Shown: one piece after another, positions 1 through 64,000 of the stretch
Layout: each line of letters starts with the position of its first letter
How positions within the stretch are numbered: position 1 is the first letter of the stretch
Source: Gracilibacillus salinarum
GTDB lineage: Bacteria; Bacillota; Bacilli; Bacillales; Amphibacillaceae
Direction: 5' to 3'
DNA: 64,000 bases
NCBI RefSeq assembly: GCF_022919575.1
Contig: NZ_CP095071.1
Coordinates: forward strand, 682,001 to 746,000
Made by a program: the position numbers and the translations under genes
Notes under the pieces: generated by a model
Told to the model about the DNA's origin: nothing
The model's database searches: none
Seen by the model: the letters and a program-made list of their open reading frames with translations, nothing else

Positions 1-841
1 TCTGCATCGCTTGATTCATTTTTTGAATACGTTCTAATAATTCATTCTGAGATGGCACTGCTAATTCAGCTGCTGCGGTAGGTGTTGCAGCTCTTAAATC
101 AGCAACCATATCACTGATTGTAATGTCTGTTTCGTGACCAACCGCTGAAATGATCGGCACTGTTGAATGAAAAATTGCTCTTGCTACCTCTTCTTCATTA
201 AAGCTCCACAATTCTTCAAGCGATCCACCACCGCGTCCCATAATAATAACATCTATATCTGCTAACTCATTTGCCTGTTCGATTGCACTAACGATTGAAG
301 CAGCTGCTTGTTTTCCTTGGACCAGCACTGGAATAATTAACACACTGGCAATGGGATAGCGCCTTTCCAATGTTGTAAGAATATCGCGTATCGCTGCGCC
401 AGTCGGTGATGTTAACACAGCTATTTTGGTTGGATAGGTTGGCAGCACTTTTTTATAAGCTGGATCGAATAATCCTTCTTTTGTTAGTTTTTCTTTTAAT
501 TGCTCAAACGCTAAATATAATGCGCCAATACCATCGGGTTCCATTTCCTGTATATAAAGCTGATATTGCCCTTGGGATTCGAACACACTGACATGTCCTG
601 TAATCAACACCTTCATCCCGTCTTCAGGTCGAAACTTCAGTGATTGATTTTGACGTTGAAACATGACGGCTCGAATACTGGTTTGTTCATCCTTGATGGT
701 TAAGTACATATGCCCTCTGGAATGATGTTTATAATTCGATATCTCACCTCGCAACAGGATGTGATTTAAGTGCTGGTCCACATCGAATTTTTTCTTAATA
801 TACTTAGTTAACGCAGTAACGGATAAATATTTATCTTCCAC
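1..841 (-). CDS. xseA: Exodeoxyribonuclease VII large subunit, 3' end outside window
   Basis: The first 280 codons are visible and the gene runs off the left edge. I read a GTG start at 841-839 behind a GAGGGATG ribosome site, giving the N-terminus [20 protein letters not shown]. Residues 5-100 fit the OB-fold DNA-binding domain, and the glycine-rich [17 protein letters not shown] motif fits the catalytic core of XseA. The known enzyme, with XseB, degrades single-stranded DNA bidirectionally to oligonucleotides. It follows folD by about 120 bases on the same strand, as in B. subtilis, so it is probably the distal part of the accB-accC-yqhY-nusB-folD transcript. The C-terminal coiled coil cannot be seen. 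Confidence 0.95.
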
Positions 842-959
842 GAGTCATCCCTCTTTATCATTGTCAAACATTTTTAAATACTATTTGGTTTTTGTTCATA
901 CTTTAAAAGAAGGCCATCCTATTTAAAGAATGACCTAATTATTTTCAGTATAAACGTAA

Positions 960-1817
960 CTAGTTTAATTCATTTGCTTTCTTAGCAGATTTAATCGTGT
1001 TATGCATAAGCATTGTAATCGTCATCGGCCCTACCCCTTTTGGTACTGGGGTAATGTAGCTAGCTTTTTCTTTTGCAGAATCAAAATCAACATCTCCTGT
1101 TAATGATCCATCTTCTACTCTATTGACACCAACATCAATTACAATTGCTCCATCTTTAATATGATCTCCATTAATAAAATGAGCTTTTCCTACTGCAACA
1201 ATTAAAATATCTGCTTGCGCTATGTATGCTTCCATATTTTTTGTTCTGGAATGACAATAGGTCACTGTTGCATTTTCACTTAACAATAATTGTCCTACCG
1301 GTTTACCAACAATATTACTTCTCCCGATAATTACCGCGTGTTTCCCTTCCAATGAAATGTTTTTTGATTTCATCATTTGGATAATACCGTACGGTGTACA
1401 AGGATAAAAAGTATCCTTACCTGTCATCATTCGTCCGATACTGATCGGATGAAAGCCATCAACATCTTTCTCTGGCGAAATTGCTTCAATAATTACTTGT
1501 TCATCAATATGTGCAGGTAACGGTAGCTGGACTAGAATACCATGGACCGTATCTTTATGGTTCAACTCATCAATTAATTGTAATAATTGCTCTTGTGTTG
1601 TTTCAATTGGCAGCTCGATTAAGTCTGAGTCAACACCTACATAATCAGATGCTTTTTGTTTCCCTCTCACATAAGATCTAGAAGCCGGATCATCACCGAT
1701 TAATACAACAGTTAAGCCAGGAATGATATTTTTCTCACGCAATCCAGCAACTTCTTCCTTCATCTCATCTCTTAACGATTTCGCTAATTCACTTCCATAG
1801 ATTACTTCTGCAGTCAT
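960..1817 (-). CDS. folD: Bifunctional methylenetetrahydrofolate dehydrogenase/cyclohydrolase
   Basis: This 285-residue protein has the usual FolD length. It interconverts 5,10-methylene-THF, methenyl-THF and 10-formyl-THF in the cytosol, with NADP. The active-site pair appears as SYVRGK (Tyr49 and Lys53), the nucleotide-binding loop as GRSNIVGKPVGQLL, and the C-terminal signature as PVPKGVGPMTITMLMHNT. The substrate-side motif DVDGFHP is present. It starts 12 bases after nusB and precedes xseA, which is the conserved Bacillaceae order, so cotranscription is likely. Nothing is missing or unusual. Confidence 0.98.
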   Translation of the reverse strand: MTAEVIYGSELAKSLRDEMKEEVAGLREKNIIPGLTVVLIGDDPASRSYVRGKQKASDYVGVDSDLIELPIETTQEQLLQLIDELNHKDTVHGILVQLPLPAHIDEQVIIEAISPEKDVDGFHPISIGRMMTGKDTFYPCTPYGIIQMMKSKNISLEGKHAVIIGRSNIVGKPVGQLLLSENATVTYCHSRTKNMEAYIAQADILIVAVGKAHFINGDHIKDGAIVIDVGVNRVEDGSLTGDVDFDSAKEKASYITPVPKGVGPMTITMLMHNTIKSAKKANELN

Positions 1818-1829
1818 GATATTTCCCCC

Positions 1830-2207
1830 TTAAAGCATTTTAGACAATACACCATTGATAAATTTCCCTGATTTATCATCACCGAAAACATGTGCAATTT
1901 CAATTGATTCATTTATTACAACGCTTTCGGGTGCGTCTTTTAAGTAAAATAATTCATAGGTAGCAATTCGGAGTAATGTTCTTTCTACTACCGCCAGCCT
2001 TGACAATGACCATTTCACCAAATGTTGCTTGATTTTTTCGTCTATTTCTTCTTTTTTATCCACGACCCCTTGTACTAAGTCTAATAAAAAAGGATCATGT
2101 TCCTCTTCCGTTAAAGAGTATTCAATCGTTGTTGTTACATCATATTCTTCGTTATCTAACGAAAATAAAATTTGCAGTGCTTTCTCACGAGCGATTCTTC
2201 GTTTCAT
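1830..2207 (-). CDS. nusB: Transcription antitermination factor NusB
   Basis: This 125-residue all-helical protein begins MKRRIAREKALQILFSLD, the arginine-rich helix that contacts boxA RNA in NusB. The known role is to bind boxA with ribosomal protein S10 and prevent premature termination in rRNA operons. The C-terminal half contains the family pattern VVINESIEIAHVFGDDKSGKFINGVL. It lies between yqhY and folD on the same strand. A hairpin terminator upstream at 2447 suggests it may have its own promoter in the 288-base gap before it; I could not pick one out with confidence. The rest of that gap shows no gene. Confidence 0.97.
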   Translation of the reverse strand: MKRRIAREKALQILFSLDNEEYDVTTTIEYSLTEEEHDPFLLDLVQGVVDKKEEIDEKIKQHLVKWSLSRLAVVERTLLRIATYELFYLKDAPESVVINESIEIAHVFGDDKSGKFINGVLSKML

Positions 2208-2446
2208 TACCTATTACTTCTCCTTATCACGATCAGATTCTTCACCTTCAAATGATACCACGTTATCTATAGGATTACCAAATAAAAGATTAATTGCACA
2301 TCAATTTAACAATTGATATCAGAAAAATTTAGCAAAATCATCTCGTAAACATCTTCATTCGATTCCAACAGCTTAAATTCGTAAAAGCATTAACTGACTG
2401 GATAGCGGCCTTGCTACATTATAATCACTCGTATATGTAATAATGA

Positions 2447-2480
2447 AAAGCCCCTCAGTCATATCGCTGAAGGGCTTTTA
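2447..2480 (-). terminator. Intrinsic terminator after yqhY
   Basis: On the minus strand AAAAGCCCTTCAG pairs with CTGAGGGGCTTTT around a short loop. It lies 15 bases past the yqhY stop. The trailing U tract is short, so partial read-through into nusB is possible. Confidence 0.75.
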
Positions 2481-2495
2481 TTCTTTTAAACGAGC

Positions 2496-2888
2496 TTAGA
2501 TTTCTACGTCTTCGTTCATTTGTTCCATATGCACACCGACAACATGGATGTTGATTTCTTTAATTTGAATGGCAGTCATATTTTTGATCGCTTGTCTTAC
2601 ATTCGATTGTATCTGTTGCGCTACAGTCGGAATCGTGTGACCATAATCGACTACGATAAAGACATCAATTAGTACCATTTCGTCTTTCAGTTCTACTTTT
2701 ATCCCTTTTCCGTGCGACTTCTTCCCAAGTCTTTCAGCAACGCCTGTTGCAAAGTTGCCGCGCATACTCGATACACCAGGAACTTCTGTTGTTGCAATAC
2801 CTGCAATAACTTCTAGAACATCAGGAGAGATTTCTACATTTCCTAACGGAGTTGATTCACCAACATTCAATAATTGATTGTCAGACAT
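2496..2888 (-). CDS. yqhY: Asp23/Gls24 family protein YqhY
   Basis: This 130-residue protein carries the Asp23 domain over nearly its whole length, recognisable by EVIAGIATTEVPGVSSMRGN near residue 27 and the amphipathic VAQQIQSNVRQAIKNMT helix. Family members are envelope-stress or cell-envelope associated. In B. subtilis YqhY is encoded with accBC, and its loss perturbs acetyl-CoA carboxylase activity; that link is established knowledge, not something the sequence shows. It sits 16 bases after accC on the same strand, matching that conserved linkage. No signal peptide or membrane segment is visible. Confidence 0.93.
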   Translation of the reverse strand: MSDNQLLNVGESTPLGNVEISPDVLEVIAGIATTEVPGVSSMRGNFATGVAERLGKKSHGKGIKVELKDEMVLIDVFIVVDYGHTIPTVAQQIQSNVRQAIKNMTAIQIKEINIHVVGVHMEQMNEDVEI

Positions 2889-2904
2889 GATGAACCCCCT
2901 TTAG

Positions 2905-4272
2905 TTAATTTTTTTCTTTACCATCTTCCATTATACTATACTTTTCAAGAAAACTGGTATTAAAATCGCCTTCTACAAATACCGAATGTGTCATCATCTT
3001 ACGATGGAAAGGAACTGTAGTAAATACACCTTCAATGACATATTCATCTAGCGCGCGTTTCATCCGGTCTACCGCTTCTTTTCTTGTTTTACCATACGAA
3101 ATTAATTTAGCAATCATCGAATCATAGTATGGCGGTATTTGATAACCAGGGTACACAGCCGAATCTACTCGTATTCCCAAACCGCCTGGCGGCAAATACA
3201 TGTCAATGGTACCAGCAGACGGCATGAAATCCATTGCTGGATTCTCTGCATTAATCCGGCATTCCATTGCCCAGCCTTTAAACGTGATATCTTCCTGTTT
3301 ATATCGTAATGGCTCATTATTTGCGATATGCAGCTGTTCTTTGATTAAGTCGACACCGGTCACCATTTCAGTAACAGGATGTTCTACTTGGATTCTTGTA
3401 TTCATTTCCATAAAATAGAATTTATTTTCTTTTTGATCAAAAATAAACTCGATAGTTCCTGCTCCGGAATAATCAACAGCCTTAGCTGCTTTCACTGCAG
3501 CATCTCCCATTTTTGCACGCATCGCTTCATTAATAGCTGGTGAAGGTGTTTCTTCGATAAGTTTTTGCAATCTTCTCTGAACCGAACAATCGCGCTCACC
3601 AAGGTGAATGACGTTCCCGTGGTTATCAGCCAATACCTGAATCTCCACGTGGCGGAAGTCTTCAATAAACTTCTCTAAATAAACACCAGGATTTCCGAAA
3701 GCCTTCTCTGCTTCATTTTGCGTTACACGGATTCCTTTCCGTAATTCTTCCTCAGATCTTGCCACGCGGATTCCTTTTCCTCCGCCACCGGCAGTTGCTT
3801 TTATAATAACCGGAAATCCAATCTGATTAGCTATTTCCAAAGCTTCTTCTTCACTACCAATAATACCATTTGAGCCTGGAACAACAGGCACGCCTGCTTC
3901 GCGCATTGTCTCTCTGGCTACATCTTTCGTTCCCATCTTTTGAATAGCGTAAGCGCTTGGACCTACAAAGGTTACATTGCATGCATCGCAGATCTCTGCG
4001 AAATCTGCATTCTCGGAAAGGAAGCCATAACCTGGATGAATTGCGTCCGTTTCTGTTAATGTCGCCACACTCATAATATTTGTAAAATTTAAATAGCTGT
4101 CTTTACTTAATTTTGGACCAATACAATATGCCTCATCTGCTAATTGCACATGTAATGCTTCACTATCAGCTTCTGAATATACTGCTACCGTTTCAATGCC
4201 CATTTCTTTTGCAGAACGAATAATTCTTACTGCGATTTCTCCACGGTTAGCAATTAACAGTTTCTTAATCAC
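2905..4272 (-). CDS. accC: Acetyl-CoA carboxylase, biotin carboxylase subunit
   Basis: This 455-residue protein starts [20 protein letters not shown], the standard biotin carboxylase N-terminus. The ATP-grasp glycine loop is [12 protein letters not shown], and the catalytic region holds [20 protein letters not shown] and [14 protein letters not shown]. It carboxylates biotin on AccB with bicarbonate and ATP, the first half-reaction of malonyl-CoA synthesis. It is 12 bases downstream of accB and upstream of yqhY, so it is the second gene of the accBC operon. Length and motifs are complete. Confidence 0.98.
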
Positions 4273-4284
4273 AATGTCATCCCC

Positions 4285-4782
4285 TTATGCCTTCTTAATT
4301 CGGAATAATGGCTGACCATATTCCACAAGTTCACCATTTTCCACTAAAACTTCTGTGATCGTCCCTTTCACATCTGCTTCTATTTCATTAAATAATTTCA
4401 TTGCTTCTACGATACACACAATAGAATCCTCTTGTACATTGTCACCTGTTTGTACATAATTTTCTTTGTCAGGAGATGGTGAGCTGTAAAAAGTTCCTAC
4501 CATCGGTGATACAATTTCATGATCGTAATCAGGCGTGGACACATTCTCTGTAACTTCCTTTGTTTCTTGCGCCTGATTATTGACTTGTTGCGGTGCTTCT
4601 TCAGTTTGCGGCTGTACCGCAGGCTGTGGTGTATGTACTGGCTGTGTGACTACATTAGATGTAGCTGTGCCTGTATTCTTTTTCATTTTAATTTTTGCAC
4701 CATTTGCTTCATAAGAAAATTCATCAATGGATGATTGATCTAATTTGTCGATTAGTTGATTGATTTCTTCTACAGATAACAT
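4285..4782 (-). CDS. accB: Acetyl-CoA carboxylase biotin carboxyl carrier protein
   Basis: This 165-residue protein has an N-terminal helical segment (about 1-35), a flexible proline, glutamine and alanine-rich linker (about 40-85) and a C-terminal biotinyl domain. The biotin-accepting lysine is Lys129 in the [12 protein letters not shown] motif. It swings carboxybiotin between AccC and the carboxyltransferase AccDA, which is not in the window. It is the first gene of accB-accC-yqhY. A good sigma-A promoter and a FapR-like operator lie just upstream, which suggests control by malonyl-CoA level. Confidence 0.97.
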
Positions 4783-4808
4783 TTCTGCACCCCTTCATAT
4801 TTGTTACA

Positions 4809-4826
4809 TTTAATAACAGGTACTAA
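4809..4826 (-). promoter_or_regulatory. FapR-like operator upstream of accB
   Basis: The minus strand reads TTAGTACCTGTTATTAAA. From memory of FapR sites of the form TTAGTACCTGATACTAAT it differs at only three of 18 positions. It begins about 8 bases after the predicted transcription start. FapR is known to repress fatty-acid genes and to release DNA on binding malonyl-CoA, so repression here is an inference. Confidence 0.7.
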
Positions 4827-4840
4827 TAACTCCTTCTAAT

Positions 4841-4869
4841 ATTTTACGCAATCCAATGAGAAACTGCAA
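4841..4869 (-). promoter_or_regulatory. Sigma-A promoter of accB
   Basis: On the minus strand TTGCAG (4869-4864) and TAAAAT (4846-4841) are separated by exactly 17 bases. The predicted start near 4834 leaves a short leader that contains the FapR-like site. Confidence 0.7.
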
Positions 4870-4954
4870 CCTTTGTTTTTATTGTACAAATATGGTCAGC
4901 TATTGAAAAGTAATAAGCGATAGAATCAGATAAAATTTATATTTATATCAGTTA

Positions 4955-5500
4955 AGTATATAAGTACAGTCATAGAAGTAATCATGCCGAACTGGAAAAA
5001 ATGGGTTCTGATAATATGGATTATGTTAGCCAGCGCTAGCAGAGCACCCATATTGAGATATTTAATGTGCTGGGATACCACTTTGGCCAACCATTCCTGC
5101 GGGGCACGGCTGAAGCTACCTGCCTAGTCCCGCGGGAGTCTACGTGGTTGACCTACGCTAGGATAGGGACTGTAAAACTTTTGTAAGAGTTAGCATATTG
5201 TTCAAAGTATACAGATCAGGAATGGAATGAATAACATAATGTCTAAAACTACTGCTTTTAGCTGTTCCCTAAGTTGTAGCACTTCCCTCATGCGGAGACT
5301 CCTCATGCCTCAGCTCGAGCTGAAGATCCAATTCATTTGTGCCTGTGTCTGCAAGTATAGATTCAAAGTGGTCTTTCTCGGCGCAAGACAGCAGAGATGC
5401 TTTTTAAAATAGTAGCCTAGCAGACCGACGTACCTACAGGACGCGGAGCCTATTCTGCCATACAGGCCTGGTTAACATAATCCAGATTACAGGAAATTGT
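4955..5500 (+). repeat. Composite hairpin repeat, island 1
   Basis: This 546-base gene-free stretch lies between the accB promoter and the spoIIIAH terminator. Its left inverted end is at 5006-5030 and its right inverted end (GTTAACATAATCC-type) at 5470-5499. A shortened GC-rich M2 module of about 70 bases is at 5087-5155, from GGCCAACCATTCCTGCGGG to ACGTGGTTGACC. The AT-rich linker follows, and a diverged M1 module spans about 5290-5455. Weak ORFs inside have no ribosome sites and are not called. Confidence 0.8.
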
Positions 5501-5534
5501 ATATTATTAGAACATAGCATCGCCATTTGACAAA

Positions 5535-5564
5535 AAAAGCCCTCGATTTTACTCAAGGGCTTTT
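5535..5564 (-). terminator. Terminator of the spoIIIA operon
   Basis: AAAAGCCCT and AGGGCTTTT form a stem around a 12-base loop, and the minus-strand U tract follows. It is 22 bases past the spoIIIAH stop and ends the eight-gene operon. Confidence 0.88.
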
Positions 5565-5585
5565 TACTCTCTCCTGTAATGAAGG

Positions 5586-6170
5586 TTATTGGGTTTGATA
5601 AACAACATCAATATTGATTTCACCAAATTCTTCTTTTGCCTGCTGAATAATGTCATTTGCGTCTGCAGCTGATAAACTATCCGTTTGGACTGTAACAACA
5701 AGGTTGTTATCTTCCATATTACGAACTAATACTTCTTCATAGCCTTTTATTGATTTTAATTCTTCTTCCAATGTTGATTCTTTCATGTCTAATGATTCGA
5801 TTTCTTTCATCGCTTCATATGCTTCATTTTTTTCTTCAGAAGTAGCTTCGCTTGATGCAACAATATCTTCTAATCTTTCTTTTTCATAGCTTCTTTGATT
5901 AGTAATCTCCATTCTGACAGCTGCAAAATATTCATCTGTATTTATGGAAGATGTATCCAACTCTTCACTTGTCTGTTCTGTCACATCGGTCTCTTCTGTA
6001 TCGGACTCTGTCTGGTTAGTTAATTGATCAAGTGATGTCGTTTGATCTTCCGATTGGTCCTCCACATTATAAGCCAAATCCCCTTCATTCGGCGCATTTA
6101 AGTAGTACACACTTAATACAATCATTAAACTCAACATTGTCAATAACCATACGGTTTGTTTTCTTAACAT
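5586..6170 (-). CDS. spoIIIAH: Stage III sporulation protein AH
   Basis: This 194-residue protein has one N-terminal membrane segment (about 8-27, WLLTMLSLMIVLSVYYL) and a large extracellular part. An acidic, serine and threonine-rich linker (about 32-80) leads to the C-terminal YscJ/FliF-like ring-building domain. In sporulation, SpoIIIAH in the mother-cell membrane binds SpoIIQ from the forespore and forms the intercellular channel. It is the last gene of spoIIIA, 24 bases after spoIIIAG, followed by a strong terminator. Confidence 0.95.
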   Translation of the reverse strand: MLRKQTVWLLTMLSLMIVLSVYYLNAPNEGDLAYNVEDQSEDQTTSLDQLTNQTESDTEETDVTEQTSEELDTSSINTDEYFAAVRMEITNQRSYEKERLEDIVASSEATSEEKNEAYEAMKEIESLDMKESTLEEELKSIKGYEEVLVRNMEDNNLVVTVQTDSLSAADANDIIQQAKEEFGEINIDVVYQTQ

Positions 6171-6194
6171 GAAATCCCCTCCTAAAAAATATGT

Positions 6195-6839
6195 TTATTT
6201 ACTTTTTGGCATTATCGATATCCTGTGTGCTGGTACATCCAACACTTTGGATACTGCGTCTAACACCCATTTTTTCACTTCGAGATTGTCCACACCTTTA
6301 GCAACTACTAAAACACCACGAACTTCTGGACGTTTCGTCTGCACTAATAATGGTACTTCCTGTTCCCCTTGCCGAATAAAGACTACTGTCTGTTCTCTAG
6401 TTTCATCTTCAATTTTTCTTGTTCCACCATTTTGATCTGTTTCATTCGTAATTTGCGAGCCAATCACTAAATTTTTTTGATATACTTGTTCGTTTGTGGC
6501 ATCAAGATTGACCATAACTTCTACTTCTGATAAACCGTTGATTTTCTCAAGTAAAGGTACTAAATCTTTCTCATAGGACGATTCCAGATCCGAGATTTTA
6601 GAGCTTGCATCGGAGCCTTCAATTGGTGATGGTGTGCTGTTCTTATCATCGCTACTTGACGATTCAATCATGGTTTGTGGCTGATTTAATGATTGATTAT
6701 CATCATTATCACTAAATATGTTGCTAACTAACATAACAAAAACCGCTACTAATACAAGCAATGCAATGTATTGTATTTTTGTTGGTTTTTTATCTTTTGC
6801 TTTTAAGTTTGAAAGAAACTTTTCCATCCATCCAGGCAC
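6195..6839 (-). CDS. spoIIIAG: Stage III sporulation protein AG
   Basis: I start this gene at GTG 6839, because AAGGAGG lies seven bases upstream, overlapping the last codons of spoIIIAF, whose TAA stop ends one base earlier. The open frame extends to 6872, but that start would have no ribosome site. The protein of 214 residues has one membrane segment near residues 22-45 and a C-terminal ring domain with the conserved GVLVVAKGVDNLEVKKWVLD region. It forms a ring in the mother-cell membrane as part of the SpoIIIA-SpoIIQ channel. The ribosome site inside the preceding gene implies translational coupling. Confidence 0.93.
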   Translation of the reverse strand: MPGWMEKFLSNLKAKDKKPTKIQYIALLVLVAVFVMLVSNIFSDNDDNQSLNQPQTMIESSSSDDKNSTPSPIEGSDASSKISDLESSYEKDLVPLLEKINGLSEVEVMVNLDATNEQVYQKNLVIGSQITNETDQNGGTRKIEDETREQTVVFIRQGEQEVPLLVQTKRPEVRGVLVVAKGVDNLEVKKWVLDAVSKVLDVPAHRISIMPKSK

Positions 6840-6840
6840 C

Positions 6841-7455
6841 TTATTCCTCCTTCCATCCAATCTGAATGACATCTTTCTCTACTCCCCATTGATCAGCCAA
6901 GAACTGAATGACTTCAGCCTGATCATTTGGAGGTTCAGAAGTTTGAGGTAGTGTCTCACCAATTTGAATTTGCACTTCTTGGACATCGTTGGAAGTGTCT
7001 TCCGCATCAGCGAGCTGGACATCTATATGTTCTACTTCGCTTGCTTGAGATGCAGTTTCATTTGCCCAATTCACTTCTAGATCAACGATTTGATATTGAT
7101 AAGTCTGCTGCAACTCCTCCTCTACTAAATTTTCCATTTGGACAACCATCTCTTCTAATACATATGCAGCTTGTACCTTTTCTATTTCACTTTTCTGCTG
7201 ATTCATTTGATTTTCTATGGAAGTTTCTACAGAAACTGTTCCTCTAGTGTGAAACAAATTGTCTACTATACGTGATACATCAATAGAGAAAGCAGCTAAT
7301 ACCGGTTGTAAAATAATCAGCATTAAGAGGAGACCGACTACTAATTTAACGTATTGCTTTAATACATTACTCGGCAGAAGGAGGTCGACCAGCATAGCTA
7401 GAATAATATAGATGATAATTTGCAAAATCCAATTCGATATATACTCAATAATCAA
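6841..7455 (-). CDS. spoIIIAF: Stage III sporulation protein AF
   Basis: This 204-residue protein has two N-terminal membrane segments (about 8-28 and 36-57, VKLVVGLLLMLIILQPVL) and a soluble C-terminal domain. Family members belong to the SpoIIIA channel complex in the mother-cell membrane, with a ring-building-like fold reported for the C-terminal part. It begins eight bases after spoIIIAE and ends just before the spoIIIAG GTG. The central region (about 75-170) is acidic and more divergent than the ends, as usual for this family. Confidence 0.93.
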   Translation of the reverse strand: MIIEYISNWILQIIIYIILAMLVDLLLPSNVLKQYVKLVVGLLLMLIILQPVLAAFSIDVSRIVDNLFHTRGTVSVETSIENQMNQQKSEIEKVQAAYVLEEMVVQMENLVEEELQQTYQYQIVDLEVNWANETASQASEVEHIDVQLADAEDTSNDVQEVQIQIGETLPQTSEPPNDQAEVIQFLADQWGVEKDVIQIGWKEE

Positions 7456-7462
7456 TCCCCCC

Positions 7463-8626
7463 TTATCTCACCATCATCGTTAAGTTACTGGAAATGATTA
7501 AAATGACTATGGTAAAGAAAAACATAAAGGTAGCTAATAACAAAGCGGCAAACAAATAAAGAATATGCTTTCCAATAACATCTAAACATTCAATTACAGG
7601 ACCGTCACCAAGTGGTTGCAATACAGCTGTTGCGATTTTGTACATGAGGGATATTGCGAAAATTTTTATGGCTGGGAATAATACAATTCCGATCAATATC
7701 ACTACACCAATAATACCTATCCCATTTTTTATCAGGATGGTTGCACTTAGTACCGTATCTGTCGCATCTGTAAACACTCTGCCGATAACCGGTATAAAGT
7801 TACCTGTTACAAACTTCGCTGTTCGCATAGCAATTCCATCTTGAATTGCACTGGCAGCACCTTGGACAGATATTACCCCTAGAAATACAGTAAGCAGAAT
7901 CCCCATAATACTGATGGCAACATTTTTAATTAAATTAGCAAGCTTAGTTGCTTTGTATTCCGGACTTATGGTGCTGACAATTTGTAAAATCGCAGAAATC
8001 AAAATTAACGGAATAACAATTTTTGATATTACAAATACACTGGTTGGTATCAATGTAATGATGATCGGATGAAAAAAAGAAATCGTAACTAATTGACCTA
8101 AAGAAGCTAAAATACCTAGCAATAATGGCAAAATTGCTAGCAAGAAACTTTGTGCCATTCTGACTGTGTCAACGACATAAGTAGCTGCGAGTTGAAAACT
8201 TTGCAAAGCAATTATGATTAAAATAATATAGACAATAGCGTATGCAACTTTACTTACTACTTGTTTTTCAAATGCATTCTGTATCGTCTGCAAAAGGAGG
8301 CAGAATAATGTCAATAACATTAAAGTGGCTAATAACTTACCGTTTTCAAGTAATTCGTAGAAGAAATAACGTAGAGAACCTTTTAACCAGTCTTGTACAC
8401 TAAGATTTCCGTCTCCCTTTATCATTGACCACAGACTTTGTTTATCGAGATCAGGTAATGCCTCTTGATATTCCTGTCCTAGATATTCCCAATAACTTTC
8501 AATCTCGCTATCGTCAATTAAAGAACGATATGCCTCGGTTTGATTGGTATTCACATCCGCTTGCAGAGATACCGGGATGATGATAAATAAGAGAATTAGC
8601 ATCGTAGATATTTTTGTCCAGCTCAT
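7463..8626 (-). CDS. spoIIIAE: Stage III sporulation protein AE
   Basis: This 387-residue polytopic protein begins with a signal-like hydrophobic segment (about 7-23) followed by an extracytoplasmic stretch to about residue 90. At least seven further hydrophobic segments follow, with the conserved GNFIPVIGRVFTDATDTVL motif near residue 270. SpoIIIAE is the largest membrane component of the SpoIIIA complex, and a transporter-like role has been proposed for it. It lies between spoIIIAD (15-base gap) and spoIIIAF (7-base gap) on the same strand. Confidence 0.95.
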   Translation of the reverse strand: MSWTKISTMLILLFIIIPVSLQADVNTNQTEAYRSLIDDSEIESYWEYLGQEYQEALPDLDKQSLWSMIKGDGNLSVQDWLKGSLRYFFYELLENGKLLATLMLLTLFCLLLQTIQNAFEKQVVSKVAYAIVYIILIIIALQSFQLAATYVVDTVRMAQSFLLAILPLLLGILASLGQLVTISFFHPIIITLIPTSVFVISKIVIPLILISAILQIVSTISPEYKATKLANLIKNVAISIMGILLTVFLGVISVQGAASAIQDGIAMRTAKFVTGNFIPVIGRVFTDATDTVLSATILIKNGIGIIGVVILIGIVLFPAIKIFAISLMYKIATAVLQPLGDGPVIECLDVIGKHILYLFAALLLATFMFFFTIVILIISSNLTMMVR

Positions 8627-8641
8627 GTATATCCTTCCTAA

Positions 8642-9034
8642 CTAAGCGATTGGAAAAATATTTATGATGGTCTCAATTAATGACTTAAATATTGGTATGG
8701 CCAAAATAAGAATAAACACTTTTCCTATCATTTCAATTTTTACTGCAATCGATTCTAATCCCGCGTCTTTTACTATGTTTGCACCTATGTCAGTAATGTA
8801 CGAAATACCAATAATTTGCAAAATCGTCTTAATATATACCGCATCAATATTAGCTTGTTCACCTAAATATGTGATCAGATTTAAGATTTCATGAACATAT
8901 TGCATCACATAAATAAAGAAGTATAGAACGGTAAGTACAACAATTAGAAAAGCTATGCTTGGCTGCTTGTCCTTCAGCAATAAAAAAAGTACAGAGGTAA
9001 TAATCCCGACACTGATCACTTCAAATATTTCCAT
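8642..9034 (-). CDS. spoIIIAD: Stage III sporulation protein AD
   Basis: This 130-residue protein has four predicted membrane segments and the conserved IIGISYITDIGANIVKDAGLESIAVKIEMIGK core. It belongs to the SpoIIIAC/AD family and is thought to form part of the membrane scaffold of the SpoIIIA channel. It follows spoIIIAC after six bases. Its length equals that of homologues and nothing is missing. Confidence 0.95.
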   Translation of the reverse strand: MEIFEVISVGIITSVLFLLLKDKQPSIAFLIVVLTVLYFFIYVMQYVHEILNLITYLGEQANIDAVYIKTILQIIGISYITDIGANIVKDAGLESIAVKIEMIGKVFILILAIPIFKSLIETIINIFPIA

Positions 9035-9040
9035 AAACCA

Positions 9041-9247
9041 TTATCCTTTTAGAAAAAATACAGATTGGATTTGCTGGAACAGTTCAGATATGCTGTTTAA
9101 TACAAATAGCAAGACAATGATAAATCCTACCAAGCTTACAAATTGTGCATATTCTTCTTTTCCCATTTGTTTTAGAATTGTATGAATCATCGCTACTATA
9201 ATACCTATACCAGCAATTTGGAATAATATACTCGTATCTCCTATCAC
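9041..9247 (-). CDS. spoIIIAC: Stage III sporulation protein AC
   Basis: This 68-residue protein has two membrane segments (about 4-24 and 34-54). It matches the short SpoIIIAC/AD family member, with the cytosolic loop HTILKQMGKEEYAQFV between the helices. It is part of the mother-cell side of the SpoIIIA complex. The gene sits 14 bases after spoIIIAB and six before spoIIIAD, in the canonical order. Confidence 0.95.
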   Translation of the reverse strand: MIGDTSILFQIAGIGIIVAMIHTILKQMGKEEYAQFVSLVGFIIVLLFVLNSISELFQQIQSVFFLKG

Positions 9248-9261
9248 GTGATAACTCCTCT

Positions 9262-9777
9262 CTATAGCAAGAGTAAAACAATAAACATACCAATCAAGAA
9301 ACCTACACTTCTAGACATATTGCCAAATTGTTGGTTTCTTTCTTCAGCCTCCAATAAACTTCTTTCTAGATGAGTGATCCCTAACCGAATATATTTTTGC
9401 TGTTGTGTTATATCATGTTGGCCGAGCGTTCTGCCAAATTGCTGGAGAATTTCTTTGTCTTCTGCCTGTAATGGCTGTTTTTGATGAAATCGATTTATGT
9501 GAAGCTCCCAAACAGGGTATAATTGCTCTTTTTCTTGCGCAATATCAGATGCCAAATCATAAAACAGACTTGATATTGGTTGAGGTATTTGTTTTGATAC
9601 TGCGAAGAGCGCTTCTTGTACAGTAGATTGACTGTAGACAATTTCTGCTTCAAGAATTTGCAAGGCACTTTTCAGCGAACGTAAAATACGAGGGCGATTG
9701 GCAAGATTCCTGGCATATTCATGTCCAATCCATGTTAGCGACCCGACAATTAATAAACTTGCCAATAATTTCAGCAT
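9262..9777 (-). CDS. spoIIIAB: Stage III sporulation protein AB
   Basis: This 171-residue protein starts with a hydrophobic segment (about 3-18), has a helical body beginning NRPRILRSLKSALQILEAEI, and ends with a second membrane helix (about 155-171). The body resembles type II secretion F-like proteins, which pair with the ATPase. In the SpoIIIA complex it is expected to link the ATPase SpoIIIAA to the membrane. It overlaps the end of spoIIIAA by seven bases, which implies coupled translation. Confidence 0.94.
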   Translation of the reverse strand: MLKLLASLLIVGSLTWIGHEYARNLANRPRILRSLKSALQILEAEIVYSQSTVQEALFAVSKQIPQPISSLFYDLASDIAQEKEQLYPVWELHINRFHQKQPLQAEDKEILQQFGRTLGQHDITQQQKYIRLGITHLERSLLEAEERNQQFGNMSRSVGFLIGMFIVLLLL

Positions 9778-10685
9778 ATGTTAACACGGCTTTTATAGAG
9801 TGAATGTCCTGTTGCATCCAGTATTTCAGTCACTTCTCCAGCCCGGTGTTGATTCGATAAAATCATAAAGCGCTGAAAAATATTTTTCTGTAAAATTTTC
9901 TTCATCGTCGGTCTTTTCCTAATATCTTCAAGCGATTTCCCGTGAACAGTGCAAACCAATTGCACACCTGCATGAATGACTTCATCAATTGCCTCCGCAT
10001 CTCGTTCACTTCCTATTTCATCAACAATAACCACTTCCGGTGACATCGATCTGACAAACATCATCATTCCTTCTGCCTTCGGACAACGGTCAAGGACATC
10101 AATTCTGGGCGCAAATAAGTGCTGCGGGACACCATTAATCGATGCACAAATCTCAGAACGCTCATCTACAATTGCAGTTTTCAACTGTAATTTCGAGCTG
10201 CCACAATAGTTGGCTATATCTCTAAGCAGAGTGGTTTTTCCTGATTGTGGCGGGCCAATAATAAGTGTATTTTGAATGGTATCGGTAATAAGATAAGGTG
10301 TATAAGCATGGATAATACCGAATTGCGCTTTAGCAATTCGAATGTTAAAAGAACTGATATGATGAATGGCCTTCACTTGTCTATTCTCAACTACTACCGA
10401 ACCCGAAATTCCAATGCGATGTCCGCCTTGAATGGTAATAAAACCATGTCTCAACTCTTCCTCTAAACGATATAGTGAAAAATCGCTTATTTTATTGAGA
10501 AACATGGTTGCGTCTGATTGGCTAAAGTTTGTTTGTGGTAACCAGCGGACGTCTCTTCCATTGTTCAGTTCAACAGGCTGATTGACTCTGAGTCTTATTT
10601 CTTGAACATCGAAATCTTTATCCTCAAGTACGGCATGGATATGGTCTGTAATATGATTGGGCAGGATCTCCAGAACACTTGTCAT
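9771..10685 (-). CDS. spoIIIAA: Stage III sporulation protein AA, secretion-type ATPase
   Basis: I choose ATG 10685, because AGAGGA precedes it at about seven bases and MTSVLEILPNHITDHI matches the usual family start. An open frame upstream to 10805 crosses a promoter-like sequence and a terminator and is unlikely to be translated. The 304-residue protein has a Walker A motif GPPQSGKTTLLRD and a Walker B region PEVVIVDEIGSERD. It is the only cytosolic ATPase of the SpoIIIA complex, related to type II/IV secretion ATPases. It is the first gene of the operon. Confidence 0.95.
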   Translation of the reverse strand: MTSVLEILPNHITDHIHAVLEDKDFDVQEIRLRVNQPVELNNGRDVRWLPQTNFSQSDATMFLNKISDFSLYRLEEELRHGFITIQGGHRIGISGSVVVENRQVKAIHHISSFNIRIAKAQFGIIHAYTPYLITDTIQNTLIIGPPQSGKTTLLRDIANYCGSSKLQLKTAIVDERSEICASINGVPQHLFAPRIDVLDRCPKAEGMMMFVRSMSPEVVIVDEIGSERDAEAIDEVIHAGVQLVCTVHGKSLEDIRKRPTMKKILQKNIFQRFMILSNQHRAGEVTEILDATGHSLYKSRVNIC

Positions 10686-10722
10686 CACATATTCCTCTTT
10701 TCCATAAGCTATTTCTATAAAC

Positions 10723-10751
10723 ATTCTATGCGACTCTTTAATAGATATAAC
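10723..10751 (-). promoter_or_regulatory. Candidate sigma-E promoter of spoIIIA
   Basis: On the minus strand CATAGAAT (10730-10723) resembles the sigma-E -10 element CATACAAT. GTTATATC (10751-10744) lies 13 bases upstream and weakly resembles the -35 element. The operon is sigma-E controlled in B. subtilis, which supports the call. Confidence 0.5.
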
Positions 10752-10784
10752 CATAGATAGGTACGAGCTTTGAAATTTATAAGA

Positions 10785-10815
10785 AACAAAAAAACCGAGC
10801 ATCAACAGCCCGGTT
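10785..10815 (-). terminator. Intrinsic terminator upstream of spoIIIAA, repeat-type
   Basis: Minus-strand AACCGGGC pairs with GCTCGGTT (eight pairs, one wobble) and is followed by TTTTTTT. The sequence belongs to the ACCGGG-type terminators found at the edge of other repeat islands in this window, so it probably came with island 2. Confidence 0.8.
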
Positions 10816-11165
10816 CTCTGAGTTTAAATACAGCTATATGTATAACGATGTGGTAATTTTGATAGGATTCAAATGCAAACAGCTTTGGAAATATCCTCCC
10901 CAACACTAGAAGTGGTTGCTCGGAACGTCCAGCAGCTTCGTGGTTTTAATATAATCACGAAGAACTGTATGTATATATTTCTACCAAGAAAAATGGGCAT
11001 AATTGACATAAATTATATACAATTACCTATAATTCAGATTATGTCTAGCGTTGCGACCATTTTGATATATTGTATGTGCTAGGATACCGCTTCACAATTC
11101 ATGCAGCAACTAGGATAGGGAGCACTATCTGCGAGATATTCACCTTAGATACTTTCTGTACTCAT
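10816..11165 (+). repeat. Composite hairpin repeat, island 2, lacking GC-rich modules
   Basis: This gene-free stretch separates spoIIIAA from efp; B. subtilis has yqhV here. Bases 11029-11086 match the left end of the composite repeat (TATAATTCAGATTATGTCTAG, then TGCGACCATTTTGATATATT and GGATACCGCT). The sequence then jumps directly to CACAATTCATGCAGCAACTAGGATA, which in other copies lies on the far side of M2. So M2 is absent and M1 is not seen. Bases 10816-11020 are AT-rich with one weak hairpin (about 10937-10963). Confidence 0.65.
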
Positions 11166-11166
11166 A

Positions 11167-11201
11167 ACAAAAAACTACTAAGCGCAATGACTTAGTAGTT
11201 T
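11167..11201 (-). terminator. Terminator of efp
   Basis: Minus-strand AAACTACTAAG pairs perfectly with CTTAGTAGTTT, followed by TTTTTG. It ends the yqhR-aroQ-yqhT-efp direction of transcription nine bases after the efp stop. Confidence 0.9.
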
Positions 11202-11209
11202 AAATAGAA

Positions 11210-11767
11210 CTATGCACGGGAAACATATTTTCCGTCGTTAGTGGAAATGACCAGAACGTCGCCTTGATTGACGAAGAAAGGCACTTGTACAGACAATCCT
11301 GTTTCTAATGTGGCTGGCTTTGTTCCGCCACTTGCTGTATCACCTTTAATGCCTGGTTCTGTTTCGGTTACAGTTAATTCAACGTTGTTGGGAAGATCTA
11401 CACCGATCGTCTCTCCTTCATACGTTAAAATATTAACTTCCATGTTTTCTTTGATAAATTGAAGTTCGCGTTCAATTTGATTTGATGGTAATTCGGTTTG
11501 TTCAAACGTATTGGTATCCATAAATGTATGCATATCACCCGAACCATATAAATATTGCATTTTTCGGTTTTCGATATGTGCTTTATTTACTTTTTCACCG
11601 CCGCGAAATGTTTTTTCCTGGATACTTCCATTACGTAAATTACGTAACTTTGAACGTACAAACGCAGCACCTTTACCTGGTTTTACGTGTTGAAACTCCA
11701 TTACTTGCCAGATTCCACCATCCACTTCGATGGTTAAACCGGTTTTGAAATCATTAACTGAAATCAT
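11210..11767 (-). CDS. efp: Translation elongation factor P
   Basis: This 185-residue protein has the three beta-barrel domains of EF-P and normal length. The tip loop at residues 29-34 is KPGKGA, with Lys32 as the modification site. EF-P binds between the ribosomal P and E sites and relieves stalling at polyproline stretches. B. subtilis modifies the equivalent lysine with 5-aminopentanol; this window does not show which modification is used here. It follows yqhT by 19 bases and ends in a strong terminator. Confidence 0.98.
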
Positions 11768-11786
11768 GTTATTCCTCCTCTGTTAT

Positions 11787-12857
11787 TTACGATACAGGCA
11801 ACTGAATTAGTTCCTTTGGTGCATTGGTTAATCTCTCATTTCCATCTTCCTGAATTAGAATATCGTCTTCGATACGACACCCTCCAACATTTGGAATGTA
11901 GATACCTGGTTCAACGGTTACAATCATACCTGGTCGTAATACTTCATCCGAGCGGAAAGACAACCCTGGCATTTCATGAACATCTAAACCTAATCCGTGA
12001 CCAGTTGAATGTCCAAAGTACTCTCCATAACCTTTACTTTTAATATGATCTCGTGTTAAGGCATCTGCTTCTTTAGCAGTAATACCAGCTTTAATTCCAG
12101 CTACACCTTTTAACTGTGCATCTAAAACTGTCTGGTAGATAGATTGTAATTCTTCTGAGATCTCTCCGACAGCAACCGTCCTTGTAATATCTGAAGCATA
12201 CCCTTTATATAGTGCTCCAAAATCCAATGTCACTAACTCACCTGCTTGTATTTCCTTTGATGACGCCACACCATGAGGTAATGCAGAACGATAGCCAGAA
12301 GCTACAATCATATCAAAACTAGATGACGTAGCACCTTGTTTTCGCATGAAAAATTCTAATTCATTGGCAATATCGATCTCTTTAGCCCCCGGTCTTATGT
12401 ATTGTAGAATATGATCAAAGGCATCATCTGCAATTTTACATGCATCCTTTATTATATTAATCTCATCTTGATCTTTAATCAAGCGCAATTTCTCAATTAA
12501 GCCATCTGACGGTACAAGCTTTGTATCTACTGCTTTTTGATAGGTTTCAAATAATGCATATGTCAAATCCTGTTTTTCAAATCCAAGTGTTTTCAACTGT
12601 AACGAATCAACAAGCGCTGCCACCGTTTGCTGAATAGGTCCCTTATGTTCTTTAATAGTGAACTCTTTAACCTGTTCAGCGGCTTGCTCAGTGTAACGAA
12701 AATCAGTAATAAAATAAGCATCATTAGCAGTAACTATAGCAACACCTGCCGTTCCAGTAAAACCTGTCATATATCTTCTGTTAACTGGACTGGTGATTAA
12801 TAAACCATCTAACTGTGCTTCATTTAAAACTTCACGTAGTTTCTCCAAGCGATTCAT
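11787..12857 (-). CDS. yqhT: Xaa-Pro peptidase family protein YqhT
   Basis: This 356-residue M24-family peptidase has an N-terminal creatinase-like domain (about 1-125) and a pita-bread catalytic domain. The metal ligands appear in LVTLDFGALYKGYASDITRTVAVG, in GHSTGHGLGLDVHE and in VTVEPGIYIPNVGGCRIEDDILI. Such enzymes release or cleave N-terminal residues next to proline, using two divalent metal ions in the cytosol. Its place directly before efp, which acts on proline-rich translation, is conserved in Bacillus. The choice between aminopeptidase and dipeptidase cannot be made from sequence. Confidence 0.93.
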   Translation of the reverse strand: MNRLEKLREVLNEAQLDGLLITSPVNRRYMTGFTGTAGVAIVTANDAYFITDFRYTEQAAEQVKEFTIKEHKGPIQQTVAALVDSLQLKTLGFEKQDLTYALFETYQKAVDTKLVPSDGLIEKLRLIKDQDEINIIKDACKIADDAFDHILQYIRPGAKEIDIANELEFFMRKQGATSSSFDMIVASGYRSALPHGVASSKEIQAGELVTLDFGALYKGYASDITRTVAVGEISEELQSIYQTVLDAQLKGVAGIKAGITAKEADALTRDHIKSKGYGEYFGHSTGHGLGLDVHEMPGLSFRSDEVLRPGMIVTVEPGIYIPNVGGCRIEDDILIQEDGNERLTNAPKELIQLPVS

Positions 12858-12873
12858 ACGCTATTCACCCCTT

Positions 12874-13308
12874 TTATTCTTTTTCTTCTAACAGATAGAT
12901 TGCCGCTAGTTGGTACCCTTTTGTTCCTAATCCAACAATCTGACCTGCACAAACCGGTGCTAACATAGAAACATGTCTAAATGATTCCCTTTTATGTACA
13001 TTGGAAATATGGACTTCAATGACGGGTACAGTGACAGACCCTATCGCGTCTCTGATAGCGATACTTGTATGTGTGTATGCACCTGGATTGAAAATAATAC
13101 CAGAATATTCCCCTTCTGCTGCTTGGATCCAATCAATTAAATCTCCTTCATGATTAGATTGTTTTGCATCTAGATGATAGTGCTTCGTTTCAACGAGTTG
13201 TCTTACCTGTTCTTCAACATCCTTCAGTGTCTCGTGTCCATACACGTCAGGCTCTCTCTTCCCTAACCGATTAAGGTTTGGACCATTTAACAATAATATT
13301 TTCCCCAT
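12874..13308 (-). CDS. aroQ: Type II 3-dehydroquinate dehydratase
   Basis: This 144-residue enzyme carries the AroQ signature MGKILLLNGPNLNRLGKREPDVYG, and further on FNPGAYTHTSIAIRDAI and PVIEVHISNVHKRESFRH. It converts 3-dehydroquinate to 3-dehydroshikimate in the shikimate pathway, through a dodecamer in the known family. The gene is 16 bases upstream of yqhT. The pathway also appears in this window through aroK at 22243. Confidence 0.97.
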   Translation of the reverse strand: MGKILLLNGPNLNRLGKREPDVYGHETLKDVEEQVRQLVETKHYHLDAKQSNHEGDLIDWIQAAEGEYSGIIFNPGAYTHTSIAIRDAIGSVTVPVIEVHISNVHKRESFRHVSMLAPVCAGQIVGLGTKGYQLAAIYLLEEKE

Positions 13309-13356
13309 TCATTCACCCCATTGAACAAGCTTCCTTTACCATAGTAACACAATTAA

Positions 13357-13845
13357 TTAATTATTTTCACCAAAATGCTGCTGATAGGCAAAAGAAATCG
13401 AATATCCAATAAAGACACTATATAAAATAAATAAACACATGGTTGTAACGATTGTATCGCTGTCTAGCTCAAAAAAAGCGGGTATATTAGAAAAAAGTGG
13501 CTTCATAAGCCAAAATACGATAAACCACAGCGCTATACCAGTTATGATACCTGGCAGTATCCCATTAAACTTCTTTAACATAAGATAATATAAGCACGCT
13601 AAACCAATTGACAAGATGCTGATTACGATAATAGACAATAATTCCCCAGTCCACTGATCAGACCACGAATTTTGGAGCCATGAACGCAATACAAAGCTTT
13701 TAGGAGTTATGGTTGTAAAGTGAAAGAATCCTGCAAAGGCAGCAACAGTACTCCAAATCAATCCTCCAAAAAAACCGATACTAATTGTTTTCGGCAGTAA
13801 AGACACTTTCTGTTTTTTTTCATCATTCTTATTTATTCGTCGCAT
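13357..13845 (-). CDS. yqhR: YqhR family membrane protein
   Basis: This 162-residue protein has four membrane segments (about 23-42, 68-87, 94-115 and 128-150) and a basic N-terminus. It matches the B. subtilis yqhR position before aroQ. The function is unknown and the sequence gives no catalytic motif. The neighbouring yqhQ gene of B. subtilis is absent here. Confidence 0.8.
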   Translation of the reverse strand: MRRINKNDEKKQKVSLLPKTISIGFFGGLIWSTVAAFAGFFHFTTITPKSFVLRSWLQNSWSDQWTGELLSIIVISILSIGLACLYYLMLKKFNGILPGIITGIALWFIVFWLMKPLFSNIPAFFELDSDTIVTTMCLFILYSVFIGYSISFAYQQHFGENN

Positions 13846-14062
13846 CTTTTTATCACCTCAGCATTAGGCTAACCAATTTCCACTATTTCATGCTTTTGGT
13901 AAAATACGACCTAGTTATTTTACTATTTTTTTTATACAATAGAATTAAGCATACGTACCAACATCAATTTCAAATATATTGTATAAAAACCAATTCAAAA
14001 CGGGTATAACTATAGAAAGAACAATTTTTTCGAAAAAACATGAAATAAAGGAGGAATCACAA

Positions 14063-14458
14063 TTGAATCGAAAAATAGGTTCTATTATCGTCTATGTCTT
14101 AATAGGATTAGCCGTAGTGGGTTTCGCAACAGCATTAATTAATGACACAGTTGGTTTACTTTCTTCACTACTAATCTCTTTATTAATAGGTGCAGCTATT
14201 TTTGGATTAGTCTATTTCTTCTTCATGAGAAAACGTTCTACGGATGAACTAAAAAAATACCGAAAAGCAGTTAAACAATCCAAGCAACGATTTAAAAATC
14301 AACAAAGTAACTTCAAGACAAAATCGTCAGCATTAAAAACAAGTTTTCCTTCCAAAAAAGCCATCCGCCCGTTGAAATCACCAAATCGATCTGCAACACA
14401 TTTACGCGTAATCGAAGGTAACAAACAAAAAAGTAAAAAGAACAGAGCGTCGTTATAA
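14063..14458 (+). CDS. yqhP: SA1362/YqhP family small membrane protein
   Basis: I choose TTG 14063 because AAGGAGG lies eight bases upstream; the frame is open to 13979, but the upstream part lacks a ribosome site. The 131-residue product has two adjacent membrane helices (about 7-27 and 30-53) and a strongly basic tail with many Lys, Arg and Ser residues. That fits the SA1362 family, whose function is not known. It is transcribed toward yqhO and shares its terminator. Confidence 0.8.
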   Translation: MNRKIGSIIVYVLIGLAVVGFATALINDTVGLLSSLLISLLIGAAIFGLVYFFFMRKRSTDELKKYRKAVKQSKQRFKNQQSNFKTKSSALKTSFPSKKAIRPLKSPNRSATHLRVIEGNKQKSKKNRASL

Positions 14459-14476
14459 AACGCTCTGTTCTTTTTT
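14438..14476. terminator. Bidirectional terminator between yqhP and yqhO
   Basis: AAAAGAACAGAGCGT pairs with ACGCTCTGTTCTTTT around an eight-base loop, with a T tract on the plus side and an A tract on the minus side. It serves both convergent genes. Confidence 0.92.
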
Positions 14477-15368
14477 ATTTCGACCATTTTCTCAGAAATT
14501 TATTCGTACGTTTGTACCCAATTTCAATTAATCTCAATTTATCGTCGCGTGACAGCTGAAAATCGGTCGCACTGATCCCATCAATAGGAAAAAAGATAAT
14601 ATCCTTTGCAACGTTCTCTGCTATATAACGTGTATCATATGCATTTCGCATCGTATTAATCATGGCAAATAACATATCAAGAGAATTATTAATTTTATGC
14701 TTAGGCTGTTTCTGTCTTGGGTCTGATAATTGCATACCGACAATTGGACGTACTCTAGTCTCTTCCCCTCTGTCAAATAACCACAAAGGAAAATTACTTA
14801 AGATCATTCCGTCTACAATATAGCTTTTGCGTTTTGTTTGAGGATTATTTAATTTGAAGGGGCGAAAAAAATATGGAATGGAGATGCTGCTTCGAACTGC
14901 TTTGGCTACAGTATAATAAGTCGCATCAATATGATAATATTTGGCCAAATCATCTGGAAAAATGACAACTTGATTAAGGGTTAAGTCTGCTGATACTATC
15001 TTCAGTTTCCCCGGCGGTAAATCCGAAAATGTTTTTACGCCTTTATCTTGAAGCTTTTCTTCAAGCCAACGTTGGAAATAGTTACCTCTGTATAACCCCA
15101 TTGTCTGGTAAAGTGTGATCCATTTAATAACTGGAAACGCAGCACCAAACTTTGACTGGTCAAGAAAATTCTCTAATGGTAAATCCAAAAACAACTCTTG
15201 CAATTCTCTTGCGGTGTAACCCGCTGCTATAAAAGTTGCGAACAGTGCACCGGCAGATGTACCAGCAACACGTTCAAATTGGATATTCCGTTCCTCCAAG
15301 GCTTGCAAAGCACCTATAAACGCATAAGCCTTGACTCCACCACCAGAGAATACTCCATCTATTTTCAT
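14475..15368 (-). CDS. yqhO: Patatin-like phospholipase family protein YqhO
   Basis: This 297-residue protein has the patatin fold signatures. The oxyanion glycine loop is GVFSGGGVKAYAF, the nucleophile motif is GTSAG with Ser38, and the dyad aspartate is Asp186 in VDGM. Family members hydrolyse acyl esters of lipids in the cytosol or at the membrane; the substrate of YqhO is not known. It has no signal peptide. It stands between mntR and yqhP, as in B. subtilis. Confidence 0.9.
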   Translation of the reverse strand: MKIDGVFSGGGVKAYAFIGALQALEERNIQFERVAGTSAGALFATFIAAGYTARELQELFLDLPLENFLDQSKFGAAFPVIKWITLYQTMGLYRGNYFQRWLEEKLQDKGVKTFSDLPPGKLKIVSADLTLNQVVIFPDDLAKYYHIDATYYTVAKAVRSSISIPYFFRPFKLNNPQTKRKSYIVDGMILSNFPLWLFDRGEETRVRPIVGMQLSDPRQKQPKHKINNSLDMLFAMINTMRNAYDTRYIAENVAKDIIFFPIDGISATDFQLSRDDKLRLIEIGYKRTNKFLRKWSK

Positions 15369-15437
15369 TGCATCACCCTATCTGACTGGTATTCAGAATA
15401 TATATATACACCATACCCAGCAGATAGAACCAAACGG

Positions 15438-15851
15438 TTATTCTTTATTGATTTGAAAACTTTTCAGTTGTTCCAGCCTTTCTGGATCTTCTAAGAATTG
15501 GACAAGACTTCCGATCCGATCAATAGAATTCCAGCTTAAATGGTGCTCAATACCTTCTACGTCTGTATAGATATTTTCTTCATTCACACCAATGATTTGT
15601 AAGAATTTCTCTAATAATTCATGGCGGTAAACCAATCTTTCCCCGACCTTCTTACCTTTTGGTGTTAAAATCAAGCCTTGGTATTTCTCGTAATTTAAAT
15701 AGTCATCTTTATCAAGTTTCTGAACCATCTTTGTAACAGAAGAAGGCTGGACCTGTAAAGCTTCAGCAATTGCTGACACCCGAGCGTATCCTTTTGTTTC
15801 CATAAGAATATATATTTGTTCTATGTAATCTTCCATAGTAGGTGTAGGCAT
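15438..15851 (-). CDS. mntR: Manganese-dependent transcriptional repressor MntR
   Basis: I choose ATG 15851, preceded by GGGGGA; the frame is open to 15917, but the shorter start matches the family N-terminus [14 protein letters not shown]. The 137-residue protein has a DtxR-type winged helix (about 5-70) and a dimerisation domain. The metal ligands known from B. subtilis MntR are conserved at Asp8, Glu11, His77, Glu99, Glu102 and His103. MntR represses manganese uptake genes when Mn(II) is high. No target transporter gene is in the window. Confidence 0.95.
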
Positions 15852-15977
15852 CGTAAATCCCCCATCCATAATTATTAATGTAAATAAAAGCATACAATAG
15901 AATGGTACATGAAACAAGCCATCCTGCTTAAAATATCAAATTCAATATTTTTTGCTTTATTTCATCATATTAAATGG

Positions 15978-15983
15978 TATAAT
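15978..15983 (+). promoter_or_regulatory. -10 element of yqhL
   Basis: A perfect TATAAT lies 42 bases before the yqhL start, with a weak TTTATT about 16 bases upstream. The 170-base gap also holds the divergent mntR promoter, which I cannot place. Confidence 0.5.
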
Positions 15984-16024
15984 CCTTTTTAGAGGATTTA
16001 TTAGAAAGCAATGGAGGATTACAA

Positions 16025-16417
16025 ATGACACAATTATACATCTTATTAGCTATCCTAGCTGCCTTTATTCTGTTTAGTGTATATCGCTATTTTAAACAAA
16101 AAAGAATCTTAAAGGCACTTTCCGAAGATGATTTTCGTGAAGGGTATCGTAAAGCGCAGTTGATCGATGTTCGTGAACCGAAAGAATTTGATGGTGGCCA
16201 CATCCTTGGAGCACGGAATATACCGTTAACACAGTTAAAACAAAGGCTGACAGAACTGCGAAAAGATAAACCTGTCTATCTTTACTGTCAATCAGGATCT
16301 CGTTCAATGAGAGCTGCATTAATCCTGGATAAGGAAGGTTACAAAGATTTAAACCAACTTCAGGGTGGATACAAAAAGTGGACAGGCAAAATCAAGAAAA
16401 CAAAAAAATTAGATTAA
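16025..16417 (+). CDS. yqhL: Membrane-anchored rhodanese-like protein YqhL
   Basis: This 130-residue protein has one N-terminal membrane helix (about 3-20) and a cytosolic rhodanese domain (about 33-125). The active-site loop is YCQSGSRS with catalytic Cys88, and the domain opens with the typical LIDVREPKEFDGGHILGARNIPL. Rhodaneses transfer sulfane sulfur, but the physiological acceptor is not known. A GGAGG site lies six bases before ATG. In B. subtilis it adjoins the gcvT-gcvPA-gcvPB operon and lipM, which are both absent here. Confidence 0.92.
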   Translation: MTQLYILLAILAAFILFSVYRYFKQKRILKALSEDDFREGYRKAQLIDVREPKEFDGGHILGARNIPLTQLKQRLTELRKDKPVYLYCQSGSRSMRAALILDKEGYKDLNQLQGGYKKWTGKIKKTKKLD

Positions 16418-16429
16418 TAAAAACAAAAC

Positions 16430-16457
16430 GAGCGGGATTCTATCCCCTCTTTTTTTT
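16430..16457 (+). terminator. Terminator of yqhL
   Basis: A short GGGAT/ATCCC stem with a three-base loop, extended by GA/TC pairs, is followed by TTTTTTTT. It lies 13 bases after the yqhL stop. Confidence 0.75.
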
Positions 16458-16589
16458 ATTATAAAAGTGCAGTCACAACAGTAATCATATTGAATAAGAA
16501 GCTGAGTTCCTATGATATGGATTATTCAATTAGCTGCTTAGTGGTGATTTTGAAATGTTTCATTTGCTGGGATGCCGCTCCGCGCTCCG

Positions 16590-17205
16590 GTCGGGTAGAA
16601 AACAGGCGCGCGCATTCATGTAGAATCACGTTTCCTGTAGCCCCCCCACGATCCCGGACGGTCGGATTTCCCGAGTCCGGTTCTGACCTTGGCTCTATCA
16701 TAAATATGTCTTCCTCATTTAATCTAGGTTTAAGTTCTAGCCAACATTCACCCATTACTAAATGAGTTTACTTATCTACGTGAATGTCTCAGGCTTTTTT
16801 TTGTGTTGACTCTGCGTTCAACTTTGCCAGACAATCCGCCAAGTATCCAGAGCCCCTTTGCCCTATCTTGGGTGTTACTCTTGACAGAGATAGAATCTTG
16901 TTCTATCTCTGAAGGCATTACCCTTCATTCTTCGCTACTACGGACTCATCCGCCGATCCTAAATCTTCCATTCCTATTTCGCTGTAACTTATAAGGATTG
17001 GTCTTTGCAGGTTGTTGCTAGTCCCTGCTAGAAGTAGGACCTTCCCGTCGTTATCTCTAAGAATCTTTCCCTAGATGCTAAAACCCCTACAAGCAGAACG
17101 TGGGTCGTTACCTTCCCACGCATTGGATATGCTAGTCGTCTGAATCGGCAAATTGACGACAGGAGACTTTCACTCCATTAGATTCTTAGCCTTGACGGCT
17201 ACTCC
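16590..17205 (-). mobile_element. ORF-less group II intron, probably degraded, IIC-like 3' end
   Basis: Read on the minus strand, the segment starts near 17205 and ends near 16590 with TTCTACCCGAC, a typical 3' end of bacterial group II introns. A 34-base domain V-like hairpin is at 16683-16650 (GAACCGGAC arm, GAAA-containing loop, CC bulge, GTCCGG arm), but it has AAC where AGC is usual and one extra G. A closed domain IV stem (ACATTCAC/GTGAATGT) is at about 16795-16735. Upstream lies GGCGGATGAGTCCGTAGTAGC, which I recognise from the region before intron reverse transcriptases. No reverse transcriptase gene is present. It interrupts M2 of island 3. The 5' boundary is uncertain. Confidence 0.6.
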
Positions 17206-17594
17206 GCCAACCACTTCGCGTCCTGCGGGGCACGGCTGAAGCTAACTTTGTGAAGAAAGATCGCTTCACAAAGTGGATCTTCAGCGCCTGCCTGTCCCGC
17301 GGGAGTCTACGTAGTTGGCCTACGCTGAGATGGGGCTCTACAAATTCTGGAATTGCTAGAATATTGAATGCACCATAAATATCAGCTTTTAATAACATAA
17401 TGCCTATAACTACTGCTTCTAGCTGTTCCGAACGTTGTAGTACTTCCCTTTAGCTTAGGAAATAGGTGGAGACTCCCGTTGGATCAGCACGTTCTGAAGA
17501 TCCACTTAGTTTGTGTTTGTGTCTACTAGTATCGCTTTGAAGTAAGCTTCCTCGGCACAAGGCAGCAAAGATGCTGTTCAAGTAGCAGCCTAGC

Positions 17595-17920
17595 TATAGC
17601 CGTCAGGTTAAGGTAATGCTTTTAAAAAGAAAAGTGAATATGTTGCCGTAATGAATACAAGTTATCTATGTGTAGTGATTCTTTCTAAGTTGAGTGTAAG
17701 ATATCATTTATAATAGCTGTTCCTGAAGTATTGGCACAAGAAATCGGATTTTTGACCATAAGAGTCCTTTAGATATCCTTGAGTGGTCATATTTTTGATT
17801 CTTATGGACAACTTTTGCCCTTTTCCTTTTCAACTGTCCATAAGAATGGATTATATGATTGGCCGAACATGTAAGACAGTTTAAGCTCTCTTTTCTTTTT
17901 TCCTTAGCTTGACGGCTATG
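17595..17920. mobile_element. MITE-like element with inverted ends inside island 3
   Basis: About 326 bases interrupt the M1 module. The ends are imperfect inverted repeats: TATAGCCGTCAGGTTAAGG at the left and CCTTAGCTTGACGGCTATG at the right. The flanks AGCT on both sides may be a target duplication. A 12-base perfect inverted repeat (TTCTTATGGACA at 17799 and its complement at 17835) lies inside. There is no coding capacity. The rejoined flanks, CCTAGCT and AGCTGTGCCCCACAGG, restore the M1 sequence seen in other copies. Confidence 0.6.
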
Positions 17921-18065
17921 AGCTGTGCCCCACAGGACGCGAAGCCTATTTCCGGAGCTTTGCTAAGCAGATAATCTATATCATAATGACCATTTTGCAA
18001 TACTGTCTTTGTTAACACAATCCATATTATAGATAGTTGAGTTGTATATAATTTTCTTAGTTAGG

Positions 18066-18090
18066 ACCGGGTGAACTTACCCGGTTTTTC
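18066..18090 (+). terminator. Repeat-type terminator at the right edge of island 3
   Basis: ACCGGGT pairs with ACCCGGT around a six-base loop, followed by TTTTTC. It is 30 bases outside the right inverted end and is shared with islands 5, 6 and 7. No gene ends immediately before it. Confidence 0.8.
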
Positions 18091-18339
18091 TTATTCGGTA
18101 ATAAAGGATTAGAGGATGCTCGATGTAAAGAAAATGAAAAGCTTGTTGTACCAAAGATGACAAAAACTACGGTAATCGCTAATGACATGGTGAACATTCA
18201 GTTTTTTTAACATTCGTGTCTAGAGAAACTTGAATGAGTGGATTCAATGTTAGCTGTATGCTGAGAAAATGTATAAAGTCGACAGATTTGATTACAATAA
18301 CATAACAAATTGTATTCATGATAGGATGGAGTATGCCAT

Positions 18340-19986
18340 ATGATTAATATTCCGATTAATAGAGATGAAAATTTTATAAAAACATTTGAGGATGCTGCAT
18401 CAAATCCTTCACAAATGGCTGATTGGCAGTTATTTAAAAAATCTTATCAAGTTGCTCAAACTCTACAAATACCTAGTTTCAAAGAACTTGTAGCACCTAC
18501 TTTCCTTCCACATGTTGAATTTTTGCCACATCAAATGAAAAGTGCAGAGAAAGTGATTCAGGATATGAATGGGAGAGCTTTGTTAGCAGATGAAGTAGGG
18601 CTTGGCAAAACAATTGAAGCAGGATTAATTCTTAAAGAATATATGCTAAGAGGTCTGGCACAAAAAATATTAATTCTCGTTCCTGCTTCTCTTGTAAACC
18701 AATGGGCATTAGAATTAAATCAAAAATTCTTAATACCTGCAGTACCATCTGGTAAACGTGTAGATTGGCAAAATACTAATATTCTGATTACTACTCTCGA
18801 TACAGCCAAGTCTGCTCGTCATCGCCAGACAATCTTGGAACAAGACTATGATTTTGTTATTGTAGACGAAGCGCACAAATTAAAAAATCATAAAACAAAA
18901 AATTTTGAGTTTGTTCAACAGTTATCGAAAAAATATTGTTTATTTTTAACTGCTACCCCCGTTCAAAATAAATTAACCGATATATTTAACTTAATTACGT
19001 TACTGCGCCCGGGCTATTTGGGAACATATGAGGATTTTCTGCAACAATATCGTGAGCAAAATAAAACAATGGACGAAGACCCTTATTTGAAACAACTCAT
19101 CAGTAAAGTGATGGTACGAAACCGCCGTGGTGATACAGGAATTGAGTGGACAAAACGTGAGATTGAAACGATTTGGGTACCTTTTACAGAGCAGGAATTA
19201 GATGCATATCAGCAAATCGACCAGTACTTCAAACAAAACCGAGCAATATCATCTATTACCTATATACGAGAATTTTGCAGTTCAAGAGAGGCTTGTTATC
19301 TTTCTATCAAAAAATGGATGGAACAGTCCGAACAGACAGAAGCTCAAGAAATTTTGTCCGTTATTGAACAACTTCCCCACCATGCAAAAGCATTAAAATT
19401 AGTAGAGTTAATTAAACAATCGGATGAGAAATTTATTGTATTTACAGAATATCGTGCCACCCAAATATATTTACAATGGTTATTGCAACAGGAACAAATT
19501 CCCTCCGTTATCTATCGTGGCGGTTTTAAGAAAGGGAAAAAAGACTGGATGCGTCAATTGTTTCAAAATCATGCACAAGTAATGATAGCAACAGAAGCAG
19601 CTGGAGAAGGGATTAACTTGCAATTTTGTCATCATCTTGTCAACTATGATCTGCCGTGGAATCCGATGCGCTTAGAACAAAGAATTGGTCGAATCCACCG
19701 CTTTGGCCAAGAGAATGATGTAAAGATCTACAATTTTGCATTAGAGAACACAGTTGAAGAGCATGTCATGAAATTGTTATATGATAAGATTCACTTATTT
19801 GAAAATGTGATTGGTCACCTGGAACAGATATTGACAGATATAAATGTTAATAATTTAGAAAAAGAAGTCGAACAAATTTTTGAACAATCCCATTCGATTG
19901 GTGAATCAAGAATTAAATTAAATAACTTAACATCTGTTATTCAATCTTATCAACAAGAAGATCAACTGAAGGAGAATCAAGTATGA
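18340..19986 (+). CDS. yqhH: SNF2-family DEAD/DEAH helicase YqhH
   Basis: This 548-residue protein has both RecA-like lobes of a SNF2 ATPase. Motif I is LADEVGLGKTIEAGLIL (about residue 85), motif II is VDEAHKLKN (about 182), motif III is LFLTATPVQNK, and lobe 2 shows GEGINLQFCHHLVNYDLPWNPMRLEQRIGRIHRFGQ. Such proteins translocate on double-stranded DNA or remodel protein-nucleic acid complexes; the target of YqhH is unknown. It overlaps yqhG by four bases. The 249 bases before it hold no gene or clear promoter. Confidence 0.93.
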   Translation: MINIPINRDENFIKTFEDAASNPSQMADWQLFKKSYQVAQTLQIPSFKELVAPTFLPHVEFLPHQMKSAEKVIQDMNGRALLADEVGLGKTIEAGLILKEYMLRGLAQKILILVPASLVNQWALELNQKFLIPAVPSGKRVDWQNTNILITTLDTAKSARHRQTILEQDYDFVIVDEAHKLKNHKTKNFEFVQQLSKKYCLFLTATPVQNKLTDIFNLITLLRPGYLGTYEDFLQQYREQNKTMDEDPYLKQLISKVMVRNRRGDTGIEWTKREIETIWVPFTEQELDAYQQIDQYFKQNRAISSITYIREFCSSREACYLSIKKWMEQSEQTEAQEILSVIEQLPHHAKALKLVELIKQSDEKFIVFTEYRATQIYLQWLLQQEQIPSVIYRGGFKKGKKDWMRQLFQNHAQVMIATEAAGEGINLQFCHHLVNYDLPWNPMRLEQRIGRIHRFGQENDVKIYNFALENTVEEHVMKLLYDKIHLFENVIGHLEQILTDINVNNLEKEVEQIFEQSHSIGESRIKLNNLTSVIQSYQQEDQLKENQV

Positions 19987-20777
19987 TTTCTAATTTACAT
20001 TCCTTTTTAACTGAATACTTTGTATTACATGATTGTGAAATAATACAGGAAAACCAAACAGAGTTGGAAGTGAAATTAACACGGGAATTAGATCAAGTTT
20101 TAATGAATCGCCCTTTCTACTGGCATTATATGGATAAATTAGGGCGTGATGGTGATCCAATGTCCATTCAGTTAGACACAAGTCTCGAAAAGAAAGAGAA
20201 TCAAAAAGAATGGATTCACTATGGCAGTCCGCGTCTCCATCAAATATTTCAACATATTCAGCAAAATGCGAGATTCACTATATTGTATGAAGAAACGAAT
20301 GGCCAAAGCAAAACATCACTGATGCCTTGGCTGATCGTCAACGTAATGATTCATTACTGTGGAAAACAAAAAAGAGAAGCCATTTATTCCATTGGTGTTC
20401 ATTTAATAAACGGAGCCATTCAGACAAATATGATGGAGCGAGTTGATCACTTATCATTTAGCCGGCAAATGACAGATTACAGTTATACGATATCCCCTAT
20501 CATAAAACCTGTCAGCGGCTTCAGACGTGCTTATCAGTATGTAGAGAACCATTTATTCATTGAGGATTTCCATTGGGTTGAAGAAGCGAAAAAAACGTTA
20601 CAGGAAGAACTTGAATTATTGGAGTATTTTTATCAGCAGAAAGACAATGTAGAATTATTAACAAAAGAAAGAGAAAGACTTTCGGAGCGTTTAGAACCTA
20701 AAATTAATTTAGAAGTAATTAATGCTGGTCTTTTTTACTTAACCGAACAGACAAGTAATCAAGTGATTAATGATTAA
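19983..20777 (+). CDS. yqhG: YqhG family protein
   Basis: This 264-residue soluble protein starts with an ATG that overlaps the yqhH stop by four bases, after GGAGAATCAAGT, so the two are translationally coupled. It has an acidic N-terminal domain with GRDGDPMSIQLDTSLEKKENQ and a helical C-terminal half rich in Glu and Leu. The family always accompanies the SNF2 helicase YqhH, so a role as its partner is reasonable. No enzymatic motif is visible. Confidence 0.88.
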   Translation: MISNLHSFLTEYFVLHDCEIIQENQTELEVKLTRELDQVLMNRPFYWHYMDKLGRDGDPMSIQLDTSLEKKENQKEWIHYGSPRLHQIFQHIQQNARFTILYEETNGQSKTSLMPWLIVNVMIHYCGKQKREAIYSIGVHLINGAIQTNMMERVDHLSFSRQMTDYSYTISPIIKPVSGFRRAYQYVENHLFIEDFHWVEEAKKTLQEELELLEYFYQQKDNVELLTKERERLSERLEPKINLEVINAGLFYLTEQTSNQVIND

Positions 20778-20900
20778 GCAATAAAGAATGATTACCGCCA
20801 CATGAATGGTACCATCTCTGCGATTTTTTCCCAGCCATTTCCGCGAAATTTACCACTTGGCGTCTATGCGTTTACCAATAGAAAAACGTTTTTAAAGTAC

Positions 20901-20944
20901 AAAAGCCTAATTCCTCTTATTTTGCTCTAAAGAATTAGGCTTTT
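20901..20944 (+). terminator. Terminator after yqhG
   Basis: AAAAGCCTAATTC pairs with GAATTAGGCTTTT around an 18-base loop. It is symmetrical enough to act in both directions. The bases from 20778 to 20900 show nothing else. Confidence 0.88.
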
Positions 20945-20984
20945 GATGGTTATAGAATTTCATTATTAGTTGAACCGTATGGAT

Positions 20985-21545
20985 ATACTGTGAAGTAACA
21001 GGATGTGTGCTCTTAAACCTTGAGAACATTTTGAAACGTTCTTAGTATTATGATACCGCTCCGTCCAACCACTCCGCATCCTGGGGGGCACGGCTGAAGC
21101 TAGGCTACTACCAGAAATACTTCTTTGCTGCCTTGCACCGAGGAAGCCTATTTCGAAGCGTTACTAGAAGACGCAGATGCAGACGTTGTGGATCTTCAGC
21201 ACCTGCACGTCCCACGGGAGTCTCCGTGGTTGGCCTACGCTATGGTTTTGCTCTACAATTAATAATACAGCTAGTATTTTGAAGCGGTGTCCTTTAGTGT
21301 CTATACCTCATTTTTAATATGTATAATGCCTAGCACCACTGCTTTTAGCTGTTCCATGCGTTGTAGCACTTCCTCTAAGCGTAGGAAATATGCGGAGACT
21401 CCCGTGGAATCAGCGCGAGCTTCAGTTAACTTGGTAAAGAAAAGAATTTTCTTTACCAAGTTAACTGAAGCCGTGCACACAGGACGCGGAGCATATTTCC
21501 GGAGCTTTGCTAAGCACATTGTTTATGTCAAAATAACCAAATGGA
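20985..21545 (+). repeat. Composite hairpin repeat, island 4, with exchanged hairpin arms
   Basis: M2 at about 21060-21240 has the CCAACCAC outer arms but carries the inner arm normally found in M1 (AGGCTACTACCAGAAATACTT through CCTCGGTGCAAGG-like sequence). M1 at about 21385-21505 has GGAAATATGCGGAGACTCCC outer arms but a different inner arm, a perfect palindrome at 21419-21471. The left inverted end is eroded and the right end stops near 21545. From 21546 to 21872 I see no gene or structure. Confidence 0.8.
21419..21471. repeat. Perfect 25-base-pair hairpin inside M1 of island 4
   Basis: Two arms of 25 bases, beginning GCTTCAGTTAACTTGG, are perfectly complementary and are separated only by GAA. 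Shorter hairpins of related design sit at the corresponding place in islands 3 and 6. It is a strong cruciform or RNA hairpin candidate. Confidence 0.95.
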
Positions 21546-21872
21546 AATACAACTATAAACAATGCGAAATGAAGATTCTTCCTTTGCATAAAACTTGTCT
21601 TTGCTGCTCAGTATGCTTCTACTACGTAATACTAGGGTAAATCTAACATAAGCATAGCACTGTGTGCATAAATGTTTTTGTGGTAAAGCGTCTGTTATTG
21701 ACTGGTACAACTTTTGGCAATCGGTGGTAAAAAGTATATCAGAGGTGGTACATTTTAGTGGCCGTAATCAAAGAAACAGCCCTCCCTATTGCTCTCTATT
21801 AATTTTAATGGAGAGAATCATACAGAATTGAAAATAACTTTAGCATCATTCTGAGGAATTTGCTTTTTAGCG

Positions 21873-21945
21873 AGTGTTCTTTTCCTTATACTTGGTACAA
21901 TGTAAAATTTTCACTACGCATAGCATCTTCATTAAAATATTTGCT
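21873..21945 (+). repeat. AT-rich short repeat, copy A
   Basis: The stretch contains CTTATACTTGGTACAATG and AAATTTTCACTACGCAT. Closely similar stretches are at 39738-39800 and 44515-44575. All three lie beside composite repeat islands. Confidence 0.65.
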
Positions 21946-21957
21946 TAGTGTAAAACG

Positions 21958-21994
21958 AAAAGACTGCAATCCTCAAATGGGAAAGCAGTCTTTC
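21958..21994 (-). terminator. Terminator after yqzE
   Basis: AAAGACTGC and GCAGTCTTT form a nine-base stem; on the minus strand the second arm runs into TTTTCG. It is 12 bases past the yqzE stop. Confidence 0.8.
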
Positions 21995-22005
21995 TACATG
22001 AAGGC

Positions 22006-22188
22006 TTAGGAATCTTTGCGTTTTTGGATGAGTAAGCGAAAGGCGAAAGGTAACACACCAAACCATTTGCTGGAATGAGCAACTTCTGGCTTGCTGTCTT
22101 CCTTTTGTTTCTTTCGTTCATCCTTTGGTGTATCCATGTACTTAACGATACGCTGAGTCATATACTTTACATAATCGTTACTGGACAA
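22006..22188 (-). CDS. yqzE: YqzE family small protein
   Basis: The 60-residue product LSSNDYVKYMTQRIVKYMDTP resembles B. subtilis YqzE throughout, with the basic linker DERKKQKED and a C-terminal hydrophobic WFGVLPFAFRLLI ending in basic residues. I choose TTG 22188, eight bases after AAGGTG; a GTG at 22197 in frame has its ribosome site too close. YqzE lies next to the comG operon in B. subtilis too. Its function is unknown. Confidence 0.82.
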   Translation of the reverse strand: MSSNDYVKYMTQRIVKYMDTPKDERKKQKEDSKPEVAHSSKWFGVLPFAFRLLIQKRKDS

Positions 22189-22242
22189 AATACTCACACC
22201 TTTTCAAATCATTTACTGCTATTTTTTCCAGCCACCATTTTT

Positions 22243-22740
22243 TTATGCATGTATATTTGAAATTATTTCAGCTGCAATCTGTTCTTCTGTCTTATTATCT
22301 GTTTGAATGACATAACTTGCCACCTCTAGGTATTTTGGTGTACGATCTTCCAAAAGTTTTTGTTTATCACGTGACTGATTATTCCAAATCGGTCGTGAGC
22401 TGTCATGTTGCAATCTGCGTCCGATTTCTTCCCACGATGTTTGAAGAAAAATAACGTTACCTTGATTTTTCAACCATTGCCGATTTTCATCTTTCTCAAT
22501 TATTCCTCCTCCAGTTGCAATGATTGTGTTTTCGGTGGTTGTAGTATGTAACATGTTTGTTTCGTAATTTCGAAATTCCGTTTCCCCTTTTTCTGCAAAA
22601 ATGGTTGGAATAGTCATTTCATACTGGTCCACAATCATTTGATCTGTATCTTGAAGCCCCCATCCTAACTCTTTTTGTAAATATTCCGCGACACTTGTTT
22701 TACCGCTCCCCATAAAACCAACTAAATAGATGCTCTTCAT
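22243..22740 (-). CDS. aroK: Shikimate kinase
   Basis: This 165-residue kinase has the P-loop GFMGSGKTSVAEYL at residues 8-21, the shikimate-binding DTDQMI and FRNYE motifs, the GGG motif TGGGIIE, and the lid arginine region RRLQHDSSRPIWNN. It phosphorylates shikimate with ATP in the aromatic amino-acid pathway. It is divergent from comGA and may be cotranscribed with yqzE, 46 bases downstream. Confidence 0.95.
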   Translation of the reverse strand: MKSIYLVGFMGSGKTSVAEYLQKELGWGLQDTDQMIVDQYEMTIPTIFAEKGETEFRNYETNMLHTTTTENTIIATGGGIIEKDENRQWLKNQGNVIFLQTSWEEIGRRLQHDSSRPIWNNQSRDKQKLLEDRTPKYLEVASYVIQTDNKTEEQIAAEIISNIHA

Positions 22741-22849
22741 CTTTACTCTTCCCCCTCTTTATAAAAATTTTGAATATATTGCAGGATTTTGCGAATAAAT
22801 GGCGAATATAGATATTGTACCACGATAAAAATAGGAGGTGAACGGTTAG

Positions 22850-23836
22850 TTGAACAAAGCCTCAGCAATTTCTAATCATATTCTTCAAGCAGCAATTGAG
22901 GCCCATGCTTCTGATATCCACTTTATTCCTCGTCACCAAGATATTCACATCTTTTTCCGATGCAATGGGACACGAATTTATCACTCCTCCATCGCGAAAG
23001 ACCAATACGCATTAGTTTTAGCGTACTACAAATTCGCAGGTCAAATGGACATAGGTGAAAATCGTTCTCCACAACAAGGTGCATTGTATTACACCTTTCG
23101 CACAAATTCATACTCTTTACGTCTTTATACACTACCAATTAAGAACAATGAGAGTTTTGCTATCCGTATCCTGCCTCAACAAGAAATTCAGCATCTGAAA
23201 CGCTTGTTTCTATTCCATAACCAATTTCAAACTGTCGAGAAGTGGTTAACGATGAAAACAGGGCTTATTCTTCTAACTGGTGCCACAGGATCGGGCAAAT
23301 CAACAACACTATATGCATTACTGCAAGCTTTTGCAAAAACTTCTCACTTTCAGATCATTACACTCGAAGATCCAATTGAAAAACCATTAGATAATGTAGT
23401 TCAAGTTCAAGTAAACGAGAAAGCTGGTATCACTTATGATGCGGGTTTAAAAGCAGCTCTGAGACATGACCCGGATATATTAATGATCGGTGAAATTCGC
23501 GATGCAAAAACAGCTAAATTTGCCTTCCACGCCGCCAACACTGGTCACTTGGTTTTGTCCACACTTCATGCAAATCATGCGAAAGGAACCATCCACCGTT
23601 TACTGGAAATGGGCATCACTCCAGTTGATATTGACCAAAATCTACAAGCAGTTGCCTCCATCCAATTAGTTTCCTTACAAGTCCGTAAATTCGCAAAACA
23701 ACGAGCAGCTATACTAGATATTTTGGAAAAACAACATATTAAAAGTATCCTCCACGATCAACAAGATACAAATCAAAGCAGTTTTGAACATTTGAGGAGA
23801 AAAGCATATGCATTTGGATATCTTACGACGATTTAA
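22850..23836 (+). CDS. comGA: Competence pilus assembly ATPase ComGA
   Basis: This 328-residue protein starts at TTG, eight bases after a strong AGGAGGTGA. It is a PilB/GspE-type ATPase with Walker A GATGSGKSTTLYALL near residue 143, an Asp box TLEDPIEKPLDNVVQVQV, and Walker B DILMIGEIRDAKTA. ComGA powers assembly of the DNA-uptake pseudopilus at the membrane. It is the first gene of comGA-GG and overlaps comGB by 29 bases. I could not identify a convincing ComK box in the 109-base gap before it. Confidence 0.95.
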   Translation: MNKASAISNHILQAAIEAHASDIHFIPRHQDIHIFFRCNGTRIYHSSIAKDQYALVLAYYKFAGQMDIGENRSPQQGALYYTFRTNSYSLRLYTLPIKNNESFAIRILPQQEIQHLKRLFLFHNQFQTVEKWLTMKTGLILLTGATGSGKSTTLYALLQAFAKTSHFQIITLEDPIEKPLDNVVQVQVNEKAGITYDAGLKAALRHDPDILMIGEIRDAKTAKFAFHAANTGHLVLSTLHANHAKGTIHRLLEMGITPVDIDQNLQAVASIQLVSLQVRKFAKQRAAILDILEKQHIKSILHDQQDTNQSSFEHLRRKAYAFGYLTTI

Positions 23837-24851
23837 ACGCCAGGAAACATTGCCACTTAAGGTACAACATCAAATACTGCATCGCTTAGAGCTATTGTTT
23901 CGACACGGTTATATGCTAAATGATGCCCTTGACGTATTACTATGGGAGAAGCAATTGCTTCAGCCCGTTAGAACAATCAAAAGTCATTTAGAACTAGGCC
24001 AACCGTTTGTTACAGCATTATCAAAAGCTCATTTTCATGAAGACACTGTCCGTTTTCTTGAAACCGCAGTTGAACATGGTAATTTAGCAGATGGATTAAC
24101 GCAGTGCTGTAACTTATTACAGCAGCGCATACTTTTCACCAGAAAGCTTCGATCATTAACGAGGTATCCATTCTTTTTGTTTCTTTTCTTTTTTATCCTT
24201 TTGTACTTGTTAAAAACCTCCATTTTCCCTTCGTTATCACAACTCTTACAAACTTCTCAAAATGGTGTGTTTCAACAGGCAATAACGGTTATTAATTTCA
24301 TTTATTATGGAATTATCGCACTATCTGTGATTTTCCTGCTTCTATTTCTTTTCCGCTTCTCCTTTCAACATTCCGTTACGTTAGAAACAAGAATAGCTGT
24401 GATTCAAAAAATCCCTATCTACTATCGTTACAAGCGAATGCAAACTACTTATTTATTAATTACTCATTTATCAAGCTTGCTAAAGAGCGGACTAACGATG
24501 AAGGAATGTTTAGAGATTATCGAACATAATCAGAAGGAAGATATCGTACATTACTATGCCACCCATATAAGTAGTCACCTTGCGCAAGGTTATCAATATT
24601 CCACCATATTACCTCAATGCATCTTATTAGAACCGGAGTTAGATCGCATTATGACCAAAGAAAGAAATCAAGATCAATTACAAAAAGAATTTGCATTTTA
24701 TGCAGAGCATTTGATTGCCGCTATGGAACGATTTATCAAGAGCTGGCTTAGTTTTTTACAACCATTTTTATTAAGTATTCTAGCTCTCTTTATTGTCTTC
24801 GTCTATCTGTCACTTATGCTGCCGATGTTTGATTATATTCAAACTATGTAA
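23808..24851 (+). CDS. comGB: Competence pilus inner-membrane protein ComGB
   Basis: This 347-residue protein belongs to the GspF/PilC family and has two repeated helical domains and three membrane segments (about 118-140, 165-187 and 318-340). GAGGAG lies eight bases before ATG 23808, inside comGA. It anchors the competence pilus assembly platform. It is followed after 16 bases by comGC. Length agrees with homologues. Confidence 0.93.
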   Translation: MHLDILRRFKRQETLPLKVQHQILHRLELLFRHGYMLNDALDVLLWEKQLLQPVRTIKSHLELGQPFVTALSKAHFHEDTVRFLETAVEHGNLADGLTQCCNLLQQRILFTRKLRSLTRYPFFLFLFFFILLYLLKTSIFPSLSQLLQTSQNGVFQQAITVINFIYYGIIALSVIFLLLFLFRFSFQHSVTLETRIAVIQKIPIYYRYKRMQTTYLLITHLSSLLKSGLTMKECLEIIEHNQKEDIVHYYATHISSHLAQGYQYSTILPQCILLEPELDRIMTKERNQDQLQKEFAFYAEHLIAAMERFIKSWLSFLQPFLLSILALFIVFVYLSLMLPMFDYIQTM

Positions 24852-24867
24852 AAAGGAGAAGGTTAAA

Positions 24868-25179
24868 ATGAATAATCAAAAAGGTTTTACACTTATCGAA
24901 ATGCTTATTGTGCTAGCGGTCATCAGTATTTTAATGTTGCTTTTTATTCCAAACCTAGCGGATAAAGGTGACACAATCAACAGTAAAGGGTGCGATGCAT
25001 TACTGCAAATGACCGAAAATCAAATCGCCAGTTATGAACTAGAAGAAGGAGAAGAACCTGAAACACTTCAAATGCTGGTCGATAATGAGTATCTCGAAAC
25101 CACAGAATGTGCAAATGGTAAAAAAGAAATCACCAAAAATACCAGCGGTGAATTGACAATCAGCAACAAAAATGACTAA
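24868..25179 (+). CDS. comGC: Major competence pseudopilin ComGC
   Basis: The start is ATG 24868, after AAGGAGAAGG; an upstream open frame to 24793 overlaps comGB and is rejected. The 103-residue product has a type IV prepilin leader, MNNQKG, cut before FTLIEMLIVLAVI, which includes the conserved Glu5. Two cysteines at about 39 and 76 could form the disulfide known in ComGC. It polymerises into the competence pilus that captures DNA. Confidence 0.95.
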   Translation: MNNQKGFTLIEMLIVLAVISILMLLFIPNLADKGDTINSKGCDALLQMTENQIASYELEEGEEPETLQMLVDNEYLETTECANGKKEITKNTSGELTISNKND

Positions 25180-25615
25180 GAACAACGAGCGGGCATTTAC
25201 ATTACCTGAACTTCTCATCGCATTGACAATCACCTCATTACTGCTTCTTATAAGCGGCAGTGCAGGATTAAGAATACATGATACTGTACAATACAAACAA
25301 TTCATAAAACAATTTAACCGTGACTTACTTTATTTACAACAATTAGCATTATCCCAGGAAGACAGCTATTATTTGCAAATCGATACAGCCCAACAGCGCT
25401 ATACCATTCGAAAAGATGGACTTGGCACAGAAGTTTTGGAACGCGTATATAGCGAAAAATGGGAAGTAAATGCAAACACTCTCCTACAACCAATTGAATT
25501 TTCACATAATGGCAATATAAAAAGACCTGGTACCATGAAAATAAAAACAAAGTATCACATATATTGGATTACATGTCCATTCGGAAAGGGGCGTTGTTAT
25601 GAGAAAAAAGAATAA
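25172..25615 (+). CDS. comGD: Competence minor pseudopilin ComGD
   Basis: This 147-residue protein overlaps comGC by eight bases. Its prepilin motif is MTKNNERAFTLPELLIALTI; the residue before the cleavage site is Ala rather than the usual Gly, while Glu5 is kept. Minor pseudopilins help initiate the competence pilus. It overlaps comGE by 17 bases. Confidence 0.9.
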   Translation: MTKNNERAFTLPELLIALTITSLLLLISGSAGLRIHDTVQYKQFIKQFNRDLLYLQQLALSQEDSYYLQIDTAQQRYTIRKDGLGTEVLERVYSEKWEVNANTLLQPIEFSHNGNIKRPGTMKIKTKYHIYWITCPFGKGRCYEKKE

Positions 25616-25943
25616 GCAAGCAGGTTTCTACTTAATAGAGACCTTGCTTTCTTTTCTGTTATTTTCCATTATCTGTGTCACACTTCTCCCTATTCAGCAC
25701 CAATTATTGGTAGAAAAGAAACGGATTTATGAGGAAGATAAAGCGATTTATTTTCTCATGAATCAAATGCATGAGGCGATATTACTTCCTTACATACCGA
25801 CCAATGAGACATTTGACAATATTATCAGCTCTCCCCTGAGAATAAGTTGGCAACACACAAACGGTTTACTAAAAGGATGTGTATCTTGGTCAAATGTTAG
25901 ACAACAAACAACAACAACATGCTTATATGGAAAGCAAAAATGA
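25599..25943 (+). CDS. comGE: Competence minor pseudopilin ComGE
   Basis: This 114-residue protein has a prepilin-like start, MRKKNKQAGFYLIETLLSF, with cleavage expected after Gly9 and Glu at position 5 of the mature form. AAAGGGG lies seven bases before ATG. It is a small pilin-like subunit of the competence pilus. The position between comGD and comGF matches B. subtilis. Confidence 0.88.
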   Translation: MRKKNKQAGFYLIETLLSFLLFSIICVTLLPIQHQLLVEKKRIYEEDKAIYFLMNQMHEAILLPYIPTNETFDNIISSPLRISWQHTNGLLKGCVSWSNVRQQTTTTCLYGKQK

Positions 25944-26342
25944 AAAAGGATACCTTTTATTCGAAATCTTGCTTGCTACGATTTGCCTTAGTTTGATGTT
26001 AATTTGGCTTAGCCAAACCCTTCTTTTATGGCATCAGAGTGAAAATAATACTTTGCCGTTGGTCTATTATTTTCATCATCTGATTGAATTAGAAGCACAA
26101 ACAGCAGAAGTTATTTCTACTCAAGACAACCAGCTCTATTTTATTCAACCTACAGGTGAAAGAGTGTCTATTTCTTATCATAATCATAAAATTCGCAGAC
26201 AAGTAAATAGTAGGGCCATGAAGAAATAGTAAGGGATATTTCAGATTTTGAAGTAATGGAACGTGAATATGATATCGTGATCCGAATTAAAACACAAAGC
26301 GGTGAAACATTTGAAAAATACGTATTTAAAAAAGTCCAGTAA
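25927..26342 (+). pseudogene. comGF: comGF, broken by a one-base frameshift
   Basis: The frame from ATG 25927 (in-frame starts also at 25894 and 25879) reads MESKNEKGYLLFEILLATI, a prepilin-type start, and stops at 26229 after IRRQVNSRAMKK. In the next frame, from 26214, GHEEIVRDISDFEVMEREYD continues to a stop at 26342. The joined RRQVNSR-GHE matches the family pattern RRQVNxxGHE, so one G is missing from GGG at 26213-26215. The repaired protein would have about 138 residues, the normal length. It is either a real lesion in competence or a base-calling error. Confidence 0.85.
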
Positions 26343-26661
26343 CCAGCAAGGTTTTATGTTTCCTTTAACATCTATTGTCATTGTGCTGTTATTGTTATTT
26401 ACCTTTCATCTAATTAATCTGAACAGAAATTTAATTGAGATCCACCAAATTCACAAGCAACAGTACACGCTAGAAATGTTATATCAAAAAAGTTACCAGC
26501 AATTACTTGTGGAAAATCAAACTCCCCCTCTCCATTACGCATTTCCAGATGGCACTGTAGATATTACCGCAGAACAAAGCGAAAATACTTTAATATACAA
26601 TCTGGAACTTCGGTCAAAGAATGGTGGCTATCGACTTATAAAAACAAAATTAGCGAAGTGA
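26302..26661 (+). CDS. comGG: Competence pilus protein ComGG
   Basis: This 119-residue protein starts at GTG 26302 and overlaps the restored end of comGF by 41 bases. It has a hydrophobic N-terminal segment NQQGFMFPLTSIVIVLLLLF, but lacks the glutamate at mature position 5, as in other ComGG proteins. The rest is soluble and ends in TKLAK. It is the last comG gene. No clear terminator follows. Confidence 0.85.
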   Translation: MKHLKNTYLKKSSNQQGFMFPLTSIVIVLLLLFTFHLINLNRNLIEIHQIHKQQYTLEMLYQKSYQQLLVENQTPPLHYAFPDGTVDITAEQSENTLIYNLELRSKNGGYRLIKTKLAK

Positions 26662-26734
26662 AGTATATTATTCATGCTTTTATCAAAAACTGATAGTAAG
26701 TGTCAGAATAATTTAGCTCTTTTTCCCAGATTAA

Positions 26735-26763
26735 TTTACAATTAGGTTAGAGTCGTTTATAAT
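26735..26763 (+). promoter_or_regulatory. Sigma-A promoter of yqgY
   Basis: TTTACA and TATAAT are separated by 17 bases. The -10 ends 39 bases before the yqgY ATG. Confidence 0.75.
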
Positions 26764-26802
26764 AGTCATGATACATACTGATAAAATAAAGGAGGGGGAA
26801 CA

Positions 26803-27045
26803 ATGGATCGGGTATTCCGCATGCTAGCCTTCTGGACTGCTATTTTTACTGTCATGTTTTACGTTGGAGACATGATGACGATGGCATACTTGTTTTTAGC
26901 ACAAACAATATTCTTTCTAGGTGTCGGATATTTAAAACTTTCCGAGAGAATGTATATGTATTTATTTGGAGCTTATTGTACTATTTTCTTTATTGGATTT
27001 ACATTCTACACCAACTTTATTCTTGTTCCTGGATTTGGACATTAA
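26803..27045 (+). CDS. yqgY: DUF2626 family membrane protein YqgY
   Basis: This 80-residue protein is almost entirely hydrophobic, with three helices (about 6-24, 27-46 and 50-72), and matches the DUF2626 family. A strong AAAGGAGGGGG precedes ATG. Its function is unknown. It stands alone between comG and yqgX and has its own promoter and terminator. Confidence 0.85.
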   Translation: MDRVFRMLAFWTAIFTVMFYVGDMMTMAYLFLAQTIFFLGVGYLKLSERMYMYLFGAYCTIFFIGFTFYTNFILVPGFGH

Positions 27046-27049
27046 AATG

Positions 27050-27084
27050 GAAACGCTCTGATCACAATCGATCAGAGCGTTTTG
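27050..27084. terminator. Bidirectional terminator between yqgY and yqgX
   Basis: AAACGCTCTGATC pairs perfectly with GATCAGAGCGTTT around a six-base loop. It lies between the two convergent stops. Confidence 0.92.
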
Positions 27085-27085
27085 G

Positions 27086-27715
27086 CTATCCTTGCACAAA
27101 TGGATTGGACTCTTTCTCCAGCTTAATCGTTGTCTCTGGACCGTGCCCAGGATATACAATATAGTCATCAGGCAGAAGATAAAAATTCTCTTTAATACTT
27201 TCTTCTAGCTGCTCAAAATTGCCACCAGCTAAATCAGTCCTTCCGATACCACCTGCAAACAAACTGTCTCCACCAAAGACCAAACGATTCTGGTGAAAGA
27301 CATACGCTACACCACCTGGTGAATGTCCCGGTGTGTGCCGAGCATCAAAAGTAAAGTTTCCAACTTGTAGCTCCGTATCGCCACTATTAATTAAATGATC
27401 AGCAGCTTTTGCAGTAACTTCCCCCATTCCAAATAATGAGGAACCATTCAATGTAGGGTCTTCTAACCAATCTTGCTCAGCTGTATGTAAATAAACAGGC
27501 ACACGATAATGTTCTCTCACGATATCCAACGCACCGATATGGTCAAAATGTGCATGCGTCAGTAAAATGGCTACAGGAGAGACTGCTAATTGCTCAATGC
27601 GACCGATTATCTTCTCAGCATCTCCAGACGGATCAATAATCACTACTTCTTTATCAAGTACAGCTAAATAGCAATTAGTAGATAGTGGCCCTAGTGGCAA
27701 TTGTTCAACTTTCAT
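27086..27715 (-). CDS. yqgX: Metallo-beta-lactamase fold hydrolase YqgX
   Basis: I start at ATG 27715 (MKVEQLPLGPLSTNCY), with AAAGGA about ten bases upstream; an ATG at 27742 is possible. The 209-residue protein has the MBL metal motif THAHFDHIG, followed by HTPGHSPGGVAYVF, GGDSLFAGGIGRTD and VYPGHGPETTI. It resembles glyoxalase II-type thioesterases, but its substrate is not known. It is divergent from yqgW. Confidence 0.92.
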   Translation of the reverse strand: MKVEQLPLGPLSTNCYLAVLDKEVVIIDPSGDAEKIIGRIEQLAVSPVAILLTHAHFDHIGALDIVREHYRVPVYLHTAEQDWLEDPTLNGSSLFGMGEVTAKAADHLINSGDTELQVGNFTFDARHTPGHSPGGVAYVFHQNRLVFGGDSLFAGGIGRTDLAGGNFEQLEESIKENFYLLPDDYIVYPGHGPETTIKLEKESNPFVQG

Positions 27716-27862
27716 CTCGATTACATCCTTTCTCTCACCCATCTTTTAATAGACAAAATCCGTTTTATGTTTTAAAATAAGTATGGATTATCTATTAATA
27801 CATATTATAACGTTAACAGTTGTAGAATGAAAATGATGGACTGGATGTAAGGAGGGGAAAAA

Positions 27863-28042
27863 ATGGAATTAGGATTTATCATTTTAGTAGTATCAATCCT
27901 TTGCGCTTTAGCTGTTTTTCGTGAATTGAAAAAGCAAAACATGTTCGGTGTCGCATTTGCGGGTCTTGCCACATTAGTATTTGGATTCTTTTCCATTGCA
28001 ACATTATATTGGGAATTAATTCATCCTTTATTCCAAAACTAA
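27863..28042 (+). CDS. yqgW: DUF2759 family small membrane protein YqgW
   Basis: This 59-residue protein starts at ATG 27863 after AAGGAGGGG. It has two membrane helices (about 4-20 and 29-50) separated by FRELKKQNMFG. It matches the DUF2759 family and the yqgW position beside yqgX. Its function is unknown. Confidence 0.82.
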   Translation: MELGFIILVVSILCALAVFRELKKQNMFGVAFAGLATLVFGFFSIATLYWELIHPLFQN

Positions 28043-28085
28043 AACGCATTCTTAAATAATTACTGTTTGATGGATGCACCTACAT

Positions 28086-28124
28086 AAAGTACAAGTTCGG
28101 AATTTTCGAACTTGTACTTTTTTT
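28086..28124 (+). terminator. Terminator of yqgW
   Basis: AAAGTACAAGTTCG pairs with CGAACTTGTACTTT around a seven-base loop and is followed by TTTTTC. Confidence 0.93.
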
Positions 28125-28140
28125 CAGTAAAGATGGCTTC

Positions 28141-28410
28141 TTATTATGTTTGCCTACGCTGATGTATGGCTCCACAATTCATACGGCAGTTATGATATTC
28201 GATATTTAGGACTATCTGCGAAATCTACACCTTAATTGACGAATACAATGCCTAGCATGACTCCTTTTTGCTGTTCTATACGTTGTGTCACGAGCTCTGA
28301 AGATCCATTTCATTTGTGCCTGCTTCTGCATGTATCGCTTCGAAGTAAGCTTCCTCGGCAAAAACAGCACAGTTGCTATTAGTTAGCACCGGGTGAACTT
28401 AGCCGTTCGT
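28141..28410 (+). repeat. Composite hairpin repeat, island 5, truncated first copy
   Basis: The copy begins inside the linker (GCCTACGCTGATGTATGGCT), keeps the linker and the inner part of M1 (GAAGATCCATTTCATTTGTG to CTTCCTCGGC), and lacks the outer M1 arms. It ends with AGCACCGGGTGAACTTAGCC at about 28386, a damaged form of the repeat-type terminator. Confidence 0.75.
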
Positions 28411-29035
28411 TGAAAGTATATAAGTCTGGTCACATCAGTAATCATATGGAACATGATTGGAGTTCCTATAATATGGATTATGTTAACTAGCTTTGCGACC
28501 ATTATGAAATATTATTAGTGGTATTATGCCGCTCCGTCCAACTTCGCGTCCTGCGGGAGTCTACGTGGTTGACCTGCGCTAGGTTAAGGACTCTACAACT
28601 TCTGGAAGAACTAGCATATTGGTCGCCGCATGTATAACAGCAATTGAATAGATAACATATGCCTAGAAATACTGTTTTTTGATATTCCAAACGTTGTAGC
28701 ACTTCCCTAAAGCGTAGGAAATAGGCGGAGACTCCCGTGGAATCAGCGCGAACTGAAGATCCATTTCGTCTGTGCCTGCGTCTGCCAGTATTGCTTTGAA
28801 GTAAGCTTCCTCGGCACAAGGCAGCAAAGAAGCTGTTCAAGTAGTAGCCTAGCTGAAGTCGTGCCCACAGGACGAGGAGCCTATTTCTGGAGCTTTGCAA
28901 CGCAGATAAAATATTTCAAAATGATTGATTTGCCATACAGCCTTAACATAATCCATATTATAGGAAGTTGTTTGTTAATTAAGTCAATTGTTTAATGCAA
29001 AGTAAAAGTTATGAATATTGCAATGGGATTAAGGC

Positions 29036-29152
29036 GTTGCAACTTTATACGGAGAAGTGAGCATGATACCCTTGTAAGTTAGCCAAGCCTTTATATAGCT
29101 GGCATCTTGGCTAATCATTCATGCTCACAGAGGCTCCGTGTCGAGTTGCAAC
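29036..29152. repeat. Nested fold-back hairpin in island 5
   Basis: Five pairs of complementary blocks nest in order: GTTGCAAC/GTTGCAAC, CGGAG/CTCCG, GTGAGCATGA/TCATGCTCAC and TTAGCCAAG/CTTGGCTAA, with the loop near 29090-29105. It is bounded further out by TGCAAAG at 28998 and CTTTGCA at 29189. It separates the right inverted end from its usual terminator, so it looks inserted. Confidence 0.75.
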
Positions 29153-29211
29153 ATTCTCACTTTCTGATTGCAACCTTCTAACAATCTGCTTTGCAAAACA
29201 CATCAATTAGG

Positions 29212-29236
29212 ACCGAGCGGGTTATGCCCGGTTTTT
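29212..29236 (+). terminator. Repeat-type terminator at the right edge of island 5
   Basis: ACCGAGC and GCCCGGT form a stem with one mismatch, followed by TTTTTC. It shares TTAGGACCG with the terminator at 18066. Confidence 0.7.
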
Positions 29237-29324
29237 CATATGATAATTATCTGCGTATCATCGTGTTTAGCTTTAGATAAATAGTACTTATTAGATTACT
29301 CAATAATTGTTTTTCATAATAGTA

Positions 29325-29480
29325 AATATATATAACAGTACTGCCTATAATACTGAGTATAAAATTGGAGTATAGGTGGCGATTTTAATATGCTCCGTGT
29401 GTTTTATTAGTTCCGAAAGTAGGCCTCGCTGTCCGCCTACTGGTTAGCGAAGCAGTATCCTATCACTAAAATGACTACTA
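29325..29480 (+). repeat. Degenerate fragment of the composite repeat
   Basis: CCTATAATACTGAGTATAAA followed by GGTGGCGATTTTAATATGCT resembles the left end of island 3 with many changes. A short inverted pair, GTAGGC and GCCTAC, follows at about 29418-29445. The rest of the 300-base gap before the ltaS terminator has no gene. Confidence 0.4.
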
Positions 29481-29536
29481 AGTTAGTTGCTAGTTTACAC
29501 CTTCTATATTAGAAGAAATGATACTATATTTCCATA

Positions 29537-29575
29537 TAAAAAAAGGATGAACAGTATGTTCATCCTTTTTTCTTA
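29537..29575 (-). terminator. Terminator of ltaS
   Basis: AAAAAAGGATGAAC pairs perfectly with GTTCATCCTTTTTT around a five-base loop, immediately past the ltaS stop. Confidence 0.93.
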
Positions 29576-31465
29576 TTATTCTTCATCGCCAAAGTCGTAA
29601 AAGCGGAATAGATCGCCGAATACAATTTGGTCTGAATAATTGAGTTCCTGATTTACTTGTTCCATATATGGTCCACATGCATTGGCTTCATCGTCATCAC
29701 TGGATTCTATATTACCTTGTATTAATTCACCAGTCTCCTTGTTGTAGCATTGATCTTTCGTATAGACATAGTCTTCGGTAATAAAGCTACCGTCTCGTAA
29801 TGCTACGTAATCTTTACGTTCATCACTGAATAAGTCAGTACCGAAAGAAAGGTCATTACTGTCATCAATACCTAATAGATTAAGGATAGTTGGTTTTACA
29901 TCAATTTGGCCGGCAACTTTCGAGAATGTTTTTCCTTCTTCACCCGGAATGTGAACAATAAATGGTACTCGCTGTAATTGTACGTGCTGAAAATCTGTAT
30001 ACTCTGTGTCTAAATATTGACTCATTGCTTTTTTGTGGAAATCACTAATACCATAGTGGTCCCCCATTAAAATAATGATGGAATCATCATATACACCAGT
30101 TTCTTTCAGGTGGTTGAAGAATTCTTCTACCGCTTCATCCATATAGCGAACTGTCTGGAAGTAATGATTCAACGTATTTGAGTTAGAATCATAAGGATCG
30201 ATAGTGGCATCCTCTTCACTTAATTCAAATGGATAGTGGTTTGTTAACGTAATAAACTTAGAATAGAATGGTTGTTCTTTCTGATTCAGTTGTTGTAAAT
30301 ATTTCATTGACTGTTCAAAGAATGGTTTATCTTTCAGACCCCATCCAACTGAATTTTCTTCTGTTACTTCAAAAGCAGTTTCCGAGTAAAAATGATCGTA
30401 CCCAAGATTGTCATACATTACATCGCGATTCCAAAAACTTTTATTATTCGAATGGAATACCGTTGAATAGTATCCATTATTACCGATAATTTCTGGTAAA
30501 GAATGAAAATCGTTAGAAGAATGTGTGAAATAAACTGCCCCTCTTGGAGATGGGTAAAGTGAATTCTCTACAATAAACTCCGAATCAGACGTTTTTCCTT
30601 GCTCTGTCTGATGGTAGAAGTTTTCAAAATAATAACTGTCCCCAATTAAATCATTTAAGAAAGGTGTTACTTCTTCACCATTCATCGTGTTGTTAATCAC
30701 AAAACTTTGCAAGGATTCCAAAGAGATAAAAATGACATTTTTACCTTCTGCAATACCTTCCATTTCTTCACTACCTGAAGTAGTCGTTTCTTCTTTCATA
30801 TAATCAGAGATTTCTGTTAGCTCATTTCCATCAGCAAAAACACGCTGTGCTTTCGACTTAGAATGCAAAATGGCATCATAGATATGGTAATTAAAAATAC
30901 CAATGTTTTTCACCAAGTATTCTCGGTCAAACGTACGTTGAAACAGTTGTGGACGTTCAATTTCTGCTAGAGTAAAGTTCCCAGCAATCATTAATAAAGA
31001 CAATACAACCGCTAATCGCTTATAACGTTTAGAGAATGTTGATGTTAAAGTTGTTCCGTATTTTCTTGCTAATATCCATACGATAGCGACATCTAGGAAT
31101 AAAGCGATATCCCATACTTCAATTAAACCTAATACACTACTTCCTAAGTCAGCTGCATTGCTTCCTTGGAATAATAACGGGATCGTTATAAAATCAGAGA
31201 AGTTTCGGAAAAATACAATATTGAAAAACAGGATCAATGATCCTAGTAACATAGCATACTTAATGTATTTTAATTGTCTTCTCTCATTGAAAAATATGCT
31301 TAGAACAAATATAAAAAACGCCGTAACAAACGGGTTGATTATTAAAATTAGCTCCTGCATTGTGTTCTCAAGTGTTATATCGAATATAAATCGATAAATG
31401 ATATACGTTTTTAAACCAAATAGTAAGGCTGCGATTATATATAATGGCATGTGCAGCTTTTTCAT
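29576..31465 (-). CDS. ltaS: Lipoteichoic acid synthase, LtaS family
   Basis: This 629-residue protein has five N-terminal membrane helices (to about residue 180) and an extracellular sulfatase-like domain from about 230. The nucleophile threonine is in YHQTEQGKTSDSEF, and metal ligands appear in VIFISLESLQSF and ILMGDHYGIS. It polymerises glycerol phosphate from phosphatidylglycerol onto a glycolipid anchor. An ALA-type signal peptidase site is not evident; the linker near 205 reads KAQRVFADG. It is a single gene with its own terminator. The gap before it has a -10-like TATAAT on the minus strand near 31530. Confidence 0.95.
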   Translation of the reverse strand: MKKLHMPLYIIAALLFGLKTYIIYRFIFDITLENTMQELILIINPFVTAFFIFVLSIFFNERRQLKYIKYAMLLGSLILFFNIVFFRNFSDFITIPLLFQGSNAADLGSSVLGLIEVWDIALFLDVAIVWILARKYGTTLTSTFSKRYKRLAVVLSLLMIAGNFTLAEIERPQLFQRTFDREYLVKNIGIFNYHIYDAILHSKSKAQRVFADGNELTEISDYMKEETTTSGSEEMEGIAEGKNVIFISLESLQSFVINNTMNGEEVTPFLNDLIGDSYYFENFYHQTEQGKTSDSEFIVENSLYPSPRGAVYFTHSSNDFHSLPEIIGNNGYYSTVFHSNNKSFWNRDVMYDNLGYDHFYSETAFEVTEENSVGWGLKDKPFFEQSMKYLQQLNQKEQPFYSKFITLTNHYPFELSEEDATIDPYDSNSNTLNHYFQTVRYMDEAVEEFFNHLKETGVYDDSIIILMGDHYGISDFHKKAMSQYLDTEYTDFQHVQLQRVPFIVHIPGEEGKTFSKVAGQIDVKPTILNLLGIDDSNDLSFGTDLFSDERKDYVALRDGSFITEDYVYTKDQCYNKETGELIQGNIESSDDDEANACGPYMEQVNQELNYSDQIVFGDLFRFYDFGDEE

Positions 31466-31615
31466 ATTTTATATCCTCCTCAAAATGATTACCCTGAATC
31501 TCTATATCTATTTTTCTATATCTATTTATTATAGACGAAAGATATCACATAAAAGTTTCATAAATCTTAAAAAAAGTTACAATTAATTTACGAAATTCAT
31601 GACAATTGCATTTTT

Positions 31616-32575
31616 TTAATTGTTTTGTAACACAAGGTATGCACCACCGTACACGCCCGCGTCATTTCCTAGTTGTGCAATTCCAAATGTACAGGCCTCA
31701 TTTGCTCTAGCGAGTGCGTATTTCTCAAATGCTGCCTTTACAGGATTCAATAAAGCATCTCCAGCTTTCGATACGCCCCCACCAATTAAAATTTTAGCAG
31801 GATTCACCGTAGCGGCTACGTTGGCTAATGAAAAACCGAGCACATCAAAGACATACTGCAGGAGAGCCTGACAATCCAGATCACCTTCACTGGCACATTC
31901 GAATATATCCTTCGTTGTAATTCGGGATACACTTTCTTTTCGTTGTTGCAACTTAACAGCTTTGCCTGCATTCATTAATTCTTCTGCTTGTCGTACTATT
32001 CCTGTAGCAGATGTTACGGTTTCGAGACAGCCGTTTCGACCGCAATTACACGGGGCTCCGTCAGGTTCTACGATCATATGGCCAATCTCTGCACCTGTAC
32101 CATTCGCTCCACTTAGAATATGACCATTTGCAATTATGCCTCCACCGACACCGGTACCAAGTGTAACAGCCAACATGTTGTCTACCTGGTCACCTGACCC
32201 TTGCCAATTTTCACCCAATGCAGCAATATTTGCGTCATTATCTACTAAGACAGGTAAACCGGATAAACCCTCCAGTAAGTCTTTAAGGTGAAAATCTCTC
32301 CAGCCGATGTTTACTGCTATTGCAACTATACCCGTTTCAGGTTCAATGAAACCTGGAGCACCTACTCCTATACCTAATATTCGTTGTTTCTTAATCTCTA
32401 ACTCGTTAAGTTTTAATTCAATGGAAGTCCAAATATCTGTTGGAATACTGATCCCAGCGTTTTGCAGGTTCGTAGGAATTTCCCAACTAGAAATCATTTC
32501 CCCATTACTCGTAATGATTGCATGCTTTACAGTTGTTCCGCCAATATCAATTCCAATCAACAAATCTTTCTCCAT
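31616..32575 (-). CDS. glcK: ROK-family glucokinase
   Basis: This 319-residue protein has the ROK ATP-binding start LLIGIDIGGTTVKHAI, the sugar-binding DNDANIAALGE and TLGTGVGGGII motifs, EIGHM, and the zinc motif CNCGRNGCLE. It phosphorylates glucose with ATP in the cytosol. It follows yqgQ by 14 bases, a conserved pair (yqgQ-glcK). Confidence 0.96.
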   Translation of the reverse strand: MEKDLLIGIDIGGTTVKHAIITSNGEMISSWEIPTNLQNAGISIPTDIWTSIELKLNELEIKKQRILGIGVGAPGFIEPETGIVAIAVNIGWRDFHLKDLLEGLSGLPVLVDNDANIAALGENWQGSGDQVDNMLAVTLGTGVGGGIIANGHILSGANGTGAEIGHMIVEPDGAPCNCGRNGCLETVTSATGIVRQAEELMNAGKAVKLQQRKESVSRITTKDIFECASEGDLDCQALLQYVFDVLGFSLANVAATVNPAKILIGGGVSKAGDALLNPVKAAFEKYALARANEACTFGIAQLGNDAGVYGGAYLVLQNN

Positions 32576-32589
32576 TGTATTCCACCCTT

Positions 32590-32781
32590 TTATTTAGTTT
32601 TCTCTCTCTCTTTTTTTAGAATCATTTTTGCTTGTAAATAATCTTCTTTTGTGATGATATTCACTTGAAAAAGTTCATCTAATTCTGTTTCCATCATTTC
32701 TAAATCAGCTAAACGATCACCTAAGTAGATGATCGTTCCAAATTTCAATAATAGTTTTCGTATATCATAAACACTCTGCAT
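32590..32781 (-). CDS. yqgQ: YqgQ family protein (DUF910)
   Basis: This 63-residue helical protein reads MQSVYDIRKLLLKFGTIIYL and then GDRLADLEMMETELDELFQ, which matches the DUF910 family. Structures of this family show a small three-helix fold of unknown function, possibly nucleic-acid binding. It is the first gene of the yqgQ-glcK pair. Confidence 0.88.
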   Translation of the reverse strand: MQSVYDIRKLLLKFGTIIYLGDRLADLEMMETELDELFQVNIITKEDYLQAKMILKKEREKTK

Positions 32782-32840
32782 TCGATATCACCTAAGATAT
32801 TATATCAAAGTCAATTCCAAAAGGAAATAAAAAACTATAT

Positions 32841-34295
32841 TTATCGATCCGGATCTTTCGGATTTAAAAATGATGGGCGCTGATGATCGTATGGAATCGG
32901 CTGTCGCACAATAACATTTAAAAATGCTTTTGGTTCAAATGGTATAAACGGCCAAAAATAGCCGATGTAAAATGTCTTTAAGTTAGTTAAATACAAAATA
33001 TACAGTGTTATAGAGATAATAAATCCTTTCACACCAAATATAGCCGTAGCAAGTAACAAAATAATTCGGGTGACTCGGTTCGCTAAGCTTAATTCATAAC
33101 TTGGCGTGGCAAATGTCCCCATCACTACTGCTGCCAAATACAACACAACTTCATTGGAAAACCAGCCAACCTCTACGGCAATTTGACCGATGATAATAGC
33201 TGATACAAGACCAAGAGCAGTAGCCAGGGCTGATGGCGTATGAATAGCAGCCATTCTTAATACGTCAATTCCAACTTCCGCCAAAAGAAATTGAACGATT
33301 AATGGAATGAGGCCAACTTCTTTTGGACCAATGAAAGCTATTGCATCCGGTAATAATTCTGGCTGCGTAGAAAGTAAGAAATAAAATGGCAGCAGGAATA
33401 ACGATACAAATACCGCAAGAAAACGAACCATACGGAGATAGACACCGATAAATGGCTTCTGTCGGTACTCTTCTGCATGCTGTAAATGATGCCAGAATGT
33501 CGCTGGTGTAATCATGACACTTGGAGAACCATCAATAATTACTAATATGTGTCCTTCATAAAGATGTTCAGATGCAGTATCAGGCCGCTCGGTATAACGG
33601 ATTGTCGGATATGGATTCCACGTTTTCCCACTCAGATATTCTTCAATTGTTTTTTCTGCCATCGGTAATCCATCAGTATCAATACTGTCCAAGTGATCTT
33701 TGAGAGTTTCTACTCGTCGCGAATCTGCAATATCTTCCAAATAACAAATACAAATATCTGTTTTTGATCTGCGACCGATTGACATATATTCCATTCGCAA
33801 TGACTTGTCACGCACTTTTCTTCTTGTCAATGCTGTATTAAATATTATCGTTTCCACAAAACCATCACGAGAGCCTCTTACTACTCTTTCCAGGTCAGGT
33901 TCTTCAGGTCCTCTGACAGGATACGTTCTGGCATCGATCATTATTACCTTATCAAGTCCCTCTACTACAAGGGCTGTAGGACCTGCCAATACCAAATCAG
34001 CTGCATTGTCTATATCTTTTTCAACATCAATTTCTACATAAGGAATATAGCGTTTGATTAATTTTTGAAGCGTATCTGTATCTAGATCACCTTCATCTAA
34101 CTCAGCGAGAAAACGCATTAAATAATGAAGCATTTCATCTTTAATCAATCCATCAATAAAAAACAACGCCATTTTCTTGCCAGCATACTCGACATCTAGA
34201 TGGACAAGGTCAAAGCTTTTATCTACTGCCAAATAATCATGTATATATTGAACATTCTTCTCATAATTATGATACAAACGTTTCTCTTGTTCCAT
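32841..34295 (-). CDS. SpoVAF-like GerA-family spore membrane protein
   Basis: This 484-residue protein has a soluble N-terminal domain (about 1-280) and five membrane helices (about 285-440), the GerA A-subunit architecture. The region RGPEEPDLERVVRGSRDGFVE and the ending RPSFLNPKDPDR fit SpoVAF rather than a GerAA receptor subunit. SpoVAF is a spore inner-membrane protein that partners a nutrient-responsive germination channel. Here it stands alone next to yqgQ, away from any spoVA cluster. Confidence 0.82.
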   Translation of the reverse strand: MEQEKRLYHNYEKNVQYIHDYLAVDKSFDLVHLDVEYAGKKMALFFIDGLIKDEMLHYLMRFLAELDEGDLDTDTLQKLIKRYIPYVEIDVEKDIDNAADLVLAGPTALVVEGLDKVIMIDARTYPVRGPEEPDLERVVRGSRDGFVETIIFNTALTRRKVRDKSLRMEYMSIGRRSKTDICICYLEDIADSRRVETLKDHLDSIDTDGLPMAEKTIEEYLSGKTWNPYPTIRYTERPDTASEHLYEGHILVIIDGSPSVMITPATFWHHLQHAEEYRQKPFIGVYLRMVRFLAVFVSLFLLPFYFLLSTQPELLPDAIAFIGPKEVGLIPLIVQFLLAEVGIDVLRMAAIHTPSALATALGLVSAIIIGQIAVEVGWFSNEVVLYLAAVVMGTFATPSYELSLANRVTRIILLLATAIFGVKGFIISITLYILYLTNLKTFYIGYFWPFIPFEPKAFLNVIVRQPIPYDHQRPSFLNPKDPDR

Positions 34296-34402
34296 GCGAT
34301 TCCTCCTTCATCATCCCATTAATGGATAGTCTGTTCCATTTCAGTCGTTTCATACAGGAAGAAAAGTGGACAAGTTAAATTTAACTAAAAGAGGGATGAC
34401 TC

Positions 34403-35293
34403 ATGATCAAATCAAGGAAGTTACATATTTTTATATGTATATTAATGATGCTAAGTATGTTGTTGTTATTGTTATCTAAACACTCTGCAGAAGAAACCAT
34501 TAAATATTTCCCCTTAGATGCCGATACCTCTTTTGTTGATGCCGAGACAAAATTGCAATTATTAGATGAGACAGGAAATGATCAATATCGAATAAAGTGG
34601 ACAGCTAACAGTAGTTTGGATAACGAGATCTATTTAAGGCAGGACGTTTCATTGCTCTATATGGACGGGCAGTTAAAAGGAATGAAAGGACAATGGAAAG
34701 AAAATGAAAACAATATATCATTAGAAGTACTTTTTGAAGAAAGTGACAGTAGCCATTTTCAGGCAATCACCTTCCACCATGGTGAAATTCATTACCCGAA
34801 TGATGAAATTAAAAGTATTCAGCGTATGACGGTAGATCAGCTTTATGTAATTGACTCTCCTTATACAGCATTAGAATCCTTTCGAGAACCGAATTCATCA
34901 ATGCAGGAGGAATGGAAAGAGACAATAGACCATACGACAACTCAACAATTACAATACGCATGGAAACAGTGGATAAGCGAGTCAAATCTTGATATTGAAC
35001 AATACCAGATTTATCCGTTAACCTCTATCAGTAAATTTCAGAATACTCCTTTAGAAGGATTGACTCAGGAACAGACAGATCGTATCATGGGACAATTATG
35101 GGAAGGATTGTATCGAAATTATATTTTGCCAATTGCGGATCAATCCAATACAAAAAACCAGACTATGCCGATTATATTAATTGATAAAAACAATGATCAT
35201 TTAATCGTCCTATTCGAGAACGAAAATTATCAACTTGAACAACTGTATCAAAAACTATCCATCTCAGAGGAAAGCAGAAACGACGGGCAATGA
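34403..35293 (+). CDS. Membrane-anchored protein of unknown function
   Basis: I do not recognise this 296-residue protein. It has one N-terminal membrane helix (about 8-26, IFICILMMLSMLLLLL) followed by an extracellular domain rich in Asp, Glu and Gln. There is no cysteine lipobox. GAGGGATGACTC precedes ATG. It is transcribed divergently from the spoVAF-like gene and converges on gluP, with which it shares a terminator. Confidence 0.75.
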   Translation: MIKSRKLHIFICILMMLSMLLLLLSKHSAEETIKYFPLDADTSFVDAETKLQLLDETGNDQYRIKWTANSSLDNEIYLRQDVSLLYMDGQLKGMKGQWKENENNISLEVLFEESDSSHFQAITFHHGEIHYPNDEIKSIQRMTVDQLYVIDSPYTALESFREPNSSMQEEWKETIDHTTTQQLQYAWKQWISESNLDIEQYQIYPLTSISKFQNTPLEGLTQEQTDRIMGQLWEGLYRNYILPIADQSNTKNQTMPIILIDKNNDHLIVLFENENYQLEQLYQKLSISEESRNDGQ

Positions 35294-35309
35294 TTAACTC
35301 GTCGTTTTT
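35278..35309. terminator. Bidirectional terminator between the 34403 gene and gluP
   Basis: AAACGACG pairs with CGTCGTTT around a 14-base loop. The stem overlaps the last codons of both genes. Confidence 0.8.
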
Positions 35310-36838
35310 GTTAATTCCTTATATAACGATTGATAAGTCGAATTATCTTGATCAAGGTCCAGCAGTTTCTTTGAGATTTCCAATGCTTCGGACAATTTTT
35401 GTTCTTGTTGATAAATCAAGGCCAAGTTGTAAAGTGCTTCTTCGAATCTCGGCTTTTTCTCAACAGCAGCTTCTAAATCTTTTTCCGCTTTTTTATAATT
35501 TCCTAGTTGAATATTGGCAAAGGAACGATAAAATAAAAGTTCTGCCTGATATTCTTCTGCATGCGGTAGAGATTGCGAGGCTGATTCTGCTACCTTCTGG
35601 TATTGTTCCGCTTCTATTAATTGCTGAATGTGCTGAATCTGGACAGTTTCGTTATATTGAATCTGGTCATTTTGGATACCGTAGTACAATAAACCGAAAC
35701 TGTACACAAGATAACCGAATAAAAATAAGATTTGTTTCCAGCTTTTTCTCATACTAGGCAACTGGACCGCTCCAGCGGCTAGAAATCCACCAATCAAACC
35801 GCCTAAGTGGGCTCCATTGTCCACTTGTTGTATAGAAAACCCGAAAATAATATTCAATATAACTAGGAAAATAACGTTCATTCCAATCGTTTTAAAGAAA
35901 ATCTTCGGGTTTTTCAAACCGAATAATAGCAGCGCCCCAAATAGTCCAAACAATGCTCCGGAAGCTCCTGCTGCCACATTCGCATTAAAGGCAAAACTAG
36001 CTATCCCTCCGCTGATGCCTGCTAAAAAATAGATGATAATAAATCGATAATTGCCAAAAATCCGCTCTACCAATGTACCTACAAAGTAAAGAGCCATCAT
36101 ATTAAGACCAATATGGAAAACACCTATATGTAAGAACATAGAAGATACTACACGCCACCATTCCCCTTCCATCATAGCGGGGTTATATTTGGCGCCGAAT
36201 TTTATCAATGTATCGGGATCTGTAGACCCCCCCATCCATTCAAGGAGAACAAATACAACAATATTGATCGCAATCAGTACATAGGACAGAATTGGTTTTG
36301 CCTTATTAAATACGTCAGCGACTTCTTTTTTTGCTTGATAGTCGATATGGTCAATTCGTTGCTTTAAATACTGTGCATGCTGTTCTAATTCCATAGGCTG
36401 TTCTGGGATGGAAAAGCTTAAAGGATGCTTCATACCCGCATTTTTAAAAAAACGGGCAAATTGTTCATCTTGATCTGACGCCCAGATATAAACATATGTA
36501 TGATCAATTGCTTTTATATTGGAAGCTTTATGTTGCTGCCAATTATCTACTGGTACATAATCTGCTATACAAACATGATGAAAATTAACTTCTTTCTGAA
36601 ACAAAGGCAATTGCAAGTTTTTACTAACATTTTTCTCTATTTGTTCGATAGAATGATCAAGCTCTCGAGCCCAATCAAACTGTTTCAATGAAATTCTAAC
36701 GATGTTTGTCATTCTATTCATCTTACGCCATAACAAAATTTCGTCCTGATTAGAAGATGTAGTTATTGTTTCATAACCTTCCTGCTCTAGTAAATGTAAT
36801 ACTAATTGATGACGAACGAATTGGTTCTTTATATACAT
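35294..36838 (-). CDS. gluP: Rhomboid protease GluP (YqgP) with TPR repeats
   Basis: This protein of about 514 residues has an N-terminal cytosolic domain (about 1-180), a seven-helix rhomboid core (about 185-375) and C-terminal TPR repeats (about 390-500). The catalytic serine is in GASGALFG and the histidine in GAHLGGLIGG. It cleaves membrane proteins; in B. subtilis it has been linked to MgtE turnover and glucose export. I choose ATG 36838; a GTG at 36844 is possible. Confidence 0.93.
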   Translation of the reverse strand: MYIKNQFVRHQLVLHLLEQEGYETITTSSNQDEILLWRKMNRMTNIVRISLKQFDWARELDHSIEQIEKNVSKNLQLPLFQKEVNFHHVCIADYVPVDNWQQHKASNIKAIDHTYVYIWASDQDEQFARFFKNAGMKHPLSFSIPEQPMELEQHAQYLKQRIDHIDYQAKKEVADVFNKAKPILSYVLIAINIVVFVLLEWMGGSTDPDTLIKFGAKYNPAMMEGEWWRVVSSMFLHIGVFHIGLNMMALYFVGTLVERIFGNYRFIIIYFLAGISGGIASFAFNANVAAGASGALFGLFGALLLFGLKNPKIFFKTIGMNVIFLVILNIIFGFSIQQVDNGAHLGGLIGGFLAAGAVQLPSMRKSWKQILFLFGYLVYSFGLLYYGIQNDQIQYNETVQIQHIQQLIEAEQYQKVAESASQSLPHAEEYQAELLFYRSFANIQLGNYKKAEKDLEAAVEKKPRFEEALYNLALIYQQEQKLSEALEISKKLLDLDQDNSTYQSLYKELTKTTS

Positions 36839-36913
36839 TTTCACTCACCCACCCTATTACTATTCCAATCATATCATGTTTTCTTATGATTGGAATAGTA
36901 ATGAGTGTTATCT

Positions 36914-37090
36914 TTATCGAAACATGGAACCCATAAATTTATTCCGGAAGTATGGGATCTTCATAACAGACCGAACGCCAAACTTTCGTATAAAAGGGAT
37001 ATTTATTAACCCTTTTGTGATATTATGGCGAAAGAAATATACAGTGGATAACAGAGTCGCGAATGACAAAAGAATCTTTGCAACTTTCAT
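36914..37090 (-). CDS. YqgO-like small basic protein
   Basis: The start is ATG 37090, eight bases after AAGGAG. The 58-residue product has a hydrophobic N-terminal helix (KVAKILLSFATLLSTVYFF) and a basic tail. It occupies the yqgO position between gluP and yqgN and begins five bases after yqgN, so it is cotranscribed. The function is unknown, and the family assignment rests mainly on position. Confidence 0.65.
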   Translation of the reverse strand: MKVAKILLSFATLLSTVYFFRHNITKGLINIPFIRKFGVRSVMKIPYFRNKFMGSMFR

Positions 37091-37095
37091 ATCTA

Positions 37096-37716
37096 TCACT
37101 CCTTATCTTCTATATAAGAAGTGTTTCCTTCCCACGTTTTTTTATGTATTGGCTGATAAAGCTTGCAAACATCCGTAATAATGATGTCTACGGGGATATC
37201 GTGTGGCTGTACCGGAATCGATGAATACAATTGAAAGCCTGCTGCTATAGAAATCGATTTTCCTCGAAAACTTTGTAAATAGCGATCATAATATCCGCCT
37301 CCATATCCTATGCGATAGCCCGACTTATCAAAAGCGATGCCAGGAACTATGATTAAATCAATATCAGATTTGTTTATGAAGGACTCGGCATTACTAATAG
37401 GCTCAAGCATATCCTTCCATAATGGAAGCAATGTATCTCCTGATTCGTAATGATAAAAACACATTTCTTTCGTTACAGGAAAACACTTCGGTATCGCTAC
37501 TCGTTTTCCTTCCTTCCACGCTCTTCTGATGATTTCTTCTGTGTCCCATTCCAATGTAGTCGAGATCGTAATAGCTACTGTGTGAGACTGTTTCCATTCG
37601 TAAGATCTGAACAACCGGTTCTGGAGACGCCTCTCTACTGAGCTTCTATCGTTCATTTGTTGCCATGTCTTAAATACATCAGCCCTTATTAGCTGCTTCT
37701 CTTTCGTCTCTTGCAT
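37096..37716 (-). CDS. yqgN: 5-formyltetrahydrofolate cyclo-ligase
   Basis: This 206-residue enzyme has the family signature IDLIIVPGIAFDKSGYRIGYGGGYYDRYL. It converts 5-formyl-THF to 5,10-methenyl-THF with ATP, which recycles a folate storage form and feeds FolD. GGGGGAGGTGG precedes ATG. It follows rpmG on the same strand after a terminator. Confidence 0.94.
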   Translation of the reverse strand: MQETKEKQLIRADVFKTWQQMNDRSSVERRLQNRLFRSYEWKQSHTVAITISTTLEWDTEEIIRRAWKEGKRVAIPKCFPVTKEMCFYHYESGDTLLPLWKDMLEPISNAESFINKSDIDLIIVPGIAFDKSGYRIGYGGGYYDRYLQSFRGKSISIAAGFQLYSSIPVQPHDIPVDIIITDVCKLYQPIHKKTWEGNTSYIEDKE

Positions 37717-37761
37717 TCTGCCACCTCCCCCTCTTTAGGTTGTATGGTCCCATACATAATA

Positions 37762-37790
37762 GAAAAACCCTTACCAAGCGATGGTAAGAG
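37762..37790 (-). terminator. Terminator of rpmG
   Basis: Minus-strand CTTACCA pairs with TGGTAAG around a five-base loop, followed by GGTTTTTC. It is 14 bases past the rpmG stop. Confidence 0.78.
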
Positions 37791-37803
37791 CTTTATCTGT
37801 TCA

Positions 37804-37953
37804 TTATTTTGTTTCACGGTGTAACGTGTGTCGTTTTAAACGTGGGCTATATTTTTTCAGCTCTAAACGTTCAGGATGTTTACGTTTATTTTTAGTCGTA
37901 ATATAGTTACGATCGCCTGTTTCAGTACAAGCTAAAGTAATGTTAACGCGCAT
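37804..37953 (-). CDS. rpmG: 50S ribosomal protein L33, zinc-ligand-free form
   Basis: This 49-residue protein, [20 protein letters not shown] and on, matches L33 along its whole length. The zinc ribbon CxxC pairs are broken: only Cys9 remains, with Thr at position 12 and Ser in KKYSPR. It is therefore a C-minus form that should not need zinc. A ribosome site TTTGGAGGG precedes ATG. In B. subtilis the rpmGA copy at this position keeps its cysteines, as far as I recall. The upstream region has a Zur-like palindrome. Confidence 0.93.
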
Positions 37954-37990
37954 GGTTTTCCCTCCAAACTAAATCATAACATCATTCATA

Positions 37991-38003
37991 TCGAATCATT
38001 ACC
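37991..38003 (-). promoter_or_regulatory. Zur-like operator before rpmG
   Basis: The minus strand reads GGTAATGATTCGA, which contains the GTAATNATT core of Zur sites (TCGTAATNATTACGA) but lacks one base in the second half-site. It overlaps the predicted transcription start. Confidence 0.4.
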
Positions 38004-38009
38004 TACAAT

Positions 38010-38038
38010 ATCATAGCAAAAACAAACGAGAATTTCAA
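38010..38038 (-). promoter_or_regulatory. Sigma-A promoter of rpmG
   Basis: TTGAAA (38038-38033) and TATGAT (38015-38010) are separated by 17 bases on the minus strand. Confidence 0.75.
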
Positions 38039-38109
38039 GTATCTGTTTTATTGTTCTGTTAATTATGATATAACTATATTTAGATATGGAAAGGAATAGG
38101 AGGAAAAGC

Positions 38110-38451
38110 ATGTATTTTGCAATCGGAGCAATTATCATTATAGCGATTATATTATGGATTCTTTCGTTTTTTACCCAAGATAAATTTAAACAACTAGAAG
38201 ATCAGTTGGAACAATTCTCTATCTCCACCCTACAGGAAACTTATCAATTGAAAAAGAAAGTAAGTATTCTCGAAGAAGAACTTCTGATTAATGACGAAAC
38301 AGTCGAACAAACAATGTCCTATTCCAGAAACGAAACACCTGTAATGAAAAAAGTGAAGGAATTGCATCAACAAGGACATCACACGGCATTTATTGCCGAG
38401 AAAGTACAATTAAATGAATATGATGTGATGACAATGATTAAACAATTATAA
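38110..38451 (+). CDS. Membrane-anchored coiled-coil protein (yqzD position)
   Basis: The start is ATG 38110, six bases after AGGAGG; an upstream in-frame ATG at 38086 has no such site. The 113-residue product has an N-terminal membrane helix (about 3-20), a charged coiled coil (about 25-65) and a C-terminal segment AFIAEKVQLNEYDVMTMIKQL that looks like a small helix-turn-helix. It precedes the next gene by 14 bases and occupies the B. subtilis yqzD place. Function is unknown. Confidence 0.75.
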   Translation: MYFAIGAIIIIAIILWILSFFTQDKFKQLEDQLEQFSISTLQETYQLKKKVSILEEELLINDETVEQTMSYSRNETPVMKKVKELHQQGHHTAFIAEKVQLNEYDVMTMIKQL

Positions 38452-38465
38452 AAAGAGGGATAATT

Positions 38466-38933
38466 TTGAAACAAACTATTAGAGCTTTCTCTTTAGGCTT
38501 ACTCACCGCAGCCATTCTAATTGGCGTTATCTATTGGATCGAATCACCTTCTGCAAACAGCTCCAGTGCTGCTGCATCGACGGAAGAAAACATTAAAGCG
38601 GTTCAACAAGAAGGCTATTTTGTTTATCAGGAAAATAAGGAACAGAAAATAGAAAGATTAGAAGACGAACTTGCAAACATACAAACGAAACAAGACAGTC
38701 AAGTAGCTGACGAAACCGAAGAACAAGTCATTACTGCAAATGTTACTATCGAATCCGGTATGTCCCTGCAAGAAATTGCAGATGCATTAGTAGAAAATAA
38801 GCTAATCAATGATAGTGAAGCATTTATCACTTATTTAGAAGATAACAATCTAACCACTTCCATTCAAATTGGCGAATTTTCATTGAACAATCAAATGAAA
38901 ATGTCAGATATTGCGAAGTTGATTACGAATTAA
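38466..38933 (+). CDS. Membrane-anchored protein with MltG/YceG-like domain (yqzC position)
   Basis: This 155-residue protein has an N-terminal membrane helix (about 5-25), a Gln and Glu-rich coiled linker (about 40-95) and a C-terminal region, MSLQEIADALVENKLINDS then FITYLEDNNL, resembling the small LysM-like domain of MltG proteins. The catalytic domain of MltG is absent. It is cotranscribed with the 38110 gene. A peptidoglycan role is only suggested by the domain. It occupies the yqzC position. Confidence 0.72.
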   Translation: MKQTIRAFSLGLLTAAILIGVIYWIESPSANSSSAAASTEENIKAVQQEGYFVYQENKEQKIERLEDELANIQTKQDSQVADETEEQVITANVTIESGMSLQEIADALVENKLINDSEAFITYLEDNNLTTSIQIGEFSLNNQMKMSDIAKLITN

Positions 38934-39053
38934 TTACTACACACAGCATTTAAAATTTTCAAAAATAAGCACATGTCTAGTTGATGTAAACCGCATTATA
39001 AAATGTACATAATTGCTTCTGCATTCGGCTTTATAACTGAATGCTTTCATAAG

Positions 39054-39079
39054 AAAAACCGGGCATAAACCGCCCGGTT
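39054..39079 (-). terminator. Repeat-type terminator at the edge of island 6
   Basis: Minus-strand ACCGGGC pairs with GCCCGGT around a seven-base loop, followed by TTTTTC. It lies 26 bases outside the island's inverted end. It may also serve the convergent gene at 38466. Confidence 0.85.
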
Positions 39080-39084
39080 CTAAT

Positions 39085-39735
39085 TGAATTAATCAATAAA
39101 CAACTTCCCATAATATGAATTATGTTAACTAAGACTGTATGGCAAAACGGTCATTTTGAAATATTCTTTCTGCGTTGCAAAGCTCCGGAAATAGGCTCCG
39201 CGTCCTGTGGGCACGGCTTCAGCTAGGCTACTACTTGAAAATGCTTCTTTGCTGCCTTGTGCCGAGGAAGCTCACTTCGAAGCAATGCTTGCAGACACAG
39301 GCACAAATGAAGTGGATCTTCAGCTCGCGCTGATTCCACGGGAGTCTCCGCCTATTTCCTACGCTTGAGGGAAGTGCTACAACGTATGGAACAGCTAAAA
39401 GCAGTCGTGCTAGGCAGTGTATTTCATCAATTAAGGTGTAAATCTTGCAGCTAATGCTTCATATCCTAGCTGTCGCATAAATTGTGGAGCTATACATCAG
39501 CGTAGGCCAACCACGTAGACTCCCGCGGGACATGCAGGTGCTGGAGATCCACTTTGTGAAGTGCCCTCCTTCACAAAGTTAGCTCCAGCCGTGCCCCGCA
39601 GGACGCGGAGTGGTTGGACGTAGCGGTATCCCAGCACATTAAATATCTCAAAATGGATGCTTGGCTAGCGATGGCTAGTTAACATAATTCATAGTATAGG
39701 AACTCAACTTCATGTTCAGTCTTAGTTAGTGTCGA
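39085..39735 (-). repeat. Composite hairpin repeat, island 6, full copy in reverse orientation
   Basis: Inverted ends are at 39105-39131 and 39678-39704. In plus-strand order M1 is at 39185-39365 (GGAAATAGGCTCCGCGTCC to GAGTCTCCGCCTATTTCC), the linker at 39366-39500, and M2 at 39505-39625 (CCAACCACGTAGACTCCCGC to GCGGAGTGGTTGG). M2 contains an ACTTTGTGAAG/CTTCACAAAGT hairpin arm. It is the cleanest full copy in the window, about 600 bases between ends, and I use it as the reference. Confidence 0.88.
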
Positions 39736-39737
39736 AG

Positions 39738-39800
39738 TTTTTCTTATACGTTGTACATACTAAATTTTCACTGCGTCGTGCTGCATCATTGCTAAAATTT
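39738..39800 (+). repeat. AT-rich short repeat, copy B
   Basis: TTTTTCTTATACGTTGTACA and AAATTTTCACTGCGTC match copies at 21873 and 44515. It lies directly beside island 6. Confidence 0.65.
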
Positions 39801-39824
39801 TATATATTTTCCTAGCGTATAAAC

Positions 39825-39856
39825 AAAAAGAGCGAGCTCACAAGCTCACTCTTTTT
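39825..39856 (-). terminator. Terminator of the pst-phoU operon
   Basis: AAAAAGAGCGAGCT pairs with AGCTCACTCTTTTT (one mismatch) around a four-base loop, immediately past the phoU stop. Confidence 0.88.
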
Positions 39857-39858
39857 AT

Positions 39859-40518
39859 TTATTCATTTAAGTCTGCAGATTCACCTTTAACCAGATACAT
39901 AACGTCTTCTCCGATGTTTGTAGCATGATCGCCGATTCTTTCCACATAACGGCCACTAAAGGCCATTTGCATGATATGCTGAATTTTTTGTGGGTTCGTA
40001 GCTGTTTCTTCTAATAATTCTCGTAACATAGAAGAATACATACTATCAATAATATCATCAAGATCTGCTAATTTCCTGGCTAGGGTAATATCTTCATTTT
40101 CATAAGCACTGATAGCTAAATCAATCATTTTAATCGCTATTTCCTGCATTTCTTTAATAGAACTATGAATGTCAATTCCATGATCTTCTCCTAAGTGAAT
40201 GGCAGATTTCGCAACGTTCTTTGCGTTGTCAGCCATCCTTTCCAAATCTGAAGAGATGCGAATCGCAACTACTAACCTTCTTAGATCAGTTGCAACAGGC
40301 TGTTGGCGTGCAATTAATAAAATGGCCGTTTCGTTAATTTTGAAATCAAGCTTATCCAACTCTCGATCAGCTTCTATTATTTCTCTAGCTTTTTCGGTAT
40401 CACTAGAATGTAATGCTTCCACTGCAGAACGCAATTGTTCCTTTGTCTTTCTTGCTAATTCAATGATTAATGCTTCCACCTTTTCCAGTTCACTCTGAAA
40501 TATCTCTCTACCTACCAT
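39859..40518 (-). CDS. phoU: Phosphate signalling regulator PhoU
   Basis: This 219-residue all-helical protein has two PhoU repeats, each with an E/D-rich metal-binding pattern (SSDLERMADNAKNVAKSAIHL and SGRYVERIGDHATNIGEDVMYL). PhoU links the state of the Pst transporter to the PhoR kinase in species where it has been studied. It is the last gene of pstS-C-A-B-phoU, 24 bases after pstB. B. subtilis has a second pstB here instead of phoU. Confidence 0.95.
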   Translation of the reverse strand: MVGREIFQSELEKVEALIIELARKTKEQLRSAVEALHSSDTEKAREIIEADRELDKLDFKINETAILLIARQQPVATDLRRLVVAIRISSDLERMADNAKNVAKSAIHLGEDHGIDIHSSIKEMQEIAIKMIDLAISAYENEDITLARKLADLDDIIDSMYSSMLRELLEETATNPQKIQHIMQMAFSGRYVERIGDHATNIGEDVMYLVKGESADLNE

Positions 40519-40542
40519 ACTATATTTCCTCCCACAAAATGA

Positions 40543-41304
40543 TTATCCGAAGCGACCGGTAATGTAATCTTCTGTACGTTTATCGCTTGGATTAGAGAAC
40601 AGTTGATCTGTTTCTGAGAACTCAACTAGTTCACCGTTTAACATGAAGGCTGTTTTATCTGAGATCCGTGCTGCTTGTTGCATGTTATGCGTCACAATAA
40701 CAATCGTATAGTCTTTTTTTAACTCTTTTATTAATTCTTCAATTTTAAGAGTCGAAATAGGATCCAATGCCGACGTTGGCTCATCCATTAATATGACTTC
40801 CGGTTCTACAGCCAGACATCGCGCAATACAGATTCTTTGTTGCTGGCCACCAGATAAGCCATATGCATTTTGATTTAATCGATCTTTTACTTCGTCCCAA
40901 ATTGCGGCACCACGCAGACTCTTTTCTACTATTTCATCTAATAGTTTTTTCTTTTTGATACCGTGAATCTTTGGTCCATATGCCACATTTTCATAGATAG
41001 ACTTTGGAAAAGGATTCGGCTTTTGAAAGACCATTCCTACGTGTGTACGCAATTCTTCTACGAGTTGTTTCTTATCAAAGATATTTTTATCTTTATATTT
41101 AATAATACCAGAAGTATTCACAATCGGAATCGTTTCTGTCATCCTATTTAACGTCTTTAATAGTGTAGACTTACCGCACCCGGAAGGTCCAATAACGGCT
41201 GTAATTTCTTTTTTAGGAATTTCAATATTTATTTGATGCAATGCTTGGTCATTACCATACCATAAATTGAAATCTTCAATGTTAAATGCATTTGCTGTTG
41301 TCAT
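40543..41304 (-). CDS. pstB: Phosphate ABC transporter ATP-binding protein PstB
   Basis: This 253-residue ATPase has Walker [19 protein letters not shown]-loop [12 protein letters not shown], signature LSGGQQQR, Walker [14 protein letters not shown] and the H-loop VTHNMQQA. It energises high-affinity phosphate uptake with PstA, PstC and PstS. It is 17 bases after pstA. All catalytic motifs are intact. Confidence 0.97.
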
Positions 41305-41321
41305 AAATAGCCCTTCTTTCT

Positions 41322-42191
41322 CTAATATCTGTTTTGAAATTTGTTACGAATCCATACTGCTATGGCATTCATACATAGTAATAAAATTAATAAAACAATA
41401 ATTCCTGCTGCAGCAACAAATTGCCACTCCGCCTGTGGTCTTGCTGTCCAACTGTAAATTTGGATAGGCATTACCGTATACTTTGACATAAAAGAATCTG
41501 GAATAGAATAAATCGCCGTTGCAGCTCCAACAATAATTAATGGTGCTGTTTCACCGATTGCCCTTGATAGAGCAAGTATTGAACCCGTTATGATACCAGG
41601 GATAGCTGCTGGCAATACGATTCTCCAGATGGTCTGCCACTTCGTAGCACCCATTCCTATCGAAGCTTCTCTAATTTCCAGTGGAACCGAGCGAATTGCT
41701 TCCTGTGAGGAAACAACGATAACGGGTAATACGAGTAAACTCATTGTTAATGCACCAGCGATCAATGTATAGCCAAACCCCAAAATGTATACAAAGAATG
41801 TCAATCCTAATAAACCAAAAACAATAGAAGGGACACCAGCTAAGTTCTGTACATTTATTTGAATAAATCGGGTGAATTTATTTTGCTTTGCATATTCTTC
41901 CAAATACAACGCAGTAGACACACCAATGATAATTGATACTGGTGCGGTGATTGCCATCATAAAAATAGAACCCATAATCCCTGCAAATAGTCCAGCTTCT
42001 TCAATATAAGGCGCAGGGAAATTCTTGAGAAAATCGATACTTACATAACCCATACCTTGGCTAACGATCCTATAGAATAGAGCAGCAAGAAAGAGCATCG
42101 CTAAAGCCGTAGCAAAAATAAACAAAAACTTGAAAAATTTATTAATGTTTACACGACTTTTGGTATGACTTGTATTAACATGTTGAGACAT
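41322..42191 (-). CDS. pstA: Phosphate ABC transporter permease PstA
   Basis: This 289-residue permease has six membrane helices and the coupling-helix EAA motif [23 protein letters not shown]. Its start overlaps the pstC stop by one base, which implies coupled translation. It forms the transmembrane channel with PstC. Length is typical. Confidence 0.96.
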
Positions 42192-43132
42192 TAATAATCC
42201 TCCTTAAATCGACGCGAAATATACTGAGATAAAATATTCATCAATAATGTAAAGATAAACAGCGTGATACCTACTGCATAGATACTATTGTAAATAGTAG
42301 AATGATAAGAAGTATCCCCTGTAGCACCTTGTACGATAAATGCTGTCAATGTTTGTATCGATTCAGTCGGATTAAAGGTCAGGTTAGGTGTCGCACCTGC
42401 TGCTATTGTCACGATCATCGTTTCCCCTATCGCCCGGGAAACGGCTAATACAATCGATGCGATGATGCCAGATAATGCAGCTGGTAATACCACTTTCATC
42501 GAAACCTCAAAACGAGTTGCTCCTAATCCAAGTGCACCTTCTCTTAATGATTTTGGTACAGCACTCATGGCATCTTCTGATAATGAGGCAATCATCGGAA
42601 TGATCATAATACCAACTACCAGCCCTGCACTCATGGCATTAAAGATTCGCATATCCGGAAAGATATTCATCAATAATGGAGACACAAAGGTTAGTGCAAA
42701 AAAACCATAAACAACGGTAGGAATACCCGCTAGGATTTCCAATATTGGTTTAATAATCTTTCTAGCTCGTTCTGATGCATATTCACTCAAATAAATAGCG
42801 CATGCAATACCGATAGGTACAGCAACACAGATAGCTATAGCTGTAATTAATAACGTCCCGGCTATTAATGGTGCTACACCAAAGTGTTCTGTCCAAGGAG
42901 ACCAATTCGTTCCAAAATAGAAATCAGTCAATGGGACTTTTGTAAAAAATAAGATCGATTCTCGCAACAACGTAAATAAGATACCAATGGTTGTTAAGAC
43001 CGATACAACGGCACATAATAATAAAAATATCGGTACTATTTTTTCAATGGCATTACCTAGATTTTTTTTCTGTTTATTTTTTTTAATCATGTCCTGAACG
43101 GATAATTCCTTGTTCATCTGATTGCTCGCCAT
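42191..43132 (-). CDS. pstC: Phosphate ABC transporter permease PstC
   Basis: This 313-residue permease has a basic cytosolic N-terminus (about 1-28), six membrane helices and the EAA motif SLREGALGLGATRFEVSMKVVLP. It pairs with PstA. The 84-base gap to pstS contains a long hairpin without a U tract, so pstC is probably expressed from the pstS promoter at lower mRNA abundance. Confidence 0.96.
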   Translation of the reverse strand: MASNQMNKELSVQDMIKKNKQKKNLGNAIEKIVPIFLLLCAVVSVLTTIGILFTLLRESILFFTKVPLTDFYFGTNWSPWTEHFGVAPLIAGTLLITAIAICVAVPIGIACAIYLSEYASERARKIIKPILEILAGIPTVVYGFFALTFVSPLLMNIFPDMRIFNAMSAGLVVGIMIIPMIASLSEDAMSAVPKSLREGALGLGATRFEVSMKVVLPAALSGIIASIVLAVSRAIGETMIVTIAAGATPNLTFNPTESIQTLTAFIVQGATGDTSYHSTIYNSIYAVGITLFIFTLLMNILSQYISRRFKEDY

Positions 43133-43163
43133 GATAATCCCCTACACTTTCTTCACAAAGATG

Positions 43164-43200
43164 ATGGGACAGTTACCCGCTTTAAGCAGGTCTGTCCCAT
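43164..43200 (-). promoter_or_regulatory. Intercistronic hairpin between pstS and pstC
   Basis: ATGGGACAG pairs with CTGTCCCAT, and the stem continues as ACC-GC with GC-GGT. There is no U tract, so it looks like an mRNA-stabilising or attenuating hairpin rather than a full terminator. Confidence 0.75.
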
Positions 43201-43216
43201 ATAACATTATTTAATC

Positions 43217-44248
43217 TTACTCAGATACCAATTCCGTAATTTTCTCTATTTGTTCTTGGTATTTTTCATCAGGAAGTGCAACATATCCTACTTCTTCAGC
43301 TGCTGCTCCTGCATTTTCAAGTGCGTATTTAGCGAAATCAAACACTTGAGGTTTTTCTTTCATAAAATCTACATTTACATATGTGAACAATGGACGTGAT
43401 AGTGGAGAATAACTGTTATCCTGGATAGTATCACCATCAGGTTTAACTGGATTACCATCTCCATTATCAATACCTAGTACTTTTAATGAATCCTGGTTCT
43501 CAACAAAGTAAGCATAACCAAAGTACCCAATTGCATATGGATCATTTTTGATACCTGTAACAAGCGTGTTGTCATCTTCAGATAATGTAGTGTTTTCACC
43601 TTCACGCATTGGGTTCTCCTCTAAGATTACTTCGTTGAAATAATCGAATGTACCAGAGTCATGTCCTGGGCTGTAAATTATGATATCTTCTTCTGGCCAT
43701 TCCGGATTAAGATCAGACCATTTTGTAGCAGAACCGTCAGCTAAAAAGATTTGTTTTAATTGATCAACTGTTAAGTTTTCAACAAAATCGTTCTCTTGGC
43801 TCACTACTACTGAAAGACCGTCATAAGCTAATTCTAATTCTTGTAATTCAATACCGTTTTCTTCTGCTGTTGCTTGTTCTTCTTCTTTAATTGGACGTGA
43901 AGCATTACTGAAATCTATTTCACCGACAGTAGATTTTTTGAAACCGCCACCTGAACCAGAAGAGTTAAGAACTGTTTCAACGTTTGGTTGAACTTGATTA
44001 TATTCATAAGTCAAGTATTCCATGATTGGTAATACAGTAGAAGAACCATCTAAGCTTACTGGACCAGAAACCTCTTCTGAGTCGCCAGATTCTTCTGCAT
44101 TGTCAGAACCTTCATTTGCACTTGCTTCGTTTGTTGTTTCTTCACCTGTGCCTTCTTCGTCTTCTGCTGGTGAGTTACCACATGCAGCCAGGATACCCAT
44201 TGTTAGTACGGCAATCGCAACTAACATCATTAACTTCCACTTGTTCAT
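43217..44248 (-). CDS. pstS: Phosphate-binding lipoprotein PstS
   Basis: This 343-residue protein has a lipoprotein signal peptide with lipobox LAAC (Cys23), then an acidic linker rich in Glu, Ser and Thr (about 28-65). The periplasmic-binding-protein fold includes SGSGGGFKKSTVGEIDFSNASR and YSPGHDSGTFDYF, which form the phosphate site. It is anchored outside the membrane and delivers phosphate to PstCA. A Pho box lies just upstream. The acidic linker fits a halotolerant lifestyle. Confidence 0.97.
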   Translation of the reverse strand: MNKWKLMMLVAIAVLTMGILAACGNSPAEDEEGTGEETTNEASANEGSDNAEESGDSEEVSGPVSLDGSSTVLPIMEYLTYEYNQVQPNVETVLNSSGSGGGFKKSTVGEIDFSNASRPIKEEEQATAEENGIELQELELAYDGLSVVVSQENDFVENLTVDQLKQIFLADGSATKWSDLNPEWPEEDIIIYSPGHDSGTFDYFNEVILEENPMREGENTTLSEDDNTLVTGIKNDPYAIGYFGYAYFVENQDSLKVLGIDNGDGNPVKPDGDTIQDNSYSPLSRPLFTYVNVDFMKEKPQVFDFAKYALENAGAAAEEVGYVALPDEKYQEQIEKITELVSE

Positions 44249-44307
44249 TCTTTCTTCCCCCTATTACAATCTAAGAATTTTCAGCTCCCTTTGAAAGCTT
44301 CTACTAC

Positions 44308-44361
44308 ATCGTAACTCACAACTATTAAGGTACTATTAACCTATTGTAAAGACATTGTAAA
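44308..44361 (-). promoter_or_regulatory. Pho box and promoter of pstS
   Basis: On the minus strand TTTACA, TTTACA, TTAATA and TTAATA begin at 44361, 44350, 44339 and 44328, each exactly 11 bases apart. This is the four-repeat PhoP-binding pattern. A -10-like TACGAT (44313-44308) follows ten bases later. Induction by phosphate starvation through PhoP-PhoR is expected. Confidence 0.9.
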
Positions 44362-44514
44362 TTCGACAGATTAATAGAAATTAAAATGAAATGCTTCTTA
44401 TTTTGCAATCCACAACCGATAAAATGAGACTTTGATCAGTGGGGCTATTACGGACGGTTAGATCCATGATAATAAGCCTTCCACTTATGTCAGAATTCGC
44501 CTCGTCTATTCGAA

Positions 44515-44575
44515 GTTTTTCTTATACTTGGAACATACTAAATCTTCACTAGGTCATGCTTTTTCGTTGAAAGAA
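44515..44575 (+). repeat. AT-rich short repeat, copy C
   Basis: TTTTTCTTATACTTGGAACA and CTAAATCTTCACTAGGTCATG match the copies at 21873 and 39738. It precedes island 7. Confidence 0.65.
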
Positions 44576-44596
44576 TATTATACTTCTAACCCTATA

Positions 44597-44623
44597 AGAA
44601 AAACCGGGCATAAACCACCCGGT
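44597..44623 (-). terminator. Repeat-type terminator at the edge of island 7
   Basis: Minus-strand ACCGGG pairs with CCCGGT around a nine-base loop, followed by TTTTTC. It has the same flank (TTAGGACCGGG) as island 3. Confidence 0.82.
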
Positions 44624-44624
44624 C

Positions 44625-45340
44625 CTAATTGATTTAATTAATAAACAGCTTCCTATAATATGGATTATGTTAACTAAGACTGTATGGCAAAACGGTCATT
44701 TTGAAATATTCTTTCTGCGTTGCAAAGCTCCGGAAATAGGTCCCGCGTCCTGTGGGCACGGCTTCAGCTAGGCTACTACTTGAAAAGCTTCTTTGCTGCC
44801 TTGTGCCGAGGAAGCCCACTTCGAAGCAATACTGGCAGACACAGGCACAGATAAATGGATCTTCAGCTCGCGCTGATTCCACAGGAGTCTCCGCCTATTT
44901 CCTACGCTTAAGGAAGGTGCTACAACAGATGTAACTGCAAAAAGCAGTGGTTCTAGACATTTTTCAATAGCTATTATATATGCATACGATCACTATGCTA
45001 GCTCTTACAAAAATTGTAGAGTCCCAATCCTAGCGTAGGCCAACCACGGAGACTCCCGCGGGACAGGCAGCGCTGAAGATCCACAACGTCTGCACCTGCG
45101 TCTTCTAGTATCGCTTTGAAATAGGCTTCCTCGGTGCAAGGCAGCAGAGAAGTAATTCGTGTAGTAGCCTAGCTTCAGCCGTGCCCCGCAGGACGCGGAG
45201 TGGTTGGCCGGAGCTGCATAATATACCACTAATAATATTTCATGATGGTCGCAAAGCTTAACATAATCCATATCATAGGAACTCTAATCATGTTCAATAT
45301 GATTACTGATGTGATCAGACTAATATACTTTCTTCACTGA
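44625..45340 (-). repeat. Composite hairpin repeat, island 7, full copy in reverse orientation
   Basis: Inverted ends lie at 44649-44675 and 45257-45282. M1 is at 44730-44910, the linker at 44911-45030 and M2 at 45033-45210. M2 carries the long inner arm normally found in M1 (ACGTCTGCACCTGCGTCTTC to CCTCGGTGCAAGGCAGC), as in island 4. The leader sequence AGTCTGATCACATCAGTAATC is at the right edge. The first 180 bases are nearly identical to island 6. ORFs across it are repeat translations. Confidence 0.87.
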
Positions 45341-45372
45341 TAAAAAAAGAGAACTAGTAAGACTAGTTCTCT
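45341..45372 (-). terminator. Terminator of pbpA
   Basis: AGAGAACTAGT pairs perfectly with ACTAGTTCTCT around a three-base loop, followed on the minus strand by TTTTTTT. The stem overlaps the last codons of pbpA. Confidence 0.92.
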
Positions 45373-47501
45373 TCGGAGTCGGCTTCTTTTTCTTCATCTG
45401 ACTTCTCTTTATACTCATAATAGGTTTCGATGATACGTTTACCTATAACATGATGAATCTGGTGTCTTCCATTCGCTGTACCATTTTCCGGAACAACGAT
45501 TGCAAAAGCCACTTCAGGATTTTCAAATGGACTGTAACCGATCAATGATAAATTATCTGTATCAGCTACTTTCTTATATGTTCCATCTTCCTGTTTTTCG
45601 TACTGTGGTTTTTCGGCAGTACCTGTTTTTCCAGCCATTTCGTAAGGGAAGCTACTCCATTGATATGAAGCTGTACCACTTTCATAAACTCTTCTGAACC
45701 CTTCCTGGACTTGTTCAATATATTTTTCATCCATTTCAACACGATTTAACACTTGAGGTTCGAATGATTCGATAATTTTCCCTGGTGTTCCAGTGGTACT
45801 ATTATCAGGTTCTCTGATTTCTTTCACAAGACGCGGTTTCATACGATAACCATCATTTGCGATAGTCGAAACGTACTGTGCTAATTGCAGTGTTGTATAC
45901 GTATCATACTGACCAATTGCCAAGTGAAGCAGATTACCTTGTACTGGATTTGCTCCCGTCACACCTGTTGCTTCAAAAGGTAAATCAATTCCCGTTTTCA
46001 CACCTAGTCCGAACTGGTTATAATACTTTCGCATCGTATTAAATGCGCTATAATCAAAGTTATATAATGGTTCATTTAACCGGTACGTTGCTCCAGCAAT
46101 TTTTATAGCTATACGGGCCATATAAACGTTGGAAGATTCCTGTAAAGCAGTAAGATCAGAAATACTGTTGCCTAAAAAGGCGTGCGATGCAAATTCAGGT
46201 GTCGATTTAATTTTGATCGGTACATCACTCAATCTTGATCCAACATCCACTACACCCTCTTGATAACCAGCAAGCAACGTCGCCCCTTTTATTGAAGAAC
46301 CAGGTTCATGAGAATCATAAATCGTACGATACGCCTGATTTAAATATTCATTATTCTCCCTGTCATAACGGTATCCGGACATAGCTAGAATATCACCTGT
46401 TTGCGGATTCATGACGACAGCTAGTGCATCTTTCAAATAGCCGTTATTACTAGCAGAATTGTTAATAGCTTTTTCTAATTCTTCTTGAACGATCTTATCA
46501 ACAGCCTGCTGAAATTCCATATCAACGGTAAGCACAAGGTCTTTTCCTCTTTGACCATCCACTACAACCTCAGAATTAACAACATTGCCGTCTGAATTAG
46601 TCGTATACTGAACTTGTTCTTTCCTTCCGCGCAATACATTTTCGTATTCTTGTTCCAGTCCACTTGTACCAACACGGTCATTCCAGGTATAGCCATTCGC
46701 TAAATAAAAAGCACTATTGTCACGTGGAATACCTTCCTCAGAGGAAGTCAGATTACCAATAAATGAACTGAAAGTATCTTCATATTCACGCTCACGTTCC
46801 CAATCAATCACCGCATCAATGTTAGGCAAATCCGTTAAATGTTCTGCCACTTTAGCATATTCTTCATCTGTTAAACCTTCATTGACAACAACATGTGGTG
46901 ACAACTCGTAAGCAGAATCTAATTCTTTCTTAATAGCTATTATATTGTTCAGTTCGCTTGTCCAATCCACTGATGACAGGTCTTCTTCTGTTATACTGTC
47001 CAACTCAACCTGGTACCGTTCACTCGCACTCAATGTTTTTTCTTCTTCTGTCAATCGATCCGTGATCGTCTCTTGATTGTTTAAATACCAATATTCTTTT
47101 TTATCCCGGTCCGTAATTTCATCACTCAATGCTTCGTCGTCTTTAATAATTGTGATGTATTTTGCCAATTTCTTTGCCAGTTCTAATCTTTCCGTTGCCG
47201 ATTCACCATTTTTAGGAGGTGTATATGTAATCGATTTGACTGCCTGGTTATCTACTACCAGATCAAAATTGCTATCATACATCTTCCCTCTCGGCACAGG
47301 TTTTTCAGACGGTGTGTTATCTGTCTGATTTATCTTCCTTTGTGCCTCTTCTCCATTCAGGATCTGAACAACCCCAAGCTGAATAATCAATAGTGAAAAA
47401 ACGGCAAAAACCGATACAAATAAAATATTTAACCGGAAAGGCAATTGCGCCTTTTTCTTTTTCGTTTTTTTCTTTTTTCCCCATTTAAGATGCAATTTCA
47501 T
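45363..47501 (-). CDS. pbpA: Class B penicillin-binding protein (PbpA type)
   Basis: This 712-residue protein has a lysine-rich N-terminus, one membrane helix (about 24-46), a long dimerisation or pedestal domain and a C-terminal transpeptidase domain. Catalytic motifs are SSIK near residue 400, SSN near 456 and KTGT near 625. It crosslinks peptidoglycan, probably in cell elongation, judging by its place before yqgE-sodA as in B. subtilis pbpA. The C-terminus is acidic. Confidence 0.93.
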   Translation of the reverse strand: MKLHLKWGKKKKTKKKKAQLPFRLNILFVSVFAVFSLLIIQLGVVQILNGEEAQRKINQTDNTPSEKPVPRGKMYDSNFDLVVDNQAVKSITYTPPKNGESATERLELAKKLAKYITIIKDDEALSDEITDRDKKEYWYLNNQETITDRLTEEEKTLSASERYQVELDSITEEDLSSVDWTSELNNIIAIKKELDSAYELSPHVVVNEGLTDEEYAKVAEHLTDLPNIDAVIDWEREREYEDTFSSFIGNLTSSEEGIPRDNSAFYLANGYTWNDRVGTSGLEQEYENVLRGRKEQVQYTTNSDGNVVNSEVVVDGQRGKDLVLTVDMEFQQAVDKIVQEELEKAINNSASNNGYLKDALAVVMNPQTGDILAMSGYRYDRENNEYLNQAYRTIYDSHEPGSSIKGATLLAGYQEGVVDVGSRLSDVPIKIKSTPEFASHAFLGNSISDLTALQESSNVYMARIAIKIAGATYRLNEPLYNFDYSAFNTMRKYYNQFGLGVKTGIDLPFEATGVTGANPVQGNLLHLAIGQYDTYTTLQLAQYVSTIANDGYRMKPRLVKEIREPDNSTTGTPGKIIESFEPQVLNRVEMDEKYIEQVQEGFRRVYESGTASYQWSSFPYEMAGKTGTAEKPQYEKQEDGTYKKVADTDNLSLIGYSPFENPEVAFAIVVPENGTANGRHQIHHVIGKRIIETYYEYKEKSDEEKEADSEEN

Positions 47502-47560
47502 GTTCTACTCCCCCTGATGAAAACATCTTATATAGTATAACACGAAAATCTGTATTATTA

Positions 47561-48802
47561 CTATGATGGAACGTTATAGATAGAAGAATCAGTTTTTCGC
47601 ACAAAATAGTAAGCAATGAGATTTCCCGATCCTATCGTCAATAGTAATATTGGTATAATAAACTTAGGATCAAATAATAAAACACCTATAATAAACAGTG
47701 ATATGGCGGATACCCTGCCAATATTGACAAACAACTCACGGAAAATGATATATTCTATCCTCAATTCCCTTGCTCCTTTCGCCTTACCTATAATATCATA
47801 CGTAAGCGAAATGAATGGCACGTTAAAGACTGGATAGGCAACCCCTACTACCACACCGTACAGTAATAACATCCAGAAACCAGGCTGGAATACAAAAATC
47901 CCCACACCCAGATATAATAATAACCCGCCAAAGAAAATTGTCTTTTTTCGATTGTCTTTTTTCGTTAATTTTGTGATGACATAGTAACCAACAAAAGAAC
48001 AGAATGAAAAAAGGAGGTTAAATGATCCTAACGCAAATTCACTGTTCGTAGCAATGTAGACCCAAATCGCTACAATAAAAATAAATAATCCTTCTCGTAA
48101 ACCTTGAAATACATGCGCATTAAGAATGTATCGCCAGTTGTTGTTTGTTTTTCTCTCCTCCACTACACGCCGGAACAGAAAGCGACCAGTAGCTTTTCGC
48201 TTTTTGAGGAAAAACGAACAAATTACAGCTAATAAAAATAAAAAAAAGGATATAAAAAAAATAATACTATACCCTTGAAAATTATCTAGCTTCGAAATAA
48301 TATATCCTGCCACAAAAGGGCCAATCATACCACCTAACGATTGTAAGACCCCCAGTATACCATTAAAAAAGTCACGGGATTCAGGCTCGGTTACCTCAAA
48401 CGTTAACACGTTAAATGCTAACCAATAAAAGCCATAACCAATACCTAAGATTGCCCCTAATAAGTACGGTATATTAGAAGCTTGTTCACCTACTAACAAC
48501 ACTGTGACGTAGAATATCGACAAGAAAGCAACTCCAAAGCGAATAATAAGTGTCCGGTCTACTTTCTTCGTAAACTTACCTGCTATTACAAACGCAATCG
48601 GTTGTAATAGGTAAATAAATAAATTATATACCGCAATATCTACATAGTTGCCTGATTGCTTCCATAAAAAAACATTTACGAATGCATTCGATAAAAATGT
48701 AGCTAACGAATACAGTCCGCCAATCGTTAAAAGTATCTTTAAATCCTTACTATTGGGTAATCGGTTTGTCGAAGATTTCGGCTTATGATTCATCGTATAC
48801 AC
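47561..48802 (-). CDS. yqgE: Major facilitator superfamily transporter YqgE
   Basis: This 413-residue protein has about 12 membrane helices and an MFS-like cytosolic loop KFTKKVDRTLIIRFG between helices 2 and 3. The substrate cannot be inferred. It lies between pbpA and sodA, as in B. subtilis. No terminator is visible after it, so read-through toward pbpA is possible across the 59-base gap. Confidence 0.88.
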   Translation of the reverse strand: MYTMNHKPKSSTNRLPNSKDLKILLTIGGLYSLATFLSNAFVNVFLWKQSGNYVDIAVYNLFIYLLQPIAFVIAGKFTKKVDRTLIIRFGVAFLSIFYVTVLLVGEQASNIPYLLGAILGIGYGFYWLAFNVLTFEVTEPESRDFFNGILGVLQSLGGMIGPFVAGYIISKLDNFQGYSIIFFISFFLFLLAVICSFFLKKRKATGRFLFRRVVEERKTNNNWRYILNAHVFQGLREGLFIFIVAIWVYIATNSEFALGSFNLLFSFCSFVGYYVITKLTKKDNRKKTIFFGGLLLYLGVGIFVFQPGFWMLLLYGVVVGVAYPVFNVPFISLTYDIIGKAKGARELRIEYIIFRELFVNIGRVSAISLFIIGVLLFDPKFIIPILLLTIGSGNLIAYYFVRKTDSSIYNVPS

Positions 48803-48880
48803 CTCACTACAATCTAACCTTTATTTTGATCCAGAAAGTAGGAGTTATGCATATGAATCCTAGATAGAGGCACAAAACAC

Positions 48881-48914
48881 AAAAAAAGGACTATAGTCTC
48901 AAACTATAGTCCTT
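48881..48914 (-). terminator. Terminator of sodA
   Basis: GGACTATAGT pairs perfectly with ACTATAGTCC around a five-base loop, followed on the minus strand by TTTTTTTG. Confidence 0.93.
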
Positions 48915-48930
48915 GTTGTGTTCGTGTTAA

Positions 48931-49542
48931 TTATTTTGCTTCATTATATAAGCTTGCTACTTTATCCCAATCCACTACATTCCAGAATGCCGCAATGTAA
49001 TCAGGGCGTTTATTTTGATATTTAAGATAGTACGCATGCTCCCATACGTCTAATCCTAAGATAGGTGCTTTACCTTCTGAAATAGGAGTGTCTTGATTTG
49101 GTGTGCTGATAATTTCAAGGTTACCATTGTTTACTACTAACCAAGCCCAGCCTGAACCAAATCGGCCTGCTGCAGCAGCTGCAAATTCATCTTTAAATTT
49201 GTCTAGGCTGCCGAATGTAGCATTAATCTGATCTGCTAATTCACCTGTTGGTTCACCGCCGCCATTTGGAGATAACAATGTCCAGAATAAGCTGTGATTA
49301 GCATGTCCGCCACCGTTGTTACGCACTGCTGTACGGATATTTTCAGGTACCGCATCAAGATTTGCAAGAATGTCTTCGATTGATTTACTAGCTAAATCAT
49401 CATGACCTTCAAGTGCAGCATTTAATTTTGTAACATAAGTGTTGTGATGTTTAGTGTGATGAATGTTCATTGTCTCTTTATCAATATGAGGCTCTAATGC
49501 ATCATATCCATAAGATAATTCTGGTAATGTAAAGTTTGCCAT
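48931..49542 (-). CDS. sodA: Superoxide dismutase, Mn type
   Basis: This 203-residue enzyme has the metal-binding histidines in [12 protein letters not shown] and in HANHSLFW, and the Asp and His ligands in [16 protein letters not shown]. It dismutates superoxide to oxygen and peroxide in the cytosol. GGAGGAATTAAAC precedes ATG. It is monocistronic. Confidence 0.97.
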
Positions 49543-49695
49543 GTTTAATTCCTCCTATTTTTTAATTAGAAAGTATAAAAATCTCTCTATTCAGAATGGT
49601 ATCAAATCATTTTATTGAAATGCAACTATTTAGCATTTCTTTTTTTAATATAATTTATACAAGGAAGGATAAAAAATGATATGTAATTAAAATCA

Positions 49696-49728
49696 AATAA
49701 AAAAACAAGCCCTTTTCTTTGCTTGTTT
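49696..49728 (-). terminator. Terminator of the tRNA operon
   Basis: AAACAAGC pairs with GCTTGTTT around a ten-base loop, followed on the minus strand by TTTTATT. It lies five bases past the tRNA-Phe CCA. Confidence 0.88.
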
Positions 49729-49732
49729 AAAA

Positions 49733-49808
<76 letters not shown>

Positions 49809-49844
49809 AATCACTTATGAAATTAAACCAATTATTATGTAACA

Positions 49845-49937
49845 TGGCGGAGGAGGAGGGATTCGAACCCCCGCGGGCCGTGAAGCCCCTGGCGGTTTTC
49901 AAGACCGCTCCCTTCAGCCGGACTTGGGTACTCCTCC
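49845..49937 (-). tRNA. tRNA-Ser (TGA)
   Basis: This is a 93-base class II tRNA with a long variable arm. The acceptor is GGAGGAG with CTCCTCC, the anticodon loop is CTTGAAA, and CCA is encoded. Confidence 0.96.
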
Positions 49938-49946
49938 GAATGTAAT

Positions 49947-50023
49947 TGGTGGACCCTGCAGGATTCGAACCTGCGACCGATCGGTTATGAGCCGATAGCT
50001 CTAACCAACTGAGCTAAGGGTCC
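49947..50023 (-). tRNA. tRNA with CAT anticodon, probably Ile2 (lysidine type)
   Basis: The acceptor GGACCCT, the anticodon loop CTCATAA and stem GGCTCATAACC resemble Bacillus tRNA-Ile2, whose C34 is changed to lysidine by TilS so that it reads AUA. It differs clearly from the elongator tRNA-Met at 50128. CCA is encoded. Confidence 0.85.
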
Positions 50024-50043
50024 TATCTTACTTATGTTTTTAA

Positions 50044-50120
50044 TGGGGCGACCGGTGGGGATCGAACCCACGTATGTCGGAACCACAATCCGATGTGTTA
50101 ACCACTTCACCACGACCGCC
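50044..50120 (-). tRNA. tRNA-His (GTG)
   Basis: The anticodon loop is TTGTGGT. The extra 5' G (G-1) at 50120 pairs with C73, as expected for tRNA-His. CCA is encoded. Confidence 0.96.
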
Positions 50121-50127
50121 ATTATTA

Positions 50128-50204
50128 TGGTAGCGGCGGAGGGAATCGAACCCCCGACCTCACGGGTATGAACCGTACGCTCTAGCCAGCTGAGCTACAC
50201 CGCC
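50128..50204 (-). tRNA. tRNA-Met (CAT), elongator
   Basis: GGCGGTGTAGCTCAGCTGG and the anticodon region GGTTCATACCC fit Bacillus elongator tRNA-Met. CCA is encoded. Confidence 0.92.
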
Positions 50205-50205
50205 A

Positions 50206-50280
50206 TGGCTCCACAGGTAGGATTCGAACCTACGACCGATCGGTTAACAGCCGATTGCTCTACCACTGAGCTACTGTGGA
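50206..50280 (-). tRNA. tRNA-Asn (GTT)
   Basis: The acceptor is TCCACAG with CTGTGGA, and the anticodon loop is CTGTTAA. It is the first tRNA of the operon, 40 bases after the promoter. CCA is encoded. Confidence 0.97.
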
Positions 50281-50320
50281 ATGAAAATGAAATTATGTAA
50301 TTACTGAAGCGACATTTAAT

Positions 50321-50349
50321 AATTTACCATATCCATATTAGATCGTCAA
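50321..50349 (-). promoter_or_regulatory. Sigma-A promoter of the six-tRNA operon
   Basis: TTGACG (50349-50344) and TAAATT (50326-50321) are separated by 17 bases. A long T/A tract upstream on the minus strand (50361-50380) may act as an UP element. Confidence 0.8.
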
Positions 50350-50392
50350 CAGTTTTGTTAGATTTTTTTATTTTTTTTGTCGAAAGGGATGA

Positions 50393-50420
50393 AAGTAGCC
50401 TGAAATAATCCAGACTACTT
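50393..50420 (-). terminator. Hairpin after the Na/Pi transporter gene
   Basis: AAGTAG and CTACTT, with CTG/CAG inside, form a stem nine bases past the stop. The U tract is weak, so this is a modest terminator candidate. Confidence 0.55.
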
Positions 50421-50428
50421 CCCACTAT

Positions 50429-52066
50429 CTATTGTTTATAACGTTCGCCTAATACTTCATCTGCAATGTTTACTGCATGATCGCCTATACGTTCTAGGTT
50501 ACTGATAATATCAGCAAAAACAATTCCTGCAGCACCAGAACAAGCTCCTTCGTTCAAACGTATAATATGTTTCTTTCGGTACGTTCTTTCCATTTTGTCA
50601 ATTTCATTTTCTTTTTGTACAACATTTAAGGCTGCTTCTCTGTCCATTGTATCGAGAGCTCTAATAGCCTCTTTTACTGTACTGATCGTTAAATCAAACA
50701 TGTCATTTAAATCGATCATTCCTTGCTCAGTAATATCAACTTTATTGGACATTTTAAAATGGACCAGTTCAATAATATTTTCAAAATGATCACCAATACG
50801 CTCAATATCGCGAACCGAATTAATCAATGCAGAATGTTTGTTAATTTCTGATTCCGAGAAATCTTTTTTAGATAAATCGACCAGATAAGAAGTAATTTCA
50901 CGATCCAGATTATTTAATGCCCCTTCAATTTGAATAGCAAGTTCAGAGGTCTTCGGATTTTGTTTGTTTAAGAACAGACTTGTTTCTTCTAATCCTTTCG
51001 TTGCATACTCACCCATTCTGATTACTTCGGCTTTTGCCTGATCTAATGCGACAGACGGTGATTGCTCAATAAAAATTGGATCTAAATGTTTTGGTTTATA
51101 TTCTATTTCTACGTCCTCACCCGGGATGATCTTGGTTACAAGTAATGCTAATAAACCGATAAACGGAAACTGTACTACAGCATTTAGTATATTAAATATA
51201 CCATGTGCATAAGCAATAGTCATCGACGGATTTAATTCAAGTGCACCTTGAATATAAGTAATAAAATTACTGTAAGCTCCGATGAAAATTATTACTATTG
51301 ATGCCCCAATTACGTTAAATATAACATGAGTCAATGCTGCTCGTTTCGCTGCAACAGTTGCACCGATAGATGCTAATACCGCAGTGATGGTTGTCCCGAT
51401 ATTATCCCCGAATAATACAGGTAAGGCTGCTTTTATTTCGATTGCACCTTCCATCATCAAGCTTTGCAATATACCAATGGTTGCACTTGAACTTTGAACG
51501 ACAACAGTAAACACTGTTCCAATAATAACACCAAGTATTGGGTTATTCGACATGTCCACCGTTAATTCATGAAATGCTTGTAAATCACGTAATGGTTTTA
51601 GGCCTGAGCTCATTAGTTCCAGTCCAAAAAACAATGATCCGAAACCAAAAATAGTGATCCCGATATTGGTTACTTTACTATTTTTAATAAAGAATATTAG
51701 TAGTGCGCCGATACCCATGATAGGAAGCGCATATTCACCCAGATCAAAACCGATGATAAATGCTGTTACTGTTGTACCGATGTTTGCCCCCATAATAACA
51801 CCGATAGACTGTCGTAACGTCATAAATCCTGCGTTTACTAAACCTACTGTCAAAACAGTTGTCCCCGAACTGGATTGAATTAAGATTGTTACAATAATCC
51901 CGGCAAGTACACCCATAAAAGGATTGCTGGTAAATTTGTCTAGAATATCTCTTAATCGGTCACCGGCTGTTTTTTGTAATCCTTCACCCATGTACTTAAT
52001 ACCTAATAGAAAAATACCTAAGCCAGCAACAAACTCCAAGATCATAGCTTGTACATTTAAATCCAA
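50429..52066 (-). CDS. Na/Pi cotransporter family protein with PhoU-like domain
   Basis: This 545-residue protein has two homologous membrane repeats, each with the QSSS motif (TILIQSSSGTTVLTVG and FTVVVQSSSATIGI), and a C-terminal PhoU-like helical domain (about 345-540) with RIGDHFENIIEL and RIGDHAVNIADE. Such proteins resemble NptA and YjbB and move phosphate with sodium or export it. It adds a second phosphate system near the pst operon, but has its own promoter and no Pho box that I can see. Confidence 0.9.
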   Translation of the reverse strand: MDLNVQAMILEFVAGLGIFLLGIKYMGEGLQKTAGDRLRDILDKFTSNPFMGVLAGIIVTILIQSSSGTTVLTVGLVNAGFMTLRQSIGVIMGANIGTTVTAFIIGFDLGEYALPIMGIGALLIFFIKNSKVTNIGITIFGFGSLFFGLELMSSGLKPLRDLQAFHELTVDMSNNPILGVIIGTVFTVVVQSSSATIGILQSLMMEGAIEIKAALPVLFGDNIGTTITAVLASIGATVAAKRAALTHVIFNVIGASIVIIFIGAYSNFITYIQGALELNPSMTIAYAHGIFNILNAVVQFPFIGLLALLVTKIIPGEDVEIEYKPKHLDPIFIEQSPSVALDQAKAEVIRMGEYATKGLEETSLFLNKQNPKTSELAIQIEGALNNLDREITSYLVDLSKKDFSESEINKHSALINSVRDIERIGDHFENIIELVHFKMSNKVDITEQGMIDLNDMFDLTISTVKEAIRALDTMDREAALNVVQKENEIDKMERTYRKKHIIRLNEGACSGAAGIVFADIISNLERIGDHAVNIADEVLGERYKQ

Positions 52067-52198
52067 AAGTGTTCATCCCTTCTCACAAAATCTTTTCTTT
52101 CTTTTTAGTATGACCATTGTGTCGAAAGTATTGCTTAAAAACCATATCCTTTTTCATTTCCGACATAAGTTGACAAACTTTCCGCACACACCAATTCA

Positions 52199-52227
52199 TT
52201 ATTAATGATAGGCATCTAATTTGTAAA
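52199..52227 (-). promoter_or_regulatory. Sigma-A promoter of the Na/Pi transporter gene
   Basis: TTTACA (52227-52222) and TAATAA (52204-52199) are separated by 17 bases. The following bases 52228-52477 hold no gene or clear structure. Confidence 0.6.
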
Positions 52228-52477
52228 GGCTTTTTAAATAAAATTTACAAAAGCTTAACACTTATTTTTATTGTACCAAGTTATTCCATAATTGAAAGCG
52301 ATTCAACGATTTTTTTGTTCCATACTTTTCCGAATATGTGTATAAAATGTATAATAGAACAACCTTTTTTATGTTGTATTCGATACTTGGCGTGTTCTGA
52401 TGAGGAAGAATTGATGTATTAAATAATCTGCTGCTTTATTATATTTCTTTGTAAAAAGCGCAGTATTTTTCCTGTGG

Positions 52478-52955
52478 GGATGAAGGGGTTGGCCTACGCT
52501 AGAATGTGGACTCTACAACTTTCGTAAGAGATAGCATATTGTTGATCACTCATCAATATAAATAACAGCAATTGAACGAATAACATAATGCCTAGATACA
52601 CTACTTTTAGCTGTTCCATACGTTGTAGCACTTCCCTAAAGCGTAGGAAATAGGCGGAGACTCACGTGGAATCAGCGCGAGCTGAAGATCCACTTCGTCT
52701 GTGCCTGTGTCTGCTAGGGTCGCTTCGAAGTAAGCTTCCTCGGCACAAAGCAGCACAGATGTATTTCAAGTAGTAGCCTAGCTGAAGCCGTACCCACAGA
52801 ACGCGGAGCCTATTTCCGGAGCTTTGCTAAGCAGATAATCTATATCAAAATGACCATTTTGCATTACATTCTTCGATAGAATACATATTATAGGTACTCA
52901 GCTTCTTGTTCCATATAATTACTGTTGTGACTGCACTTTTATATATTCTTGACTG
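52478..52955 (+). repeat. Composite hairpin repeat, island 8, lacking M2
   Basis: The copy starts at the end of M2 (GGGGTTGGCCTACGCTAGAA), so the left end is missing. The linker is at 52500-52640. A full M1 is at 52645-52820, from GGAAATAGGCGGAGACTCAC to ACGCGGAGCCTATTTCC. The right inverted end at 52876-52901 is followed by the reverse leader (ATTACTGTTGTGACTGCACTT) rather than the repeat-type terminator. Confidence 0.82.
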
Positions 52956-52956
52956 A

Positions 52957-52990
52957 TAAAAAGCCTGCTGGTTTTATCCGGCAGACTTTT
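52957..52990 (-). terminator. Terminator of the NfeD-like gene
   Basis: Minus-strand AAAGTCTGCCGG pairs with CCAGCAGGCTTT (two wobbles) around a six-base loop, followed by TTTATC. It overlaps the stop codon region. Confidence 0.78.
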
Positions 52991-53615
52991 TCGTTTCTTG
53001 TACTAATATTTTGGTTCCATCTACTTTGACCACTTCTACTTCTGTTTGTTTACTGATCCATTTACCTTGTGATATAGCACTATACTCTGCATCATCGATC
53101 AACACTGTTCCAATTGGTCGCATATCCGTCGTCGTTAGCCCTTGTTTTCCTACTAAAGATTGATATTTGCTGTTCATACTGGAATAACCAGCTTCTTCTG
53201 TTAATTGATCAAATAGTGTAATCTTCGTCCACATCTTACGCTTAGGAAATACTTTCAAAAAACCAAATGAAGCGATCCCACCTATGAAGACACCAATCAC
53301 TGCATAAAGGCCTGAAACCCAATTAGGTGCTGTGAACCCGACTGATATAACCATACATACTAGTCCAATAACGGCTAATGTACCATCATTCAATATCTTG
53401 CCATCAATTAATATCAATATAATACCCACGAAATAGATAACCAGCATGACAAAGAACATGGCTGGATCAAGATAAGACGCAAAAAATATGGAAATAAATC
53501 CGAGTCCTAATAAGCTAAACACGCCTTTTGCGTTTACCAAAAGCTCCCCTATTAGAAAAAGGGTTGCTAAGCCAACAATCACAAAACTCATCCAATCTGC
53601 TGATAATGTAAACAT
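52974..53615 (-). CDS. NfeD-like membrane protein
   Basis: I start at ATG 53615, after GGGGTGAGG; a longer frame to 53651 is possible. The 213-residue protein has four to five membrane helices (about 8-125) and a C-terminal OB-fold domain (about 140-205) with GKQGLTTTDMRPIGTVLIDD, the NfeD pattern. NfeD proteins usually accompany flotillin-like SPFH proteins in membrane domains, but no SPFH gene is next to it here. It stands alone between island 8 and ispG. Confidence 0.85.
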   Translation of the reverse strand: MFTLSADWMSFVIVGLATLFLIGELLVNAKGVFSLLGLGFISIFFASYLDPAMFFVMLVIYFVGIILILIDGKILNDGTLAVIGLVCMVISVGFTAPNWVSGLYAVIGVFIGGIASFGFLKVFPKRKMWTKITLFDQLTEEAGYSSMNSKYQSLVGKQGLTTTDMRPIGTVLIDDAEYSAISQGKWISKQTEVEVVKVDGTKILVQETKKSAG

Positions 53616-53882
53616 TATCCTCACCCCGTTCTGTTTTTTTTTACTTATCATATCATACGTATGAAGAAATTATTTCGTTTCAAAATATTATTTTTTCATG
53701 AAGTATAAGGTTTGATACTTCTCTTTTATTGGTTTAACCTTTATAATGGACAGTGGTAATGAAGTTACCTAAAAAGGCATATTTAATTATGAAGTCTAAA
53801 ATCAATTATAAGAACGTAGAATTTTTCCAAAAAGATTCTATATGAGTTTTTTGTAAATCGGAATAAAGGAGCGATTTTATTT

Positions 53883-54986
53883 ATGGCTTTAATACATCGA
53901 AAAGATACGCGACCGGTAAAAGTCGGGAATGTAATGGTTGGTGGCAAAAACGAAGTAGTCATACAATCGATGACGACGACAAAGACACATGATGTCGAAG
54001 CAACCGTAAAAGAAATAGAACGTCTTGCGGAAGCAGGATGTCAGGTTGTGCGAGTTGCTTGTCCTGATGAACGTGCTGCAAATGCTATTCCTGAAATAAA
54101 GAAAAGAATTTCAATACCGCTCGTAGTTGATATTCATTTCAACTATAAATTAGCTCTGAAAGCCATCGAAGGCGGAGCAGATAAAATTCGTATTAACCCC
54201 GGAAATATCGGAAAGCGTGATAAAGTAGAAGCAGTTGTGAATGCAGCGAAAGAAAAAGGTATTCCCATTCGGATTGGTGTTAATGCTGGTTCATTAGAAA
54301 GACACATTCTTGAGAAATATGGCTATCCAACTGCAGATGGTATGGTTGAGAGTGCCTTGCACCATATCAAAATTTTAGAAGATCTTGATTTTCATGATAT
54401 TGTCGTTTCATTAAAAGCATCCGATGTTAATTTAGCAATTGAAGCTTATGAAAAAGCAGCAGAAGTTATTCCTTATCCGCTTCATTTAGGTATTACAGAG
54501 TCGGGTACATTATTTGCCGGAAGTATTAAAAGTGCTGCTGGTATGGGAGCAATTCTAAGTAAAGGGATCGGAAGTACAATGCGTATCTCACTAAGTGCCG
54601 ATCCTGTAGAAGAAGTTAAAGTGGCCAAGGAATTGCTTAAAACGTTTGGCTTAGCATCAAACGCTGCCACCCTTATTTCATGTCCTACTTGCGGACGGAT
54701 TGAGATTGATTTAATAAAAATCGCAAATGAAGTAGAAGAATATATTTCCACCATCAAAGCGCCAATAAAAGTTGCTGTGCTTGGTTGTGCCGTGAACGGT
54801 CCAGGAGAAGCCAGAGAAGCAGATATTGGTATTGCCGGTGCCCGAGGAGAAGGTTTACTGTTCCGCCATGGTGAAATTATTCGTAAAGTACCAGAAGAAA
54901 CAATGGTAGAAGAGTTAAAAGTCGAAGTAGACAAAATCGCAGAAGAATATATTCAAAAACAAAAAGAAGAAGCACAAGAAGTGTAA
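53883..54986 (+). CDS. ispG: 4-hydroxy-3-methylbut-2-enyl diphosphate synthase (IspG)
   Basis: This 367-residue enzyme has an N-terminal TIM barrel and a C-terminal 4Fe-4S domain. Cluster ligands are in [11 protein letters not shown] and [18 protein letters not shown]. It makes HMBPP from MEcPP in the non-mevalonate isoprenoid pathway, using flavodoxin or ferredoxin. AAAGGAGCGA precedes the start. IspH, the next enzyme, is at 59375. Confidence 0.97.
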
Positions 54987-54989
54987 ATA

Positions 54990-55022
54990 AAAGGCAAGCC
55001 TGTCAACAGGCTTGCCTTTTTT
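54990..55022. terminator. Bidirectional terminator between ispG and the 55032 gene
   Basis: AAGGCAAGCCTG pairs perfectly with CAGGCTTGCCTT around a six-base loop, with TTTTTT on the plus side and an A tract before it. Confidence 0.94.
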
Positions 55023-55031
55023 ATTGCTTAT

Positions 55032-55451
55032 CTAAAATGGTATCAGTATCATCGATAAGATGATCGAGATTATCCCAATTGCGATAGCAGAGTTACCAAG
55101 TGTATCTGCGCCTTGTTTTTTAGAGATAAATCCTAAAACAATGGCACCGATAGCCATTATAAGTGGCCATACAAAGAACGATGCAATGGCAGCAATTAAA
55201 CCGATCCAGCCGAAAACAGGATTTACATTTGATTGCATCTCTGTTTCTTGTTCGTCAGTTGCAACTGGACGGTTAAATTCATTTGCTGATAATTCAGCAG
55301 AGGTCTCTGCTTCTCTTTTATATGCCTCATCTACTGCATATAATTCATCTGTATCCACAAACTGATTTGTTTGTGCTGATTCATCGATGTGTTGTCCATT
55401 ATCAATCTTCGGTGCATTTTCTACATGCTGTTCATCTTGATGATTTGGCAT
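55032..55451 (-). CDS. DUF4190-type membrane protein (YqfX-like)
   Basis: This 139-residue protein has a long acidic, polar N-terminus (about 1-72) and two membrane helices (about 76-103 and 116-137) with FISKKQGADTLGNSAIAIGII between them, which is the DUF4190 pattern. It sits directly after ispG in convergent orientation, the place of B. subtilis yqfX. Function is unknown. Confidence 0.78.
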   Translation of the reverse strand: MPNHQDEQHVENAPKIDNGQHIDESAQTNQFVDTDELYAVDEAYKREAETSAELSANEFNRPVATDEQETEMQSNVNPVFGWIGLIAAIASFFVWPLIMAIGAIVLGFISKKQGADTLGNSAIAIGIISIILSMILIPF

Positions 55452-55537
55452 ACTATATACCCTCCCTTTCTTTTAGAGGTACAAACATAGTATGCCTCAT
55501 TCGACTTTGCACTTACGTGGTAAATTCTACTTTGGAA

Positions 55538-56245
55538 CTACTGGGCAATTGCTACAAATTCTTGATATTTACTTGCATTTTTTTGGATTGTAGTTGCATA
55601 GGAGCTCTTTGCATGACCGTTATGCAATTTGTATTGCTCTAATCCTGCCATCCCCCGATTATAAGCTGTCAACGTCTCATCCCAGTTATTGTATTGATCA
55701 TAAAGAAAATCCAGATACACTAATGACAATTTAATCGAATAGTACGGATCGAATAGCATTTCTTGATCATATGGCATCTCAGCCATATCAGCAATCCATG
55801 GCGCTGTATTTTTCATGAATTGTGCCATGCCATATGCATGTCCATATTCTGTTTCTGGTCCCACCAGCTCTGTATCAAAACTGCTTCCGGATTCCACCTT
55901 CAACAATTCATATGCTATAAACGGGTCTATATCATACTCCTCTGCTTCCTTGACAAGGTAGATTGCCCATGGACGCAAAAATTTACCTTCACTGTCTTCC
56001 ACCATTACTTCTGCTAAATCAAAAAACTTCGGTAAATTTTGTCTTGTCATTTCTACATCTTTCTGAGTGGATTGGCTTAATATATATTGAGATTGGGATT
56101 CCATTTTCTGCAAATCCTGTTCTAATTCAATATTTTCTTCTTCTAGTGTCTGTACTTTTGATTGATATGAATTTATTTGATAATAGCTCCAGGCTACAAA
56201 CACTAAAATTAATACAATGCCAATCCATTGTATTCTTTTCGTCAT
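55538..56245 (-). CDS. Membrane-anchored lytic transglycosylase, SLT domain
   Basis: I start at ATG 56245 (MTKRIQWIGIVLIL), with AAGGAG twelve bases upstream; the frame is open to 56296. The 235-residue product has an N-terminal membrane helix (about 5-23), a coiled coil (about 26-55) and a Slt70-like domain (about 85-220). The catalytic glutamate is in LLKVESGSSFD, followed by GHAYGMAQFM and LTAYNRGMAGL. It should cleave peptidoglycan strands outside the membrane. In B. subtilis this region holds yqfW and zur, which are absent here. Confidence 0.88.
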   Translation of the reverse strand: MTKRIQWIGIVLILVFVAWSYYQINSYQSKVQTLEEENIELEQDLQKMESQSQYILSQSTQKDVEMTRQNLPKFFDLAEVMVEDSEGKFLRPWAIYLVKEAEEYDIDPFIAYELLKVESGSSFDTELVGPETEYGHAYGMAQFMKNTAPWIADMAEMPYDQEMLFDPYYSIKLSLVYLDFLYDQYNNWDETLTAYNRGMAGLEQYKLHNGHAKSSYATTIQKNASKYQEFVAIAQ

Positions 56246-56433
56246 CTTTATTGAACACTCCTTCTTTGTAACTACATGCAACCTCGATGTTGCCATTTTA
56301 CCTACAGCGGATAATGTTAGCTAAATTTGTCGAGAAATGCAAATAATACACACTCTCTACATATAACCTTTATGCACAAATAGTAAACATTAATGCATAA
56401 TATAGAAATAACGAAGGGAAAGGAGCCATATTC

Positions 56434-56718
56434 ATGAATGGACTTACAAAACGGTTGATGATAAATAAATTGAGAAATCTAAATGCTGAAGAAGTCTTAA
56501 ACTATGCCCAGCAATATAATATTTCCATTACGCCGAAGCAAGCAGCTTCCATTACTGCCCATTTAAGTACTACTGATTACGACCCAACCCAAGCAAAGGA
56601 TCGCGCAAAAATGATCAAGAAATTGGCGCAGCTTACCGATTTAAACACTGCGAAAGCATGCCAGCAGTTATTTCAAAAATTGATAAAGGAATATGGATTG
56701 GAGCACTATTTCCAGTAA
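56434..56718 (+). CDS. yqfT: DUF2624 family protein YqfT
   Basis: This 94-residue helical protein reads MNGLTKRLMINKLRNLNAEE and fits DUF2624, known as YqfT, at the conserved place upstream of nfo. AAAGGAGCC precedes ATG. It has no membrane segment and no known function. It ends in its own terminator. Confidence 0.83.
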   Translation: MNGLTKRLMINKLRNLNAEEVLNYAQQYNISITPKQAASITAHLSTTDYDPTQAKDRAKMIKKLAQLTDLNTAKACQQLFQKLIKEYGLEHYFQ

Positions 56719-56782
56719 TAGTATTATTTTAATCATGAAAAATATGCAAAAATGTACAACTGCCTAAAATACGGATTATGTA

Positions 56783-56808
56783 ATCACCTGACTATTGGGT
56801 GATTTTTG
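56783..56808 (+). terminator. Terminator of yqfT
   Basis: ATCACC and GGTGAT form a short stem around a nine-base loop, followed by TTTTTG. Confidence 0.7.
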
Positions 56809-56935
56809 AGAATGAGAAGTGATTGTCACGAGGTACCCAAGCACATTATATGTCAAAAAAACATAGCAAAATCGTTTAAATCGTAATGAAGGCACTTTGT
56901 TTCTTAAAGTAAGCCAAGAAATATTACGATAAACT

Positions 56936-56988
56936 AAAAGCCGAGCATCACACGTCATCAAATACGATTCGTGTAATACTCGGCTTTT
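56936..56988 (-). terminator. Terminator of nfo
   Basis: AAAAGCCGAG pairs perfectly with CTCGGCTTTT, and the stem continues as ACAC with GTGT. It lies 26 bases past the nfo stop. Confidence 0.88.
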
Positions 56989-57014
56989 CTATTGGGTTAT
57001 TTTCAGCATTGGCA

Positions 57015-57908
57015 TTATTGCTGCACAATTTTCTCCTTAAGATCTGAGACGAAAGAGCCCTGCTTCAGCATTTCAATTTCGAATTGGTATGGTGGTTTTT
57101 TGTTTTTCTTATCTTCCCCTACATAAGGTGTCTCCAAAATCTTAGGTAAATCATCTAATTGGTCGTGGTGTACAATTGCATGAATCGCATCAAAGCCAAT
57201 GTGACCAAAGCCGATGTTTTCGTGTCGGTCTTTTCCTGCTCCGCGTTCATTTTTACTATCGTTAATGTGGATTACTTTCAATCGATCCAATCCAATAATT
57301 TTATCGAATTCGTTGAGTACCCCGTCAAAATCTTCCACGATTGGATATCCTGCATCGTGGACGTGACAAGTGTCAAAACAGATAGAGAGTTTTTGATTAT
57401 GTGTGACTCCATCAATAATTTTTGCCAATTCTTCGAAATTCCTGCCGATTTCAGATCCTTTACCAGCCATTGTCTCTAATGCGATTTGAACATCCTGGTT
57501 TGGATCAAGTACTTCATTTAGCCCTTCAATTATTTTGGCAATCCCTACTTCGGCACCTTCACCAACATGTGCACCCGGGTGAAGTACAATTTGTTTGGCG
57601 CCAAGGGCTTCCGTTCGGTCAATTTCATTTTTCAGAAAACGTACCCCTAAATCAAATGTTTCCTTTTTCTTAGCATTACCAATGTTGATAATGTAAGGAG
57701 CATGTACCACAATGTCTTCTATCCCATTATCTTTCATGTGCAATTTCCCTGCTTCAATATTAAGCTCTTCAATTGGTTTTCTTCTCGTGTTCTGCGGAGC
57801 TCCAGTATAAATCATAAACGTATTGGCACCATAGGATACCGCTTCTTCACTTGACGCTAACAACATTTTCTTTCCGCTCATTGATACATGTGAACCTAAT
57901 TTTAACAT
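57015..57908 (-). CDS. nfo: Deoxyribonuclease IV (endonuclease IV)
   Basis: I choose ATG 57908 ([15 protein letters not shown]), behind AAAGGTGA; the frame is open to 57920. The 297-residue TIM-barrel enzyme has the zinc-binding stretches [31 protein letters not shown] and [23 protein letters not shown]. It cuts DNA at abasic sites in base excision repair. It follows cshB by 19 bases on the same strand. Confidence 0.96.
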
Positions 57909-57927
57909 TATACCTCTCACCTTTTCT

Positions 57928-59238
57928 TTATTTCTTGAATTGATTTCGCTTTATTTTCTTTTTCGCTTTTTCTTGTTGATACTTCATTTTTCTTTTATAA
58001 CCTGGCTTTACTTTTTTCGGCTTTCTTACTTGCTGCCATGCTTTCTTCTCAATTTCTGATTCTTGTTTTTCTCTTTTTTGTCTAATATTCCACGCTTTAG
58101 CTTCACGCCATTCCCCTTTTACTACATCATAATACGTAAAGGTTAAGCCTTTTTTCTCAAGGTTTTTAATTAAATCAATATCTTCATCTTGATAAATACC
58201 GATAGCTGTTCCTTCCATTCCCGCTCGAGCTGTTCTTCCGACTCTGTGTAAATAGAATGATTCCTCTTTAGGAAGCTCTGCATTGATAACATGGCTGACA
58301 CCTTTAATATCAATACCTCTCGCGGCCAAATCTGTAGCAACGATATACTGGTATTTTAATTGCTGGATTTCTTTCAAAGCCCGCTTACGTTCACGTTGGT
58401 TAAGTCCACCGTGTATAAGACCGACTTCTAACCCTTTTGCTTGTAAATCCGCAGCTAATTGATTTGCTTTCTCCTTACCATTTGTAAATATTATGGCTAA
58501 ATAGGGATGAATTAATGTAGAAATCTCAGCAATAATGGTTGCAGGATCCCGATGTTTTCGATCAATTAAACGATGCTCTAATTTTTCTGGAGCTAACCGA
58601 TCATCGATTTTCACAAATAATGGTGCGTGTAAATATTTTTTCAGGAATGGCTGTAATTTCTCCGGGATAGTAGCGGAAAATACCATAAGCTGTATATCAC
58701 GATCAGCATGAACCAATATTTTATCGATCTCTTCCATCAATCCAAGTTCAAGCATTAAGTCTGTTTCATCTATAACAAATGATTTTGCCTCATAAATATT
58801 GAGTACACCATCATTAATCAAGTCCAGAATACGCCCAGGAGTTCCGACTACGATATGTGGCGGTTGCTTCATTTTTTCTACCATTCGCTTTTTGTCTGTA
58901 CCACCAATAATTAATTTGGCTCGCCACTGATCTTCCTTACCAGAGAATTCCGTAATTTTCTTTACTTCATCATAAATTTGAATGGCAAGCTCTCGCGTAG
59001 GCGCAGTAAGAATTACTTGTGTCTGCGAATCATCTGTCTCTATGTTATTTAATAATGGAATTAAGAAAGCATGAGTTTTACCAGAGCCTGTTTCTGATTG
59101 TCCAATAATATCTTTACCTCTTAATGCCTCAGGGATGACTTTAGCTTGAATGGCTGTCGGTTCGTAAAAATCAAGTTGTCCGATGACGTCATACATCCAG
59201 TCATTCAATGCATATTGTCTGAATAAGTGCTTTTTCAT
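57928..59238 (-). CDS. cshB: DEAD-box RNA helicase CshB
   Basis: I choose ATG 59238, five bases after AAGGAGA; the frame is open to 59274. The 436-residue protein has the Q motif [12 protein letters not shown], motif I SETGSGKT, motif II DETD instead of DEAD, motif III SAT, and motif [10 protein letters not shown]. The C-terminus (about 375-436) is very basic. CshB unwinds RNA and is associated with cold adaptation in B. subtilis. It is upstream of nfo. Confidence 0.94.
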
Positions 59239-59267
59239 GTTAATCTCCTTCATTGTATGAAATATCT

Positions 59268-59296
59268 TTGTCAATTACAGCAAATACCTTTATAAT
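59268..59296 (+). promoter_or_regulatory. Sigma-A promoter of ispH
   Basis: TTGTCA and TATAAT are separated by 17 bases, 79 bases before the ispH start. Confidence 0.85.
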
Positions 59297-59374
59297 ATAA
59301 GTATTGGACATATATACGTCCACTATTACACATTTTACTTGATCTCTAGTAGAAAGTACAGAGGGGGAACCATA

Positions 59375-60316
59375 ATGGAAGTAATTAAGATTGCTCCTAG
59401 AGGATATTGCTATGGAGTTGTCGATGCAATGGTCATTGCACAGAATGCAGTGAAGGATCCCAATCTACCTCGTCCGATTTATATTCTTGGTATGATTGTT
59501 CATAATTCGCATGTAACTAACGCTTTTGAAGAACAAGGCGTTTATACTTTAGATGGAAAAGACAGAGCAGAACTGTTAGAAGAGGTTAATGAAGGTACTG
59601 TGATTTTCACAGCGCATGGTGTATCACCAGAAGTGAAACAACGTGCGGAACAAAAAGGTTTGACCGTTTTAGATGCAACATGTCCTGATGTTACCCGGAC
59701 ACATGACTTGATTCGAGAAAAAGTCAAAGATAATTATGAAATTGTCTATATAGGTAAAAAGGGTCATCCGGAGCCAGAGGGGGCTGTTGGTGTCGCACCT
59801 GACCACGTTCATTTAATTCAACATATGGAAGATGTTGACACACTTGAGATACAGGCAGATAAAATACTAGTGACAAACCAGACGACAATGAGTCAGTGGG
59901 ATGTACATGATGTAATGCTGGCAGTTCAAGAGAAGTATCCTCAAACCGAGTTAGAGCAAGAAATTTGCATGGCAACGCAAGTACGTCAGGAGGCCGTTGC
60001 CGAACAAGCGAAAGACGCAGATTTAACACTGGTTGTTGGCGATCCGAGAAGTAATAACTCAAATCGCCTTGCGCAGGTTTCTATTGAAAAGGCAGGCACA
60101 CAAGCATATCGTATCGCTGATGTGTCCGAGATTCAGCTCGATTGGCTGGAAGGTGTAGAGAAAGTAGCAGTTACTGCAGGTGCATCAACACCTACACCAA
60201 TTGCTAAAGAAGTAATTAGATTTATCGAGAATTACAATGCAAATAATCAGGAAACGTGGGATATTACTTCAAAAGTCAAAAAAGAAAAGATCCTGCCAAA
60301 AGTAAAAGCAAAATAA
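59375..60316 (+). CDS. ispH: 4-hydroxy-3-methylbut-2-enyl diphosphate reductase (IspH)
   Basis: I choose ATG 59375 after GAGGGGGAACCATA; the frame is open to 59339. The 313-residue enzyme has the three 4Fe-4S cysteines in [14 protein letters not shown] and EICMATQ. It reduces HMBPP to IPP and DMAPP, the last step of the pathway that includes ispG. It has its own promoter and terminator. Confidence 0.96.
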
Positions 60317-60333
60317 AAGAGTTTTTATAAATG

Positions 60334-60389
60334 AAAAGCCGAACATATCAGGAAACTCATCAAATGAGAATTTCCGTTATGTTCGGCTT
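60334..60389 (+). terminator. Terminator of ispH
   Basis: AAGCCGAACAT pairs with ATGTTCGGCTT; inside, GGAAA pairs with TTTCC. The T tract is short (TATTT). Confidence 0.8.
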
Positions 60390-60430
60390 ATTTAATACGC
60401 AAAAAATATTGGCTCTATACTAAATGTGGT

Positions 60431-60480
60431 GCTGCTTCCACTAAGACTCCATCTATTTCCTACGCTTAGGTGTATATTCC
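60431..60480 (-). repeat. Short fragment of the composite repeat
   Basis: TTCCACTAAGACTCCATCTA then TTTCCTACGCTTAGG resembles the outer arm of M1 and the start of the linker, as at 39337-39370. Nothing else of the element remains. Confidence 0.6.
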
Positions 60481-60497
60481 ACTATACAATCAAATGC

Positions 60498-61609
60498 TTA
60501 AATGAATCGAAATGGTTCAGTTGATACCGTAGAAGCTTTTAACTCTATTTTATTTGGCAGCTGGTCCATTTTGTCAGTAAAAAATTGCTTCACACCTTTT
60601 TTCATCACTTCTTCAACGTGATGCCCTGGATCAATTAAAGATAGACCGGCTTGCTCAGCATCCTGCGCTTCATGAAAGGTCAAATCACCGGTAATGTAAA
60701 CATCCGCACCTGCGTGGCGAGCAGTGTCTATAAACCCTTTTCCACTTCCCCTAGAACGGCAACCTTTTTAATAGTTTGATCTGGATGACCAACATATCTG
60801 AGTGTGGGAACCTGCAGCTGTTCCTTTACTAAAGCTGCATAATCTGCTAAAGTCGTTGACTGTTTGACTTTTCCAATTCTACCTAAACCACTAGATTCAC
60901 CCTTATTTGCAAGTGGAAGTAGATCATATGCCATTTCCTCATAGGGATGTGCCTTTTGAGCAGCTTGAAGTATTTGAGGAAATTGATTTTTTTTAATAAT
61001 GGTTTCGATTTTCGATTCTTCTACTTCTTCTATTTCCTCTAACTTTCCTATATATGGATCCGTTCCTTCTAACGGTTTGAAAGCACCGGTCCCTTCTCCT
61101 CTAAAAGAACAGTGACTGTAATTTCCAATATGACCAGCACCATTGTTACCAAGTGCCGTTAGCATTTCTTTTACATGTGAACGGGGAACATAAACAACGA
61201 ATTTGAGCAAAGATTCTTCTGTTGTTGGTACAAGCACCTTGGTATCTTGTAATTCCAATCGTTCTGCTAACCAATCATTCACGCCACCTTTTACTACATC
61301 CAAATTGGTATGAGCGGCATAAACGGAAATGTTGTGTTGAATTAGTTTTTGAATGACTTTCCCTTTCGGGCTGGAAAAATCTATAGATTTGATCCCTTTA
61401 AACAACAGCGGATGATGAGCAATAATCATGTCCACTTCATCAGCAATTGCTTCGTCGACCACTTCTTCAACAACGTCGAGTGTGATCATTAATTTGTGTA
61501 CGGGCTGATTTTTAGAACCTAGCTGGAGCCCGACATTATCCCATGATTCTGCCAAATTGACTGGCACCCATTTTTCAAACAGCTTGATTACATCCTTAAC
61601 GGTTGTCAT
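60498..61609 (-). pseudogene. yqfO: yqfO, Nif3-family protein broken by a one-base frameshift
   Basis: The frame from 61609 encodes MTTVKDVIKLFEKWVPVNLA and continues through the Nif3 metal motifs (IIAHHPLLFKG, YAAHTNLD) to KKVAVLGEVEKGL, stopping at 60728. The family reads VAVLGGSGKGFI here. The next frame gives GGSGKGFIDTARHAGADVYI, then TGDLTFHEAQ, and runs to 60498. So one G is missing from the GGGG run complementary to 60748-60751. The restored protein would have about 370 residues, like B. subtilis YqfO, including the inserted PII-like domain. It may be a lesion or a base-calling error. Confidence 0.88.
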
Positions 61610-62288
61610 CTGCCAAAACCTCCTGAATCCAATGACATTCTTTTTGCAGTTGTGTTATCTTTTCTTCCGGAATTGTTGTCGCCTGATTCATTTGATTGAT
61701 TAAATAGTTACGTTTCTCTATTTCCTTTTTCCATTTTAGATTAAACACATCATTTTGCTCCTGTAACAAAAATGGACCAAATAGTAGTTCCTTTTCTGTT
61801 AAACACAGATTGTTTTCTGTGTAATCACTAACCAGCACTTCATATATATAACCATCTTCTTCAATGATCTCTTCTGCCACAAGTGTAAAGTGGTTCATTT
61901 GCAGCCACTCTCTTACTAATGGAGCATCAACATTAGGCTGTAAAATTAATCGCTCTACACCTTCCAATTTGTCTTTGTCACTATTTAAAATCTGACAAAT
62001 CAATTTACCACCCATTCCTGCGATGGTGAGCTGCTTCACTTCTCCCTGACGGATAACAGCTAGACCATTACCTTTACGAACAGAAATGCGATCTGCTAAC
62101 TCATGATCTGTTACCGTTTGGAGCGCCCTTTCATAGGGGCCTTGATTTACTTCCCCTGCGACAGCTTTCGCAAGAGGATCTTTTGAGCAGACAAAACAGG
62201 GCAAGTAAGCATGATCGGATCCGATATCTGCAAAATGTACTGGTGACTGTAAATATGTTGCTAACACTTGAAGTCGTTTAGATAACAT
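61596..62288 (-). CDS. trmK: tRNA (adenine-22-N1)-methyltransferase TrmK
   Basis: This 230-residue protein has the SAM-binding motif HFADIGSDHAYLPCFV near residue 18 and the TIAGMGGKLI motif of the TrmK/YqfN family. It methylates A22 of tRNAs that carry it, such as class II tRNAs. Its end overlaps the yqfO start by 14 bases, a conserved pair. No paired tRNA gene is needed nearby. Confidence 0.94.
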   Translation of the reverse strand: MLSKRLQVLATYLQSPVHFADIGSDHAYLPCFVCSKDPLAKAVAGEVNQGPYERALQTVTDHELADRISVRKGNGLAVIRQGEVKQLTIAGMGGKLICQILNSDKDKLEGVERLILQPNVDAPLVREWLQMNHFTLVAEEIIEEDGYIYEVLVSDYTENNLCLTEKELLFGPFLLQEQNDVFNLKWKKEIEKRNYLINQMNQATTIPEEKITQLQKECHWIQEVLADDNR

Positions 62289-62335
62289 CCTTTTCGTTCC
62301 TTTCCTGATTACGATAAATTAATAAGACTAGACCA

Positions 62336-62372
62336 ACAAAAAAGCTTCCTGTCTGCACAGAAAGCTTTTTCA
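62336..62372 (-). terminator. Terminator of cccA
   Basis: AAAAAGCTTCCTGT pairs with ACAGAAAGCTTTTT (one mismatch) around a four-base loop, followed by TTTGTTG on the minus strand. Confidence 0.88.
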
Positions 62373-62377
62373 TCTGT

Positions 62378-62737
62378 TTATTCGCCACCTTGACCTTCTG
62401 CAAGCCATTCAGCCAATACAGCGGCTTCTTCATTACTAACAAGTCCACCAGGCATTCCTTTATCTTCTCTACCATTAACAATGATTTCTTGTATCTCTTC
62501 TACAGAATACGTATCACCGATATTCTGCAGGTTTGGACCGGTAGCACCTTCTAGATTACCACCATGACAGCCTGTACAATTTTGAATTAGTGTTTGTGGA
62601 TCAGCTGCTTCTTCTGTTTCTCCACCACCATTTGCAATTTTATCCTGTTCATTTACGCCTACCGCAGATATAATAATCATGGCTATAATACCGAGAACAG
62701 CAATAAGAGCAAAAGGGATGATCGGATTTTTTTTCAT
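62378..62737 (-). CDS. cccA: Membrane-anchored cytochrome c550
   Basis: This 119-residue protein has one N-terminal membrane helix (about 6-26), a Glu-rich linker and a class I cytochrome c domain. The heme motif is CTGCHGG (about residue 54), and the distal Met ligand is in KGMPGG. It transfers electrons on the outer face of the membrane toward terminal oxidases. It lies between sigA and trmK, as in B. subtilis. Confidence 0.94.
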   Translation of the reverse strand: MKKNPIIPFALIAVLGIIAMIIISAVGVNEQDKIANGGGETEEAADPQTLIQNCTGCHGGNLEGATGPNLQNIGDTYSVEEIQEIIVNGREDKGMPGGLVSNEEAAVLAEWLAEGQGGE

Positions 62738-62882
62738 TTGTTAATTCCTCCTTCAATGACAAGTGTTGTTCGTATTAGTAATGTTCCAACTAATCTTAGA
62801 TATATGTATTAAGAAAACCATCTCTATTTTACTGCAAAATCAGTAAATAGAAAAGTATTACTACTGAAAATTCGATAAAATA

Positions 62883-63419
62883 TTAAAAAAAGTTAAATCC
62901 TAACATAATACCAATCATAATAAGGACGAAAATACCTGCGATTTGCAAGAAATGTTGTTGCTTTCTTTTACCTGCTATAATCCATATTAAACTGTTTACT
63001 AACATCCACGAATACGTAATCCATCTATTGTCTACATATTCGTCTAATACTAAAAGTGAGCTAAACAGACAAACGACAAAAAATATCATGACCGCGTATC
63101 CACTTTTCAATTCTGAATAACGGGAAAACAGTTTTATCATAAGTAATGCTAACGAACAAATGATAACGATACCAATCACTCTTATAAAAAAAGCATCCGT
63201 TGCTAAAAAGATTAGAATCGGTAATAACACCAACAATGAATCCAGGAAATAGAAAAGCAACAAATAGCCTGATTTGCTTCTTTGCTCCTGCTCTGAGTCA
63301 TTCACATGTCCTTCCGTGTATAAAGCTAACAAAAAATCACAGTATTGGTCAGGTAACAGCTTGTGTGATTTCCAGTACTGAATTTCTTTCACAATCAATT
63401 GTTTTCGACCTTGATTCAT
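62883..63419 (-). CDS. DUF2157-like membrane protein
   Basis: I choose ATG 63419, behind GGAGATGG; the frame is open to 63434. The 178-residue protein has a soluble N-terminal segment IVKEIQYWKSHKLLPDQYCD, then five to six membrane helices. The N-terminal helix resembles DUF2157 membrane proteins, but I am not certain. The function is unknown. It stands between cccA and sigA on the same strand. Confidence 0.7.
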   Translation of the reverse strand: MNQGRKQLIVKEIQYWKSHKLLPDQYCDFLLALYTEGHVNDSEQEQRSKSGYLLLFYFLDSLLVLLPILIFLATDAFFIRVIGIVIICSLALLMIKLFSRYSELKSGYAVMIFFVVCLFSSLLVLDEYVDNRWITYSWMLVNSLIWIIAGKRKQQHFLQIAGIFVLIMIGIMLGFNFF

Positions 63420-63553
63420 CCATACCATCTCCAAGAATAAGTCACATTTCTAATTATATCGGCTTATTCATGATATCCTTTACACCAATCATGAATAAAA
63501 TGTAACTGAACCATCCGGAATTATACCAGACAGTCCAGTTACCACTTAGAAAC

Positions 63554-64000
<447 letters not shown>

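Follow-up and report, generated by a model that had tools for sequence, protein, structure and literature searches.

The dif site is expected once per chromosome, and additional Xer sites should be liable to cause deletions and inversions. Closest to the repeat described here are the dif (pdif) modules of Acinetobacter, segments between two inversely oriented 28-bp XerC/XerD sites, which in D modules have their XerD arms inside (PMC12907356, in part); the dif-module system has been called unique to Acinetobacter (PMC13141974, in part). Another related arrangement is CTXphi attP(+), where a single Xer site arises when a pair of inverted dif-like sites anneals within single-stranded DNA (PMC5357621, in part). 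Insertion just past intrinsic terminators, with a strand bias, is a feature of the bacterial-C group II introns (PMC8919778, in part), whose insertion is on the lagging-strand template. A literature search, with most subscription papers outside its scope, gave no description of the present repeat among the titles and abstracts listed.

We analyzed a window of 64,000 nucleotides (the whole stretch of DNA presented above), which corresponds to positions 682001-746000 of a 4.80-Mb genome (G000). The sample from this genome comprised the window and 80 further stretches (1.664 Mb), or 1.94 Mb with 15 more. That from a sister species (G011), whose pst genes beside island 6 are 91% identical to those of G000, amounted to 400 kb. 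The dif-like pattern was run on G000 and 60 relatives; the third element-bearing species is G007.

A composite non-coding repeat fills several intergenic islands of the window and recurs throughout the genome, which corroborates the central claim of the first-pass annotation. At up to 3 mismatches, the core TTCCTATAATATGGATTATG has 11 matches in the window, as compared with 0.03 expected from shuffles, and 273 + 274 in the genome, as compared with 0 + 1 for the backward pattern; the ends thus do recur genome-wide (547 core matches against one control match). Element density showed no useful origin-to-terminus trend. The eight islands together make up 6466 of the 64,000 bp (extents set by eye), i.e. 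about a tenth of the window, as had been estimated. Of the single architecture ascribed to all eight, inverted end pairs were recovered in islands 1, 5, 6 and 7. Not all islands are whole, and inverted ends are not present in each of them, islands 2, 4 and 8 having one recognizable end or none. In island 3 the ends are 1.5 kb apart and one has a degenerate inner arm; both modules of this island (16507-18037) lie in its second half, and it therefore contains something extra. Island 6, described earlier as the cleanest copy, does have both ends and both hairpins (M1 and M2), but it is itself a composite with a copy of another repeat, located between the phoU terminator and the 5' frame. As proposed, the islands appear to lack coding capacity: at a minimum length of 100 aa, two ORFs overlap them (117 and 132 aa), with no Pfam match. 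The inverted ends do not bound the unit, however, as had been thought, for the copies share approximately 60 nt beyond each of them. The features located in the window are listed in Table 1.

Table 1. Location of the features of the composite repeat within the 64,000-nt window
Feature	Position	Strand	Remarks
Island 1 dif-like site, degenerate	5004..5031	+	6 mismatches
Island 1 dif-like site, inverted	5470..5497	-	3 mismatches
Island 3 dif-like site	18010..18037	-	partner core at 16507 with degenerate XerD arm
Island 5 dif-like site	28461..28488	+	1 mismatch
Island 5 dif-like site, inverted	28941..28968	-	2 mismatches
Island 6 3' frame	39035..39102	-	3'-end HMM match 39104-39035, 60.6 bits
Island 6 dif-like site, 3'-frame side	39103..39130	+	ACTTCCCATAA-TATGAA-TTATGTTAACT; 1 mismatch to arm pattern; XerC arm outward, XerD arm inward
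Island 6 M1 GC-rich hairpin	39186..39370	+	module class of M2, opposite orientation; fold -68.3 kcal/mol
Island 6 M1-M2 linker	39371..39490	+	used for core-orientation scoring
Island 6 M2 GC-rich hairpin	39491..39624	-	nhmmer
Island 6 dif-like site, 5'-frame side	39677..39704	-	AGTTCCTATAC-TATGAA-TTATGTTAACT; 2 mismatches
Island 6 5' side	39705..39823	-	copy of another terminator-following repeat (ATTTTAGCAATGATGCAGCACGACG), then partial 5' frame
Host terminator 3' of PhoU-family gene	39824..39856	-	hairpin from 39830; island 6 after it
Island 7 3' frame and terminator	44582..44647	-	3'-end HMM match
Island 7 dif-like site, 3'-frame side	44648..44675	+	1 mismatch
Island 7 core	44731..45201		linker opposite at orthologous G011 locus
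Island 7 dif-like site, 5'-frame side	45256..45283	-	4 mismatches
Island 7 5' frame	45288..45341	-	5'-end HMM match; directly after PBP gene terminator
Isolated dif-like site (fragment)	56759..56786	+	4 mismatches

A search with island 6, recommended in the first-pass annotation, gave matches at E <= 1e-5 in 27 of 61 genomes (G000 included). Among the matches listed (at most nine candidates scored per genome), near-full-length ones were confined to G000 and G011, and those of the remaining genomes were pieces of the hairpin modules, which on this evidence are more widely distributed than the BLAST-visible composite. Near-full-length relatives of island 6 share 83-91% identity with it, and shorter pieces up to 94% (40 of 431 candidates scored). 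A diverged version of the whole composite is carried by G007, where two loci (L198 and L297), inspected by eye, have a terminator, a AGGAAAGT start, two inverted sites with the centre GATGGA and two hairpin modules; L297 additionally has a closing terminator.

The inverted ends are 28 bp long and read ACTTCCTATAA-TATGGA-TTATGTNAACT, TATGGA being the usual centre. As judged from their sequence, they are internal dif-like XerC/XerD sites and not the termini of a mobile unit. Their arms are those of B. subtilis dif, ACTTCCTAGAATATATATTATGTAAACT, save for one XerC position and one variable XerD position (PMC3025954, in part). With a free centre and at most 3 mismatches, the arm pattern was found 391 times (189 + 202) in G000, 217 times (112 + 105) in G011 and 29 times (13 + 16) in G007, and the backward controls in these three genomes gave 0. 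Among the 60 relatives, at the same threshold, 48 had one or two sites and seven had none (about 0.9 expected by chance); the backward arm pattern gave 53 matches across the 60. The next-highest counts were 8 in G059 and 4 in G057; the eight in G059, a member of another family, all lie on one strand, as compared with 3 backward controls.

More telling than these counts are the low-mismatch sites: among 17 other relatives for which site positions were listed, 14 have a site that departs from the arms at no more than one position and has TATATA, or something near it, as its centre. The presumed dif of G000 itself (ACTTCCCATAATATATATTATGTAAACT, centre TATATA) is located at 530031 and is the sole site with this centre in the 500 kb read. 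It lies where GC skew switches from +0.11 (480 kb) to -0.09 (600 kb), and G011 has this site at the corresponding place. A 1.38-kb insertion with a tyrosine recombinase gene (371 aa) adjoins the presumed dif of G000 (528611-529991) and is absent from the G011 place. The centres TATGGA and TATATA differ at two of six positions, a difference which, judging from the role of the spacer in dif modules (PMC13141974, in part), should limit exchange with dif. G000 encodes XerD (above the curated cut-off) and a second Xer-like frame of 302 aa.

In 1.94 Mb of G000, 73 pairs of neighboring sites (at most 5 mismatches) are no more than 1 kb apart; 62 of these are inverted with XerD inside, five are inverted with XerC inside and six are direct, and all 15 close pairs in the 400 kb of G011 are inverted with XerD inside; at 5 mismatches the backward pattern gave 29 matches in G000 against 230 sites. 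In island 6 the two sites are mutually inverted and have an identical central hexamer, TATGAA. Pairs with a non-consensus centre were concordant in 4 of 6 cases in G011 (permutation P 0.0002) and in only 1 of 13 in G000 (P 0.055, not significant). Conservation is also higher in the sites than elsewhere in the element: among the 30 top-ranking BLAST copies of island 6, it was 0.93 and 0.92 for site positions 5-27, as compared with 0.78 for the core, and the two sites ranked 4th and 12th of 447 windows. Conservation is argued from these 30 copies alone, because other sets of sites were picked by their likeness to the pattern.

Between its sites the core occurs in both orientations. Of the 70 paired elements in the G000 sample (ends at most 700 bp apart, sufficient flank), those with a scoring margin below 10 were left out; in the 51 remaining frames the core, scored by its linker against the frame, was R in 26 and F in 16, with eight linkerless and one scored as both. 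Module order gave a split of 18 to 13. At shared loci with a linker in both species, orientation was discordant in two of five, one of which is island 7. Both orientations of the core suggest that it may be flipped by the housekeeping Xer enzymes of the host. Against this, activation of the FtsK type would not be expected at a distance from the terminus. In G011, island 7 (L220) also harbors, at approximately 700-900, a nested insertion whose ends are GAGGTCACT..AGTGGCCTC and which is a candidate for an ordinary MITE.

Outside the sites lies a frame, which is oriented. One side starts TATNAGTCAAGAAAGTATA, often immediately past a hairpin and T-tract, and the other ends CCGGGCGG..GCCCGGTTTTTCTTA, which is a terminator of its own (in island 6, CCGGGC..GCCCGG followed by TTTTTCTTA). 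A frame-start profile gave 95 matches in the sample, of which we used the 81 whose beginning falls in profile positions 1-14 and which lie away from stretch ends. An intrinsic terminator on the same strand immediately precedes 53 of these 81 starts and one on the opposite strand 3, as compared with 62 of 1500 random intergenic points; by the caller used, 28 starts had no terminator. Frame sense coincides with the leading strand in 72 of 81. Among gene-associated terminators, 201 of 260 without an element and 31 of 33 with one have leading sense (p 0.023); this class was used because two-way hairpins probably dilute the proportion with leading sense among all 979 called terminators (57%).

Comparison of G000 and G011 over 373 kb of collinear sequence revealed 52 loci at which one or both species have marks of a frame, an end or a module: 17 in G000 only, 11 in G011 only and 24 in both (one of the 24 is the presumed dif). 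The search for empty sites suggested by the first-pass annotation confirmed that the element is mobile, since orthologous sites keep the terminator and lack the entire unit. Clean examples were found at 471470, 479850 and 720937 (island 6); at the last of these, the phoU place in G011 has no element and measures 124 bp, as compared with 906 bp in G000. The empty sites lack the frame too, and not the core alone. At 471470 and 479850 the right edge comes after TTA(T), which in turn follows the T-tract. As for target duplication, the T-tract and TTA(T) flank both sides, yet the element's own end has the same letters. Coreless frames joined at TGAATAGGAAGTT were seen twice (L109 near 7264, and L102); they may be unfilled or may result from deletions between ATAGGAAG repeats.

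Two other repeats resemble the main element in start motif and position. The second (about 225 nt, GACAGAAACGGCCACGTCCGGCTCC; 14 copies in the sample, near identical by eye) occurs in L034, L047-L049, L071, L080, L084, L088, L093, L104, L109 and L110. It has the CAAGAAAGTATA start in common with the main element, and most copies lie behind a terminator or behind that of the first element, which results in tandem arrays. The third repeat is short (ATTTTAGCAATGAAGAAGTTCGACG), frequently has a start resembling GGTAGGAAAGTATAAA and likewise lies behind terminators; it is found in island 6 (39735-39823 of the window) and in L031, L044, L048, L050, L060 and L094.

We consider it probable that the islands represent a terminator-seeking mobile repeat that carries a D-type dif module, with a core inverted by host XerC/XerD. 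Each island would be a copy of a non-autonomous unit of about 700 bp with three layers: (i) an outer frame that is closed by a terminator of its own and in most tested copies opens at the T-tract of a host-gene terminator (TTTTTTAT..AGTCAAGAAAGTATA..); (ii) within the frame, a pair of inverted 28-bp dif-like sites, their XerD arms facing inward, with TATGGA as the usual centre; and (iii) between these, two GC-rich hairpins and a linker. The frame (with the CCGGGCGG..GCCCGGTTTTTCTTA end) would be the unit that inserts behind terminators, and XerC and XerD (CodV/RipX type) would recombine the two sites, inverting the core while the frames retain their orientation. Mobility, anchoring at terminators, identity of the dif arms, both core orientations and a changeover at the 28-bp site emerge from comparisons between copies and genomes; we infer that XerC/XerD are the agents of inversion, and the element is presumably selfish. 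How the frames spread is a guess: they might do so via folded single-stranded DNA on the lagging-strand template.

Alternatively, the frames might be spread by the machinery of the group II introns of the same genome, whose assignment to the bacterial-C class would be by inference. The two share a target just past terminators and a leading-sense bias (72 of 81 frames, as compared with 201 of 260 terminators without an element), both of which are features of bacterial-C introns (PMC8919778, in part). Moreover, of the four intron copies in G000, the three with a readable 3' side are located exactly at a frame start, and the G011 intron lies next to a related start. These introns (L285, L289 and L291 in G000, L288 in G011) lie between a T-tract plus a few bases and a AAGAAAGTATA-type start that belongs to the element or to a related repeat; the one in L285 matches Rfam RF02003 and RF00029. 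Such co-location may reflect no more than the suitability of frame starts for the intron, four copies face hundreds of frames, and a search for group II intron ribozymes in the window, L001, L049, L094, L193, L198 and L285 found none in the elements, the only hits being in L285. A reverse transcriptase was likewise not found in the window islands. Machinery common to the frames and the introns is possible, but we regard spread of the frames by the introns' own machinery as unlikely.

Less likely still is an ordinary MITE, in which the inverted repeats would be transposon ends and the core alone would move, in either orientation, into a pre-existing frame. Inverted repeats, the lack of genes, high copy number and a core in both orientations all fit such an element, and the two coreless frames joined at TGAATAGGAAGTT could be unfilled sites. 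Frames without a core can, however, also come from deletion between the 8-bp repeats ATAGGAAG, the inverted repeats bear dif arms, and the empty orthologous sites are without the frame as well. The inverted repeats were rejected as transposon termini, since the frame beyond them belongs to the insertion. The earlier view that the element goes beyond a simple MITE is borne out.

The search for enzymes of mobility bears on the same question. Eight of 80 neighboring plus/minus end pairs have 700-5000 bp between their ends; one of these (L064) does not represent a single unit, a host gene lying within its span. We identified reverse transcriptase genes in L054 and L087, IS110-type transposase genes in L086 (split over two frames) and L087, and a DDE transposase gene in L107. 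These are read as nested insertions because they interrupt a module or sit between modules, and this placement counts against a MITE. The eight long cores of the sample offered no candidate for the element's own mobilizer. A genome-wide search for Y1 transposases (PF01797, the only family searched in this way) identified one IS200-like gene, whose ends differ from those of the element; IS200-like TnpA was rejected as the mobilizer on end similarity. No autonomous relative was found genome-wide for this one family or in the long cores of the sample.

The terminator-seeking repeat with its Xer module should also be weighed against inversion of the core by RecA or by slippage between the inverted arms, the likeness to dif then being ancestral or accidental. 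We examined 84 ends from 42 of the 51 confident frames. Outer positions through site position 4 track the side of the frame irrespective of core orientation (V 0.94 and p 7e-16 at position 2), those inward of and including 28 track the side of the core (V 0.87 and p 9e-14 at position 31), and site positions 5-27 track neither. This changeover is, to judge from the alignment, the expected trace of crossing-over within the site. Taken alone, it does not distinguish Xer from recombination through short homology, because the site is the sole well-shared stretch and the changeover would fall there in either case; the subterminal arms also match in inverted orientation (about 70% over about 120 nt). 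Near identity over some 23 bp is, on the other hand, short for RecA, and recombination of this kind leaves unexplained both the dif arms and their conservation above that of the element. The likeness to dif and the conservation of the site are independent support for the Xer reading of these sequences, and we give RecA or slippage little credence.

The element is strongly folded (RNA z -10.1), in keeping with the elaborate folding noted earlier. In the predicted fold of the single-stranded DNA of island 6 (z -7.4), the two dif-like sites pair into one duplex. The proposed covariation check was made on M2 with 31 of 134 qualifying rows (16 from G000/G011, 15 from other relatives): changes on both sides were present in 21 of 31 pairs, as compared with 9.9 in shuffles that leave relatedness in place, and 93.9% of the cells of the alignment pair, as compared with 38-43% when it is slid. 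The M2 hairpin is therefore likely under selection, although a DNA and an RNA hairpin would fit equally. The modules also occur in relatives without a surplus of dif-like sites.

In the window only tRNAs reach an Rfam gathering score, and none of these is inside an island; an Rfam identity of the window islands was rejected on this ground. The M2 relative in L198 matches tsr24 (RF02577) below threshold (32.6 bits, gathering 50). Bacillaceae-1 RNA (RF01690) has 0 matches in G000 and 38 in G007, and it lies in the tip of related hairpin modules in L198 (G007), L293 and L297, so that some of what this Rfam family covers may, in this genus, belong to a module of a repeat. In L209 (G040, another family) a sequence related to the tip of M1 adjoins 5S rRNA in an apparent 23S-5S spacer (by eye).

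The first-pass annotation had proposed a mobile or structured RNA element; the former part stands, given the empty orthologous sites, and the latter does not follow from the M2 covariation, which fits a DNA hairpin too. A transcribed ncRNA or 3' UTR kept for its RNA function would accord with the very stable fold, the M2 covariation, the element's own terminator, the sub-threshold tsr24 match and the Bacillaceae-1 tip of another L198 module, but with both core orientations either strand would be transcribed and turnover is high (28 of 52 loci in one species only), which makes this the least probable explanation of all.

A further reading of the terminator-seeking repeat, which we offer tentatively and hold to be somewhat doubtful, is that G000 contains hundreds of live inverted-pair Xer sites, that the core is an Xer-driven switch behind a terminator, that the sites fold into a duplex site in single-stranded DNA, and that the centre serves to avoid dif. 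The element might in that event use the host's dimer-resolution enzymes in its life cycle, a possibility we put forward with the same reserve. A chromosome with approximately 390-550 dif-like sites would show how Xer recombination stays local, and would provide a test of whether centre and pair geometry control it. The repeat would also extend dif modules from Acinetobacter to a Firmicute, in the form of a gene-free repeat, and would show a mobile repeat that unites terminator targeting with an Xer inversion cassette.

Compared with known systems, the element is not strictly speaking a MITE, and it is not an IMEX either: IMEX integrate at host dif, whereas its empty sites are terminators. Interspersed repeats that are modular or terminator-like are known as pneumococcal BOX and SPRITE, for which the part of the source considered names no Xer sites or core inversion (PMC3049150, in part). 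The bcr1 repeats of the Bacillus cereus group likewise have features of mobile elements, and the present element follows TTTTTAT-like tracts; the bcr repeats, compared here by description only, are 100-400 bp long, and the partial source mentions no Xer sites in them. Unlike bacterial-C introns, island 6 and the searched element loci gave no intron ribozyme match, and the islands no reverse transcriptase. The pairing of the two island 6 sites in the predicted fold resembles that of attP1 and attP2 of CTXphi. The closest match is the dif module, with which the element shares XerC and XerD arms and a 6-bp centre at both ends, mostly inverted. Acinetobacter modules carry genes and alternate between C and D, with 22 sites in one chromosome (as described in part of the source), whereas those reported here are non-coding, dispersed mostly singly, mostly of D type and present in hundreds in a Firmicute. 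Nor is there a passenger gene in the window islands, the reverse transcriptase and transposase genes of four long cores looking nested. Inversion is suggested here by comparison only, from the two orientations and the two discordant loci of five shared. As far as comparison of sequences can tell, the element has the architecture and behavior of a dif module of the D type that sits inside a repeat seeking out terminators.
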